Source: Hyalella azteca
Taxonomy: Eukaryota > Arthropoda > Malacostraca > Amphipoda > Hyalellidae
Direction of reading: 5' to 3'
NCBI RefSeq assembly: GCF_000764305.2
Contig: NW_025931978.1
Coordinates: forward strand, 87,115-151,114
DNA length: 64,000 nt
Shown piece by piece: positions 1-64,000 of the stretch. The stretch's first letter is position 1. Each line of letters begins with the position of its first letter. The position numbers and the translations under genes are program-made. The notes beneath the pieces were generated by a model. That model had not been told where the DNA came from, made no database searches, and saw nothing but the letters and a program-made list of their open reading frames with translations.

Positions 1-89
1 AGAAATGCAAATTAACTCTGACATAATATGATATCCAGTGAATGCGGGAAAAGTAGAAGTCCCTTTATTAAAAGACAAACGATAGTTTG

Positions 90-360
90 TACATGAATAA
101 AATGATACTTTGACCTTAAGATCCCCCAGTTAATACAAGAATAAAATTATTCATTAAAATTAAGATCCCCAGTTAATACAAGAATAAAATTATACATTGA
201 CGTTAAGATCCCCAGTTAATATAAGAATAAAATGCTACTTAGACATTAATATCACCAGATAACACAAGAATAAAATGGTACATTGACCGTAAGATCCCCC
301 TATTAATACAAGAATAAAATGGGTACTTTGACCTTAAGATCCCCCAGTTAACGCACATCT
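90..360. repeat. Tandem array, unit about 44 bp, about six copies
   Basis: The phrase taagatccccagttaatac followed by aagaataaaat recurs about every 44 bases with small changes. No coding potential is seen. It lies downstream of the last visible SLC22 exon on the minus strand, probably in the intron that continues past the window edge. Confidence 0.8.
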
Positions 361-450
361 AGAATTCGTTTTAGGGACATCAACCCAAGGCCATGCTGGA
401 CGCACCACCTCTGACGGCGACCAAGTGCTACCCACCAGCGACCCCGGGAA

Positions 451-660
451 ATGAAAATTTCGCAAGGCTCGAACCTACGGCCATAGTTCTTCTCATCTTG
501 GTGTCGCTTCACTACGCGAACAGCGGTGCTAACCACTGCGCTACAGTGAAGCTAACCACTGCAATGAAAATTTCGCAAGGCTCGAACCTACGGCCATAGT
601 TCTTCTCATCTTGGTGTCGCTTCACTACGCGAACAGCGGTGCTAACCACTGCGCTACAGT
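451..660 (-). mobile_element. Two nearly identical tRNA-derived SINE units in tandem
   Basis: Two 97-bp copies (451-547 and 564-660, period 113) are identical or nearly so. On the minus strand each has an A-box-like tract (TAGCGCAGTGGTTAGC) and a B-box-like tract (GGTTCGAGCC), the RNA polymerase III promoter elements of tRNAs. The boxes are about 70 bases apart and no cloverleaf with paired acceptor ends is evident, so I call these tRNA-derived SINE units rather than tRNA genes. Near identity suggests a recent tandem duplication. They sit in the SLC22 intron in the same orientation as the gene. Confidence 0.6.
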
Positions 661-808
661 TGCGCTTAGAGTAGAACCAGGCTAGCTGTAGCATCAATAT
701 ACTGGTACCTTCTCTTATAAGAAATAGTGAACTTTTTGGCTATTTCCTTTACTTTTAAATTCCTGGTGAATTGCGACTTAAGCAGCCAAGTGATGTTAAT
801 ACTGGTAC

Positions 809-3800
809 CTTAAGTAGATGAAAAAAGCTACCGACGGCAGATAGCAGAGGGCACCAAGTTTCTTCCAGTGGTTGACAAGCCACGCGAGCAAAGCCAGCAA
901 TCCAAGACCGATGGTGATGCTGATGGAGCATAAGGCCGCCGTGCGCCCTCGCATGCGATCAGAACTCAGCTCCACAACTGTGGGCCAGTGGAGGAATATC
1001 AAAAGACGGAAGTGGAAAGTAGAGAGTTCAAAGAAAAGTATGTACGCCGCTCTGCTCTGGTGGGAGGAGGGGGATGGGCAGATGCTGAAAACACTAATAT
1101 TATTCGCAAGGAATTAACTCACGTCTCCTCAATTTCAGTGTTTTATCACCGGTAGCAAAACGTACAAATTTGGATGTGCAGAAATGGAAGAACAATAAAT
1201 AGACTGCGGAAACAGTGGGACGGGAGGCAAAAATAAATGCAACACTATACAAGAACTTTGACAATTCCCACACATCTAAAAATACAGTCACCAACAAACG
1301 TCCCCACGGCCAATAAACGGTCAATTTTATTCAAGCTATACTGTCGTCCAATACCGGTAATCGAGTGTGGTACTTACGGATGATGTACGGCAGTTGATAA
1401 AGAGCGAAGTATGGCATTGATGACAAAAACTTGGTAGCAGCAAAGACTTGCCAGTTCGGAGAGAACAAGTTCATCAAACCGAAAACTGAACTCAGCACCA
1501 GACACGTAAAGAATGTTGGACGTCTGCCATACCTGCCGAAAAAAATTTGACTTCGAATTTTTATGCATAGAGTCGACGATTAAATCTTCATTACCATTAA
1601 GGCTCATGAATAATAACTTGAAAATTTCTCCTTACTTAACATTTCCTTTCATATAGACGCTGAAAAAAATATTTTTAGTAAATGAGTCACACTTTCAAAA
1701 TCTCAGGGGTAGGCGTTTCAAGTTAACAGTGACAAATTTGGAATTCATAAGAAGCAAAATGTTTGCGTGCATCGAGTAAGAAAAATAGCAACTTTCTGAG
1801 AAATATCACGCAGTATCTGTAACATAAACGAACTCAAAACCGGGCACAAAAATATCACTCAGGAATAACCTGTCTCTGCCCGACCTGTCAGCCATGAAGG
1901 AGAAGAGCAGAGTACCGATGACATTGGCGGCGACTGCGCTGCCGAAGATAAGAGGCACGACGTAGGCGTCATCACAGACCAAGTTGTAAGTTGTACTCGC
2001 TGTCGCCTGCCACGCACTGTGGTCATACACCGTCCCATACTGGCAACCTACCGTCAGATTTTAAATCTTAAATTCATCGTTATGGTTAGTAGACATCTAG
2101 ACTGTTGCTTTAAATGTTTTTTTTTTGCAAATTTTATCAGCTGATAAAATTTCTGCTCCAATCACACCAACTCTGTGTGTTGTAAAGGCGGCAATATTAG
2201 GCGCTCTAGATAAACGTGTTGTAAACGAGTACGTGGCATTTGACGCAATAGGTACACTCATTCACGGCTCTACACATGTAATTATGCGTGGCAGTGCACA
2301 GTTGGTTATTTTTTGTGTCAAATTTAAGGGTAAATAGTAGACTAGTGACTAGTAAGCCATCCCAGTCCGTTCGTATTCACAATGTGGCGATTAAATCAGA
2401 AAGGAGACGTTATATTTACTTCCATTATAGGTTTAACTTTACATGCGTGCTTGACATTTATATAGTTATGTTTTTTTAACCTTTACTGTATTTTAAAGAG
2501 TCCCTCTTTTCAGCTGTTAGCTGTCACTGTGTTCTTAATTGATTCAACTAAACACAATTCAAATATTTCGATTTAAAGTCACAACTTTACATAATTTTCT
2601 GTTCCAAATATTTTATCTTTATTCCAAGGGCCCAACCCACAATCTGCATCACTCACTGGCAACTCACATGGCCCTCCCTCATCACTCACTGGCAACTCAC
2701 ATGACTTCCATCACTCCGTTGCAAGTCACATTAGTAGCATCACTCACTGCCAACTCACATGGCCTTCCCTCATCACTCACTGGCGACTTATACGACCTGT
2801 CTCGCTCACTGTTAACTCACAAGACCTGCATCACTCACTGACGACTCATATGGCCTGCATCACTCACTGACGACTCATATGACCTGCATCACTCACTGGT
2901 GACTCATATGACCTGTATCACTCACTGGTGACTCATATGACCTGCATCACTCACTGACAACTCACAAGACCTGCATCACTCACTGACAACTCACAAGACC
3001 TGCATCACTCACTGACAACTCACAAGACCTGCATCACTCACTGACGACTCACAAGGCCTGCATCACTCACTGGTATTGGCGTAAGGGTCGATGGCGATGT
3101 TGGTGATGCCGGCGCTCGGGTCCTGCGTTATCGTAACATTGCGCATGAGGCAGCGACTGAAGCGAACTCTGCCGTCGTCGCTTCGCGTCCTGTCATAATA
3201 CCAATAATAATAAAAATAATAGCGGTTTCAGCGTTTATTAGGCCTTAGGCTTGTCGCCGACTCTTAACATCGCAGAACATTCACAGCTTGTTGCGGTCTC
3301 AAACTTGCAGCTCACTGCTACAATTCTGCTGTGTTTAACCGCCCGGCCTCCTCGCCGATTCCGGCCAGAAACTGGCGCACAGAGCTGGGATCGAACCCGC
3401 GCCTCTCTGCGCCAATCTTGATACTCTGAACTTTAACCACAGGGCCACCCTGCCCAGTTAATTAACAGCAACTAATGATTAACTAATAACGTATAGGATA
3501 ATTAACAGCAACTGAGATCGTTTTATCCTGGGAGCTGGCAATTCTGTTATTCATAATATAACTTTATTATTAAGATATCAATAATTTACGATAGATCATC
3601 TGAACAATCATGCAGAAACTTTAGAAAGGTGCATTGCGGGCAATTGGATTCCAGTGAACCTGATTCATTCTGGCGGTAAATACTAGAAAAGTGCATTTAA
3701 ACGATTATAAATAATTAAGCATTAATAATCTTGACGAAAATCTGACGAATCCTGTCTATTTCTTTGTTTGTAAATTGTTATATTCATATATTAATTGTTG

Positions 3801-4969
3801 TAAATATTCATGCATTTTCTGGACACACACAGGGCGAAGCAGAAAATATTATCGATACTCCTGTGTCTTCTTGGTGTGTAGGAAAACAAATAAGCAACCT
3901 AAATGTCGTGGCGTACGCTTCGTTTAACAGATGATTCAATGGGATGGTAAATATTACTACGTTAATTTAGAGATGGTGTGTGGATGATGATGAAAATGGG
4001 CACATCACCGACATGAACGGGCATTACTGAGGAATGTTGGCGCGAAATGTTGGATTAGTTTTGCTTGCAATACTAAAGAAGGTTGGGGGGTATTATTTTT
4101 ACTGGTTCTAATTATTATATTATATTATATTATATTATATTATATTATATTATATTATATTAATTATATAATTATTACGGGTTGTCATTATTGATATTAT
4201 TTTCACTTGATGCACGACTGCTACTCGTACTGGCTGCTCACGGGTCATACTGTTGCTGGTTGCTGCACGGCTCTGTTATATGCAGCAAGTTTCGAGGCCT
4301 AAATGAAGCTATAGCAATCCTAAGTGAAGGATTTTTAATAAAGTCTCGCTGAATAGTCAAGTGACATATCGCTAAATTTGTTCTCATATCGGATTCATTT
4401 GCCCATGTATATTAAACCCTCGCCATCGTGCCTTGAATCATGATAGGATTCTTTAAGGAATTTATCGACGAATTTGAATATTGTTAGGAGCAAGTGGACA
4501 TCAAATGCATGTAAATACTACTTGGACAAATAATTTATTACATGCCTTACTTCATGCTCTATAATTTGAATTATTTGTTTTTTTTTTATTGGTAACGATG
4601 TCAATGAAGTTAAGTTTTCTTTGCTTAACCATGACGTCATAGTCTTATTCATTTGTTATGGAATCTGATTACAAAATGTGCTCACCAGGGTATTGTGATC
4701 TTCCTCCACAGCGATTTTGAAACATTAAAAAGCTCCCGCCCGGGCACTTTGCAATGATGGTCTGGCGTCGACAGGAGCAACCGAAGTGACGACGAGCCGA
4801 AGGGGATGTAGAGAGACAAGGGAAGAAGCACCGCGTACAAAAGAAGGTTTTGATGTCGTCCTTCATCACCGACTTCTTTGAGGAGGCTTCCGAATTTCGG
4901 AACTGGAATGCCTGCTGCTCTGCGAAGCGATCGACTGGATCTGCTTGCCCGGTTGAGAGTGTGCGCCAT
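809..4969 (-). CDS. SLC22-family organic ion transporter, 5' five exons (3' end outside window)
   Basis: Exons in coding order: 4969-4686, 3189-3071, 2047-1885, 1532-1378, 977-809; all junctions are AG/GT and phases agree (2,1,2,1,2), giving about 296 residues of a family usually near 550. SLC22 proteins are 12-helix plasma-membrane transporters of organic cations, anions or carnitine. Seen here: an N-terminal FGSLLKEVGDEGRHQ block and first membrane helix, TPDHHCKVPG at the start of the large extracellular loop, a second loop part with Cys and an Asn glycosylation site (NVT), CQYGTVYD and NLVCDD before helix 2, then MADRYGRRPTFF (MFS motif A), which forms only across the exon 3/4 junction. 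Helices 3-6 follow. Later exons with the usual PESPRW motif are not in the window. The substrate cannot be told. The start Met at 4969 is the only ATG in frame before the family block. Confidence 0.9.
2638..3070 (-). repeat. 29-bp minisatellite carrying copies of the SLC22 exon 2 splice donor
   Basis: About 14 full units plus a partial one, written on the plus strand as catcactcactgacaactca with a cacaagacctg remainder. On the gene strand every well-kept unit reads CAGTGAGTGATG, the same sequence as the real exon 2 donor (ACCA|GTGAGTGATG, exon end 3071). The array begins exactly at that donor and extends into the intron. Units near the exon are most alike and distal units are more diverged. 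Confidence 0.9.
3195..3458 (-). mobile_element. tRNA-derived SINE with TTATT tail, abutting SLC22 exon 2
   Basis: On the minus strand it starts near GGGTGGCCCTGTGGTTAAAG (A box), has a B box GGTTCGATCCC, then a unique body ending CTGAAACCGC and a TTATT-rich tail. A second copy of the family lies at 52615-52845. It has the same orientation as the SLC22 gene. Its tail ends about 6 bases before the exon 2 acceptor (TATTATGACAG|, exon start 3189). Confidence 0.85.
4109..4165. repeat. ATATT microsatellite
   Basis: About nine uninterrupted copies of the pentanucleotide tatat/attat, within SLC22 intron 1. Confidence 0.9.
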
Positions 4970-5634
4970 ATGGATTTTGTTTCTATATTACGGAACACTA
5001 AAGTTTTTTTGCTCGAATCCCGGTTGTGAGACCAAATATTTCCTTATTTGGTTCATTTCCCCTCATTTTAATTTGCAGATCATATATAGTTTCAATTCCA
5101 AAGCACATGTAATTCTTTCGATCTGAAACTAAAAATGAACTTCTCAGGAGAACCGGCCGTTATGCTATTTCTTATTCTCAATGGCAATAATATATCATCT
5201 CATTTTTTAATATAAGTGAAGCTGAAGGTAGAATGTTTGTCAACCAATTTTGAATCTTTTATTAACCAATCCGAAGCCTATAGAATGCACCACTTCAGAA
5301 TAAGTTATTTCTAAAAAAATTGAAGCTTATTTCCATTGAGTAGAACGACTTTGAGTCCGTACATTATTAACCTTGGCTTCTCCGTACACACTTATTTAAA
5401 AGTACAAAACAAGATAACAAAGTTTTGAACTATGCATTATTCAACTCTCGTGCGGATATGGCTACTCCAATACAAGCTCCTCAATGTATCTAGAAAATTA
5501 ACAAAATTATAAGGACAGGCTTCATTCTTCATAGAAGGACATGTCAATCAAGTTTCTGGCTTTAGTTGTGAATTTGTTAGACGCGATTTTATCAGTCATA
5601 ATAATGTCATAATTTACCACCGAACATGTTTTAG

Positions 5635-5932
5635 TTGCCTGATTATCAATCAGCCCCTGATTATCAATCAGCCCCTGATTATCAATCCGCCCCTGATTAT
5701 CAATCAGCCCCTGATTATCAATTAACCCCTGATTATCAATCAGCCCCTGATTATCAATCCGCCCCTGATTATCAATCAGCCCCTGATTATCAATCAGCCC
5801 CTGATAAGCCCCTGATTATCAATTAGCCCCTGATTATCAATCAGCCCCTGATTATCAATCAGCCCCTGATTATCAATTAACCCCTGATTATCAATCCACC
5901 CCTGATTATCAATTAGCCCCTGATTTTTAATT
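5635..5932. repeat. 18-bp minisatellite, about 16 copies
   Basis: The unit cccctgattatcaatcag repeats head to tail with single-base variants; one place near 5800 is shortened. The 18-bp period gives a short open frame (PDYQSA repeated) which I regard as a by-product of the repeat. Confidence 0.95.
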
Positions 5933-7804
5933 GACCATTTGCTGGGTCCCTTGTGCTAAATATCTATATGAAGGACATCAAACTTGACGAGTCACTCATC
6001 GACAACAGATAATTGTTATATGCTGCCGCGTGGCCGTAAAGGATGAGAATATAAAATAAAGAAAAACTCTCATACTAGCAGCTGCCTGACGTTCTTGTGC
6101 TGGGATCTCAACGCCTTCACAGATAAGTAGCAGGAACAGATTATCTTCTCATATTTGTACGTAATTATCACTCATTGTTCTCATAAGCGTTGATCTTTTA
6201 TAATTATGATCGTTTTATAATAATTTTCTGTTCGCTGGAAGTGTAATGACTTCCAAAAGATTTAAAATGTTCTGAAATTGCTTAGTAAGCATATATATTT
6301 CAAAACTGCTAATCCACCCAAATCATCAATGCAAGGTTGTTGAATCTCTTTCTCAACAGAGAATTTTAAATTTTATTCAACTATGTCAACAATTCAACTA
6401 GTCACTAATGAAAAACACAAAAGCCACAACCATAGTATGAATAGGCTCAGTTTAGAGCCTAAAAAGAAAATATTTCACTATTAAATCAATTCCTTTTCAA
6501 TTTACGTTCATTTATCCACTTTACTTCGTTGAGTAAACGACGTCTCTGGAAGCGCGACACTACAGTCGTCTTGTGTCTCCAGCAGCGATCATTCCTCGTA
6601 ACTGCAGTTGGACTGAAGCGAGCTAAGTCTCCTCTAGGCATCCATGTCCAGAGTTGCAACATTAAAACTGCCTCGTTGTTCTACAAACGCTTTAAGTTCG
6701 ATATTTTGAGTTGCAGATCACGCGTGCTCTAGTCGGAGCTGCGTGAGTGGAGAGCTAATTCAGCGCCCTGGCCAACTAACAATAAACAGTGTTGCAACGG
6801 CCAACTGGCACCTGCAGTTTCTAATACTTTTGCGATCTATTACATCAGTACTTGCCTCCCGCATTTTTCAGTGCCAATAATTTAGTGTATTGTCCACAGG
6901 ATATTATATTTTTAATAAATGAGTGTTGCAAGCGAAGAGGTGTTATTCTTAAAATTTTACAAACATAAAACCGATCAATCATGATAGGTAATATATAAAC
7001 TATTCGGTTAGTCACGATAAATTTCAGTGAAAACAAAATTTGACTTGCACCTATCGCAAATTGAGCGAATGAGGCTATTTTGCATATCACAGTTATACCA
7101 AAATTGAAAAACTAATATTATTTTTTCGAATTCAAAATTCGAATTTTGCTACTCTATACACTTAAACCCCGATTCTGATGAATTTTTTATAGTTGCCTCA
7201 TTGGCCTTACAAATTTTATGTCAAATTCCTGCTTCAAATTGTTTTCCTGCTCTAACCAGGCAAGATTTGAACGTGCATCATAATCTTGATAAAACAACTG
7301 ATTTCATTAGATTGCATTGAAATATAATCCTATCATCTCACATGCTTAGCAATTTTACTTTCTAATAGCTTGGTCAAATTATATATAGTTCTAGACGTTG
7401 TTGTAATTCATGCGTCAAATCTGTCCAAAAAGTCTTTATGTGCTCCATATTTATTCAACTGTTGTTTGTGCACATGTTGGCATTCTGTGAAAGTTCCAGT
7501 AACATGCCAATTGCATATTATCAACAATTCAATTAACGATGTAATGCAACAATTGACTGGATCTAACTAAGACGGTTTAACACCAAAGAGCATTCTCTCT
7601 CTTAATCTTTAATAAAATAAATTTTGATGAAAGAAATTATGTTCACTCAACACTAAAAGTCATTTAAGGTCAAAGGAAAAATTAGATTTCTATACGGGAC
7701 TTATCACGACAAGTTCTCGCGTCAGAAAACAAGAGTCAGACACAATAACAGACGATTAGTGTCAAACTCTGAGCTTTCGTGCAGGACTTGCTTTGTCTGG
7801 GAGG

Positions 7805-7990
7805 ATGTATTTTTTAGCCCAGCGCCTGAGTACATCAGCAGCATGTACATTGCACATCCCACAGCCCAGCGCCTGAGTACATCCGCATCTTGCAAATCCC
7901 ACAGCCCAATACCTATAAGTACTGTACTTCAGCACATCAGCAGCATGCACAATTGCAAATTGCACATCCCTCAGCCCGGCACCTGCAGGG
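7805..7990. repeat. Degenerate tandem repeat, three to four units
   Basis: The phrases cagcgcctgagtacatc, agcagcatg and gcacatcccacagccc recur at irregular spacing. No gene is seen. Confidence 0.6.
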
Positions 7991-8569
7991 GTACATCGGT
8001 GGCATGAATATCCGATAGAGGAGGAGCTAATGAGATGGCGAGCTTAACTTTAATCATCATGTGTTTTTGTTGACTTCTGAAGACGCTACAGACTGAGTGC
8101 AAAGCTACCGGTCTAATACACTTATCACCGACGTAAATAGAATACTTTTGCCGTATTCCTTCGATCTATAGGTGAGTAACGTTATGTAACGCATTATTAA
8201 ACTGGATTTGCGTAGATGTGGATTCTTTTTTTCGACCACTGAGCTATGATTCAAGTAAATAATTTCTATCCAGTTCCAACGAAACACAGATTTATCAGTC
8301 GTTAAGACGATATTTGCCAAAATCCTTGGCTCAATGTACACAATAGGTGTCTACACGATGACGTGTTTGAAATCAAAGTAAGCTAAGTGGTGGTCTCTCG
8401 AGCAGTTACGCACAAAGGAAAGAAAAACTCTACAGCATCCATGCCGAACTTACGCCTGCTTCGACTGCCCGATGAAGTGAGCCTGACATTAGAGGCAAGT
8501 GTGGCCTTGGTGCACCACCAGCTCCCGGCAGAAATTAGGGCCTTGCTGCGCTATCCAAATTCCTGAAAA

Positions 8570-8960
8570 AAATTAAGGTCTTCGATAGCTAACCAACTCC
8601 ATGAATAAATTAGGGCCTTGGTACTCCATCGCACAGCCAGCATAAATCAAGGTTTGGTGAGCCTTCCCAAGACTGAAAAAATTTTGGTTTGGTGAGCAAT
8701 CCCAATGACTGAACAAAATTTTGGTTTGGTGAGCCATCCCAATGACTGAAAAAAATTAGGTTTGGCATTCAATCCCAATGACTGTAAAAATTTAGGTTTG
8801 ATTAGCCATCCCAATGGCTGAAAAAAATTAGGCTTGATGAGATATCAAAATGCCTGCAAAATTTAGGTTTGGTGAGCCATCCCAATGGCTGAAAAAAATT
8901 AGGCTTGGTGAGCCATCAAAATGCCTGCAAAATTTAGGTTTGGTGAGCCATAGCAATGCC
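8570..8960 (-). repeat. About 36-bp tandem repeat whose minus strand resembles a 3' splice site
   Basis: Eight or nine units. On the minus strand each reads roughly CCAAACCTAATTTTTTTCAG then TCATTGGGATGGCTCA, so each holds a branch-point-like CTAAT, a T tract and CAG. The array lies just upstream, in the minus sense, of a possible exon at 8454-8562. Confidence 0.75.
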
Positions 8961-11900
8961 GAAGAATTCAAAGCACGTGCAGCGCTGAGCCAGAAAAGAT
9001 TTCGTTGAATTTCTGTGGTAAGCAGCAACACAACTCAAGTCAACGCCTACAAAAGATTATTAGAGTGATTGTTGCTTAGGGTTTTTTCAATTCAAGTGTT
9101 AATTTAGCTAAAGAATTGCCTATAATACGCCGAATATTTTGATTGATGACTCTTGTACATTACGGATAGTGACACCAAGCACCGAAAAGTTCTTAGCAAG
9201 TAAACATTTGGCCATTAAACTAACTAACTCCTTTCTATAAGACGCTTTAAATTTCGTCTATTCAAAAAAGTAGTAAGAACTTCTAAATGTCCAAAGTGGC
9301 TAAGTCTGATTTGTGCAACCAAGTGTTTAAATCCGACAATCCTATTAGGCAGAAAATACAGGAATTCCTACGTAGATTCATTAGCGTATACAAATCAACA
9401 GAAAGCAAGACACAAGATATTTTTCAAGAGTTTATTACGACTTAAAGAGAAGAATGTGTCGACGCTGTAACTTATTTATTCTCATAAAAAGCTCGAGAAT
9501 AAACATTAAATGAATAACATCATATCTCTAGTGCGCCTTTACTACTTACTGGCAGTATGTACGTACTACCTACAACTCGAAGAGATAGACAAATATAGTT
9601 TTTTAAATAAGACGAGCAAACATAAAAGTCAAGAGAATATACCAATTAGAAGCAGACATAATTTCGCTCCCTACCTTCATGACGTCACGTTAACATTGCA
9701 CTCAATAAAAGCAAATCTAATAAAATAATACGTTATAATCGACGGACAAGTGCAGCGTCTATTTCTCCATTAACTGATGCTTCAATATCTAAACTTAAAT
9801 ATTGGGTGTGTATAATTTTTTTTGCAGCTGCACAGAGAGGCATGTAAACTTGCAAGGCATTCAGAAAAGGTTTGTGCAGGAAAAGAACGAGCAGCAAAGG
9901 GAAATGCTGTGATGCCAGAATAAATAACAAAGACGAAGATGGCGTGACATGAGAGCGTTGCGAACAATCGTTCAACAAATTCGATACGCTATGAATGTGG
10001 TCACGTGTGCAAGCAACGTGCAGACATTGATCTTTAATAAGATCAATTACAATAAGAATTAGAAAATGTATTAAAAGTTTTGAACGTGAGCGTGAATTAT
10101 AGAAGGAAGTTTGCGTAAATACCTATTTGAGATCAAACACGTATATGTATCAAATCTAGAAATTTTAAACTTCACTTGACATACAATGCGTATGTTCAGA
10201 GTCATGTAAATAGAAAATTCATGTTCAGAGTCATGTAGAAATAACATTCACTTGTCTACGCAACTGAACACAATAATTGAGTAAAAAGGGCATAAATAAA
10301 TCAGTACCAATAATCCAAGTATAACAAACACAAATGTTACTACTTATAAAGATGTCTCATCTGAAGTCACAAGTCAAGTAATGTGAAATGTCCTGATCGT
10401 CACAAATTTATCCAACCGAAAATCGCTCATCAGCCACGAGGAATGGGAGGTCTCAATTGACCAGCCCATTAATGCTGGCTAGCAAGGAGCAACCACCTCT
10501 TCGAGACGAAGAGCATAAATTGAAAAGATACTTGTAACACAAAAAAACATAACACGCAACATTGTTCACTCGTACGAGAGAGACATAGATACACCAGGTA
10601 TCCTACTTACAATAAAACTCAACTAAGATCCGACCTCAGAAACCTCGAGCATGTGGTGGGGCGTCCGGGAACAAAGACCCAAGATATACTCCCTCGAGAG
10701 GAAAAGGCAAATTCAACTACTAAAATAAACTATGAATCACAGATCAGACCGCCATGAGAATTATACGACGAACTAAAATTGTTAGTACAGAAGGAATATT
10801 GAGGGATGATGGAGCCGCTGCCACGGCAGAACGTAACAAATAAAACTTCAGAAGGTCGTTCAGTAGAGCAAACGCGTAGGGATACGAGCAGTAGTCGCTC
10901 GCATATCTGGACATCCTATTACACGTAGCAATACATGTAATATAAATAATGAGAGATTTGTATAAAATATAATCTAAATAAAAATAAAGTTCAGTTTCAA
11001 AACAGATCAATAATTCAAGCAGCATCAATAAAGTAACACGAGTGAACAATGAATCGATGCTACCCAGACGCCAATCAAACACTTAAATTTTAAGAAATTC
11101 TCGCAACTCTCCGACGCACGAACGTCATCGGAGAACACTACAACAATCAATTTATTTTAACATAAGCAGAACTCGTACAAACAAGAACAGACTGGATACC
11201 AGCTAGTGAACTACTTCGAGATACTTAGATTATTTCAAACAACGACTTTTTCCTGTAATTATATTTACTCATTCATGAAGGATTAAGGTTTGCGACGGAT
11301 GCCCTGATCCAAGCTAAGCAGACAACGGTTTGTTATAGAGCGACATGGAGCGTCTACTCAGGTGATAACCTCGCACTATCTCAGGTCGATTGCAACCCGA
11401 TCCAGTTTTTGATCGGTAATTTACTCATGGTCGTTCGGAAATAGAAATAATTGTGGACAGAAGTGGATGCTGGAGCAAAAAATTAATATGGAACATTCAG
11501 CCCACAGCCTACCGTCTACTGGACCAAGACAAAGAATAGTAATATCTAACTAACAGATTAATTCAATTGGAGTTGATAAATCTTGTTCCTATCATTAGCA
11601 AATTCAGAATTACCGGTACAATATCACCCTACAGTGTTTTTAATGCAAACGAACATGACAACTTTATCGACCACCGCTCAATCCATTACTGTTGATAATA
11701 CAAGAAACTTGGACATTAGGGAAGCTAAGTAAGAACTAAGTATCTTTAGGCATGACTTTTTTTAAGCAAGCAAGTTTTTACAAACATTTTATATTTTTTA
11801 TTCACACACTTTTCATAGTTTTTGGTATTTTTTGGTCATTTTCCCTTAAAGCTAAACCTGTTTTGAACTTTTTCATGATTTTCTTCGTATCTAAATGTGA

Positions 11901-12829
11901 TTGCGAACTCTTGCATCGTCCACAGCGTACTTCAACCCTCCACCGAGCTGGATTTCGAGAGAAAAATTCTATTAACAAATTCCCTACATGCGAAACACTT
12001 ACGCAAACTAAAAGATAACAAAATACTTCATTAATAGTCGGCAACGTGATCTTTTTGCGTTAATATCAATTTGAAATTAGGCTGAAAGCATTTTTCAAGT
12101 AAATGGGTAGGTTTGAAGTTTTGATCATTTCAAATATGTGCCGAATTTCGTTAATAAAAAACTAGTAAATGTGCTGCTAGGTGTTGAGTTGAAATACATC
12201 AACTTTAACTGAAGCACAAACTCGTAGAACACAACTGACTTTAATATAAGAACATAACTCAATTGCAGCTTGATATATTTTCTGGGCGATCTCTCCACGA
12301 AAACTTGATATCACAAACTGTATTATCAGATTCCTGTTTCATGTCTTGATAAAACTATCGTTTTAGCGCAACTGCAGTGGACCAAAAAAAAGAGAAACTC
12401 GAGAAATTCGTGATATTTGTGCAATTCTGTTACTCTTGATGGGCTGAAGATAAATCAGATAAAACACCTCCATGAAGTTTTTTGCTAAAAGAACATCAAC
12501 GTACTGTAGAATTAAATGCTTCTCTTAGTTGAAAACAACCCATAAGTAATATGATATTATTTAGAGTTGAACATGTGAAATTCAATATAATTTCTCAATG
12601 TTTTTAGAAGACTTTATCAGTGAGATTGAAAAGATACATAGTTTTCCAAAGCATTTTCAATGCTCAAATAATTCACGCATTTTTATAACTGAGAGATTCA
12701 CGCGCTTTTCTCTCGACGAAACAGACGACAGTATATATGCATACTTCATTATTCATCTCCCCTGTGGACGACGCGACCTTCCTTCACTTAAGAGGAGGCA
12801 GCACACAGTTCCAAGCAACTCTTGCAGCA

Positions 12830-15341
12830 CTAAACATTATGGCACTTGCGGTTATTGTTTGCACAGGAGTTAGTGGACGGAGTTAGGCGGTCGGAGCGTC
12901 GTAAACGAGACCTGCCGCTGGCCGCGACTTCTCGGATCAGGTTGGTCTTGAGCAGAGCCTTGCGTGATAGCTTCTCTCGTTCCTGCTTCTGGTGCGCCTG
13001 GAAAGTTAAAAAAATATTAGAGTTCAATCTAAACAGATATTAAACTGTGAATATTAAGCTTATCGACGTTATTACAACTTCACAAAACGTCTATAGACGA
13101 TATTACAACCTCACAAAAAGTAATAGAATATATCACATGCCTGAGGAAAACCATTGAGAACTTGAGTGAAACACAAGCCTAGAGATACTCGATCATTTAA
13201 GATCGTTGGAAAAGAAAGTTTATTGGAACCTGATGGTGATCGGGCTCCAGTTCAATGGCTTTCAACGATCGTAAGATGATCGTTTCTATTTCCTTGGATG
13301 CATGTAAACCCACGAAAGTCTACTCACCTTTTGTGCAGGTTTGAGTTCCTCGAGGAGCATCGCCAGCTCGTGTTCTCTCTCCTTCTGGCGCAATTTTTCC
13401 TCAGGATCCTGACGGCACAAGCACAAATTAGAATCCAACAGTTTAATACTATTCGAACAATGTGTGTGCGTCGTGAGCACAACGTGTAAAATAAACTAAT
13501 TGGTCGCACTATATCAAACTGAATTAGCCATTCTAATTTCAATAACTAATTAGCCATTCTAATTTCAATAAACTATCAGAACGAAGATGAAAGAATTGGA
13601 TTAAAATCTAGGGAGAAAGTGTATACAACCAGATTGGCGCAACTGTGGAGAATATTAATTTTTTACTACAGAAAAACGAACAAGAAGAAGGCCAGACCAA
13701 TTATCGAAACAGTACTAACAAAAAAATGAAAAGGGATAATAAGACTTATAATATCAGGAATTAATTGATACGTTCCGCCTGTAGATATTAGCTCGGAATC
13801 ACAAGCGGCAGGCGATCGCCGATACATCTTTGTCAGCTACAGCATCAAGCAAAGCTCCAATTTTGTGATCGTGAACTGTATTTCCTCTAACATACAAAAA
13901 GAACACACTACTGAACACAAGTTATCCGCTGAAGCAATCCCACTACCATACCGTGTTACGTTTCTGAATCTTATGAGTACGTTGAATAACGCCTAAGCTT
14001 CAAGTTCCGCCAGAGTTCTATTAACATAAATAACTTTGCATAAGCTGAGTTATAACTCCAGAACCAGGGTTACTAACTTCCTATCCCATTTAATATAAAA
14101 ATTTACGAGAAAATTAATAGATAAAAAATAATTTTATATTAATATACGATTTTAATAGAAAAATTTGTGGAATCATTGAAGATATCATCATCTATTTCAA
14201 AGCCAGTAAGCATTCATTCCACGTATTTTACATAGCATCCTATAGAAAAAGCTGCACAGAAGTTCTATATCACTAAAAATTTGCAAGTAGAAATAATATG
14301 GTTGACAGCAATATTTTATATGATATGGTCCGAGTGCAAACATGCATGCTTGTACACAAAATCGAAGGCTTCTTCATCAATTTTAATTCGATTTTATGTG
14401 CTTTTAATTATTGTTGGAATATTTAGAAGCATCGTAAGATGTTTTCAGATGCTCACTCAATCAAAATTATTGAGAATTGACAGCTGTATAGAATCATTTT
14501 TCGTCATAATCTCCCGAGTATGAACGCGCACGTTGGTCGATGATTTCCGACAAGAACAATTTCCAAGAAAGGGCAGCAGCTCAGCACAAACCTCCGTCCG
14601 AGTGCAAGTCTTCTTTGAATCTCGATGAGGAGGAGACTTGTATTGCAGCGAGTTTTTCTCTGTTTCAGGAAGATCGTCCAATCTGTTGTCGAGTTCGTGT
14701 ACAACCTCTGATTCTTTTCTCGCCACTGCTCGCACAATGATCAGTTTAGACCGGTAAATTCAAGCAAGTCAATAGTCACACGTTAGCTCATTGAAAAAGG
14801 ACGACATAAAACACTTTCTATTTTATATTGAACACCCTAAACTTTTATGAAACACTAAAACACTTTATGTCGTTGAAAAGATGACATAAAACAAAAATGC
14901 AATTCTTAGAGTAAAGCTTTTTGAGATAAATTTCAGCATAAGGCTGCAGCAAATATTATACCGTGCATTTCATTGAATTAAAACCTATAACTAAAAATTA
15001 ATGCAACTGAGAGGTAAATCAGACAAGCGAGCTCAAATAGCACACAGGAGCAGACGAAACTCACCGTGATTTTCAGATTTCAATTTCTTAGGAGCATTGC
15101 GCGCAGACTTCGGTAGAGCTTCAACGACTCTACCATTGCCAGAAAGAACGACCCAATCCTCTTCGACATCGGAAGGACTCAGAGGTGTCTGCAGCCCTTC
15201 CTCCAGGTCAGAAGTGACCTCCATGGACTTGAGGTCGCCGAAGATCTCGTCAGGGGCCTGGCAGCTCGGAAAGGGCGCCATCGACTCCTGGGGCTTCGAG
15301 TTGGGCGAGCCCCATAGGTAATTGGTGATTCCAGAGAACAT
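12830..15341 (-). CDS. TP53INP/DOR-like protein (probable), four exons
   Basis: Coding exons 15341-15065, 14725-14592, 13408-13328 and 12997-12830 splice in matching phases (1,0,0) to 219 residues, close to vertebrate TP53INP1/2 (about 220-240). TP53INP proteins shuttle between nucleus and autophagosomes and bind ATG8/LC3. Visible: N-terminal MFSGITNYLWG; an acidic stretch with SDVEEDWVVLSG near residue 60, which fits an LC3-interacting (W-x-x-L) motif; a basic KKLKSENH segment; and a charged, probably helical C-terminus (EEKLRQKEREHELAMLLEE, then KQEREKLSRKALLKTNLIRE) like the arginine-rich C-terminal block of the family. Exon 2's end at 14592 (GGAG|GTTTGT) is chosen by phase and is the least certain junction. 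Exon 1 begins 8 bases before the ATG (TTCCTCAG|AATCCAAG), so at least one 5' untranslated exon lies upstream. A different LIR protein remains possible. Confidence 0.55.
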
Positions 15342-15670
15342 CTTGGATTCTGAGGAAGAAAAAGTCTGTTAAAATATTTCAAGGCAACGCACTCTCTTTG
15401 TGAGAATTCTAAAAAAATGAATGCAGTCTCTACAGCTCCTACTATATTCCTATTGTTTTGTTTGAAAAATCTGAACATATGTAGAAACAAAAGGTAACTT
15501 CCAGAGAACATCTTGGATTCAGAGGAAGAAAAGTTTGTTAAAATATGTCAAGGCACGCACTCTCTCCGCGAGAATTAAAACAAATGAATGCAGTCTATAC
15601 AGCTCCTACTATATTCCTATTGTATTGTTTGAAATTCCCTGAACATATGTAGAAATAAGAGGTAACTTGC
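15331..15670 (-). repeat. 170-bp tandem duplication over the start codon and acceptor of the TP53INP-like gene
   Basis: Units 15331-15500 and 15501-15670 match closely over their whole length. The proximal unit holds the working acceptor (TTCCTCAG) and the ATG. In the distal unit the acceptor reads TTCCTCTG, so the AG is lost, while the copied ATG remains. Confidence 0.9.
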
Positions 15671-18483
15671 GAGTAACCAAATGTAAAGCAGAGTTTCGAG
15701 AAATACCAGTAAGCAATAAGCACGAAATGAATAGTACGGGAGCTATACCATAACTTGTACATGAAGTCATTTGAATGTTTTGGGAATATCTGAGAATATC
15801 TCGTTTAACCCGCCTTTTACGTCTCGGACACACTTTTGTTTTTATCCCATTTCGAAGATGGCGACAATATAGTTTAAATCTAAATATGGTATCATTATAA
15901 TATAAAAATTGTTCGTAAATTATCCTAGTTGAAGACTATCTCACATCTGTCTTCCCAAAATAAAAGCAATGTTTACAGCGCAGCGAGAGGGAGCTGACGC
16001 TGGGTTTGATATGGGGGTAAGTTGAGGGGGAACGAACGAAACGTTGAAGCTTAAAAATAAACAAAGGAAAAGTGGGGCGGGGGTAGTAGGTCATTGGAAG
16101 GGCGCAATGACACGATAGAAATAACTTTCGATCGAGGACAAATGTTGAAATATCAATATCTTTAAAAAGTAATAGAAGCAAAATTTAGGATCTCTTTGAG
16201 CTGTGTTTCTTTATTCGTGAGATCGTTAAAGATTAAACGCGATAAACGTAATCGTGAACGCAGCAGAGACGGAGCAACAAACACAAAGGAGCATTGTCCT
16301 CTGGCGCAGTGCAGCTGCGGCGAACGACGGTTGGACGAGTCGCGGGCATGTAGCTAAAGTAGCTTGTGCTTCCAACGATTTAAATTCGCAAAAAAGGTCA
16401 CGAACTCACGATTATTGTGGATTATACGGTTAAATGCGAATCTCAATGAAATTTATATGAAGAGCTTACAAAACGCGCCAAAATCATGCACACCTGCATA
16501 TTTTAAATTAGCATAGACACTAATAGTTATAGGAAAGATTAAATTGAGCTCGCTTCAAACTGAATCAAGGTTGCAACAGTTGTCAGCGTACTATAGTGAA
16601 GAAATATATCAGCATTTATCACTCGGTGAGTGGATTTGTGCATAAAAGTAGTTCTCAAGTCTAAACTAGGTAGATCAATCGAAACAGCATTTATTATTCA
16701 TATCGTTTTGCTATAGTTTCTGATGAAACTAAATTTTATAGAAAATTCCAATCACTTACTCTTAATTTTTCTCATCGTTGGAAACACCATGACGGCGAGC
16801 GTGATATTTAACCTAGTTTTTATCTCACAGTGTAAGTTGTCTGAAACTTTATTCAAACAATTTTTACTGGCATACGGCCAGCGCAGTTCTCTGCTTCACT
16901 GATGTTAGCTCAAACCCAAATTTGAAGGACCACAAAATCGAAAGATGACGCCAACTAACTTCCTTTTAAAGATTTTAGGACGTAAATCAAAACTTGATAT
17001 CAATCATACTTTCTCGGCAAGATCGAATGACAGAAGACACCAGGCCTAAACGCTAACCTCCGCTCGCTTCGGCCACCAGTCGGTTACTGCGTACGCCGTA
17101 CTGCGTAGTAACACAACTAAAACGCTGTAGGTGCGGTGACGAAATAAAGGACGAAACAGCCGGAGGGTGAAAATCTTAGTTCACAGAAAGCGGTTGCGTC
17201 CATGACGTGCATGACAGCGGGTGGAAACGTAGTCCAGATATCCTCAACAGTTGATGCGATATCGGAAGAAAGAATGGCTTAGCGGTTCTTGCCGAACAGG
17301 AGGAGATTTGTAGTTACAGGAGAAAAGTAAGAGAGGTCAGTTTGACTCCGTTACCTCGTCCGTCTCTCTTCTGCAGTACACAGCTCTTATTTTCAATGTA
17401 AGCAACAACAGAATATACATTTTTCACATCGATCCACAAAAAAAATGACTCTGGAGAAACCATAATAGAGCAAAATCAGATTCTACTTTCGAAATTCCAG
17501 ACTTATTGGCAAAGTATTTGCGCATGTGTAGGAGCAACTTTTTATTAAAGACTATATTCAGAATCATGTGTGTATATTATAATATTACTAGGTCATCATT
17601 TGCGACATGGTTGATTCTTGCACAGTAACAGCACGAGAAATTACTCAGAATTCATTTAAAACATCCTTGAGTTTGTCAATTGTAGAGACAAGTGTGAACG
17701 TTGACCCTTGCAATGTTCGTGGCCAACTCTGGTCACGGACATCATGATCACAGAAAACATTTCTCTGTCTAGTTGAACACAACGGTAAGACGGCTTAATC
17801 TGCGGCAGCGTGCATCCGATTTATGTATGTACATTCATTGAATTAAAATTAAAGATGGTTTGATTAATTTTTATTCACTGTGTATGAAGAGGATAATAGA
17901 TGAAAAATACAGGAGATTATATTGCGGCATATAGTAGAATAAATTCAGTTTGCCTTACATCTACGAGTTTAATTAACGTGGGCGGCACGGTATCTGATAA
18001 CATCCAAATTCGATAAAACTAATGAAAAACTACCTTGACTGCCAGTCAATGTTCGACCACGTGTTAAAAAAAGTGAGCATTTTCTGATATAGCTGCACGA
18101 GTTACCAATGCGTTACTACAAAAAAGGCATACATACCTTTGGACGTAAAACTATTCCAGGCAATCAATTGACGCAAGTGTTAAAGCGGGCATATCAAGAC
18201 AGGTGTTCAGGAGCACGCAGCCTTGCGACTACGCTACCAGAACTATGTACTATGTTAATATTGGCACGAGAAATGTCAAGTCATCACAACACGTGTGGAG
18301 AACGTGCAGTAATAAATCTTTCCCCGATGTGATTTTGGCATGCAAGTTTGAATAATACGTTTGTAGGTAAACGTGTTACCCAATATACATGAGTAAATAC
18401 AAGATACATTTTATGATATAAAATCTAGGGATATGAACAATAAGCAACTATCAATATCAATAATTCCCGACTGTAATATAACT

Positions 18484-18610
18484 TATGACATAATAACAGA
18501 CTCGTTTGAGGGTACTTACGACACGAAAACGGACTTATTAAAGGGATTCGCGACGCGATAACGGATTTATTTAGGATACTTACGACACGATAACGGACTC
18601 GTACGTGGGT
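18484..18610. repeat. Degenerate tandem repeat, unit about 38 bp, three to four copies
   Basis: The phrase acttacgacacgataacgg recurs with variants such as cgacgcgataacggattta. Confidence 0.65.
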
Positions 18611-19535
18611 ATCTGATCTAGCATGACTGAGTTTAATTGAGCCTTGAACAGAAGCGGCCACCTGGTGGCATCGTACGCCTCAAATAGCGTGAGTCTCAGC
18701 ACGTCCAGCTGAAATTATCCCTGCAGCTAATTATTCAATAAACATAATAAACGGTCAAGCTATTTACATATTTCAATCCGATCCCGATTTATATATAGGG
18801 CAACAGTTGGATGTTTACTGGGTTGTTTAGAAAACTTGCTCTTTTGTTTAGAAAATTTAATGTCGTTCAGGTACAGGAAGCATGGGACGAAAGATAACAG
18901 GATGGTCATGAGGAACGGAAGCCAAGGTAGCCACGCCTATATAGGGGTGGTGCTGTGCACTTGTTGGCAGCTGCACCTTGCAGTTCCGACCGAGACGCGG
19001 GATAAGAATGCAACTGCCAGATGCTCGAATTTTCGATGACGGCCTTATATCTTCGGTCACTTCTAGCGCAGGTCTATGAAAAATAACTAGCGGCAGATGA
19101 TACTGTCATTTTGTCGTAATTATTGTCGTGTGTTTCTGGTGAGTGCTAAATACTGATTACCGATGTGGTTAAGAATGTTAGACTGTCTTCTAACCCGGTG
19201 CTGTTGTTTGCAACTGCAGGTTCCGCGCTGGCATACGACTGACAAAGCTGGCTTTAATGAATAAATTTGAAATTAAAGTACGAAATTTTAGAGCTCGCCC
19301 TCGAGCTCAAAACAATGGGAGTATCAAAGTTACTAACACACGCATTTTCCACAAGTAACTGCATGACGCATGTACTCAATGGATGATGGGATGATGGAGA
19401 AAAAAAACCTTTGTAATGTAATGTAGGATAGAATCAGTGTTTGAAAAAAACATTCATACCTACACTACGTCGTACTGAGAATAAGCCATAGGAATAAAAT
19501 GTAAAGATCGGGTTCATACGGCCGGATCTCTTGTG

Positions 19536-19620
19536 AATCAAGTCACGAAAAGTACAAGAATCGGCAACAGGCCATATGGCCTATTTCTTCAGTGCCGACA
19601 CTTCTATTCTATTCTAATAT
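19536..19620 (+). repeat. Interspersed repeat, copy 1 (retroelement 3' end-like)
   Basis: About 85 bp shared in reverse orientation with 50289-50373: gtacaagaatcggcaacagg, a small ggccatatggcc palindrome, atttcttcagtgccgacac, then a TTCTA-type pentanucleotide tail. A conserved block ending in a simple repeat is typical of the 3' end of a non-LTR retrotransposon or its SINE, which is my inference. Confidence 0.65.
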
Positions 19621-21204
19621 GACGCAGTATTAGTAGGCAGACTTAAGCTTAGGCCTACGCAAGCTCAACGTTGGGAAACCATGCGAGGTAAAAACCAAGG
19701 AGGGTAGGCTTGCGAGCCAAATGAAAAACGGCACACACATTCATAAATGCCAAAATGCGCACACGTACGATAAGTGAGACTGAACTTCGCATTATTTTCA
19801 TGCCTCCGTCTATTAAGATTCAAGCATCACTATGAACATTGATAATTTATTATAATTCAATCAAGAGGAATCTAAACACGCAGAAATTCTGTTCTGATGT
19901 CTGATTAAAAATTTTATTTACAAACTCATTGATTTTATAACTGAGACATGCTGTAATAGCCTTTATTTTTAATGCTTCATCATACTTAATTATATAAGTT
20001 AAAATTATTCTTTTTATTATATACAATAAGCTTACAAGCTTTATTTCCGCTATAACTGTAGGATTGTAATTCTGTAGATGTATCATACTAAATCTATTGG
20101 ATATATTTTGTACTCTCTCAAATCATCGAGATGTCCTCGTCGCGCTATCGTAAGTGCAACCTGGGACGGAGAGCTGTCGAAGGCAGTGGGGGGAATTACT
20201 TGTTCCTGCAAGCAAGGCTTACCTTGAAGGAGCTCGACAATCACGCAAGCTTTGCCATTATGGATGCAAGTCCTTGATGCAAGCCATCCACTTTTTGCCT
20301 TATGTCCAATATTTCCAGTGATGAATGTCGTACGCTGAATGCCTTACGACTCATCCCTATGAACCCTCAGTACAACAGTTACGTAACGGGATTGCAGTTG
20401 CTTACTTAACATTAATGAATAATTGAAATAAGAAATATTAACTATTCAGAGTCGCAATTAACCAATTTGTTCAAAAAGAGGATAAATACAACGTTACAGC
20501 TCCAACAGCGTTCAGCGGAACAGAAGATAATTGTATCGTTACAACAGTCATTGTGCAGTGTAGCGGGAATGGGGACAGGCACGAATAAAAATCCTTCAAA
20601 CGCTCAGCGAAAGAGAGAGTTGAATCGCTAGAAGGGAACACCAGCGGTACGTACTTCTCAGTGAACTAGACTCGGGTCACTGGGTACGGTTGTGCCTCCT
20701 GCAATTAATGCAAAACCTCTCACTGTTCAGCGTCTGTTCTCACAGATCTTTCTGAGAGTTAAGAAATATGATTTAGTGTGAAAAATGTCAAATATTATTG
20801 TTCTCATAAGCCGACATATGCTCAAAAAGTCGCACTTATTGTGTGTCGTCAGCGACAGACTTGACCTCTGACAAGATCGATGTGTTTTTCGGGACTTTGG
20901 ACCTCAAAACTTTACATACAGCCTTTTTGTTGATTCTTTAGTCTGCTGAGACAGCTCGATATGATGATAATTGCCAGCGCTGTCGTCAAATAATAAAATT
21001 ACGAATTGCTCTGCTTGCTGTGACCTACATCATTACATCAGCATCTCCCGATATCCAAGGACTACATACAGTATATCAGCGCAGTGAATAGGATAGGATC
21101 CCATGATCATAAAGGGTGGGCTTATTTTCAACAAGATACCGTCACGCGCCGCTCACATGTTCACGTGATGATGTTAGGTTCACATGCACACATCACGCCG
21201 TTGG

Positions 21205-21440
21205 AGTGGCCAGCTGTGGAGTGCCCGCTCCTAGAGACCTCATGACGTCAGCAACGCCTGACAGTTTCCACACCACACTTCTTGCAGCATGCCTTGGCTG
21301 ACGGCAGCTGTGGGGTGCCCGCTACTAGAAACCTCATGACGTCAGCAACACCTGACAGTTTGCACACCACACTTCTTGCAGCATGCCTTGGCTGACGGCA
21401 GCAGCGAGGTGTCAGTTCCTCGAGACCTGGTGACGTCAGA
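21205..21440. repeat. 94-bp tandem repeat with a CRE palindrome in each unit
   Basis: Two full units and part of a third. Each carries the full cAMP-response-element palindrome TGACGTCA at 21243-21250, 21337-21344 and 21431-21438, exactly 94 bases apart. No adjacent gene is identified. Confidence 0.85.
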
Positions 21441-22263
21441 AGCGCCGCGTTCACGTCGCCGAAACAAAGCTTTTCCGGGACGTTGGTTTCCCGCAATTCT
21501 CGGTGTGAGCACACCAACATTTTTTTATTATCACTGCTTTTTTATTATCACGGCGGAAGTTTTTCTTCCTTTTTTTTAGCAAGCATGGTATGCATTAATT
21601 GTTTCGTTATTCAATATTAGTATTTAAATTCCTTTAGAATAGTGCATTAGCAAGAGTAAACAGCAACAAAAAAAAATCGTGGAGAACAAACAGGAAAGAC
21701 ACTTGTTTAGGTTATTTTTTATTGTATTTAATCTGAAATTAATTAATTCAATTCAGAAATCGTCGAATTCCCGCAAGCATAAGATCATTTTCAGGACCGA
21801 TTTGAACGATACGCGAGCGGAGCACTCAAGTACTGAACACGTGCCAGCTCGCCCGACTGCTTCTAGTTTTCCTCTCCAGTATTTGCTAGTGCCTCCACCT
21901 GCTGTTGCATCTGTATAGCTTTACAGATAATACAAACAGTTCAGTACTTACTAGTATTAAATTCGTCACTATTAGATAAATTTAAAAAAGATTAGGGTAG
22001 TACTAGTAAAATTCAGATAGAAGCCTCCGATGCCTGCGTCACACACAAAAAAAGACGTACGTGAGAAATTCAATGCATATCTACATGCCAAATCACAGCT
22101 TGGCATTGAAATAGCTGCAATGTGAGAATTGTTGCTACCGTGACTAACATTTGGCCAACGCAAGTGCACATCGGACATCAAGGCAGGCACATGCATCAGT
22201 GTTCGTTGGAGCACAGAGACCATGGGAAAAAATTATGAGACAATGGAAAAAACGTGGTATATA

Positions 22264-22743
22264 CAGAGCTGGGCAGCGCTACTTTGAAATGTAGCGGCCG
22301 CTACCGCTACCGCGACATGCTCTAAATGTAGCGGGCGCTACCGTTACCGCTACAATTGCTTAAATGTAGCGCCGCTACCACTACCGAAAACGTAGCGGCC
22401 GCTACACGTAGCTCGCTACTGCCCACCTCTGGTAACAACTAACATGTTGACACTAGTAACAGGCTGAGGTTGACAACATTACACCGAAATCTTTCGTAGT
22501 TTTATTCTGTAATTTATATTATGCATACATAATATAAATTACAGAATATCATGCTGGTTTTTAAATAATATTTAATACTATTAAGTAAAATCTAAAGGCT
22601 TTATCTATAAATGTCGCGGTAGCGCTGTAGCGGCAAAACCTCGTATCGCTACTTAAATATGTAGCGGGCGCTAACGCTACCGCTACAATTGCTTAAATGT
22701 AGCGCCGCTGCCGCTACATGTAGCGCGCTACTGCCCACCTCTG
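22264..22743. mobile_element. Non-autonomous hAT-type element with 8-bp target duplication
   Basis: It begins CAGAGCTGGGCAG and ends CTGCCCACCTCTG (inverted), followed by GTAGCGG/CCGCTAC-rich subterminal repeats. Perfect 8-bp direct repeats ggtatata flank it (22256-22263 and 22744-22751), as expected for hAT transposition. A second right-type terminus ends at 22431, so the element looks composite. A 20-bp perfect inverted repeat with 4-base loop lies inside (22504-22547). There is no transposase reading frame. Confidence 0.9.
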
Positions 22744-25700
22744 GGTATATATGAACAATGTGCGCCACAGTTGCAGCATTACTGAACAAATACAATACGA
22801 GAATATGAATTAAGCTCTAAAAATGTTGTACGGCTGTGAATCTGACTTTGGTGATGATATAGGACACCTCCACAAAAATTCCATTGTTCTGATGAGGGCT
22901 TGAGAGGTCAGGTCGTCGTAGCAAGGAAATCGTGAGCTGGCTTGACGAAAGAAAATGACCCTAGCGAAGAAATGAAATCACGACTAAAAGATCGGAATCA
23001 AGAGTAGTGGCACCTGCCGCCATAGATGCCAAAATTGTGTGTAAAGGGTTTAAAACTACTGTATATCACGTGACGGTTCACACGTCTAAATTTGACAAGG
23101 AAAAAAAAACGAAATACTCGTGTATTGGAAAAGTACTTTAACACTTGAATAAGTCTTGAAGTAAGAACAAGTGCACTGATAAGACTGAAGTAAGAACTGA
23201 AACACTGAAATGAGTACTGCAGCACTGAAAAAGTACTAGAGTACCGAAATAAGTAATGGCGTAGTGGATTGTGCGTGTGTGACAGGTGCATTCGCGCGTG
23301 ACGGGTGGAAGTCTAAGCAGCCCCATAAGCTTTCGTGTCTGCCTCGCGAGTCCGGCCAGCCGATTCTGACTTGCGAACCAGAGATTCGGTGATATTTTAC
23401 CATGCACCTTCGTATTTTGCTCATAGTGTGCAGGCGTGAAGATCAGTCCGCCGAAGTAAGTTGCAGCTGCAGCTATCGTGCTAAATGTAGTATGGGAGTA
23501 CATTTCAAGAAACCGACAGCTCATCCATTGGTTATCGAATATCACTCTCTAACATAGTTATTTTGTTTTTCGTTGTTTAGATTTTACTCCTCCTATCCAC
23601 TTTCTCTTAGTGTATCAGAGACACATAGAATTTTCCGCTGTATTTTCTTTTTATATTTCTTGAATTTGTGTAGCAGGAATTCCGGTAGAGTTTTGCCCAT
23701 TTTATTGGTTATTCATCAGACCATAACATGGCTAGTTAAGAGACAGATTCATCCACACGAATTTGTTAAATTTTGTATGGAACGATAGTCGAAACTACTG
23801 TCAAAACTATTTAAGGATGTTCCCAAGCTTTATTTCGTTGCAATTTGTTGGAATGTTCTGCACTGTTGACCTTCCATAAGCACGGCAAATCCCAATACTC
23901 GTCAATGCATTTCATTAGTAAATCAAGCCTCATGCATAACTTGGAGTCAGCCATGCATGTGCACACCCTACCAACTTGGCGTCCGCATTGCGACTAAACT
24001 AACTAGTAACTAGTCTTATTGTGCAGCACAAATTACACAATTCACTAGTGAACTGGTACTCGATCGTTGCCGAGCCGAACCCCACAGCAAGCAGTGAAAG
24101 CCGTGGTTCGGCTCGCCTTTATTTTGCCCGGCTCGGCTCGTTAGACGCCATACACAGGCGGATTTGGCAGGTTTGAAGGTGAGCCGAGTTAGACTCTATG
24201 GTGAATGGGACCCTTTAGGTATAATGTTGTCAATAAAATGTGATGAAAACTAATCTCTGCCATCCCGGCAGCAGATGACAGTGAAATTGAGAAGAAGCAA
24301 CTAGTTCCACGAGAGAACCGAGGTGACGCTTGGTGACCACATGACGAGACTTGTTGCAGGAGGCAAAAAAAGCACAGGGAAGATTTTGAGGATGTTTCGA
24401 AAAAGGAAAGCGGTGTTGGTGGTTGCAATCTCCACAGCCCTTGTGGCCACACCAACACCAATTTCGCCGACCAGGTGTGTGGCTCGAAATTTGAAAACGA
24501 GACCTCCATGACTGTGAGAAAGACGCTGAAAATGTGGAGGATGTGGAGACTATGCCGATCGTCCCGATTAAACACCAGAGGTGAGATCAGAGTTCAATCT
24601 TCTCAGGAATTGGCCCCTTTCCGGGGCGGTACCAAGGCGGTTCAGTGCTTGTCCGCTATAGAGCTGGGAGTTCAATTTTAGGACTTATAAGGGGCTACTG
24701 GGAACATTCCAGAGAACGACTTCGGATCGCCCGTTCGTGCCTCATTACCGTGAACAATTAAGAAGCCAGCAACAGCATCGTACCTGCCTTCCGGACGGCG
24801 GACGATGAGGGTTGAACCCTCAGGTGCCACGCCTTCATGCTAGTCAATCAGAGGATAGATAACTTTGAGGCTAATCAAATAGGCTGTAAAAATACCATTG
24901 CGATATTCAAATAGAAAGTGAACAACCTTCATTATAATCAAACAACAAACGGCAAAAACCGTCATTATTTTCAACCAGGCAGTAAAAAAGCCATTTTTTT
25001 AATCAACCAAGGGGTGAACAACCGTTGTTAAGGAAGCTAGAAACCGGCATTCCAATCAGCCAGCAAGCAATCAATCGGCCTTCACGCTAATCGATCATCA
25101 AGAGGGCAGTCAACCTTCAGGCTAGTCGGTCGCCCAGAGGGCAATCTTCAACGTTAATCATTCAGGGGGTAATCCACCGACACGCTAATTAACACGAAAT
25201 AAATCAACTTTCACGCTAATCAAGCAGGCACCACATCAGCACATTGCCACCAGCCAGCTACTGCACCATCATCTCATCGTTACCACAATAACCACATTGC
25301 TTCACTATATTCTCTAGTTTAGTCAGGTATGATTGTTTTCAACATGCGTGCTGTTGAATTGAGCCCCTAGAAGCCTCATCGTCATGCCCGTGATACTGAG
25401 TGTGACATAAGCACATGATTGGGTGGATACTGTCACCATGTTTACATTCAGCAGACTTATGTCAACATAGCATGTCGCCATGAGTCAACACGTCAATAAA
25501 GCTGGCTCACAATGCTCGGCTATGCAGGTGGTGTGCTGTCAAGTGTATACAATGAATAAATTTAGCTGAATATAAATAAAATCAGAGCTCTGGAACGTTG
25601 CACGCACACCATGATCGACACGCGCTCATCGCACTCTACATACCATGTGACACGGCAATGAAGGAAAGAATTTCATAGTAAGTTTCAAGTAGAGATGAAA

Positions 25701-27940
25701 GCGGAGTAGATCAGGCAAGCAGAGGCAGAGTAGATTGCGCAAGTAGCAACAGGGACATAGTAGATAGAGTAAGTCAGTACGAGGCTGAGTGAGAGAGAAG
25801 GTTGCGGCAGTTCAGAGTTGACCCAACGGTCACATTAACATTAAGAGCCACAGGCTCTTTGCAGGAGTAGCTGTGACAGTGCGGCTAACACAACAGCAAC
25901 CTAAACATCATCAGCAGTAGTCAGCAACATCTTGCGTCTAAATTAGTCAGCATTAGCTGGTGCGACTGCAGCGCGTCAGCAACAGTATGCTTTAGTATCA
26001 GTGATATTACTACCAAGTACCAACATCAATAACAACAACTTACTGAGCATCACCGATTTGCACAACAGAAAATTGTAAGCCACAGCAATTCCAAAGCGCA
26101 GCAAGTCAATAACATAGACGACATGATAAATTCTCCTAATTTTAAAGCCAGGTCGATGACACGCATAGCCTGGAGATAATGGTAATGACTGACCTCGTCG
26201 ATCAGTTCAATCACCTGAAATTACTACTTCAATGGATTAAGATGGAATTAATTATTTCCATTTTAAGTTAGAAAAAGAATAACTCCGAACATAAATCTGC
26301 TTATCCCTCGTTTAAAACTAATTAAAAACCTAAATAAAAATATTCCAAACAGCAACACCCTAACCTGAAATGCACCCGGAGCTGGAGACATTTCATTATT
26401 TCATTCGAGATTAGATTCGACGACGACGGTGCGAAGAACGTGGACAAAGATCTGTCATTTTGTATTCGTCCCGAAGCTACAGGCTATTTAAATTATAACG
26501 AGAATTTATATGCTATTTCAAGTTATGCATGCATTTCTAAACATAGAGCCAGCGCAAATTCAATCTCACGTTTAATCTTTCAACCGTTGTTTGAATGGCT
26601 CCTGAATAATTTTAGAGGAGAAATGGTCAAATTAGTTTTCTCGTGTGAACTCGTGAGCGGAAGCTAATCAAAACGAAATTTAAATGACAACCAGGATCGA
26701 AAAAAGTTATTTTAGCATGCGTTGTTACAATACTGCGTCCAAAATACTGTGTCAAAAAACTAAATAGTTGAGCGAAATTCAAATTTTCCTGAGTATGGCA
26801 GTGCATGGCAACTACAGCGACGGCTGTGCTACGTGGCGTGACTGGAAGTCTGGAACGAGGGCCTACAGTGTTCCTGCACCCACTTCAATTATAGTTTTTA
26901 TCAGTGACTGTAAAATCCACTTCTGTTTTTGCAATGGGTGCAATAAATTCATTCCCCTGCTTCGGTTGCAATTAAGTCAATCTCCAACATTGGTTGCAAT
27001 AAAGTCGATCACCTACAACGGTTGAAATAATGCAAATCTCTTGCGACGGTTGCGTTTACGTCGATATCCTGAAACGGCAACAGACATTCCTAGTGGTGAT
27101 GCTGCCAAGACCGTTCTTGGTTTCGGTTGGTGGTGGTGGTATGGTGGTTGTGATGGTGTGTTGATGATGGCAGTATTGGTGATGTGCTGTTGGTGGTGAT
27201 GGTGGCTCAATGCAAACCCCTTAATCTGAAGAAGAAATGCAGTCAACCTCAAGCGAGCATTGCCAAGACCACGCTTGAAAAATAACAATTGTACCACTAA
27301 ACAGGTGTTGTTGTGCACTCTGAACCTGTATGGCAAAACACTTTATACACGAGTGTACAGCAACTACTCTAAACGTATCATTTAATAAACTACTCAAACA
27401 ACTGCTTCTTCCTTAATACTGCTGCACCACCATTTATACTACGGCGTCACTATTCGTACGACTGCGTCAATATTTATCCTACTGCGTCACTATATAACTG
27501 CATCCCCGCTTGCACTGCTGCTTCACCATCAACACAGGTGCACCATCATCATCATTACTACCATTCAGGCCCTCCGTCGCTAATTGATGTGTTGTCACAC
27601 ACACATGAACGCTGCATTACGACTAGTCGCTTTTGATGGCTATTAGTTCCATTCAAACGCTCAACGAATAATACGATACCAGATCTTTAGTTCTTTCATA
27701 TAACGTTCATGTTGTACGGTAAATTACTTTATAAAGGACGTGAAAAAAAATTAAAAAGTGTTTATAGGAATTAAAGGAGGCAGGCTGCACTGCATATGAT
27801 GAACGTTGATGGACGTGTATCATATTTATGAGTATAAATGTATTTATTAAATAAATGTTGAGATTTTTCAAAAAGATTAGTTGAGTCATAGTTGTATTTA
27901 TGGCTGATAATTCTTTGAATTGTGTGATAAACAGGCAATG

Positions 27941-28320
27941 GTTACTGACTCATTTGTCCCGTGAAGCACATGAAGCTTACGGCGCCCGACTCGAACTTTC
28001 GTCTACCTTTAACTCACGACACGTGCAGCTCACGACACGTGCAGCTCACGGCATGTTACTGACTCATTTGTCCCGTGAAGCACATGAAGCTTACGGCGCC
28101 CGACTAGAACTTTCGTCTACCTTTAGCTCACGACACGTGCAGCTCACGACAGGTGCAGCTCACGACAGGTGCAGCTCACGACACGTGCAGCTCACGGCAT
28201 GTGCAGCTCACGACAGGTGCAGCTCACGGCACGTGCAGCTCACGACATGTGCAGCTCACGGCATGTGCAGCTCACGGCATGTACAGCTCACGACATGTAC
28301 AGCTCACGACATGTGCAGCT
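27941..28320. repeat. 16-bp minisatellite within a roughly 114-bp duplication
   Basis: gttactgactcatttgtccc starts both at 27941 and at 28055, marking a 114-bp duplication. From about 28010 and again from 28124 the 16-bp unit gtgcagctcacgacat repeats, ending at the N at 28321. Confidence 0.9.
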
Positions 28321-28321
28321 N
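28321..28321. other. Single undetermined base (assembly gap)
   Basis: One n stands between the end of a 16-bp array and the start of an unrelated 20-bp array. True array lengths and the real distance here are unknown. Confidence 0.95.
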
Positions 28322-28510
28322 ACCTGACAACGCTGGCAGGGACCTGACAACGCTGGCAGGGACCTGACAACGCTGGCAGGGACCTGACAACGCTGGCAGG
28401 GACCTGACAACGCTGGCAGGGACCTGACAACGCTGGCAGGGACCTGACAACGCTGGCAGGGACCTGACAACGCTGGCAGGGACCTGACAACGCTGGCAGG
28501 GACCTGACGA
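28322..28510. repeat. 20-bp minisatellite, nine perfect copies
   Basis: The unit gacctgacaacgctggcagg is repeated without variation. Perfect homogeneity beside a gap suggests a longer collapsed array. Confidence 0.95.
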
Positions 28511-31500
28511 GACCAAGTGGCGTCTTGGCAGGAGCTTCAAGGTCAGCCAACGGCCAAAGAAATTCAATGCAGGGAAAAACCAGCGGCTGAAATGATCATT
28601 AATAGCTGCAGCTGACGCATCTGAGGCACGCTAGGGACACGTGCGGTGACATGGCTGCTTAATATTTGTGGAAGAAATATATACAGCGATTTGTTTTCTA
28701 AATAATATCTGAGTGAGATCTTGCAATAATAATCTTTTACATTTGTCGAAACGAAATCACAAGCTGTTACACTGGCAGCTATAACTGTACGACTAGCTGT
28801 AGAATGTACATCGTAATTTAAACACAGCAGGACGATTTGGTCTCAGTGCATTTGTCAATTCAAATTTAAATTCTTCAACTCGAGTCAAGAATTTTTCGAG
28901 ACACAATTGCGACCTGTAGGAAAGCTACATATATTATTCCTGATAATGTATTAATAAGCACGATAAATTATGTGTTTAAGATAATCAGCCAGTTAATCCA
29001 AGCGCACAGGGACAGAGCAACGGTCGCTTATAGCCACCTAAAGAAGCCCTGTAGGTAAATCGATCTCCAGCACCGAGCTGGCAGGAGTGCTATAGGCAAT
29101 CGATGTACACAGGATATTTGGCAGCATGCAAGGCGTCGTTTATGTTGCCCAAGGCACAACGTCAGCAATGTATACTTTAAGCGATAAAAACTGACTGTGT
29201 ATCCAGCGTACGTGCAGGTAACCGCGGCAGGACAGAGGTTCGGAAAAAGGGTTCTCAATTAGAAATAGTTTGAACTGATTGATTAACAACGACTATTGCT
29301 AATTTGATGTTCACGTAATAAATTAGCTTTTTCATCTTTTGGCTGATATATTAACAAATAATTATATAAAGATATTTCAAAGTATTTCCAAGCACAGTAC
29401 CGGTACGTAGTATCCACATACGAATTTTCCGGATGCGTAAACCGCGCGTGTGTTACGGAAACGGACTGACGAAAAGCATATTGTGGCATCAAGGAAAGGT
29501 TCTTAAGGTTTAATTTCCGGCAAGAAATTACGTCAATCTTTTGCACTATTTGATAGAAAACTTGGTGCACAACTTTGGCGTTTACAACTTTAAACTCGGA
29601 TGTGGCTAACAGTCTTACTACTAAGTTTAGCGAAAAAAAACACTACGAGGAACGTAATTTTTCTACAATTTATATGAAAATAATTCCTAAAATTGCATTG
29701 TCAATAAATTATTCATGCGATCAATCGAAGAAATGCAAGTGCACGTATAATAACGAAGCAAAATTGAGAAAAAAATTCTTGATTTAGTGTTTTGTTCACA
29801 TACGGACAGGAATGTTTTTATCGATAAACCTTTTTTTATCCTCGCTTCAGAAGAAGTTCTAGCTACGTATTGCGGTGTTGAAAAATATCGAAGAATTATT
29901 ACCGTTACAAATAAACTTGTGTGAATAATATTAGCTCTCAGAAAACATTATTCAAAAAAGGCTAATTTTGCGGGACTTTTTAGCACATTTTCTCATTTAT
30001 GGAAAAAAGGCGCTATTATGCTCGTCATGTCCAACCGTCTGTCTGTCCGTCGGTCCGTGACTTCACGTTTTCGTCGACGCGAAAATGCGCTCTCTGTCAC
30101 TCACTGCAGTGAGTACTGAGTTATATTTTTTTATGTGCACTGAGTGATGACGCTGAACCGTGGCCGCGTTATAAAGTGAGGTCACAAGTATACGGTCCAG
30201 GAGAGAGTTAATTACTCCGTTCACTAGGGGCTCCAGTCAGAGAATAACCTATGCGGATAGAGGTTATTTCTTCAATAAAATAACAGAGGCCACAGGGAAG
30301 TTCATTTACTGCGTGCAGGGCAAGAATCACAGCGTTTGTTTCACTTTCCTTTTACCCAGGTTTTTGTCGTAATTATTACAAATATAAAAATGTCTGGGCA
30401 CGAATATTGGCGAAGCTCAGTAGCATAGAATTTTGACTCACCAATTGCTGAGAGCAAGTAAGTATCGACGTCCTTCACACAGTGGAAGTAGGATCAATAC
30501 TGAGTAGAGTATAAACAGACGACACTGAACTGTGCCTCGCCAACAGTTCGTACAGCTGACCGGAATCAGTGCCACACACTGCAATATGTTCATTTGTTTT
30601 ATCAAAATTTAGGATCTATAATCCATGCATTACACCAATTTTATGCGCTAATAGTAAAAAAGAGCGAAGATAATTTTCTTGTCATTGTAACATTATTTTA
30701 TTAAAATATAGTGAGGTTTAAGATTGGTGTACGGTTCTCATAATTCAAGTCAAAACTTTGCATGTCAGTTTACAGGCCCACAGCTGATGTCTGATCACGT
30801 GATGCAAACAGAGAACAAAGAGAACTTCATGGTGGTGAATCAAAATGTACACTATGAAAAACAATTAGCATTTAATGTGTTGAAACTGAGGATAAGTAAA
30901 TACTGTGTTGAATATGGTACGAAAAATTTCAAAGTACCTTATTTATTGATATTAAAGTAAGTTGAACTACTTCACTTCGTGTCTCTGGCAGCTAGGAATG
31001 ACATTTTACACATCCCCGTGTTTGAATTTCAAGACGAGTTTCTTAATACATAATATATCGTGTTATGTGAAATTATACATTCTTTACTACAATTTTGCTT
31101 CTCAGATTTCAGTACCAATCTTATTTCAGTACCAAGTCCTATAAATATATGATACGACGACTTAGTTCATTGCGTCTCGGACAAATTTAATTTAAAACAA
31201 CCATTGGATACCGTTAAATTAGATGCAATTTTCACGTCAAAAATTTGAATTAGTGGCTTATTACTACGATTTTATTACGTTAGTTAGAAAATAATGCCTG
31301 ATATTTTGTCCTTTGCGAGTAATAAACCTTTAAAATAAAACTATTACCATCGGGGGCGAAATTTATAAAAAATCGCCCGGACAATAATTGCCATACGGAA
31401 GACCGGTCGGACAAAAGCGCGTGGGCGTTAGCGTGGGTTACAGCGTGGGCCAGCCCGGCCCTGAACCTGCCCTATACCAGCTCTGCCTTTAGCCACGTTT

Positions 31501-31932
31501 TATTCCCTCAATTCGTAACCAATAATTATGAAAGTTAATATATGCTTTAACATGCTTATTGCGCAGTCGCGACGATTTTTTGTAAAAAAAAAATAAAGTA
31601 TTCTTCTTCACCTTCAAGCCGTCATCAAGAAAAAAAAAGGTTATGCTTGTGCAGTGCAGCCGTATGAAGCGATGCAGTATGCGGAATTACGGATTCAAGT
31701 TTACAATTTAACTTTACATATCGCCTGTTTGCGCAGTTTCCAAAGTTTATAGCTGTTGTATCTTTATTCTGTTATTCATTTTCATACTGTTTCTGCTAAT
31801 AGAATAAATTATTTTATTCCTTTATGTTATGCAGAGTGCAGCTTTTATTTGGTCGAGGTCACGCTGCCCTTGCCAGCTCAGTCTTGTTATAAAATTGATA
31901 ATTTCCTTAAAGGAAATTATTGTATGGATGGT

Positions 31933-31965
31933 CCCAACTCCCAAAGGCAGGCTTTGGGAGTTGGG
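31933..31965. other. Perfect 14-bp stem, 5-base loop hairpin
   Basis: cccaactcccaaag (31933-31946) is followed by gcagg and the exact inverse ctttgggagttggg (31952-31965). Its role is unknown. Confidence 0.85.
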
Positions 31966-33283
31966 GCTACACCGGGTACTGGCTCAGCCTACGCTTAGTA
32001 CGCTACACTATACAGGCTACTTACGTATACGGGTATACTGTGGCAACGTTAGAATAATATAGACATTTGACGGTACTGGTAGTTCTCTTGACCAAGTTCC
32101 AACTTCAACTCCGCGCACTGCCCGGGCAGAGTGACAAAGCAGAGTTTTTTAGACTTCCTCAAGAGTCAAGTTCAAGATATGGCAATTGGCAAGATATTTC
32201 CTGACCATCCATATAATGAGACATCTGTGCCTCATGTAATGATGTAAAGACTAAAGAGTTCCATAATCATGGTATTGGTAAAATTCCAGGAAGTGGTTGG
32301 TCAAATAGCTCCACCAGAAAGACCAGAGCACTCCACACTTGAGGACTTGAGGTTGACTGGTTGAGGACTGGTGGCGTGATTTGAGGCCAATACTCTAGGC
32401 TAGACTACTAGAGTGCTTATTGTTAAGTACCTAAATACCTGTGATTTAGGTGCTGGAGTGCTATAGTGCGCTTGTCCAGGCTGTCATGCTCATTTTCCTA
32501 GTTTCCAGGGGGTTGCTGCTGTTCTGGTTCTGGCAACCATATTCCTCAATTATACATAAGATACATGGTCATTTAAAAGGCATTTAGAATACCACCACTC
32601 AACTCAACTTGCATTATTTGCATACATATACCATAATAAAAAAATTACCATCTATACCTAAAACTGTGGAAAAATTATCAGTAAGAATTGGTATTTGTGA
32701 AGGACATGTTATTGTCTGGGACTCTCAGTCTGGGTCAGTGCTGAGTGCCTGAGTCTGGGTCAGTGACCATCTTGCTTGCAACTGTGTTGGCTCTATGTTC
32801 TCAGTTCTGTATCAAAGGAAATGCCAAGTCAGCCAAGAGCTTGGACTACAGTCACCAGGCAGCGATCCATCATGGCCTGGGACTGCTATGTCCCAAACAA
32901 GTACCAAGATTAGCTACCAAGAAAGTGGGTCACTGGGTGAATATCAAAAGATTATTGGCAACACATCAGTAGCAAAATTTATGCCTTTAGAAGATCTTGC
33001 TGACACATTTGGATTGAAATTATTGCATTTTAGAAATTACTGCCTTACTTTCATGCCAGTTATGCACATTTGCCATATTGATCAAAATGCTCATATGTCT
33101 GCCAATAATCAGGCTGTTGCCTGGAGGCTTATGTGGTTTATGAACACCCTCCTATCAGTGTTTATTTATCCATGTTATCTTCCCCCGGCCTTACCTTGTA
33201 ACTTACCCAAATGCCTGTGTTCTTTTCTGTTTGAGTCTTGGCCACAGATATTCATAAACTATGAAGCTGAGCCCAATGTATGC

Positions 33284-33321
33284 CTGTCTCTTATACACAT
33301 CTAGATGTGTATAAGAGACAG
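33284..33321. other. Nextera mate-pair junction adapter left in the assembly
   Basis: 33284-33302 is CTGTCTCTTATACACATCT and 33303-33321 is its exact inverse. The first is the 19-bp Tn5 mosaic end used in Nextera kits, and the abutted pair is the known circularisation junction of Nextera mate-pair libraries. It is not biological sequence here. The flanks may be two ends of one library fragment rather than neighbours. Confidence 0.97.
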
Positions 33322-33975
33322 GTCTTACAGAGAGAGTAGAACTTGAGTGAATGCGTCTTAGAGGGAGAGTAGAACTTGAGTGAATGTTTCATAGAGGGAG
33401 AGTAAAACTTGAGTGAATGCGTCTTAGAGAGAGAGAAGAACTTGAGTGAATGCATCTTAGAGAGAGAGAAGAACTTGAGTGAATGCGTCTACAGGGAGAG
33501 TAGAACTTGAGTGAATGCGTCTGAGAGGGAGAGTAGAACTTGAGTGAATGTGTCTTAGAGGGAGAGTAAAACTTGAGTGAATGCGTCTTAGAGAGAGAGA
33601 AGAACTTGAGTGAATGCATCTTAGAGGGAGAGTAGAACTTGAGTGAATGTTTCATAGAGGGAGAGTAGAACTTGAGTGAATGTGTCTTAGAGGGAGAGTA
33701 AAACTTGAGTGAATGCATCTTAGAGGGAGAGTAAAACTTGAGTGAATGCGTCTTAGAGGGAGAGTAGAACTTGAGTGAATGCGTCTGAGAGGGAGAGTAG
33801 AACTTGAGTGAATGTGTCTTAGAGAGAGAGTAGAACTTGAGTGAATGTGTCTTAGAGGGAGAGTAGAACTTGAGTGAATGTGGCTTAGAGAGAGAGTAGA
33901 ACTTGAGTGAATGCGTCTTAGAGGGAGAGTAGAACTTGAGTGAATGCGTCTTAGAGGGAGAGTAGAACTTGAGTG
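33322..33975. repeat. 33-bp minisatellite, about 20 copies
   Basis: The unit gtgaatgcgtcttagaggga + gagtagaacttga is repeated with small variants. The 33-bp period gives open frames such as HSLKFYSPSKT repeats on the minus strand, which I do not take as protein. The array starts at the adapter, so its left boundary is unreliable. Confidence 0.95.
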
Positions 33976-35860
33976 AATCTACTGCAATGTACTGTTGAGT
34001 AATTATTTCCTTTTATAAAAGTATAATGGATAGATTTTAATTTTCTCTATATGTGCTGTATTGTTGTGATATTTGAGGAGTAATGTTACCCCTCGAAATA
34101 CAGCGTTTTTAGCAATATTATCGGTTAGGGGGAAATATGGTGTGGCCAGTTAGCTTGTAAATATTCTAGATCTGATTCAGGATCAGCAGTGTTTGGAATC
34201 AGGAGCTGACGCCAAGGTTTGTGATACAAAATATTACTAGAAATTAAGTATAAGCAGTACAGGAAGATAACCTACTTCGTGTTCTTTATTCCCACTATGG
34301 ACGCCAGAGAATTGAAAAGGCGGCTTGCCTTCTGGATTTTTAGCGAAGTCTAATCAACGTGGAAAAACTGTCCACTAATGTTGTTTTAATTTTCAAGCGC
34401 CGTGCGCGTAGAGTAGCTACCATCACTTTCCTACCTACCTCGACCTTCATTAACGCCGTGAAAAAGTTCACAACACTTTGAAAACTTCGCTAAATTCTTC
34501 GTTTTGACTGGGAAACAAAAAATCAACAAGAAGTTGACATCAATTTAGTAAGTGGGATACATCTTGACCTTATATTATTGTGAGATACGTCTTGATCGTA
34601 GCATTGACATCTCCCTTCGTCACTTGACCGCGGATTCGCTGGCATACGACAAATTGAACACATTGCTTCTGGAGGCCCGCAGTCGTCAAAGCAACTCAAC
34701 ATCGGTGTTCTTATTTTGGCCCAAATGATCCTGTACCGAAAATACCTAATTTTATTGACGCGAAAACTTGGCTCATCTGCGAAAAAATTAAAACTGTCTG
34801 AGCGCGTCCTGGTTACCCATGGAAAAAGAAGTTGCAGGAAAATTCAAGCGTTGGCCGGTCGTTTCTGAAAGTTCTGGCAACTGCATGGTTTATCTGCACG
34901 AACTCCAGAGCAGAAACGAGTGGAAACTGACGACAAGATTGGGCAGTAGCGATTTCATCTTGATCTGCTTTGACGAAAAATTTGTATTATTAAACAAACG
35001 GCGTGTATTATTGTGTGTTATTCCGGCGCTGTGAGATCGGTAACTTTGCGTCTCGTGAATAGCAAACTCGACGTCAAGAGGTGTTTCTGGAGTGGATGCC
35101 ACCCTCAGCCGTGCTCGTCGTTAATCAGCCTTCGCAAAATTCCTTGAATTTGACGAGATATTGATTGTGCTGATGGGACGTGACTGTCGTTTCGACAATG
35201 ACGATGGTTTGATCTCAACATTTGGAAGTTCAAACCTCATTTCATTAGACGGCGCTTGCGACGCTTCTTCAGCTGGCTACCGAAGTTCCTATATGCATCA
35301 CATTTGCATACGTATCATTTGAGCGTATATAGACACGATGGGTCTCTTAGCAAGTTAGCTGACATTTTCAGTAGCGACTTTGATATAATTTTTTTGTTCG
35401 ATACTTCTCTATCAGTCGTTGAAAATTTTGCTTTCCTTTATTGGTTGAAGATTTTAATATGAGGAGTGATTTAGTTTGACTATTTCACAATTTTATCGTC
35501 TCAAATTTTAGTCAACAGATTAATATGAATTTAGAGGTTGAATTTCGGTGTTTAGGCAGGCATTCTCTTCACCATTAAGTTGCATAACTAAAGGGTTGCC
35601 AAACTCTTCAAATATTGAGCTGTATTTGTGTTGTCATTTTCATATTATTCAAATTTGAACCATAATTGTTTTTTTTTCTGTTGAAAATTTTTTTGATTAG
35701 TCTGTCTAAAAACCAAGACCAATTCCCCTAGTCTAAGTCCACTTTGCTTCACATTGAGTTTTTTCATTTATTTTGAGATGGCCTCTATAAATATTTTTGT
35801 GAATGTAATGATTTTTAATATTTTTTTCAGAGAGTGAATAATATATACTTGAAATTAGAA

Positions 35861-38800
35861 ATGGAGCATTCAATAGATGGAGATTTTGAAATGAGTGTGA
35901 CCTCCAAGAAACGTGACCTCACTCACGTTGACGATGTGGAAGAGCGACCTGGCAAGATGAAGACATTCGTGACTAGTTCAATGGCTACCAAACCAACAGA
36001 TCTGTCTGTTGATGCGGTTAATTCAAGCGCAGATGAGGCTGGAACATCAGCGGCTGGAAACTTGGACGGTGCTGGAACGTCAGGGTACAACAGAGTCGCT
36101 GCGTCATACGCTGATGATCAGGAAGATGATGAATGGTTGCAATCTCACCACAGGACGCTATGTGAAATGTTCCCTGATGCTGACCCGGAATATCTGTTAT
36201 TAAAGTAAGTTTAATTAGTCTGTTAATATGTTTTATTGTAATGTCATTTTAATTATACGCTGTTTTGAATGTTCATAAGCCATAACCGTTCATTTCATGA
36301 TCAACCTCTGAGGATTATATTTAATTTGCTGATTGTAATTGTGATTTATTCACAAAGTTGTTGCAATAATTAAGATGCTTATTTACATGGCATCACTTCA
36401 CTCAGTCCCATTGTTTGCTCCTCTCCAGATGCGCAGAAGTCGAGCCTTGCGGCGCTCGCTTTGAAGCCCTCGTTGTGGAGCTCATGGATACCAAGAATTA
36501 TCCCAAGATGCAGGACTATATTTCCAGGACAAAACGCATGGAAATGCGTAAAAAGTTCCTAGATGATATGACTGTTCCTGAGTTCTTGGAGCTTTTCGAA
36601 GATCCCGAAAAGGTAATTTGGTCCAGTATTAAGACACGTCATCACTGTTAAGGAATATATTCAAGTTTTTATTAGTTTAAAGATCATATATTCTAAATAA
36701 TTCGAAAGTTCTTCTTAATTGTTGCTTGTCTTGTCTGACCACGGCGCACACACTGCTCTATTCAAAACATATCTTGCGACCTAGTCTCAACCGAGACAAT
36801 ATTGTTCACATAAGGGCTCAAGCGGACTCTGATAATTGTTGTTACTCATGTTATACTTGAACAGGTGTTCAACGACCACAACAAGGTGATGAATCTCCAG
36901 TACCGCCACAACTCGCGGGCCCAGCTGCTCAATGACCTGCCTTACCATTATGCCAAAGATGTCGACCGCGTCCTCAACGCCAATAACTACCACTACCTTC
37001 CGTCCTTGCGCGAACTTAAGGTAACGTGTTGCAACGCTACTTAGTAGTTCATCTTATGTTCTCTTCTTTAATGAACAGCTTCTACCTACCGTCCCTGCGC
37101 CGACTTCAGGTAACGTGTTGCAACGCTACTTAGTAGTTCATCTTATGTTCTCTTCTTTAATGAACAGCTTCTACCTACCGTCCCTGCGCTGACTTCAGGT
37201 AACGTGTTGCAACGCTACTTAGTAGTTCATCTTATGCTCTCTTCTTTAATGAAATGCTTCTATATTTAAGTTCTTCGGCACTCATACCACATCCTGTTCT
37301 CAAGGTGTCAAGGTATTAGTCTTTTATCTATTTCCTTCTTTCTATTTATGTGTATAGAAAACTTTGATTGAACTGCTGATCGATTTTCATCTATGATTAT
37401 TTATTTGTTCGTACTCCAGACAATGATATATAATAAAACATAAGATTTCAATGCAATATTATCTATATTGTGATTTTGTATCGTTATTTTTTTGTTTCCA
37501 CTAATCCTTTGTCTCCGCCTTCTTTTGGATGGTAAAGTTTCTCGCCCCCATAATGTAGCTATTTTGTTTATACAGTCCGAATACTTTGACCGGCGTAGAA
37601 TCAAGCGCAAAGAAACTCCGATCAGCGGCGAACTCGAAGACTTCTTCCTGAAGGAGCTTTACTACGCGCGCATGGAGGAGTCCATAGGAAGGCACCGCGC
37701 GGCCCAGGAGGAGGCCAAGAAGGAGGTTTTCGCTGCAGCAAAAGATGCCGGACTGCTGCGCACGTGTACCATTTGTTGTGAAGACGAAATACTTGAAGAA
37801 GACATGCGGGCTTGTGCCAGTCTTGATTCCCCGCACCTCTTCTGTAAAACTTGTGTTGGGAGGTTGGTAAATCTCATGTCTTTTGTAAGTTCATTTTTCT
37901 TCAAATTCGCCCTAGTTCATTCTTGTCTATTTGTAAAATTTATAAAGTTACGACCATTTTGTGTTCACTGTTCAAAATTTCATTTTTGAAAAAAAATTGG
38001 ACATGACTGCAACATTTGCGTATATCCAAGCATTTTATTTCATTATGTTGAATGGTGCAAAGGAATTGCTCTGCCTTTATTTGCTGGTAAAATGTGTCAA
38101 GTACTTTTTGCTTATTTGTATTGAAATGTATGAGCTCAGCTAGGATTAGTTTTTCCTCTACTTGGGCAATGCAACTATCGAACGCTTGGCAACCTTTTAT
38201 GTATTACTCGTCAATTTCATTCTTCCTAAATACAGAATGGCCTATAAATGTAGAGAACTACTGCCTTTACTCTGCCACCGCTTAGGATTTTTTTGTGAGT
38301 ATAACTTTAACTTTGGCTTATTTTCTGTAGATATTGCGAGGAGCAGATCGGGCAAGGAAGTTTAAAATTTGCCTGCTGTGACAGCTCGTGCAAGGAAGAG
38401 TTTTCCCTTAACGTCATCAAGACTGTACTTAAATCCTCGGTATTCTCAAACTTACTGAAGAGGAAGCAAGCCGAGGAGATCATGGCTGCTGGTATCGCTG
38501 ATCTCGAGTGTTGTCCTTTCTGCAATTTCGCCACAATTATGCCCAATAAAGAGGATAAGGTTTGTTTGTTTGCTTAATATACTTTATAGGCTGCTATATG
38601 CCTTCATTCTCTGGACACAATTGGCATTCCCTCATTCCCATATTTTGTGTCGGTTTTGTGTCTTGTATTGTTTCATTTTCACTTTAGGGAATTCTTGTTC
38701 TAATAATGCAAAGTTTGTATTATTTCTGCTATTGTTATAAAAAATTTCCAATGACGTTGCCTGTCATCTAACTTCTTTCTTGTGACCTAAAATATTGCTT

Positions 38801-41800
38801 ATAATCTCTCAGCATTGAGTTTATAAGCTTATATCTCAGCTTATAATCTCTCAGCAACTAGTGTACCGGTATTTCAACCCACATGTTTTTCATTGCATTT
38901 GTGTAAACATGTAAAATTTGCAGATTTTCCATTGCCTGAATCCTGAGTGTCTGAAAGATACGTGTCGCCTGTGCAAGGAGCCCGCGCACATCCCGCTACG
39001 CTGCGAGGAAATCGAGACGAAAGCTCAACTTTCCGCCAGGACTTACCTTGAGAACCAAATGACTGAAGCAATGGTCAGGTGAGTGCCTTGAGAACCAAAT
39101 GACTGAGGCAATGGTCGGGTGAGTGCTGCTTTCATGTAGACTGTTTGTGGCTCTCTAAGGATAGAACTTGAGTTCTGAAATGAACATTTACTAGGAGGTT
39201 AAAATTTGAAGATATGTATAAAAGAGAAATAAAAGTTCCACATTTTCTGGCATTTAATCTAATTTGGCTTTACAGCCTATTGATTCTCATAAAAGATCAT
39301 TGTGCAATTGACTTTCGCCTTCCTTACTTTCTTTATTGATATTGACAACCTCTCGGGATATTGCGCTTGTTTTGTGGTTGTGTTTCAGTGGCTCATGACA
39401 TCTTCGCGATGGTCAAATTTTAAATGCTTCCATCATTTCTTCATCTTGAGAATTACTGTGGCAGTGAAATATCTATATTTTAGTTAATGAAGACGCATTT
39501 TACAGAGAATGCTACAAGTGTGGCAAGCGCTTCATCAAAGAGGAAGGATGCAACAAAATGCAGTGTTTGTGTGGTGCTAAGATGTGCTACGTCTGCAAGA
39601 AGCCAATAACAGGATACGATCACTTCGACGACGGTCCTTACAGAGCAACTGCCGGGGATCTGCTGCCGTCACAAAGGAGCAAGTCAGTACTTTTTCCAAC
39701 TTCACATTCTGTTTAAAATAGGCATGAAATTTTCAAGCTACTTCTTCAGTAGCTTTATTTTGGCCCGAAGTCCCAATCGTGTCTTCTCGAGAAACTAAAA
39801 ATTTCAATAATCCACTAAAGTTACTAAGTTTTTGACATTTAAGTTTCCCCAATATGATAACTTAGCCTCCCACTTTAAATTCTTCATCAAGATTCACACT
39901 TGACAGTCATTAGCGCAAGGAATAAACCACGGTTCTGTTGATCTAAATTCCATGCATTCTTTTCTAATGGAAAGGTCGGAAGTAATTTGAAGATTTTATT
40001 GAATTATTTGTTTCAGTAGGAAACTAGAAGATGAATTGATAAGGCATGAACCAAATATCTCTACTACTTCACGTTTAGCTAAATATAACTTATATGTCTG
40101 CCTGTCACAATAGCGCCATAACTTATTTATTTGGCTGCTGGCGGCTGACATTCCTTGAATACAATGATCCCCTAATGTTTTTTTTAGTATAGCGACTCAC
40201 GGAAGCTGCATGCTGAGGAGGTGAAGAGGAAAGCCGAGGAGGCCAAGAAGACACTGGATCCTGACGTGCAGCTCAAGCATGACCCCACCAAATATGTACC
40301 GCAGGTACCTGCTTAAATTGGCCAGACTTGATTTTATGTTCAATCATCAATCTTTATTATGTGAACATAAATTCAATTAAATTAATTATTATAACATCAA
40401 TCTTTATTGCGTGTTATATATGTATATGTGTTTGCCTCTAAGGAACTCTGCTGACAATGATGTTCTTGAATTTTCCGTCCCATACACGATGGGATTAGCA
40501 ATAAATTTATCTTGTTAACATTGTGGGACATTTGTAATTTGCTCGCTATTAATTGCACTACTACAGATTGGGGTGTTCGCAATTCTCGCACCACCCTACC
40601 ACATTTTCAAGGTAGAATATATCTGGAAGTGCACAATTTACCCATTTTGTTATCCCTAAAAAGCATTCTCTTTCATTGTGAATGCAGCAGTGAACGGCTT
40701 CCGTCAAACTCAGACACACCTCCACTATTATTAGCTTCCAGATTACCTCCAAAACCAGCCCACCCACTTGGTCTTCCCACCACAAAGACCCCATCAGCCC
40801 CTCAGTTGCTCAAGTCCATGTCGTGGCGCGCCCTTTGAAGGCTGGCACCTCATTTCAGCTTGGAGCTGAAGGACGCCGTCACTTCCACGAACTCTTTGGA
40901 CCTTGGGGCCACAGCCCTCTTGGACCACCTCCTAGTATGACGTCCATCTATCGTTTTGTCGTGCATTACGGTTGATTGTTAACTCCTTTAAGATATAAAG
41001 GAGAAATTCTTTAGAGTTTCTCAGTGTAAATTTGCTGTCGTTATATTTTGGGAGTTCGTTGTACTGTCGTTGGTTGCTTTTTTTCGTCTAGTTTATCCTG
41101 GTTGATGAAAATTCCATATTAATTGACGAGCTTTTCTTGGGGGAACTTCTTAGAGTAGGTACTAGCAGCCTGCAGATATTTGAACACCAGTAAACACTAG
41201 CAGAACACCAGTAAACATTGTCCATCTTAATTTCAATATATTTTACATGAAATTCCACTTGCGAGATCTAGGAACTCGTTGAAGGATTCCACTCGTAAAG
41301 TGATATAATCTTACTCTACTTGACAATAGTATACCCAGGTCTTGCTTGCTGAAGCTAGAGCAGTGATAACGAAGACTTTTTAACCTCTTCCTCTAAATGT
41401 TTTCATTTGGCTGGGTTAAAACACTAACCCCTTCATTGCAACCAAAAAGTCAGCAACAGTAAATCGTTAATCCTATTTAACCCTCAATTTAGGAACCACT
41501 GCTCCCAGAGAGTTCAATAATTGTTGTGTTTAGCAGGGCCCTGCGACTGCTGTACAGATGCAACGGCAGCCTTATCCTGAGCACCAGTATCCTCCCTACG
41601 AACGCAATGTGCTATTTGGTTAGTGCTATTGTTGTCCTTTCAAGGGCCATAGTTTCAAAAAAAGTTAAGAGATCGTAAGTTCATCAGCCAATCACAGACA
41701 AGAAAATAGAGCGTAAGTACTTACGCTCACTTAGCGAGTTTTGAAAGTATGGCCCCTGATAATGAAGTTTACGTAGTCGTTGCAAGGTCACCAACGAAAG

Positions 41801-44525
41801 GTGACTGCACGATGTCGTTTATTATTTTTTTTATCTTGAGTAGCCGTTATTGCGTTGTTTACTTATACAAACTTATTTACTTTCGGATTTGAATTACACC
41901 TAAATCATGTAGATGTATATGTAACGTGCAGTAGTTTTCATTCTTTTATTATATCGTTCAGATAACTTTTTAATTCTTCAGTCGTATTATAATGTTCAAT
42001 TCAGTTCACTGACTACCAATGAACTGATGGAAAGTAAAAATTATATCGGAGTAAAGCTATAAATTTTGTACGAAAGGCAGTGGTGATATGTGAATAAAAT
42101 GCTTATGCCTGCTCTGATACTTACATGCGAAATGAGCTCGTTCAATTTAATATCTTCTACCCAATTGATTCAACGAGTTTGTGCCACTAAGCACCATCAC
42201 ACCCTGGCCTTAAGTCAGTCTTCTATCTGCCTTATCTTGAATGGCTGCTACGTCCAAGTGAAATGTTACCGACAGCATCGTTCATTTTAACGCCCTCTGT
42301 AATTGAGGAAATAGTTTCATTGATCAATATTTATTTACCGGCTTTCTTAGGTGCATGAAGCTTGGGTGGATTGAATTTTGTTTATCTGAATGCTTTCATT
42401 GTTGAATATCGATGACCTGCTTAGATGATTACAATTAATTTGGAAGCAGGGGGGGGGGCGAATAATTGGCGATTACGCACCTCCTGCCCGCGTCGCTGAT
42501 TACCGTCTTAGTCCAGGAAAAATAAGGTTAATTTAATTTTTTTTAATTTTTAATAAGGTTAATTAAAAATTGCTGTAACTGTAGTCATTAGTTCTTTAGG
42601 TATGAATAACGACGGCTTATTTGTCCGTTCCTACAAAGTGAACATCGCTTGTAGTCCAGGAAAAATAAGGTTTGACCCGGAACAAATTGCAAAAGAAATG
42701 ATTTTTTCACCAATGCTCCAGAAGGGCAATAGAAACAACATAACTAATTCAAACCGCTGCATATCAACATATAGTTTACTTTGGCGGCCATTTTGAAAAT
42801 CACTGATTTGAAGCCTTTCCACCAATTATATTTTAGAGGATTTTTTATATGTCTTTTCTGAGGCCTTTCTGCATGTTATAGTGATGGAGAAAATTCTTTT
42901 GCAATTTCTTCTAGGTTGACCCCCTTTTTTCACTAGGTTACCTGGAATATCTTCCGCCGCCTCTTCCTGCCGGCGCCGGTCGTGGCCCGGCTCTTCCTCC
43001 TGCCGGCGCCGGTCGTGGCCCGGCTCTTCCTCCTGCCGGCGCCGGTCGTCGCCCGGCTCTTCCTCCTGCCGGCGCCGGTCGTCGCCCGCCTCTTCCTGCC
43101 GGCGCTGGTCGTCGCCCGGCTCCTCCTGCTGCCCCCCGCGGGGCGCGTCCCTAAACTGGGGGATGTGAGAGCAGGGCTGCAGCTTCGGCAGCTGGTAATT
43201 GGTGACAGGTTTAAATCAATCATGACCACGGTAACTTGCGCAGTTCAAGTGTAAGTGGTGAATGCGAGTATGTTTCGACGTTGTGTACGTGCTGTAACTG
43301 CTGTTATTTCTGCTCCACCAACTGCTAGTGTTTCCCCACTGCTATGTTCCTCTGTCATACGAAAGCGAAATTTTACCATCCACTGAAGGGTCTTCACACA
43401 ATCTGATATCCTAGTATTTTTGTGTTGGCTGTGGTTGTCTACATATATCTTGATGGCATCTCAGTCTAGTGCAACGCCTCAGTAGCACCGTACTTCCTAG
43501 TCTGCCTCACTGGCAGTAAAGTCCCGTGAGTGTTGAATGTTAAGTGGGTTATATTGTCCAAATAGTGACACGTATGTTAGTAGCCCCTCGTGACCATGTT
43601 TGCTTCTAGTATCACACCTTGCATGGTGCACTCAAATTTTATGACCGATTATTTTCCTGAAACTTTATCCATTTTTACTTTGACAGAAAATGCTCTGCTG
43701 AAACTCTATTCATTTTTACTTTGACTGAAAATTATTTTGCTCTTGTATTGGTTGCATTTTTCGATCGCAGTGAAGCGAAATCTTTCTTTGCTGTGCCGTG
43801 AGTGTGCCTCTTCGCTTTAATCGTGTACTTCCTATTCTGTCCTAGCAGCCAGAAAGGCCACGTATTCTTCTTCTGTGATAATGATTGAAAAAGGTAATTC
43901 TTCAAAGAATCTATAATTATCAAACGTGAGTCTTGTGATCTTTGATAAATGCAGCCACAGGCAAGTTCATGAACTTTGGCATTGAACCAGACTATCTTTC
44001 GACTCGCAATTTTTCTCGTCTTTATAATTTGCAATGCTTGATACAGATGTTTAAGAATGTAAATGTAGAATGTAGGCAAAATACGATTAAGTCCAAACAT
44101 TACTTCCTTATAAGTGTTCTCTAACATTTTTATGAAGTTCAATGCGGGATTATAGGGACGACAGAGCTTGCAGGTGAGCATTGCTGGATAGGTCACTTTT
44201 GAACGCTGCATCCGAGCTAGAAAGTAAAAAAATCTGAGAGAAGATTTATTCTGTTTAATACATTATTCAAAATTTTTAATTTAAATTTTATGCTCAAATT
44301 TTCTGCCTGTTCTAAATTAAATCAAATTTACCCTCGATGTATGAATTTAAAGCCTATGTATAAATTTTTTCTCCTCTCCAGACCAACGAAAGACTCTGCC
44401 CCTTGACTCAGTGCTTTGTACACACAGGTGAACGTGCAGACAGGCAGCGCAGGCAACAGCCACTACAAGATCAAGCACAGCCTGCAACTCCGCCGCGCAC
44501 CTCAAGGCCTCGTGCCAATGAGTGA
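35861..44525 (+). CDS. RNF216: E3 ubiquitin ligase RNF216 (TRIAD3)-like, RBR type
   Basis: Exons 35861-36204, 36429-36612, 36865-37020, 37576-37862, 38331-38559, 38924-39078, 39506-39682, 40193-40304, 41537-41618 and 44428-44525 all splice in phase to 607 residues. RBR ligases move ubiquitin from E2 to an active-site Cys in RING2 and then to substrate. Visible: an acidic N-terminus with DDEWL; RING1 from about residue 292 (CTICCEDEI, HLFCKTC); IBR with CPFCNFATIMPNKED and CRLCKEPAHIPLRCEE, distinctive of RNF216; RING2 (CYKCGKRFIKEEGCNKMQC, residues 454-472) whose Cys about 467 aligns with the RBR catalytic Cys. A Lys/Glu-rich helix and a Gln/Pro-rich tail follow. The acceptor at 35830 precedes the ATG by 30 bases, so 5' untranslated exons lie upstream. 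Vertebrate RNF216 acts on TLRs, RIPK1, Beclin-1 and Arc; the target here is unknown. The C-terminal exons are the least certain. Confidence 0.93.
37021..37255 (+). repeat. 89-bp tandem repeat copying the RNF216 exon 3 donor
   Basis: gtaacgtgttgcaacgctac starts at 37021 (the true donor), 37110 and 37199. Copies 2 and 3 are each preceded by a diverged copy of the exon 3 end (ctacctaccgtccctgcg...acttcag). These sit between aacag and gtaacg, so 37079-37109 and 37168-37198 look like 31-base pseudo-exons. Confidence 0.9.
39046..39125 (+). repeat. 40-bp tandem duplication copying the RNF216 exon 6 donor
   Basis: Units 39046-39085 and 39086-39125 differ at only two or three bases (ccttgagaaccaaatgactg...ggtgagtg). 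Both carry GGTGAGTG. The first donor (39079) keeps the protein in frame; the second (39119) would add 40 bases and shift frame. Confidence 0.93.
41643..41756 (+). mobile_element. MITE in RNF216 intron 9 (family shared with GGPS1 intron)
   Basis: The terminal inverted repeats are gggccatagtttcaaaa and ttttgaaagtatggccc, and the body holds the palindrome cgtaagtacttacg. A related copy lies inverted at 52467-52614. No coding capacity. Confidence 0.75.
42937..43154 (+). CDS. RNF216: Possible alternative last exon of RNF216, proline/glycine-rich minisatellite
   Basis: After the acceptor TTCACTAG the frame compatible with exon 9 (phase 1) reads GYLEYLPPPLPAGAGRGPAL and continues for 71 codons to TAA at 43152. 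Its core is five GC-rich 33-bp repeats encoding an 11-residue LPPAGAGRGPA unit. It would give a 647-residue isoform. All three forward frames stay open in the repeat, so openness alone is weak evidence. The exon at 44428 has the same phase and its own stop, and I prefer it as the main ending. Confidence 0.35.
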
Positions 44526-44597
44526 GCCGTCTCTGCGACAGCCACCTCCATCTTTATCTTGTGTATTTTCACGCTATTAATAATATGGGAAGTGAGT

Positions 44598-44803
44598 GTA
44601 TAATGCACTGTTCATAAGCTGCTGTTGTCATTATTTATTTTATCAATGTAAAAGATAGAGCCATACAAAAAGGGAACCTTTCTTCACCAGCTTTTCACCA
44701 GGGTATAATGCACTGTTTTTAAGCTGCTGTTGTCATTATTTATTTTATCACTGTAAAAGATAAAGCCATATAAAAAGGGAACCTCTTCTCACCAGCTTTT
44801 ATT
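44598..44803 (+). repeat. 105-bp tandem duplication in the RNF216 3' untranslated region
   Basis: gtataatgcactgtt begins at 44598 and 44703; the units stay alike to the accagctttt end. It lies between the TGA at 44523 and the poly(A) signal. Confidence 0.88.
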
Positions 44804-45435
44804 AGTTGGGATGCAACGTATCTCTCAAGTATTTAATCTAAGATTTTAACTAGATTTTTTTATTGTAATTTGGCCTATAGTTTATTATGCACTTCTCATC
44901 TCATCGTAAATGTTACATGTTTCTATACTGAGCGACCAATGTCAGTCGATATCTCTTTTGCGCTTATGCAGTCGTTAAAGTTTTGCTGCAAATTATCTAA
45001 ATATCTATCCGGTTTATATATTATAAATCTATTGGGACTGAGTATTACTCGATAAAGGCAAGTTTATTCTTCACAAATGATTTAGGGAAAACACGGGAAG
45101 AGCTTCTTCTTTGAGGATTTTTATTGTTTTGGAACATGCGTGTTTGTCGACTGCTGCTCCTATCAAAATATATCATTTCATTCATTTATTTTGTTTGTGT
45201 TAAAATTAAAGAGCCATTGGGAGCGGTTTTTATTTTCTGTATGAATCCAAAGGAGATAATTTTTTTTTTAATGAGATGATCATAAGAAAAATACATTGTG
45301 CACTCATCGTTCATGTCCATGTCTTTATTTCTACTTTCGTATTGTCCGATCTTGCAGTCCTTCATGAACGTCTGTGATGCGTACAGTAATGTAAGAGAGG
45401 CACAGTTTCAAATGAACTTGTATCTATGTACCAAG

Positions 45436-45441
45436 AATAAA
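45436..45441 (+). terminator. Poly(A) signal AATAAA, likely RNF216
   Basis: AATAAA occurs about 0.9 kb after the RNF216 stop with GT/T-rich sequence following. It is the best candidate 3' end, but not proven. Confidence 0.5.
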
Positions 45442-45534
45442 GTGCAATGAGTTTCTTAGTTTTCCTTCTCTACCCTTTTGATGAAACGAGTGTTCCTCTA
45501 ATGTCAGTCAGCTCGACAGAGGAATATATTCTGC

Positions 45535-45570
45535 AGGATATGTTCCGCAGGAACATGCGGAACATATCCT
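45535..45570. other. Perfect 15-bp stem, 6-base loop hairpin
   Basis: aggatatgttccgca, loop ggaaca, then the exact inverse. It lies about 95 bases past the RNF216 poly(A) signal. Confidence 0.9.
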
Positions 45571-46965
45571 CATTTCTGACAGCGGAACGTATTCCATAGT
45601 CCATACTACCCCGCAGGGGCAGGGGAAGTAGGCCTATGGCTCTCCTCCGGCCTCTAGCCTACTGAAATTAAACTGAAGTACTGCACTACTGCTACCTGAT
45701 CCTGAACTTAAGACAGAGCATGAGTTCATGCAGTGTTGTTTTACATAGATAATATTACACAATACACATTAATATCGTTATTGTAATTCTACTCAAATAA
45801 TGTATCTTAAGAACAGTTTTTCTTGCCTGCTTGCTGCAGCAACCGTTGGTTTGCAAGGGAAATATTCCATTGTAAAAGATTCATCTGGTTTGTTTGCACT
45901 CTGCAAGAAATTTAGATAAAAACAGAATATTAAAATGACGATTAATTTACACCCTTGGTAGAATGTAGTGTATAAATAGACCTATCAGTATCATAAAATG
46001 ATTTCATTAATGACAACTGACAAGTTGACAACTGATTTTACAAAAATTTTAAAAACTGATAGAAAAAGAGGAATAGGTAGCTAACAACTCACTAAAACAA
46101 GGCATGATATGGACTTGAGTAATGGATAGGAATAGATATTTGGCCTGTCGGTGGATACATTTTTGATTTCATGTCCAGACAGTCCAGTGAAGAACTCAAA
46201 CTCATTACTCAAACAGTCAAACAATTTAAATTTTAGCCAAAATTACATTTTTCAGAGAACTGCGCAGTGCACACTGCAGTGAGTCAGTGACTGGACTGAC
46301 TGCACATCTGTCAGTGTGACAGTGTCAACATCTGCTTCACTTTCTAATTCATCATAAAATCAAGAATTTTATGAGCAACACTTTGAGCTATAGCTAATAG
46401 CCTAATAGGCCTAATATGTGTCTAGGTGGCAGGGTGATCACTGATCCACTTCCACTGTTGTGAATGATTGTTTCTTGCACCAACAGCAATGGTCATGAGG
46501 TGCTAAGGCGATGGACAAATGAGTGTAATTGGGAGACGGGAAATGTGCAATGGCAGTATGATGGCCAAAAATTCCAATGTCACGAGACTTTCCCTCTGAT
46601 GGGAAACTTTAAGCGTTTGTTAGGTAATAAGTAATTTTGGTGGAGCAGGAAAGATGCTTAATGAAACAGGTACCTAGATCATAGAGGAACAGACGTAATA
46701 CTCACATTACTGATTACTCAGTACAGTATGCCTTTAATTATCTTTCAATAATATATGATTTTTCTTGATACGGAAATTTGGTGAATGAGAAATCTAGAAC
46801 TTTATTTTAGAAGAAATTTTCTCCAAAGTCAGATGGCAACACTGAACACCGTCTGTTTACATTTCGTATGTATAATAGCCGCAGTTTACGATTACCGTAC
46901 GTTCCGTATCCGACAAGGCGGACAAGCGGAACTTTGGAAGAGTCAGAAGCATAGTGGCAAAGCAG

Positions 46966-47130
46966 AGTTTTTTTAGAATCTCCTTCAAGTTCATTTTTGA
47001 GTCCTATAAGTAGACCAGAAAAGTATCATGGATACCAGCATTATCATATTTAATAAATTTGTTAAAATCTTGAGTGAATTAGGAAATTTAAAATGAACTG
47101 ATTCTAAAAAATCTCTGGTTTGTCACTATG
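46966..47130. repeat. Inverted-repeat element, probable MITE
   Basis: The left arm gcatagtggcaaagcagag with tttttttagaatct near 46950-47005 is matched in reverse near 47085-47135 (gattctaaaaaatctctggt, ttgtcactatgc). A related fragment lies near 32130-32165. Element ends are not fixed. Confidence 0.5.
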
Positions 47131-47611
47131 CGGCATACCGCGCAGGTCGTTAAAATGACAAAATAAATTCCCGCGCACCTGGCACATCTTCCTGACCATG
47201 GGTCTCAGGGGCCAGGGCATTGCTTGAGTAGCTTGACCTCTGACTCACCTCTCTAGTCTCTACCCTAATTTACTGGCCCTAAATGTGTAAGATGGAAAGA
47301 TGTTAGGGAACTACCATGCAGAGCCTGCAGAGGCTAGGAAAGCAAGTTTTTTTCGTAAGGGATTCAGGGATTGGATGTGGTATGGCAGCTAGGACCCTGG
47401 TGAGTGGTGAGTGGTGATCTTGTTGGTGAAAGAGACTTGGTAGGTTTTAAATGGATTCATGACTGCCAGAAGTACAAGAAAAAACTGTGATTGGCAGCAT
47501 AAATTTATCATGTAAGTTCTCTGAATTTCAATTCCAAGACAAAGGATAATGAAGTATACACGCCATGTACAACTGCCTCCCATTTTGGTTCTGAAATGTC
47601 CAAGCAAAGAG

Positions 47612-48519
47612 GGTAAACCGAAACGTGGTATATTCCGACATCGTGGGTAATTCCAACACTTCTCAACTTTTTTCCTTTATATTAAGCTTTGTCTTAGTTC
47701 CATGCATTTGTTGATGGTTGAAATAGTGACGTCATACTATTGTGCGCCATACTATTGCCAAAACACTAGGTCTGGGCCGTCTAGCAGGAAAATGTTGAGA
47801 TCCAAAGAGAGGCAGTGCGCATCACCCAGTGAGAACATTGAAAAACATGTCAAAGTTGATAGTTGACCTTGCTCTACCAAATAGTGATAAAGTGTTTGTG
47901 TAGAAAGAATATTATGGTTTGAGACTTTTAAATAAGTCTGTGAATATATTAGGAATCCTTTAAGTATACTTGTATTTGCTTATTTCAAGTGGTAAATAAA
48001 TTAATAGATGATTAAGTTAAGAGATGGTTTTAGACACATAAAAACTAATTCCAACACAGCTTGGAATTAGACACACACAGCTTGTTCCGAGCTGTGTGCA
48101 AAAATTAAAATTTTCTTAATTAAAAGCTTAATAGCTCTTAATTAAAAGCTTAATTAAGTAGTGTTCAATATTCAATAGTGTTCTAATTCCAAGCTGTGTT
48201 ATATTCCAATACAGCTCACACAGTGATCGGAATTTGAACGGAAGAGTGTCGGAATTACAAATTAGTAGAGTTTGAAGGTCTCGCAAAATGCCAAATTTAG
48301 TCACACACAGCGTCGGAATATATGGATTTGGTAGGTTTGCATTCTAAAGGCTTTTAAATATGGCAACATTTTTGTAACGTTTCATTGTTGCTGGTGCCTA
48401 ATGCGGTGTTTTGAGAGTGACGTAAAGCAAACAGAACTCAAGTTGCGCATATGGTGATTTTTTTATAGCCATTCATTTTTTGCTACGTCCTTACTGTGTC
48501 GGAATATACCGCGTTTACC
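47612..48519. mobile_element. TIR element, about 0.9 kb, non-autonomous
   Basis: It starts GGTAAACCGAAACG then TGGTATATTCCGACA and ends with the inverse of GGTAAACGCGGTATATTCCG. The termini match except for a 5-base difference. Related ggaatta/attccaac motifs recur inside. No transposase frame is seen and a target duplication is not clear. Confidence 0.55.
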
Positions 48520-49250
48520 TGAGCAACCTGAGTTGAATTGTTTGGTGTAAAGTTTATAGTATCTACGTAATTCTTATTTACTTATTAGGGTTGCTTTAAA
48601 GTCCTATATATGTTATGGTGTTCATTTTTCTATATAATAAGTAGCTAATTCATCCATATTTCAAAAATATTTACATATGTATTGGAAAAACAGCATATGG
48701 ATATGAAAACATGAAATTATTATAAACCAATAAATAATTATTTTATGCCAAAAAATGCCTAATTCATAAGAAAGTTATTTTTTTAATGATTACACATTAG
48801 GCATGGAGATACAAGCAAGCTAGACTCAGTTGGTGTAATTCATTGCTGTGTGCATTGTGCTGATAAGTGTCAGTATAAACTTAATGAGATTCCAAGATTT
48901 CTGATAATTCTCTAAACTAAGATATGTCTTTGCAGAAGTTGAAAGCCATTTTTAAATTATGGTAATTATTTCCTAGTATATTGGAAGCCATTGGAAATAT
49001 GTAATTTGGAAATTAATTCTACAGCAGTCTTGTGGTATAATTTTCCAATACAATGTTGACTTCTTATGCTTACACATTTGCTTGGCAGCTTCCTTGTCAA
49101 ATTATTTTTTTAGCTTATTTACTCCATGTTAGATTCAAATGGTTGTTTTATACTTATATTTTTCATGATTTTTATTATTTGTTTGTTTATCTGCATAGGT
49201 GTGGGTATTTTATTGACATCTCTGTTTAGTTAATAGTATATATTCTAGGG

Positions 49251-52200
49251 ATGACTGATAAAAGCCCAAGTCCCAATACTGAATGTCATAGCTCCAGCAG
49301 TGGGAATGATTCTACTGCAGATGAATTCACTGGGGCATATTCTGTCTCAAATATGGAGAGCTTCAGCAGAGAACATGAAGAGGTTTGTTGGTACCGTCAA
49401 CTGGGGTGACTTTGGCCACCCGAGGTGACTTCAGCCACACCTAAAACAGAAACAAATGGCAGAAAAACAAAATAATAAATGTTGGCCAAAGTGACTGGGG
49501 TGACTTTGGCCAACGTTTATTTTGTTTTGCTGCCGTTTGTTTGTGTTGTAGGTGTGGCCCAAGTCACCCTGGTTGGCTGAAGTCACCCCAGTTGATAGTA
49601 TGCTTTTGAGTTATTTGATTTTTCCAATTTGATTTTTCACTTATAAAACTGATTGTATTTGTGATAAAAGAATATTACATCTCTTACTTATTAATATATT
49701 ATAGAACTTATAAATTTTTCCCTATTTTTAAACTATTAGGTACAAATTCTATTGTTGGAAAACTTCAAACAAGTAAAGAATTGTTGATGAAATTGCAAAT
49801 GAGTAATAAATATTTAAATTTTATATATTATTCCTTGATTGAAACATATTGTCAAGAGATTTGCTAAGCTTCATATTTGAGTAGTTGGTTCCTTTATTTT
49901 GTTTCAATTTCATCTTATATTGAAACTTAGAATGAGTTTTGATCACACACAATTAGCAAGGTGGCACGCATTTATTTATGGAGTGCTTGTTTGCTTGACA
50001 TACCTTGGAATCTTGCAATTGTAAAACATTTTGGGTACCTTAAATGTTGAATGTAAAATTGCTGATCTAGGCTGTTAAATGTACAGACGTTGCTGCAGCC
50101 CTTCAGATATATTCTTCAAGTTCCTGGAAAGATGATCAGGAGTAAGTTGGCACTGGCATTCAATTTCTGGCTCAAAATTCCTCAAGAGAAGCTAACGGCC
50201 ATCTCTGAAATCATCCTTCTTCTTCACAATGCTAGTTTGTTGTAAGTCACTGCACTGCAATGCATTAGTCTCCCAAGTAGGCTGAGATATAGAATATAAT
50301 AGAATATAAGTGTTGGCACTGAAGAAATAGGCCCATGGCCTGTTGCCAATTCTTGTACTTTTTGTGACTTGAATATATCTGATCTGTCACGATGTGAATG
50401 ATGTTGCTGCGCCTTTATAGTGATCACTAAAGGCATGTGTGCTGTAGTATGTGCTTTACATGTGTAAAGGTTTTTATTGATGCCATATTTGTGCCTAAAT
50501 TTCTAGGTTGATACCGGTAGGTCAACAATTTATGATAAACTAAGTGGTTAAATATTTATGTGCTTTTGTCATAGAAGTGATAAGTTATAATTAATATTTT
50601 TAAATGAATAAGATATCAAACCTTATAATAAAGCTTTGAAGTACAGCTCTGTGATTTTTCTTTTTTTATTCTGGATCATTCCTTGCAAAATTCTATGTAA
50701 AAATATTGATTACTTATTTTTGTGTATCAGAATTAACCCAACCTGAACAGTTGACTTCATTCTGAAAATTGTGCTGGGATAGCAGAGCAAACACATTAAT
50801 GAGATCATTAATTTGCAGAATTGATGACATAGAAGATGGAAGTACATTGAGACGTGGCATCCCTGTGGCCCACAGCATCTATGGCATTGGCTCAACCATC
50901 AACTCAGCAAACTATGTTTATTTTTTAGGACTTCAGAAGACTCTTGCTTTAGAACATCCCCAGGTTCGTGTTCCTCCTAAATTTATACAACTATAGGACT
51001 ATACTCCTTGGACTAACTCTCACTATAGTTGTAGTCAGATTCATGTATTATGATTCAATTGGTAATGATTTATTTAGGCTTTTTAGTACGGTATTGTACA
51101 TTATTTTATACTTCTAAAATATTTTTTGTAAATGATTTATTATCATTATAATGATTCATTTGGATATGAATTTATGGGTATCTAGGCTGTGCATCCTGTA
51201 CACAGAATACATTATTTTATAATTATAAAATATTTTTGTTGAAATGATTTTTTGGCTACTCCTCTACAATTGTGATATGAATTACTATTGAAGCTGCGAT
51301 TGTTTTGTGTGATGAATGTTGCTTGTCTGTAAACTGGCTACTTATTGTTTAATATTTTCTTATTTTGTTTGATATTTTTAAATGATGTTGTATCATATTT
51401 TCCAGGCTGTGAATGTTTTCTGTGAACAACTCCTAGAGCTTCATCGAGGTCAAGGCTTGGACATCCACTGGAGAGACTCGTTTGCATGCCCCACTGAAGA
51501 GCAGTACAAACAGATGACCATTTGTAGTTAGTGCTTCTTGAAAACATGTTATCTTCTTGTATTACTATAGTTTGCCAGACAAGTTCTGTCCTTGAATTGT
51601 TAGATTTTTGCAGCAAAGTTTAATTTTTAATTGGGATAGCTCAACTGATATTGTATATTTTCAATTATATTAGTTTTACAGCAAAGCTACGTTTTTCTCT
51701 TGTTTTGGTCTTAGAGCCATTATATTATTCATGTCTTTGGTTTTTCAACTAAGTTCTATTGTTGCTGTGTTATTCTTATCAATGTTTTGAGTTTAAACTA
51801 TAATTCTTGCTACTGATCTAAGTTGCAGCATAAATTGAAGAGGTTCTTCTACGTACAATGTTCTAGTTGAACTTGTACCTATGTTCTTTATGTTTGTGCA
51901 ATGTTTGAGAACTTGATTATCTCAGCATAGCATATCGATCTTGATATGCACTCTAGTGCATATGCGCTAACTGATATTCTTATTTGCCTATTCAGTTGTG
52001 AAGAATGTTTTGGTTTTATTGGGTTGCTATTAATTTGCACTCGGGAAAGTTGCATCAATATCGTACCAATCATATTCTGGATATAGTCTTACTAAAATAA
52101 TTCAATTGGTCTGCACAAAGCTAGTGTTTTATTGGAATTTATTAATTTTGTATTGTAATAATCTAATAACATCAATATTGTACCAATCTTATTTCTGAAT

Positions 52201-55200
52201 ATTTATTTGGCTAAGCCTTACTTAAATAGTTTATTTGGTCTTCCCAAAGGTAGTGTTTTATTGGAATTAATAATCTTGCATTGATAAAGTGTTTATTGCA
52301 GAGACTGGAGGCTTGTTTGGTCTTGCTATACGCCTCATGCAGCTGTTCAGCGACTGTGACGCAAGCTTCTCCAAACTAATGGACATTCTTGGGCTCTACT
52401 TCCAAATCAGAGATGACTATGCTAATCTCTGCACGCAAGAGGTAATGAAAATAAGGCTAAGTACCAGGCCCTATACTTTCAAAACTCGCTAAGTGAACGT
52501 AAGTACTTACGCTCTATTTTCCTGTCTATGCTTGGTGGATTTTGCTTGAAAGGCCATCAATGATTGGCTGATGAACTTACGATCTCTTAACTTTTTTTTG
52601 AAAGTTTAGGGCCCAGGATTGGAGCAGAGAGGTGTGGTTTTGATCCCAGCTCTCGGCACCTCTTTCTGGTCAGAATCGGTGATGAGGCCGGGCGGTTAAG
52701 CAAAGCAAAATTGGAGCAGTGAGTTGCGTGTTTGAGACCGCATCAAGCTGTGAATGTTTTGCGATGTTAAGAATCGGGGACTGACCTACGGCCGAATGAA
52801 TGCTGAAACCGCTATTATTATTATCATATTATTATTATTAGGGGAACTTGAATTTTGTTGAACCATGAGCTTACAGGTGCTGAGAACTTGAGTGAGAGTA
52901 CATAACATCTGAAAAAAAGTTGACACTAATGACCTCAAGTGATAACATATGCCGTTAAAATGAACAATTAGGGAAAGCCGTCCGAGGTATTGTGTATAAA
53001 GGCTAAGAAATATAAGTTGAAAGTAATATCTTATATGTTTCCAAATCAGTGTATGATTCTTTGGTTTTTGTTCTTATTGACAATCTTGTCTTCCCTTTAT
53101 CTGAAATTTCAACACACTTCAAATGCATCAACTCAATCTTTCAATTAGGTAGCGTATGCTTTGCTGAGGTAGCCAATTATTCTCTAAAAGAAACCCTTTG
53201 TACATTTCAAAATTATACTGAAGAATCCAGGGACCCAACCAAACCCCAATAAAATGACTTGTATAAAAGTTTTTACATGAATGAATTCCGAGTTACGAGT
53301 TACACATTCACCCCTTTGACTTCCACTCGTAATTCTTATCCTGATATTTGAATGTATATTCATTACGATGAGATGTCACAAATCCCAATGAGGTAGGAGG
53401 TATATGGGACCCAAGAGAGTCCCACAAGGAGGTTTGAACGAATGCTCTATCAATTTCAAAGGACGTGATTTTCATAACATCTGACCGCACAACCTAGCAA
53501 AAATGCAAGCAGCATGTCAGGAGTTACTAGCTGCTGTGAGCCCAGCAGCACCTGACGTTTGAGCGCGCCGACGACTTGGTGCTGTAAACTGGAGAGCTTG
53601 GCAAGCCAAGGACTGGAGCATTGATGCTCAACTTCTGCTGCAATAAGTGGAGTGCAAGTGCTGCATTATTCTGTCATTGAGAAGACTACAACTTGTTAAT
53701 TAAGAGGTTTCTACTAAACGTTACAGCCGACAACAACCATATTATTTATAATCCGCCCAAAATTCTCCTCTAACTGATAATTGTTCAATTTGGAAGGGCG
53801 ATTCGTGTGTGACCAGCCAAAGACGCGAGACAAGGGATTTGATCCAGCGTTTGACACTTGATTTTTATTTGCAGTACTGTGACAGCAAAGGTTACTGCGA
53901 CGACTTGACAGAAGGCAAGTTTAGCTTTCCCATAATTCACGCCATCCACAGCCGCCCCAAGTGCCAACAAATAATCAGTGAGTTCAACTGTAAAAGAAAA
54001 TTAGAGTATATTGTATATAAAAAACTATATTTTTCCACATCTTAGGTGGTGTTTTTATTCATTTTCAAGAGTATGCAAGTACCTTGCTGAAAAATATCTA
54101 ATCTTTGCTATTTATTTCCCTTTTTTGTCCAATCCTCTTTTAAGGATCTTAATAATTATTACTACATCGTAATCTTAATTAACCTTCATGCTACGGATGC
54201 ATCAACTGTTATTGTTGCTATTTGTACCTTAAAGTCTAGTGACGAGAGTTACCATCAGTAGAAATGAATGTCATCTCAGACTCGAAGTGACAGATACACA
54301 AGACCAAAAAAACACTAGTTTTATACCTCATTTGACAGCATATTTTGGTTTATAACAATTGTACTCCTAATTGTTTATACTCCTCGTCTTAGAGTCATAG
54401 TCATAACCATATTTAATTGAGACTGTGGGGAGGAGTTCCATTTGCGTCGTAGCAATGCAGCCTTGGAGCAAATACGACAATCAGAGCAAATGTTCTGACA
54501 TCGACCGCTGCATTACAGGGCTTTTCTTTGTTCAGATATCATTTGCTTGCATCACAACCCCTCTCGTTTGTCCAGACATCATTCGCATGCATCACAACCC
54601 CTCTCGTTTGCCCAGACATCATTTGCTTGCATCACAACCCCTCTTCTTTGTCCAGATATCATTCGCTTGCATCACAACCCCTCTCGTTTGTCCAGACATC
54701 ATTCGCATGCATCACAACCCCTCTCGTTTGCCCAGACATCATTTGCTTGCATCACAACCCCTCTTCTTTGTCCAGATATCATTCGCTTGCATCACAACCC
54801 CTCTCGTTTGTCCAGACATCATTCGCATGCATCACAACCCCTCTCGTTTGTCCAGACATCATTCGTTTGCATCACAACCCCTCTCGTTTGTCCAGATATC
54901 ATTCGCTTGCATTATAACCCCTCTCGTTTGTCCAAACATCATTCACTTGCATTACAACCCCTCTCGTTTGTCCAGACATCATTTGCTTGCATCACAACCC
55001 CTCTCGTTTGTCCAGACATCATTCGCTTGCATCGCAACCCCTCTTCTTTGTCCAGACATCATTTGCTTGCATTACAACCCCTCTCGTTTGTCCGAACATC
55101 ATTTGCTTGCATTACAACCCCTCTCGTTTGTCCAGACATCATTTGCTTGCATCACAACCCCTCTCGTTTGTCCAGACATCATTCACTCGCATCACAACCC

Positions 55201-55624
55201 CTCTCGTTTGTCCAAACATCATTCGCTTGCATTACAACCCCTCTAGTTTGTCCAGACATCATTCGCTTGCATCACAACCCCTCTCGTTTGCCCAGACATC
55301 ATACGCTTGCATCACAACCCCTCTTGTTTGTCCAGACATCATTCGCTGGCATCACAACCCCTCTCGTTTGCCCAGACATCATACGCTTGCATCACAACCC
55401 CTCTTGTTTGTCCAGACATCATCCGGCAGCGGCCTAAGGACGTGGAGGTGAAGAAGTACTGCGTATCACTGCTACAGAAGTACGGGTCACTGGCCTACAC
55501 GCGCGACATGTTGCAGCAGCTCGACTCCCAGGCTAGGGAGGAGGTCAAAAAACTTGGCGATAATCCAATGCTCGTGGAAATTTTAGACACTTTACAATCT
55601 TCATTGAATTCATCACCCTTGTAA
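49251..55624 (+). CDS. GGPS1: Geranylgeranyl diphosphate synthase (type III, GGPS1-like)
   Basis: Exons 49251-49382, 50087-50241, 50819-50963, 51406-51526, 52302-52441, 53875-53977 and 55416-55624 join in phase (0,2,0,1,0,1) to 334 residues, against about 300 in human. The enzyme condenses farnesyl and isopentenyl diphosphate to C20 geranylgeranyl diphosphate, the donor for Rho/Rab prenylation. Visible: [17 protein letters not shown] substrate-binding block; first Asp-rich motif [14 protein letters not shown] (residues 96-109); PVAHSIYG and [37 protein letters not shown]; second Asp-rich motif [10 protein letters not shown] (218-227); [21 protein letters not shown] at the last junction. The extra length is a Ser-rich N-terminal extension of about 34 residues from exon 1. 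Catalytic residues look intact. The last intron ends in a 40-bp array copying the acceptor. Confidence 0.96.
49397..49595. mobile_element. 199-bp hairpin MITE at the start of GGPS1 intron 1
   Basis: tcaactggggtgactttggc at the left and its inverse at the right enclose two arms of about 95 bases that pair almost throughout (for example cacacctaaaacagaaacaa against ttgtttgtgttgtaggtgtg). It begins 14 bases after the exon 1 donor. Confidence 0.8.
50289..50373 (-). repeat. Interspersed repeat, copy 2 (retroelement 3' end-like)
   Basis: The reverse complement matches 19536-19620, including gtacaagaattggcaacagg and the TTCTA-type tail. It lies in GGPS1 intron 2, antisense to the gene. Confidence 0.65.
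52467..52614 (-). mobile_element. MITE, second copy of the 41643 family
   Basis: ggccctatactttcaaaac at the left, gaaagtttagggccc at the right and acgtaagtacttacgct inside match 41643-41756 in reverse. It is longer by a short internal insertion. In GGPS1 intron 5. Confidence 0.75.
52615..52845 (+). mobile_element. tRNA-derived SINE, second copy of the 3195 family
   Basis: From ggattggagcagagagg through the B-box remnant GTTTTGATCCCA to gctgaaaccgctattatta it aligns with the reverse complement of 3195-3458. The A-box end is missing or diverged where it meets the MITE at 52614. The tail is TTATTATTA. Sense orientation in GGPS1 intron 5. Confidence 0.85.
53395..53515 (-). repeat. Possible tRNA-like (SINE) fragment
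   Basis: The minus strand has TTGTGCGGTCAGATG and, about 45 bases on, CGTTCAAACC, which resemble weak A and B boxes. A single copy, so tentative. Confidence 0.25.
54519..55420 (+). repeat. 40-bp minisatellite of 22-23 units copying the last GGPS1 acceptor
   Basis: The unit cccctctcgtttgtccag + acatcattcgcttgcatcacaa repeats at exactly 40 bases; CAG ends fall at 54535 and every 40 bases to 55415. The last one is the true acceptor, followed by the exon start ACATCATCCGGCAG. Each unit therefore carries a pyrimidine tract, CAG and a near copy of the first 9-10 exon bases. Because 40 is not a multiple of three, long open frames run through all three phases; I do not regard them as proteins. Confidence 0.97.
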
Positions 55625-55685
55625 AGCCTTCAAATTTTAGACACTTTACAATCTTCATTGAATTCATCACCGTTGTAAAGCCTTC
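55578..55685 (+). repeat. 54-bp tandem duplication of the GGPS1 C-terminal codons and stop
   Basis: aaattttagacactttacaa begins at 55578 and 55632 with one or two differences. The first copy contains the last codons and TAA (55622-55624); the second lies in the 3' untranslated region. Confidence 0.92.
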
Positions 55686-58600
55686 AGCACAATTTTAGAG
55701 CAAGCTTCATAGGGCTAATGTTTTAGTTGTTTTATCATGTGTTTATGTAACTTGATTTTCATCTTCTATTTAATTCTTTTAATTTGTCAATGGTGATTTT
55801 ATGTTCGGCTATTCAAGGAACTTAACAATTTTAATGGTTACAATGCAATTTCTTGACAGCTGATGAGCTTCAACAAAACGTCTGGAATTGTTATTGTTTC
55901 AGGATTGGTCTCCGACTCATAAGAAAATTTTTTGTGTTGTTATTGTGGTCCAACAATTTGCATGTTGAAGTATTATTAAGACTATTACAAAAACACAGAA
56001 AGTTTAAGAAGCCAAGTCAAGTTTAAGAAGTCATTATGTTATTTAAATATGTATAACCTCGTACCTGCCTGTAATGTGCACTTGATACTTATTCTGTATA
56101 GTTTGCCAATTGCTATGCAATTATTTATTCCATCTAATGAAGTGGAGACCCAGATAACAGTGTTGAATATCTATTGCCTTTTTCATTTATTCCAACTCTA
56201 ATTACGTTTTGCTTCATTGATGCGTGTAAGTTGTAAATCGTGAGCTGCGTGACCCTTTTAATTTAATTAGCACTTTTAATTTAATTATAATTATATAATT
56301 AAATTATTTGTTATGCAAGCAATTTAATCCGTGGCTGGCTCTAACCGTGTGCCTTGGCCGCCATACCCTCCGTCTGACCGGCCTCTCACTGGTGTGGCAA
56401 CATAGCATCCCTGAAGGTTAGAGCAATAAGCTCTAGCAACTTCAGCCGTTGTTGCTCGCCAGGTTGCGGTTGATTGTAGCGGCCTTGTTGATCATCGGCG
56501 TTGTTGCTCACCCCGAGTGGCAGTTCACCCGGCGTCGTAGATCACCCGGTGTAGCATATTAACCCGGCTTGGCAGATCACCCGGTGTATCATATTAACCC
56601 GGCTTGGCAGATCACCCGGCGCACCGTGCACCTTGTATGCAAATCTTGCAAGATCTACATTCTGTTTTGTGCGAGTCTACTTTTTTATTACAGTACTATT
56701 TATTTTTTAACTTTTCTTACTCGAGTCTTTCAAGTCGTTCACCGCTCGCCTGTGCTGATAGCGACAAGTTGACAAGTCAATCATGAGTCTCGATAAACCT
56801 TGCAGTAATCGATCCTGTATTTATGACTGAACTACTTGCATTAACAGTTTTATCTCTCCAACGAGAAATATGGCGCACTCTAAGCAAGCTGCATGACGTT
56901 CGCCTAAGCACGTTGAAAGTAGTCAGCAATTACATGTCCTTGGGAGGCATGTTCCTGAGCGCCCCACTACTGCTCGAGGTGCATGACTGCTAGCCTCGTG
57001 TGCGGGGTTAAGTTTTACAGGCAGGATATTTCTTTATATTTTGTTCTCTATCCCGCGGCCCATCTCTCGTTTATAGTGTACGAGTGTCTGTTCCTGCTGC
57101 CGTTCGTCTGCTCTATCTCTGTCTTTATAAGATGCTAACGCTGCTGCACTTCTACCGATTTTTGATTGATTGTTGTTGGAGTCGTTCCGTCTCTTCTGTG
57201 ATTTTTTATTAGAGAAATTTGTGGGGAGGGAAACCGTTCTCTCGTGTGTTGCCGTTTATTTAGTGGTTTGTGCTGCTTGCCTGCCTCGCTGCTGATGAAC
57301 TAGCAAGCCTCTGCACTGTACTATACTTGAAATAAAAGATACTAGCTATGGCAATCCCCATGAAGTTGTTACAATCGAAAAATTATCTTGCTATCTATTT
57401 ACGCGGATGTCTTTGCATCTTCATTTCCTAGTGTCTGCACTTGGTACAATTTGGTGATTTTTATTGTTGTTGTTGTCGTCTAATTTCCCTCAAGGAGGAA
57501 CTGTGATGGCCTGTCCATCAGAGTTTCAAGGGGACATCGCTCTCCCCGGGGCACCTTACGCCTGCCGTTTGATAATTATAATTCATTTATTAAACGCACG
57601 TAGCAACATATCAGATTTTATTGAGGCTTTGACGCGTAGTTAGCTTAGACGATATAACGAATCTATATTATGGAGCGATTGCAAAATTTCATTCATATCA
57701 AGTGCGGTGATGACGGACATGTTACTGGTATACATTCAAGCACAAAAATCATTCTGACGGGATCTCAAGAATGTGACTGGTGCATGTCCAAAACACACGA
57801 CACAAATCGTGCTGATAGTATTGCAAATTGTTAATGCAGTAGATTCAAAGCAATTTTACGGCTCTGTATTCAGCCATTTCTGTGGTCAGGTTGATGTAAC
57901 CCTGGCCCCTACTTTTGCAGATGTAAGAAAGTGCGTCAAATTAAACGGGTTCGGGACAGTCGTGGCGATCGCAACTCTGCGGTAGTTGAATTTGTCTCTG
58001 AGGGTGACATCAAAATCGCTTCTTTGTCTGTAAGCTTTACGACATCACAAATTTTATCGAGAATCTGTGTGCGGGAAGTGAAATATAAATTTTGCCAAAT
58101 GCTTGGAATTCAACTCGTTCAGCGCCGGTGTTTAAACTTGAAAGCGTAAAATTGTAATTGATGCCGAGATAAACAATCCCTGAAATATTAGAATATTGGT
58201 ATCTCGAATCCCGTTGATAATTTCTAATCCGAAGTAGAAGTAATGTTACTAAGTGATAAAGTCAGATCTCCGCCTTGATAAAGAATTCCTACTCAAGTCC
58301 CGTTTTGAAGTTCTAAGGAGTCTCAAGTTATTTTTTAATATAAAACTACGTCAAAACAAAAATGAACGTCTCATTGCAAGCTCCGTGCTCCTGTTTAGAT
58401 TCGCCTTATGAACCACACCTATAAAAATCAAATTAGAAGCCCAGTTATTGTCCAGTTACGACAGGTATTGAGGATGCGTTGCTGAAGAAACCTTCCTTGT
58501 ATTTTACCCACAGGCTACACTCAAAGGCTCTCATAAAATTATGATAGTAGATCTGAATATAATTAAGAAGTTTCATCTGCATCCAGTTTCATGAAGCTAA

Positions 58601-58943
58601 ATTAATTCTGCATTGCTCCGCTTCGACGGTTGCCATAGCGACAGTCCGATGTAAACAATTGCTGTTCGCCTCAATCTATGAACGGAATCGTTGGAATTCA
58701 GACGTATGGAGAGCCTGAACCCAATCATATTTCCATACTTACCCACCATAATTGATGTTTACATTTTTCTGCTCTATAGACGAGTTTCTTCGTTTTATGT
58801 GGTAAATAAAATAACAAGTGCTCGAGCAACCAGATCTGCTGGCCATTATACGCTACAGCCATAACCAAACCATCCCTAAGAAGAAACTCGAATTTATGAT
58901 TTAAATCAATTTAAGCGTGTAGCCAACAACAGCAACCACCACA
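55686..58943. other. Intergenic region between GGPS1 and TMEM17
   Basis: The GGPS1 3' untranslated region is followed by unique AT-rich DNA. A short degenerate repeat (cccggcttggcagatcaccc) lies near 56500-56640. No exon recognised. Confidence 0.6.
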
Positions 58944-61761
58944 ATGACAAGAAGCTTGCAGCGCAAGAACAGCAACTCTGTTTTCTTCAACACAATCGAG
59001 ACGATCTCAAGCACCTTCTTCCCCAATGTTGAGTTCGATGAACTCGGCAGGCTGCCGCCCAAAGTAGGTAAGAGAACAGTAACTATTTCCTCTTTCATTA
59101 CACTTCAGACTGATTACTTCTGTTTCTTCTGATTTGGATTCCGAATAATTTCGGGGTACCGCCATACTTGAAAGAGATCACAGGCCGTCAATTCGTTTTT
59201 CTCGCACGAATTATTCTCAGATGAATCAGATTTGTCATGAATCAGATTACCTCTTCGATCACAACCAAAGAACTGTGCGATCAGGAATTTTTTCTAAACC
59301 CAGTGAATAATGTTTCGGGTACGTATTCAAGGTTACATATAGAGATAATTGATTGATTTTTCATCGATCACCATTCGCATTCAATATTTCCATGGAGCTT
59401 CACTGTTACTGAAATTGTGCACACGAAGTCTTACCATGACTGCTGTTACTCCTGCCTGGCCCTGTGGCGTATACGGTCCAGGCTTTGGGTTTTATTTTCT
59501 AGAGTTAAGCGCATTTATTGCATATCCTAATTATTCTGTTCGGAGATTTGTGTTTCTTGGGACTTAGTTCTGGCCGCGGTAGGCCCCAAGCCTTGGTAGG
59601 TAATCTTTAGGCACCCTGCCGACTGTTATCGTTAATAACCCCGGCGTCGTTAATACCTAATAGCCAGAACTCTGTTATCTGTTGCGATCTGAGCCCCGTA
59701 CGCTGTTCCCTGTTGTGATGTGAGCCCTGGACGCTGTTCCCTGTTGCGATGTGAGCCCTGGACGCTGTTCCCTGTTGTATAAGTGAGCTGTTCACTGTTC
59801 ACAGGCTGCGTGCTTACCTCCAGCCTCCCGCTGCAAATGTCCATCTTTTTCTCTGGAATCTTCTTCCCCGTGTGGCTCATATCTACCTACACTATTTTCT
59901 ACTACAAGGTTTGCATTATTAACCCATGGCTGTCGAGATATTATTTGGCTTTAATATATTGTGTATTTCACTCATGTATACTTGATTTAGAACACTAGCA
60001 TGACAACGCACTTTATCCAGTCTCGCGCACCCTTGGCGCGTATATACCCTCAAAAATAGTTCGTTGATACATGTAATAAACTCTGTCAATGGTTCATAAA
60101 TCCGTCAGCTAATCCTTGACTGCTTTTCAAGCTCAACCCACCAATAACAGATAAGAAATCGCCGCTGATTTTACTTAAGCGAGTTTTTCAAGTAGGGAAA
60201 TAGTTTTGTCATGGAGGAAAATTTAAGGCGTCGAAACTGGGAAACGGACGACATCTGGGAGATTGGGATTGGGACAGGTGGCGGTGAACATGTCAATTTT
60301 TTTAATGTAGAACGTAAAGTAAAGCCTTGATCATCTTCATTTATTCTTTGGATATCTGTACATTTATGTCAGCGTCTCATCGAACGACTTGTATTCATGC
60401 CACATCAATACATTAGCGGCAAGAACATAAACAAATTTATTCGATTCGCATGAATTTCCTGCCGTCACCGCGGTCAGCATGCGTCACACACCTGAGCTGT
60501 GAACACACTGCTAAACTTCTTGCCAGCACACGTCACACACCTAAACACACTGGCATAACACCTGTCAACACACGTCACACACCCGAACACACTGCCATCA
60601 CGCCTTAACACACTGCCATAACACCTGCCGCCACACTTAACACACATAACAACTGCAACACACGTCACACACCTGAACCAACTATAATAACACCTGCCAC
60701 CCCCTAAACACGCTGCCATAACACCTGCCACCCCCTAAACACGCTGCCATAACACCTACCTTAACACACTGCCATAACACCTGCCGCCACACCCCCTAAA
60801 CACACTGCCATAACACCACGTACCCCCCTAAACACACTGCCATAACACCTGCCACCCCCCTAAACACACTGCCATAACACCTGCCACCCCCTAAACACGC
60901 TGCCATAACACCTACCACCCCCCTAATCAACTGCCATAACACCTGCCACCACATGACATCACGACCAGATCCCCTAACTGCAGCACTCGTACAGTTCTGG
61001 CGCCTGACGACCGCGTACCGCTACGTGGTCGCTCTGGTCTACGTCGCTGTACCGCCGCTCGAGTTCGTGCGTCTACGCCTCGGGTACTCGGGCAACATCC
61101 GCGAGCGGGCGAGTCTACTATACAGTTTTAAGCATTTCTATTCATATTTCATTGTGAATTTAAATATATCAGTATTTTTTATTGTTGCTGTGTCTATCAA
61201 TATTTTTTTATTGCATTTTGTACATTTATTAATGCGCTTTATTTACAATTTACATTTTGATATCACATTTCTATAAATAGAAGTATAGATGCTGGATGTC
61301 GCTTACGGTAGCGCCGCTCTTTATTTATTCTTTAATAGCCGAATCAATGAAGTTTATTATGAATTAATTTAATGTGCATTGAAATTTTCAAATGTTTGTA
61401 ATCCAATCTAAGATCTTTTTGTATTGCCCACTAAAACATTTTACAATACTGTATATAAAAGATATCTGAAGAAGTGTCGCACTAGCAGGTTCCTGAGCTG
61501 GCGGGCAGTTGGCTGGTGGTGGCGCTGCTGCTGCTGCCGCTGCTGCTGTTCCTGCTGCTGGTGCCAGGCTGTAAGTTGACAGCAATGGAGTATCCCTTGC
61601 ACTGCTTCTACCTCATCATATTAATTGTGCACATCATCGCCGGCCACATCGCCATCACCAGAATGGCCAAGTACCAGACCAAGATTTATCACTTGCAAAC
61701 CAATGCGCAGAAAACCTCGATGAATTCGTCGAGATCTGTGGCTAAGAAGAAGTTGAAATGA
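58944..61761 (+). CDS. TMEM17: Transmembrane protein 17 (ciliary transition zone)
   Basis: Exons 58944-59067, 59805-59908, 60995-61108 and 61489-61761 join in phase (1,0,0) to 204 residues; human TMEM17 has 198. TMEM17 is a four-helix membrane protein of the MKS/B9 complex at the ciliary transition zone, which gates entry of membrane proteins. Visible: SSLPLQMSIFFSG and the first helix (FFPVWLISTYTIFYY); a second helix (YVVALVYVAVPPLEFVRL); the family signature LRLGYSGNIRERVPELAGSW across the exon 3/4 junction; a Leu-rich third helix; a fourth (YLIILIVHIIAGHIAI); and a basic tail. Alignment to human fixes the exon 3 end at 61108, where the intron begins GCGAGT, a GC-AG intron. The first 40 residues are poorly conserved. 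Confidence 0.93.
59678..59790 (+). repeat. 31-bp tandem repeat just upstream of TMEM17 exon 2
   Basis: About 3.5 units of gctgttccctgttgcgatgt + gagccctggac end some 15-20 bases before the acceptor (CTGTTCACAG|, exon start 59805). The unit's ctgttccctgttg part resembles the acceptor's own pyrimidine tract. Confidence 0.85.
60480..60955 (+). repeat. About 30-bp minisatellite upstream of TMEM17 exon 3, AG-free on the sense strand
   Basis: Units of the type aacacactgccataacacct + gccaccccct repeat with variation, about 15 copies. From roughly 60527 to 60966 I find no AG dinucleotide. The exon 3 acceptor follows at 60994. Confidence 0.88.
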
Positions 61762-62079
61762 TTTGAAATTAGTATTATTTAAGATTTTATTATTACTTTT
61801 ATAAATTAATTGAGGCTGGATGGGTGAAGGAAAAATGAACCAAAACAATCCTGTGCAATACTCGGGACGATTTTCTAGCTAACTCATCTCAAGAGATCTC
61901 ATGTAGTACCTTGCTCTTCTTCTCCTATACATTCAATGTTTCTACTAGGAAATGTTCACAATACTTTCTAGTCATTGCCGTACAAGGTAAAATATTTCCC
62001 ATGTAGTCTTGCGTATCTTCTGACTAAATGAGTTTTTTGCTAGCATTGTAAGCCGGTTAACATTACTGCATAAGGGAGG
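61762..62079. other. TMEM17 3' flank
   Basis: Probable 3' untranslated region and downstream unique sequence. No canonical AATAAA close to the stop and no other feature seen. Confidence 0.5.
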
Positions 62080-62475
62080 TCATGACAGAGCTGAAGAACT
62101 ACAAGCCAGTTGTTCGTTCTGACACGAGCGGAAAGATTTTCTGCGAGCGAATATGAATGAGCAGATGCAACGATTTATGGGAGAAGAATGAGTGCTTGGG
62201 ACGAGCGAAATGGTTTCAGATTTGAAAGAAGAGAAGAATAGAACATTGTTGTTGTGAATGAACTGGTTGGTAGGATGAATAACGATGAAGAGATGGTGTA
62301 CCTGGCGTTACTAGATACTGAAAAAGCGTATGACTAGGATGATAGAGAACTGTTGTTAGACGCCGGAAAAATTGGTATAAGTGAAAAATTTGCGAGGATA
62401 GTGAGTAATATGTATTTAAATTCTAGTGCAAAATATAGACTGGAGGATGTGGAGATGGGAGAATATTTTAAATGA
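62080..62475 (+). pseudogene. Decayed reverse transcriptase fragment of a non-LTR retrotransposon
   Basis: Translation across frames and stops gives GKIFCERI, then VVNELVGRMNNDEEMVYLAL, LLDTEKAYD, a stop, and LLDAGKIGISEKFARIVSNM with YLNSSAKYR. This order matches the central reverse transcriptase domain of LINE-type elements (fingers, the A-box Asp in LDTEKAYD, then the GI..KF..I..MY block). Stops and at least one frameshift show it is dead; the YADD motif is not reached. Confidence 0.75.
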
Positions 62476-63824
62476 TTAGGAAGACTCCAATTTTTATTTA
62501 TTATTATTGAATAAATGAATGAATGCCGTGTACAAGACCGGTCTAAAGGTCTGACTGGATATCGGCGCCCCCATTATTCTAATTCCATTCTCATTGATGA
62601 TAGTGTGACTATAATACTTAAGCATTTGTCTCATGATCTCATTAAATTTATTAATGTGACCTTGCTGATTTTCCTTATTTCTTCAATTGTGTAGGTAACA
62701 TGCTGAAGCTGACGGTAAAATATGCATGATTATTATTCGTCAGCAAATGACGGGCAGCCAACGTCGGTCTTCGCAATAGCGGCCGGCATGACATGATCTC
62801 GTGCGCTGCTCACATATTTCTATTTGTCAAGAAAAAGCAATTGTGCGCGAATAAATAAAGTCGCTCAAGTGAGAGAAAGCGATGAACTAATCAACAGATG
62901 GAATATTGTGAACTTATTAATTGCTCACTTGTTGGTAGATTATGAGCTGTTTTTTTTTTATCTCTGCAGCACGGGTCTAATGATTTTCTCACGTTCTCAA
63001 ACGTTTTGTGATTGAGTACCATGTACAATTTTTCATAATTATTATCGTAATATCAAACGGAAATATATTCAATTACATGCATATCTCATTTGATATGATA
63101 ATAATTAGTTCTTTGTTAGCTGTGCAGTTTTATTTTAACGGTAAACGCCGAGGCAGGTTATTGGAATGTTGCAACGTTTAAACTCGTGCGTCCTGTCTGT
63201 TATTAAAGATTATCTTTTTAGACCGTAAATAAATGTAGACTTGAAATGAAAATTTGAAAATTAATCATGAAAACGAAACGTTTATCGTACCACCTGACGA
63301 GTCTTTGCGTGCCGAAGTGTGGGAAACTCTCGTTTAGTGACATCGAAGAATAAGACCGAAATATATCGCTATTAGTTCACTAGACAGTCGCTAGGAGCGT
63401 TGCGGTTTGTTATGTCTCGCCGATAATGGTGCCCTTGCTGTTCAAATTAGCGCCCTTGTACAAGTTGCTTCCTACGAGAGTAATTTCGGAAGAGAAGAAT
63501 TTTTTTGTGCAGTGTCATACCCTCAGTGACTATATTCTGCTGACGGTTGTTTGACAGTGCGGTTTTGAAGCGGGAACGTAGTAATGGTTTATTAGCTCAC
63601 GCTGCTCCCTGCCTCCCTCAACTGATTAACTTGTAACGGGAACTGATTAACTTGTAACGGGCTAACGGCTACCGACTGATAACCAACTTTTCAAAACCCA
63701 GTGTATATGCCTAGATTTTGAACGTGATGCAATACCACTACTGTTTTCTATATACAGTTTATTTATTTATTTTACAGTTTATTTATTTGCAACAAGAGAG
63801 TAATGATTGAAAAGTCTAATGTGG
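62476..63824. other. No gene recognised
   Basis: AT-rich unique sequence between two LINE remnants, with simple aataaatgaatgaatg sequence near 62506. A 29-base stretch (gattaacttgtaacggg) is duplicated near 63620-63662. Confidence 0.5.
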
Positions 63825-64000
63825 TCCTGTCACTCCTGTGGAAAAAGATCTTGGAGTTTATGTTGACAAAGACAAGGAGCTGAAATTTTCTAAGCATGTT
63901 GAAATGTAAGCTAAGAAATCCAACAACCTTCTTGGACTAATCAGACACTCTTACCAGTTCCTAGATGCAGAAGCAATGAAGCAGTTGTTTGTTGCTGTCG
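63825..64000 (+). pseudogene. C-terminal fragment of a CR1/Jockey-type LINE ORF2, cut by the window edge
   Basis: TPVEKDLGVYVDKDKELKFS, KHVEM, an in-frame stop, then KKSNNLLGLIRHSYQFLDAE and AMKQLFVAV. This KDLGV.VD..L.F..H.....KK.N..LGLI pattern is the region after the reverse transcriptase in many LINE ORF2 proteins. One stop makes it non-functional as read. Confidence 0.8.

Follow-up and report, generated by a model that had tools for sequence, protein, structure and literature searches.

Probable tandem duplication of an intron/exon boundary into a 40-bp minisatellite before the last GGPS1 exon of Hyalella azteca

The window analyzed here is a stretch of 64,000 nucleotides of contig C436 (NW_025931978.1:87115-151114), part of the 519-Mb assembly of Hyalella azteca. 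It carries a gene encoding geranylgeranyl pyrophosphate synthase (GGPS1), whose coding exons are listed in Table 1 together with the other features discussed. Every intron of the gene model is of the GT-AG type. The model was assigned to the GGPS1 family by its full-length similarity to the solved human enzyme (2q80; E=1.9e-119, residues 2-282 of 290), and the exon 6/7 junction is gapless in this alignment. Its top match, the deposited protein P0001 (named “geranylgeranyl pyrophosphate synthase [Hyalella azteca]” by NCBI), is 100% identical across the entire query. P0001, which may be a computed gene model rather than an RNA-based one, is spliced at position 55416 and thus uses the last unit of the array described below. 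A genome search gave 7 exon matches, all at one place (GGPS1 is a single-copy gene), and no retrocopy that could reveal the junction. Since GGPS1 was found only once in the genome, the last acceptor is presumably used enough to provide a working enzyme. In another deposited model, P0005 (HAZT_HAZT007628), translation continues beyond the exon 6 donor and exon 7 is missing, possibly on account of the array. At the other end of exon 7, a 54-bp tandem duplication (two copies, 98%; 55578-55686) spans the coding end and the stop codon, so that this exon bears tandem duplications at either end; of the stops within the latter duplication, P0001 uses the first.

Table 1. Features of the GGPS1 locus, RNF216-like arrays of the same window, and kinase loci with an array at an exon edge (a slash marks the splice boundary).
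Feature	Position in the window	Strand	Basis or remarks
GGPS1 first coding exon	start near 49251	+	genome search with exon matches
GGPS1 later coding exons	50087-50241, 50819-50963, 51406-51526, 52302-52441	+	gene model
GGPS1 exon 6	53875-53977	+	ends ATA ATC A, then GTGAGT (donor GT at 53978); gene model, P0001
Weak possible remnant of a further unit	54491-54518	+	local alignment; 20/1000 shuffles as good (54380-54520)
Acceptor array of 23 in-register 40-bp units	54506-55425	+	repeat finder, unit alignment
First unit, strongly diverged	54506-54545	+	19/40 mismatches, ungapped; unit alignment
Unit without AG (CCAA), AG position 54935	54906-54945	+	unit alignment
Unit without AG (CCGA), AG position 55095	55066-55105	+	unit alignment
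Unit without AG (CCAA), AG position 55215	55186-55225	+	unit alignment
TAG stop in the exon frame; sole out-of-phase AG within 54536-55415	55244-55246	+	sequence scan
Sole in-frame, stop-free decoy unit, AG ends at 55295	55266-55305	+	splicing script
Decoy unit, AG ends at 55335	55306-55345	+	39/40 bases as in the true unit; unit alignment
Last unit with the functional acceptor (AG 55414-55415; exon 7 from 55416)	55386-55425	+	gene model, 2q80 alignment, P0001
GGPS1 exon 7, coding part up to the TAA stop	55416-55624	+	gene model, P0001
Purine-rich, enhancer-like segment AAGGACGTGGAGGTGAAGAAG, 21 nt past the true AG	55436-55456	+	composition only; putative role
RNF216-like donor array, 89 bp x 3	36993-37262	+	GT at 37021 (exon side), 37110 and 37199; repeat finder, frame
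RNF216-like donor array, 40 bp x 2	39046-39126	+	GT at 39079 (exon side) and 39119; repeat finder, frame
Kinase locus L065			nine donor copies, 32 bp, in register; ninth diverged
Kinase locus L063			six acceptor copies carrying some 40 exon-like bases
Kinase locus L064			six copies TTTCAG/CGGAYTTCGGGT; the sixth adjoins the exon that contains the DFG codons
Kinase locus L046			six acceptor copies; only two bases common to the exon
Kinase locus L059			least clear case; working AG may be the last or the last but one, and the called array ends before the last

The intron preceding exon 7 ends in a tandem array, identified by Tandem Repeats Finder at 54527-55422 (period 40, 22.4 copies, 90% matches, 0% indels, score 1470). 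The sequence-only reading had reported 23 copies of a 40-bp unit before the last GGPS1 exon and a true acceptor at 55415; the 23 units were recovered in register with the acceptor, whose position is borne out by both the gapless 2q80 alignment and P0001. Each unit is composed of 30 intronic bases (a pyrimidine tract and CAG) and 10 exonic bases, with the consensus CTTGCATCACAACCCCTCTCGTTTGTCCAG/ACATCATTCG, the latter part being almost identical to bases 1-10 of exon 7. These exonic bases (ACATCATYCG), together with the final A of exon 6, encode Asn-Ile-Ile-Arg. The similarity between unit and exon stops after exon base 10, which places the right edge of the array inside the coding exon. The earlier statement that all units contain the pyrimidine tract, CAG and exon copy holds for the general structure of the unit, but AG is kept in only 20 of the 23 units, i.e., in 19 of the 22 decoys and at the functional site. 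Elsewhere in the window, ACATCATTCG was not matched at 9 or more of its 10 positions by any of 62,951 plus-strand 10-mers. Local alignment of the exon alone with the unit was not significant (266 of 1000 shuffles were as good); descent of the unit from the exon rests on its fixed position beside the AG and not on the alignment score.

The 23-mer (-20 to +3) of the decoy at 55335 is identical to that of the true site, so no score limited to this stretch separates 55335 from 55415, and ten more AG-bearing decoys differ from the true 23-mer by one base. A script spliced exon 6 to each of the 22 decoy positions, and the reading frame was followed. The position 55295 alone yields the normal C-terminus, with an extension of 40 residues, while the other 21 would forfeit it, reading 20 to 300 residues after exon 6 before a stop (at 54917, 55246, 55437 or 55451). 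The script thus reproduced what had been deduced from the letters: that only 55295 extends the exon in frame and stop-free, that the decoy at 55175 and earlier ones in its phase end at the TAG at 55244-55246, and that other phases shift the frame (stops at 54917, 55437 or 55451). All of these stops fall within the last coding exon, and exon-junction-dependent decay would therefore not be expected to remove the resulting messages. The further suggestion that the spliceosome picks the last of 23 look-alikes agrees with P0001, which uses the last unit, but the choice would be among 20 AG-bearing units; the alternative offered with it, the existence of isoforms, gained no support from this analysis. 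Neither GTRAG nor AGGT was found by a scan of 54500-55415, and internal micro-exons and recursive splicing in the array were rejected on this ground. No yTnAy branch site is present in the last 60 intron bases, and the best candidate is ATCAC, with its A at -22. One frame of the array contains no stop for 312 codons, which alone is weak evidence for coding; this possibility was rejected, as the repeat peptide matched no protein (73 candidates, none at E<=0.01).

With respect to the origin of the array, a 24-base core of the unit was searched for in the 519-Mb genome at up to 3 mismatches. All 22 matches lie inside the array, a reversed control pattern gave 0 matches in the same 519 Mb, and a separate DNA search for the unit found only the GGPS1 locus. 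Because the unit core was found only at this locus, the array is concluded to have grown in place. At this position, the peptide Asn-Ile-Ile/Leu-Arg-Gln-Arg is present in H. azteca, Trinorchestia, Hirondellea, Armadillidium and human; given this conservation, the exon side is old and it was the array that copied the exon. Hence, the view that the array grew out of the splice site was upheld by (i) the 30+10 structure of the unit, (ii) its edge within the exon, (iii) the conserved Asn-Ile-Ile-Arg and (iv) the single locus.

Comparison of the units also provided insight into the turnover of the array. Counting from the boundary unit (unit 0), units 3 and 1 differ by one base, as do units 2 and 0 (one difference in 40), and only units 3 and 1 have an A at +8. 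Over 80 bp, units 1 and 0 are therefore nearly identical to units 3 and 2, which indicates a late duplication of an 80-bp block containing either the working acceptor or the acceptor ancestral to it. Judged from these unit alignments, the functional acceptor itself appears to take part in array turnover. The left part of the array is built of a 120-bp higher-order repeat, with identical 120-bp blocks and a perfect 186-bp match (54545 and 54665). Because of this perfect repeat, the number of units is uncertain when derived from short reads, and the 23 counted in this one assembly may reflect an estimate made by the assembler; the H. azteca assembly was presumably built on short reads.

In our interpretation, to which we give a probability of about 0.8, the array is a minisatellite founded by the in-place duplication of 40 bp across the junction and later expanded to 23 copies, of which the exon-side copy is predicted to be normally the sole one used. 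A piece of 30 intronic bases with the acceptor signals and 10 coding bases would have been tandemly duplicated through the boundary, and unequal exchange or slippage would have brought the array to its 23 units. Duplication of a boundary would leave one copy touching the exon, and this copy would be taken by the spliceosome because it contains the sole AG located directly before the exon body and the purine-rich segment (exon definition). If the exon-touching copy is taken, the decoys would be approximately neutral and the array free to grow. The array lacks the motifs GAAG, GGAG, GAG and GGA, which occur 3, 3, 3 and 5 times, respectively, in exon 7; on the basis of this composition, exon definition via the purine-rich segment is proposed as the chooser. 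In acceptor arrays the copy giving the protein is transcribed last, which speaks against a first-come-first-served choice and fits exon definition. It is likely that the array is tolerated because the exon-touching copy is chosen by exon definition.

Local signals equal in quality to the true site, the retention of AG in 19 of the 22 decoys and the in-frame position of 55295 might also be expected of a functional bank of alternative acceptors, making GGPS1 isoforms and chiefly the 40-residue extension. We consider such a bank unlikely, as the normal C-terminus is lost for 21 of the 22 decoy positions, three decoys have no AG, the repeat peptide occurs in no protein (see above), and no second H. 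azteca isoform with the extension was present among the best 120 of 5253 matches. It is still harder to believe that the repeated pyrimidine tracts assist splicing by concentrating U2AF and U2 close to the exon, with selection maintaining the array because it enhances use of the last acceptor. Such an enhancer would agree with the pyrimidine tract in each unit (by consensus) and with the location of all 23 units on the intron side of the exon; however, donors also bear arrays, which differ from this one in sequence, and no sign of constraint was found on the decoy AGs, although this comparison (in 21 decoys, 4 base changes within the AG dinucleotide vs. about one change per position overall) is not decisive.

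Introner elements are repeats that carry a splice signal and are dispersed over many genes. The GGPS1 unit is likewise a repeated sequence with a splice signal, but, in contrast to the dispersed introners, it is found at one locus only. Minisatellites are frequent in this genome (50 tandem-repeat rows in the 64-kb window; 8.9% of the kinase loci described below), and insertion of a dispersed satellite or introner-like element beside the exon, carrying an acceptor by chance, would draw on this abundance. The copies expected elsewhere were not found in the assembled sequence at the similarity used in the core search (22 of 22 matches are inside the array) and the exonic part of the unit is conserved coding sequence, which makes such an insertion hardly credible. 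An assembly artefact, i.e., the inflation of one or a few real copies by short-read assembly or misplacement of the array, is also improbable, if less remote than an insertion: many distinct variants exist among the units, and similar boundary arrays, each with its own sequence, are present at other loci, yet the perfect 186-bp repeat inside the array and two flaws next to other arrays of the window would suit an error of this kind. At 33284-33321, adjoining a 33-bp array (33322-33978), AGATGTGTATAAGAGACAG is present twice as an inverted pair (38 bp), which we take to be a Nextera adapter junction that was not trimmed before assembly. The sole N of the window (28321) is located exactly between arrays 28125-28320 (16 bp) and 28322-28508 (20 bp, 100% identical) and suggests an assembly join.

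Tandem duplications of intron/exon boundaries, named mirages, are described for amphioxus in two papers (PMC3087553, PMC3902484). According to these papers, mirages occur in the genes Adh3, BflGb6 and BflGb9 (globins), PGBD5 and TnC, at both 5' and 3' boundaries; AG/GT is kept in many units, the length differs between haplotypes, and regular splicing is undisturbed (PMC3087553, PMC3902484). The GGPS1 array shares with mirages a minisatellite-like repeat that spans the boundary, with AG in most but not all units; as for undisturbed splicing, P0001 fits and P0005 does not. It differs in its occurrence in a crustacean, not a cephalochordate, and in the number of its units (23 short ones vs. 3-6 in the two BflGb6 haplotypes). 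Moreover, the boundary of the BflGb6 cluster is said to be excluded from homogenization, whereas the functional boundary of GGPS1 appears to take part in turnover. No arthropod mirage was found among the matches listed for the open-licence literature. The GGPS1 array is a very long mirage in a new phylum, of a kind already known from amphioxus. The array resembles NAGNAG acceptors (PMC3250501) in having several AGs, predicted here to be usable, at one acceptor, but the latter have three-base spacing and give in-frame isoforms, while the 40-base units mostly shift the frame. Similarly, tandem genomic duplication underlies the change in gene structure in both GGPS1 and the potato RdRp gene (PMC4974935), but the potato gene gained a new intron, whereas the GGPS1 array lengthens an existing one and creates none.

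The window contains two further boundary arrays, both located at donors of an RNF216-like gene (Table 1). This identity is based on a PDB search match (7m4m, E=1.8e-07) for one of two pieces; a Pfam scan of both pieces gave no family. Beyond the exon-side donor, the reading frame is closed immediately in the 40-bp array and after seven residues in the 89-bp array. In the decoy units of the latter, the intronic parts are far more similar than the exonic parts, and the units resemble possible 31-nt micro-exons (AACAG/...CAG/GTAACG). The whole contig has 82 rows of arrays with a period of at least 20, of which 17 have a splice-like unit (by a loose pattern); three of these are the GGPS1 array and the two RNF216-like arrays. 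Five others were examined, and no recognisable coding context was found at C436 positions 82066, 82071, 108325, 108335 and 131712. The array at C436:82066-82145, outside the window, consists of three copies of 25-26 bp with a donor-like GGAAAG/GTGAGT on the minus strand.

Exon edges were also surveyed in kinase loci, none of which was chosen for repeats. A PF00069 search of the genome gave 138 kinase matches, and 50 of them (the 30 best and ranks 51-70) were sampled. Arrays with a period of at least 15 cover 8.9% of 158,629 bases in these loci. In a strict set of 58 edges (30 acceptor, 28 donor), each of them internal to the domain and followed on its outer side by an in-frame stop within 180 nt, five are crossed by arrays (four acceptor, one donor; Table 1), with a 95% interval of 2.9-19%, or 1.9-17% without the least clear case, for a small sample of one family in which profile edges approximate exon edges. 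In the flanks, 11,708 of 121,041 positions (9.7%) are occupied by arrays, compared with 47 of 17,172 (0.27%) in exon interiors, such positions being non-independent; counted by exon, the interior is reached in 3 of 48, two of them in loci that also bear an edge array. A looser count placed an array within 40 bp of 8 of 100 match edges, compared with 1194 of 7956 random places (15.0%), i.e., it gave no excess, and within the kinase loci the vicinity of exons is slightly poorer in arrays than the remainder. The exon-side copy leads into the kinase reading frame in all five crossed edges, as judged by frame. In two cases, L064 (GAC/GAT) and 55416-55425 of the window (ATC/ATT), the working exon has C at a synonymous third position where most decoys have T.

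The kinase survey suggests that the H. azteca genome holds many boundary arrays. A more general proposal, for which we would offer somewhat less than even odds, is that minisatellites of H. azteca treat splice sites as plain intron. Exon edges would then be entered about as often as flanks and exon interiors hardly at all, the exon-touching copy of 2 to 23 would be read genome-wide, and working sites would be steadily replaced by their own duplicates.

The GGPS1 array constitutes a natural experiment on a classic problem, how the spliceosome settles on a single splice site among many equivalent ones, and a decoy 80 bases upstream, with an identical 23-mer, defeats scores based on that stretch. 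It is also a warning for annotators, one deposited GGPS1 model being without the last exon. In the H. azteca genome it belongs to a set of several arrays that duplicate boundaries.
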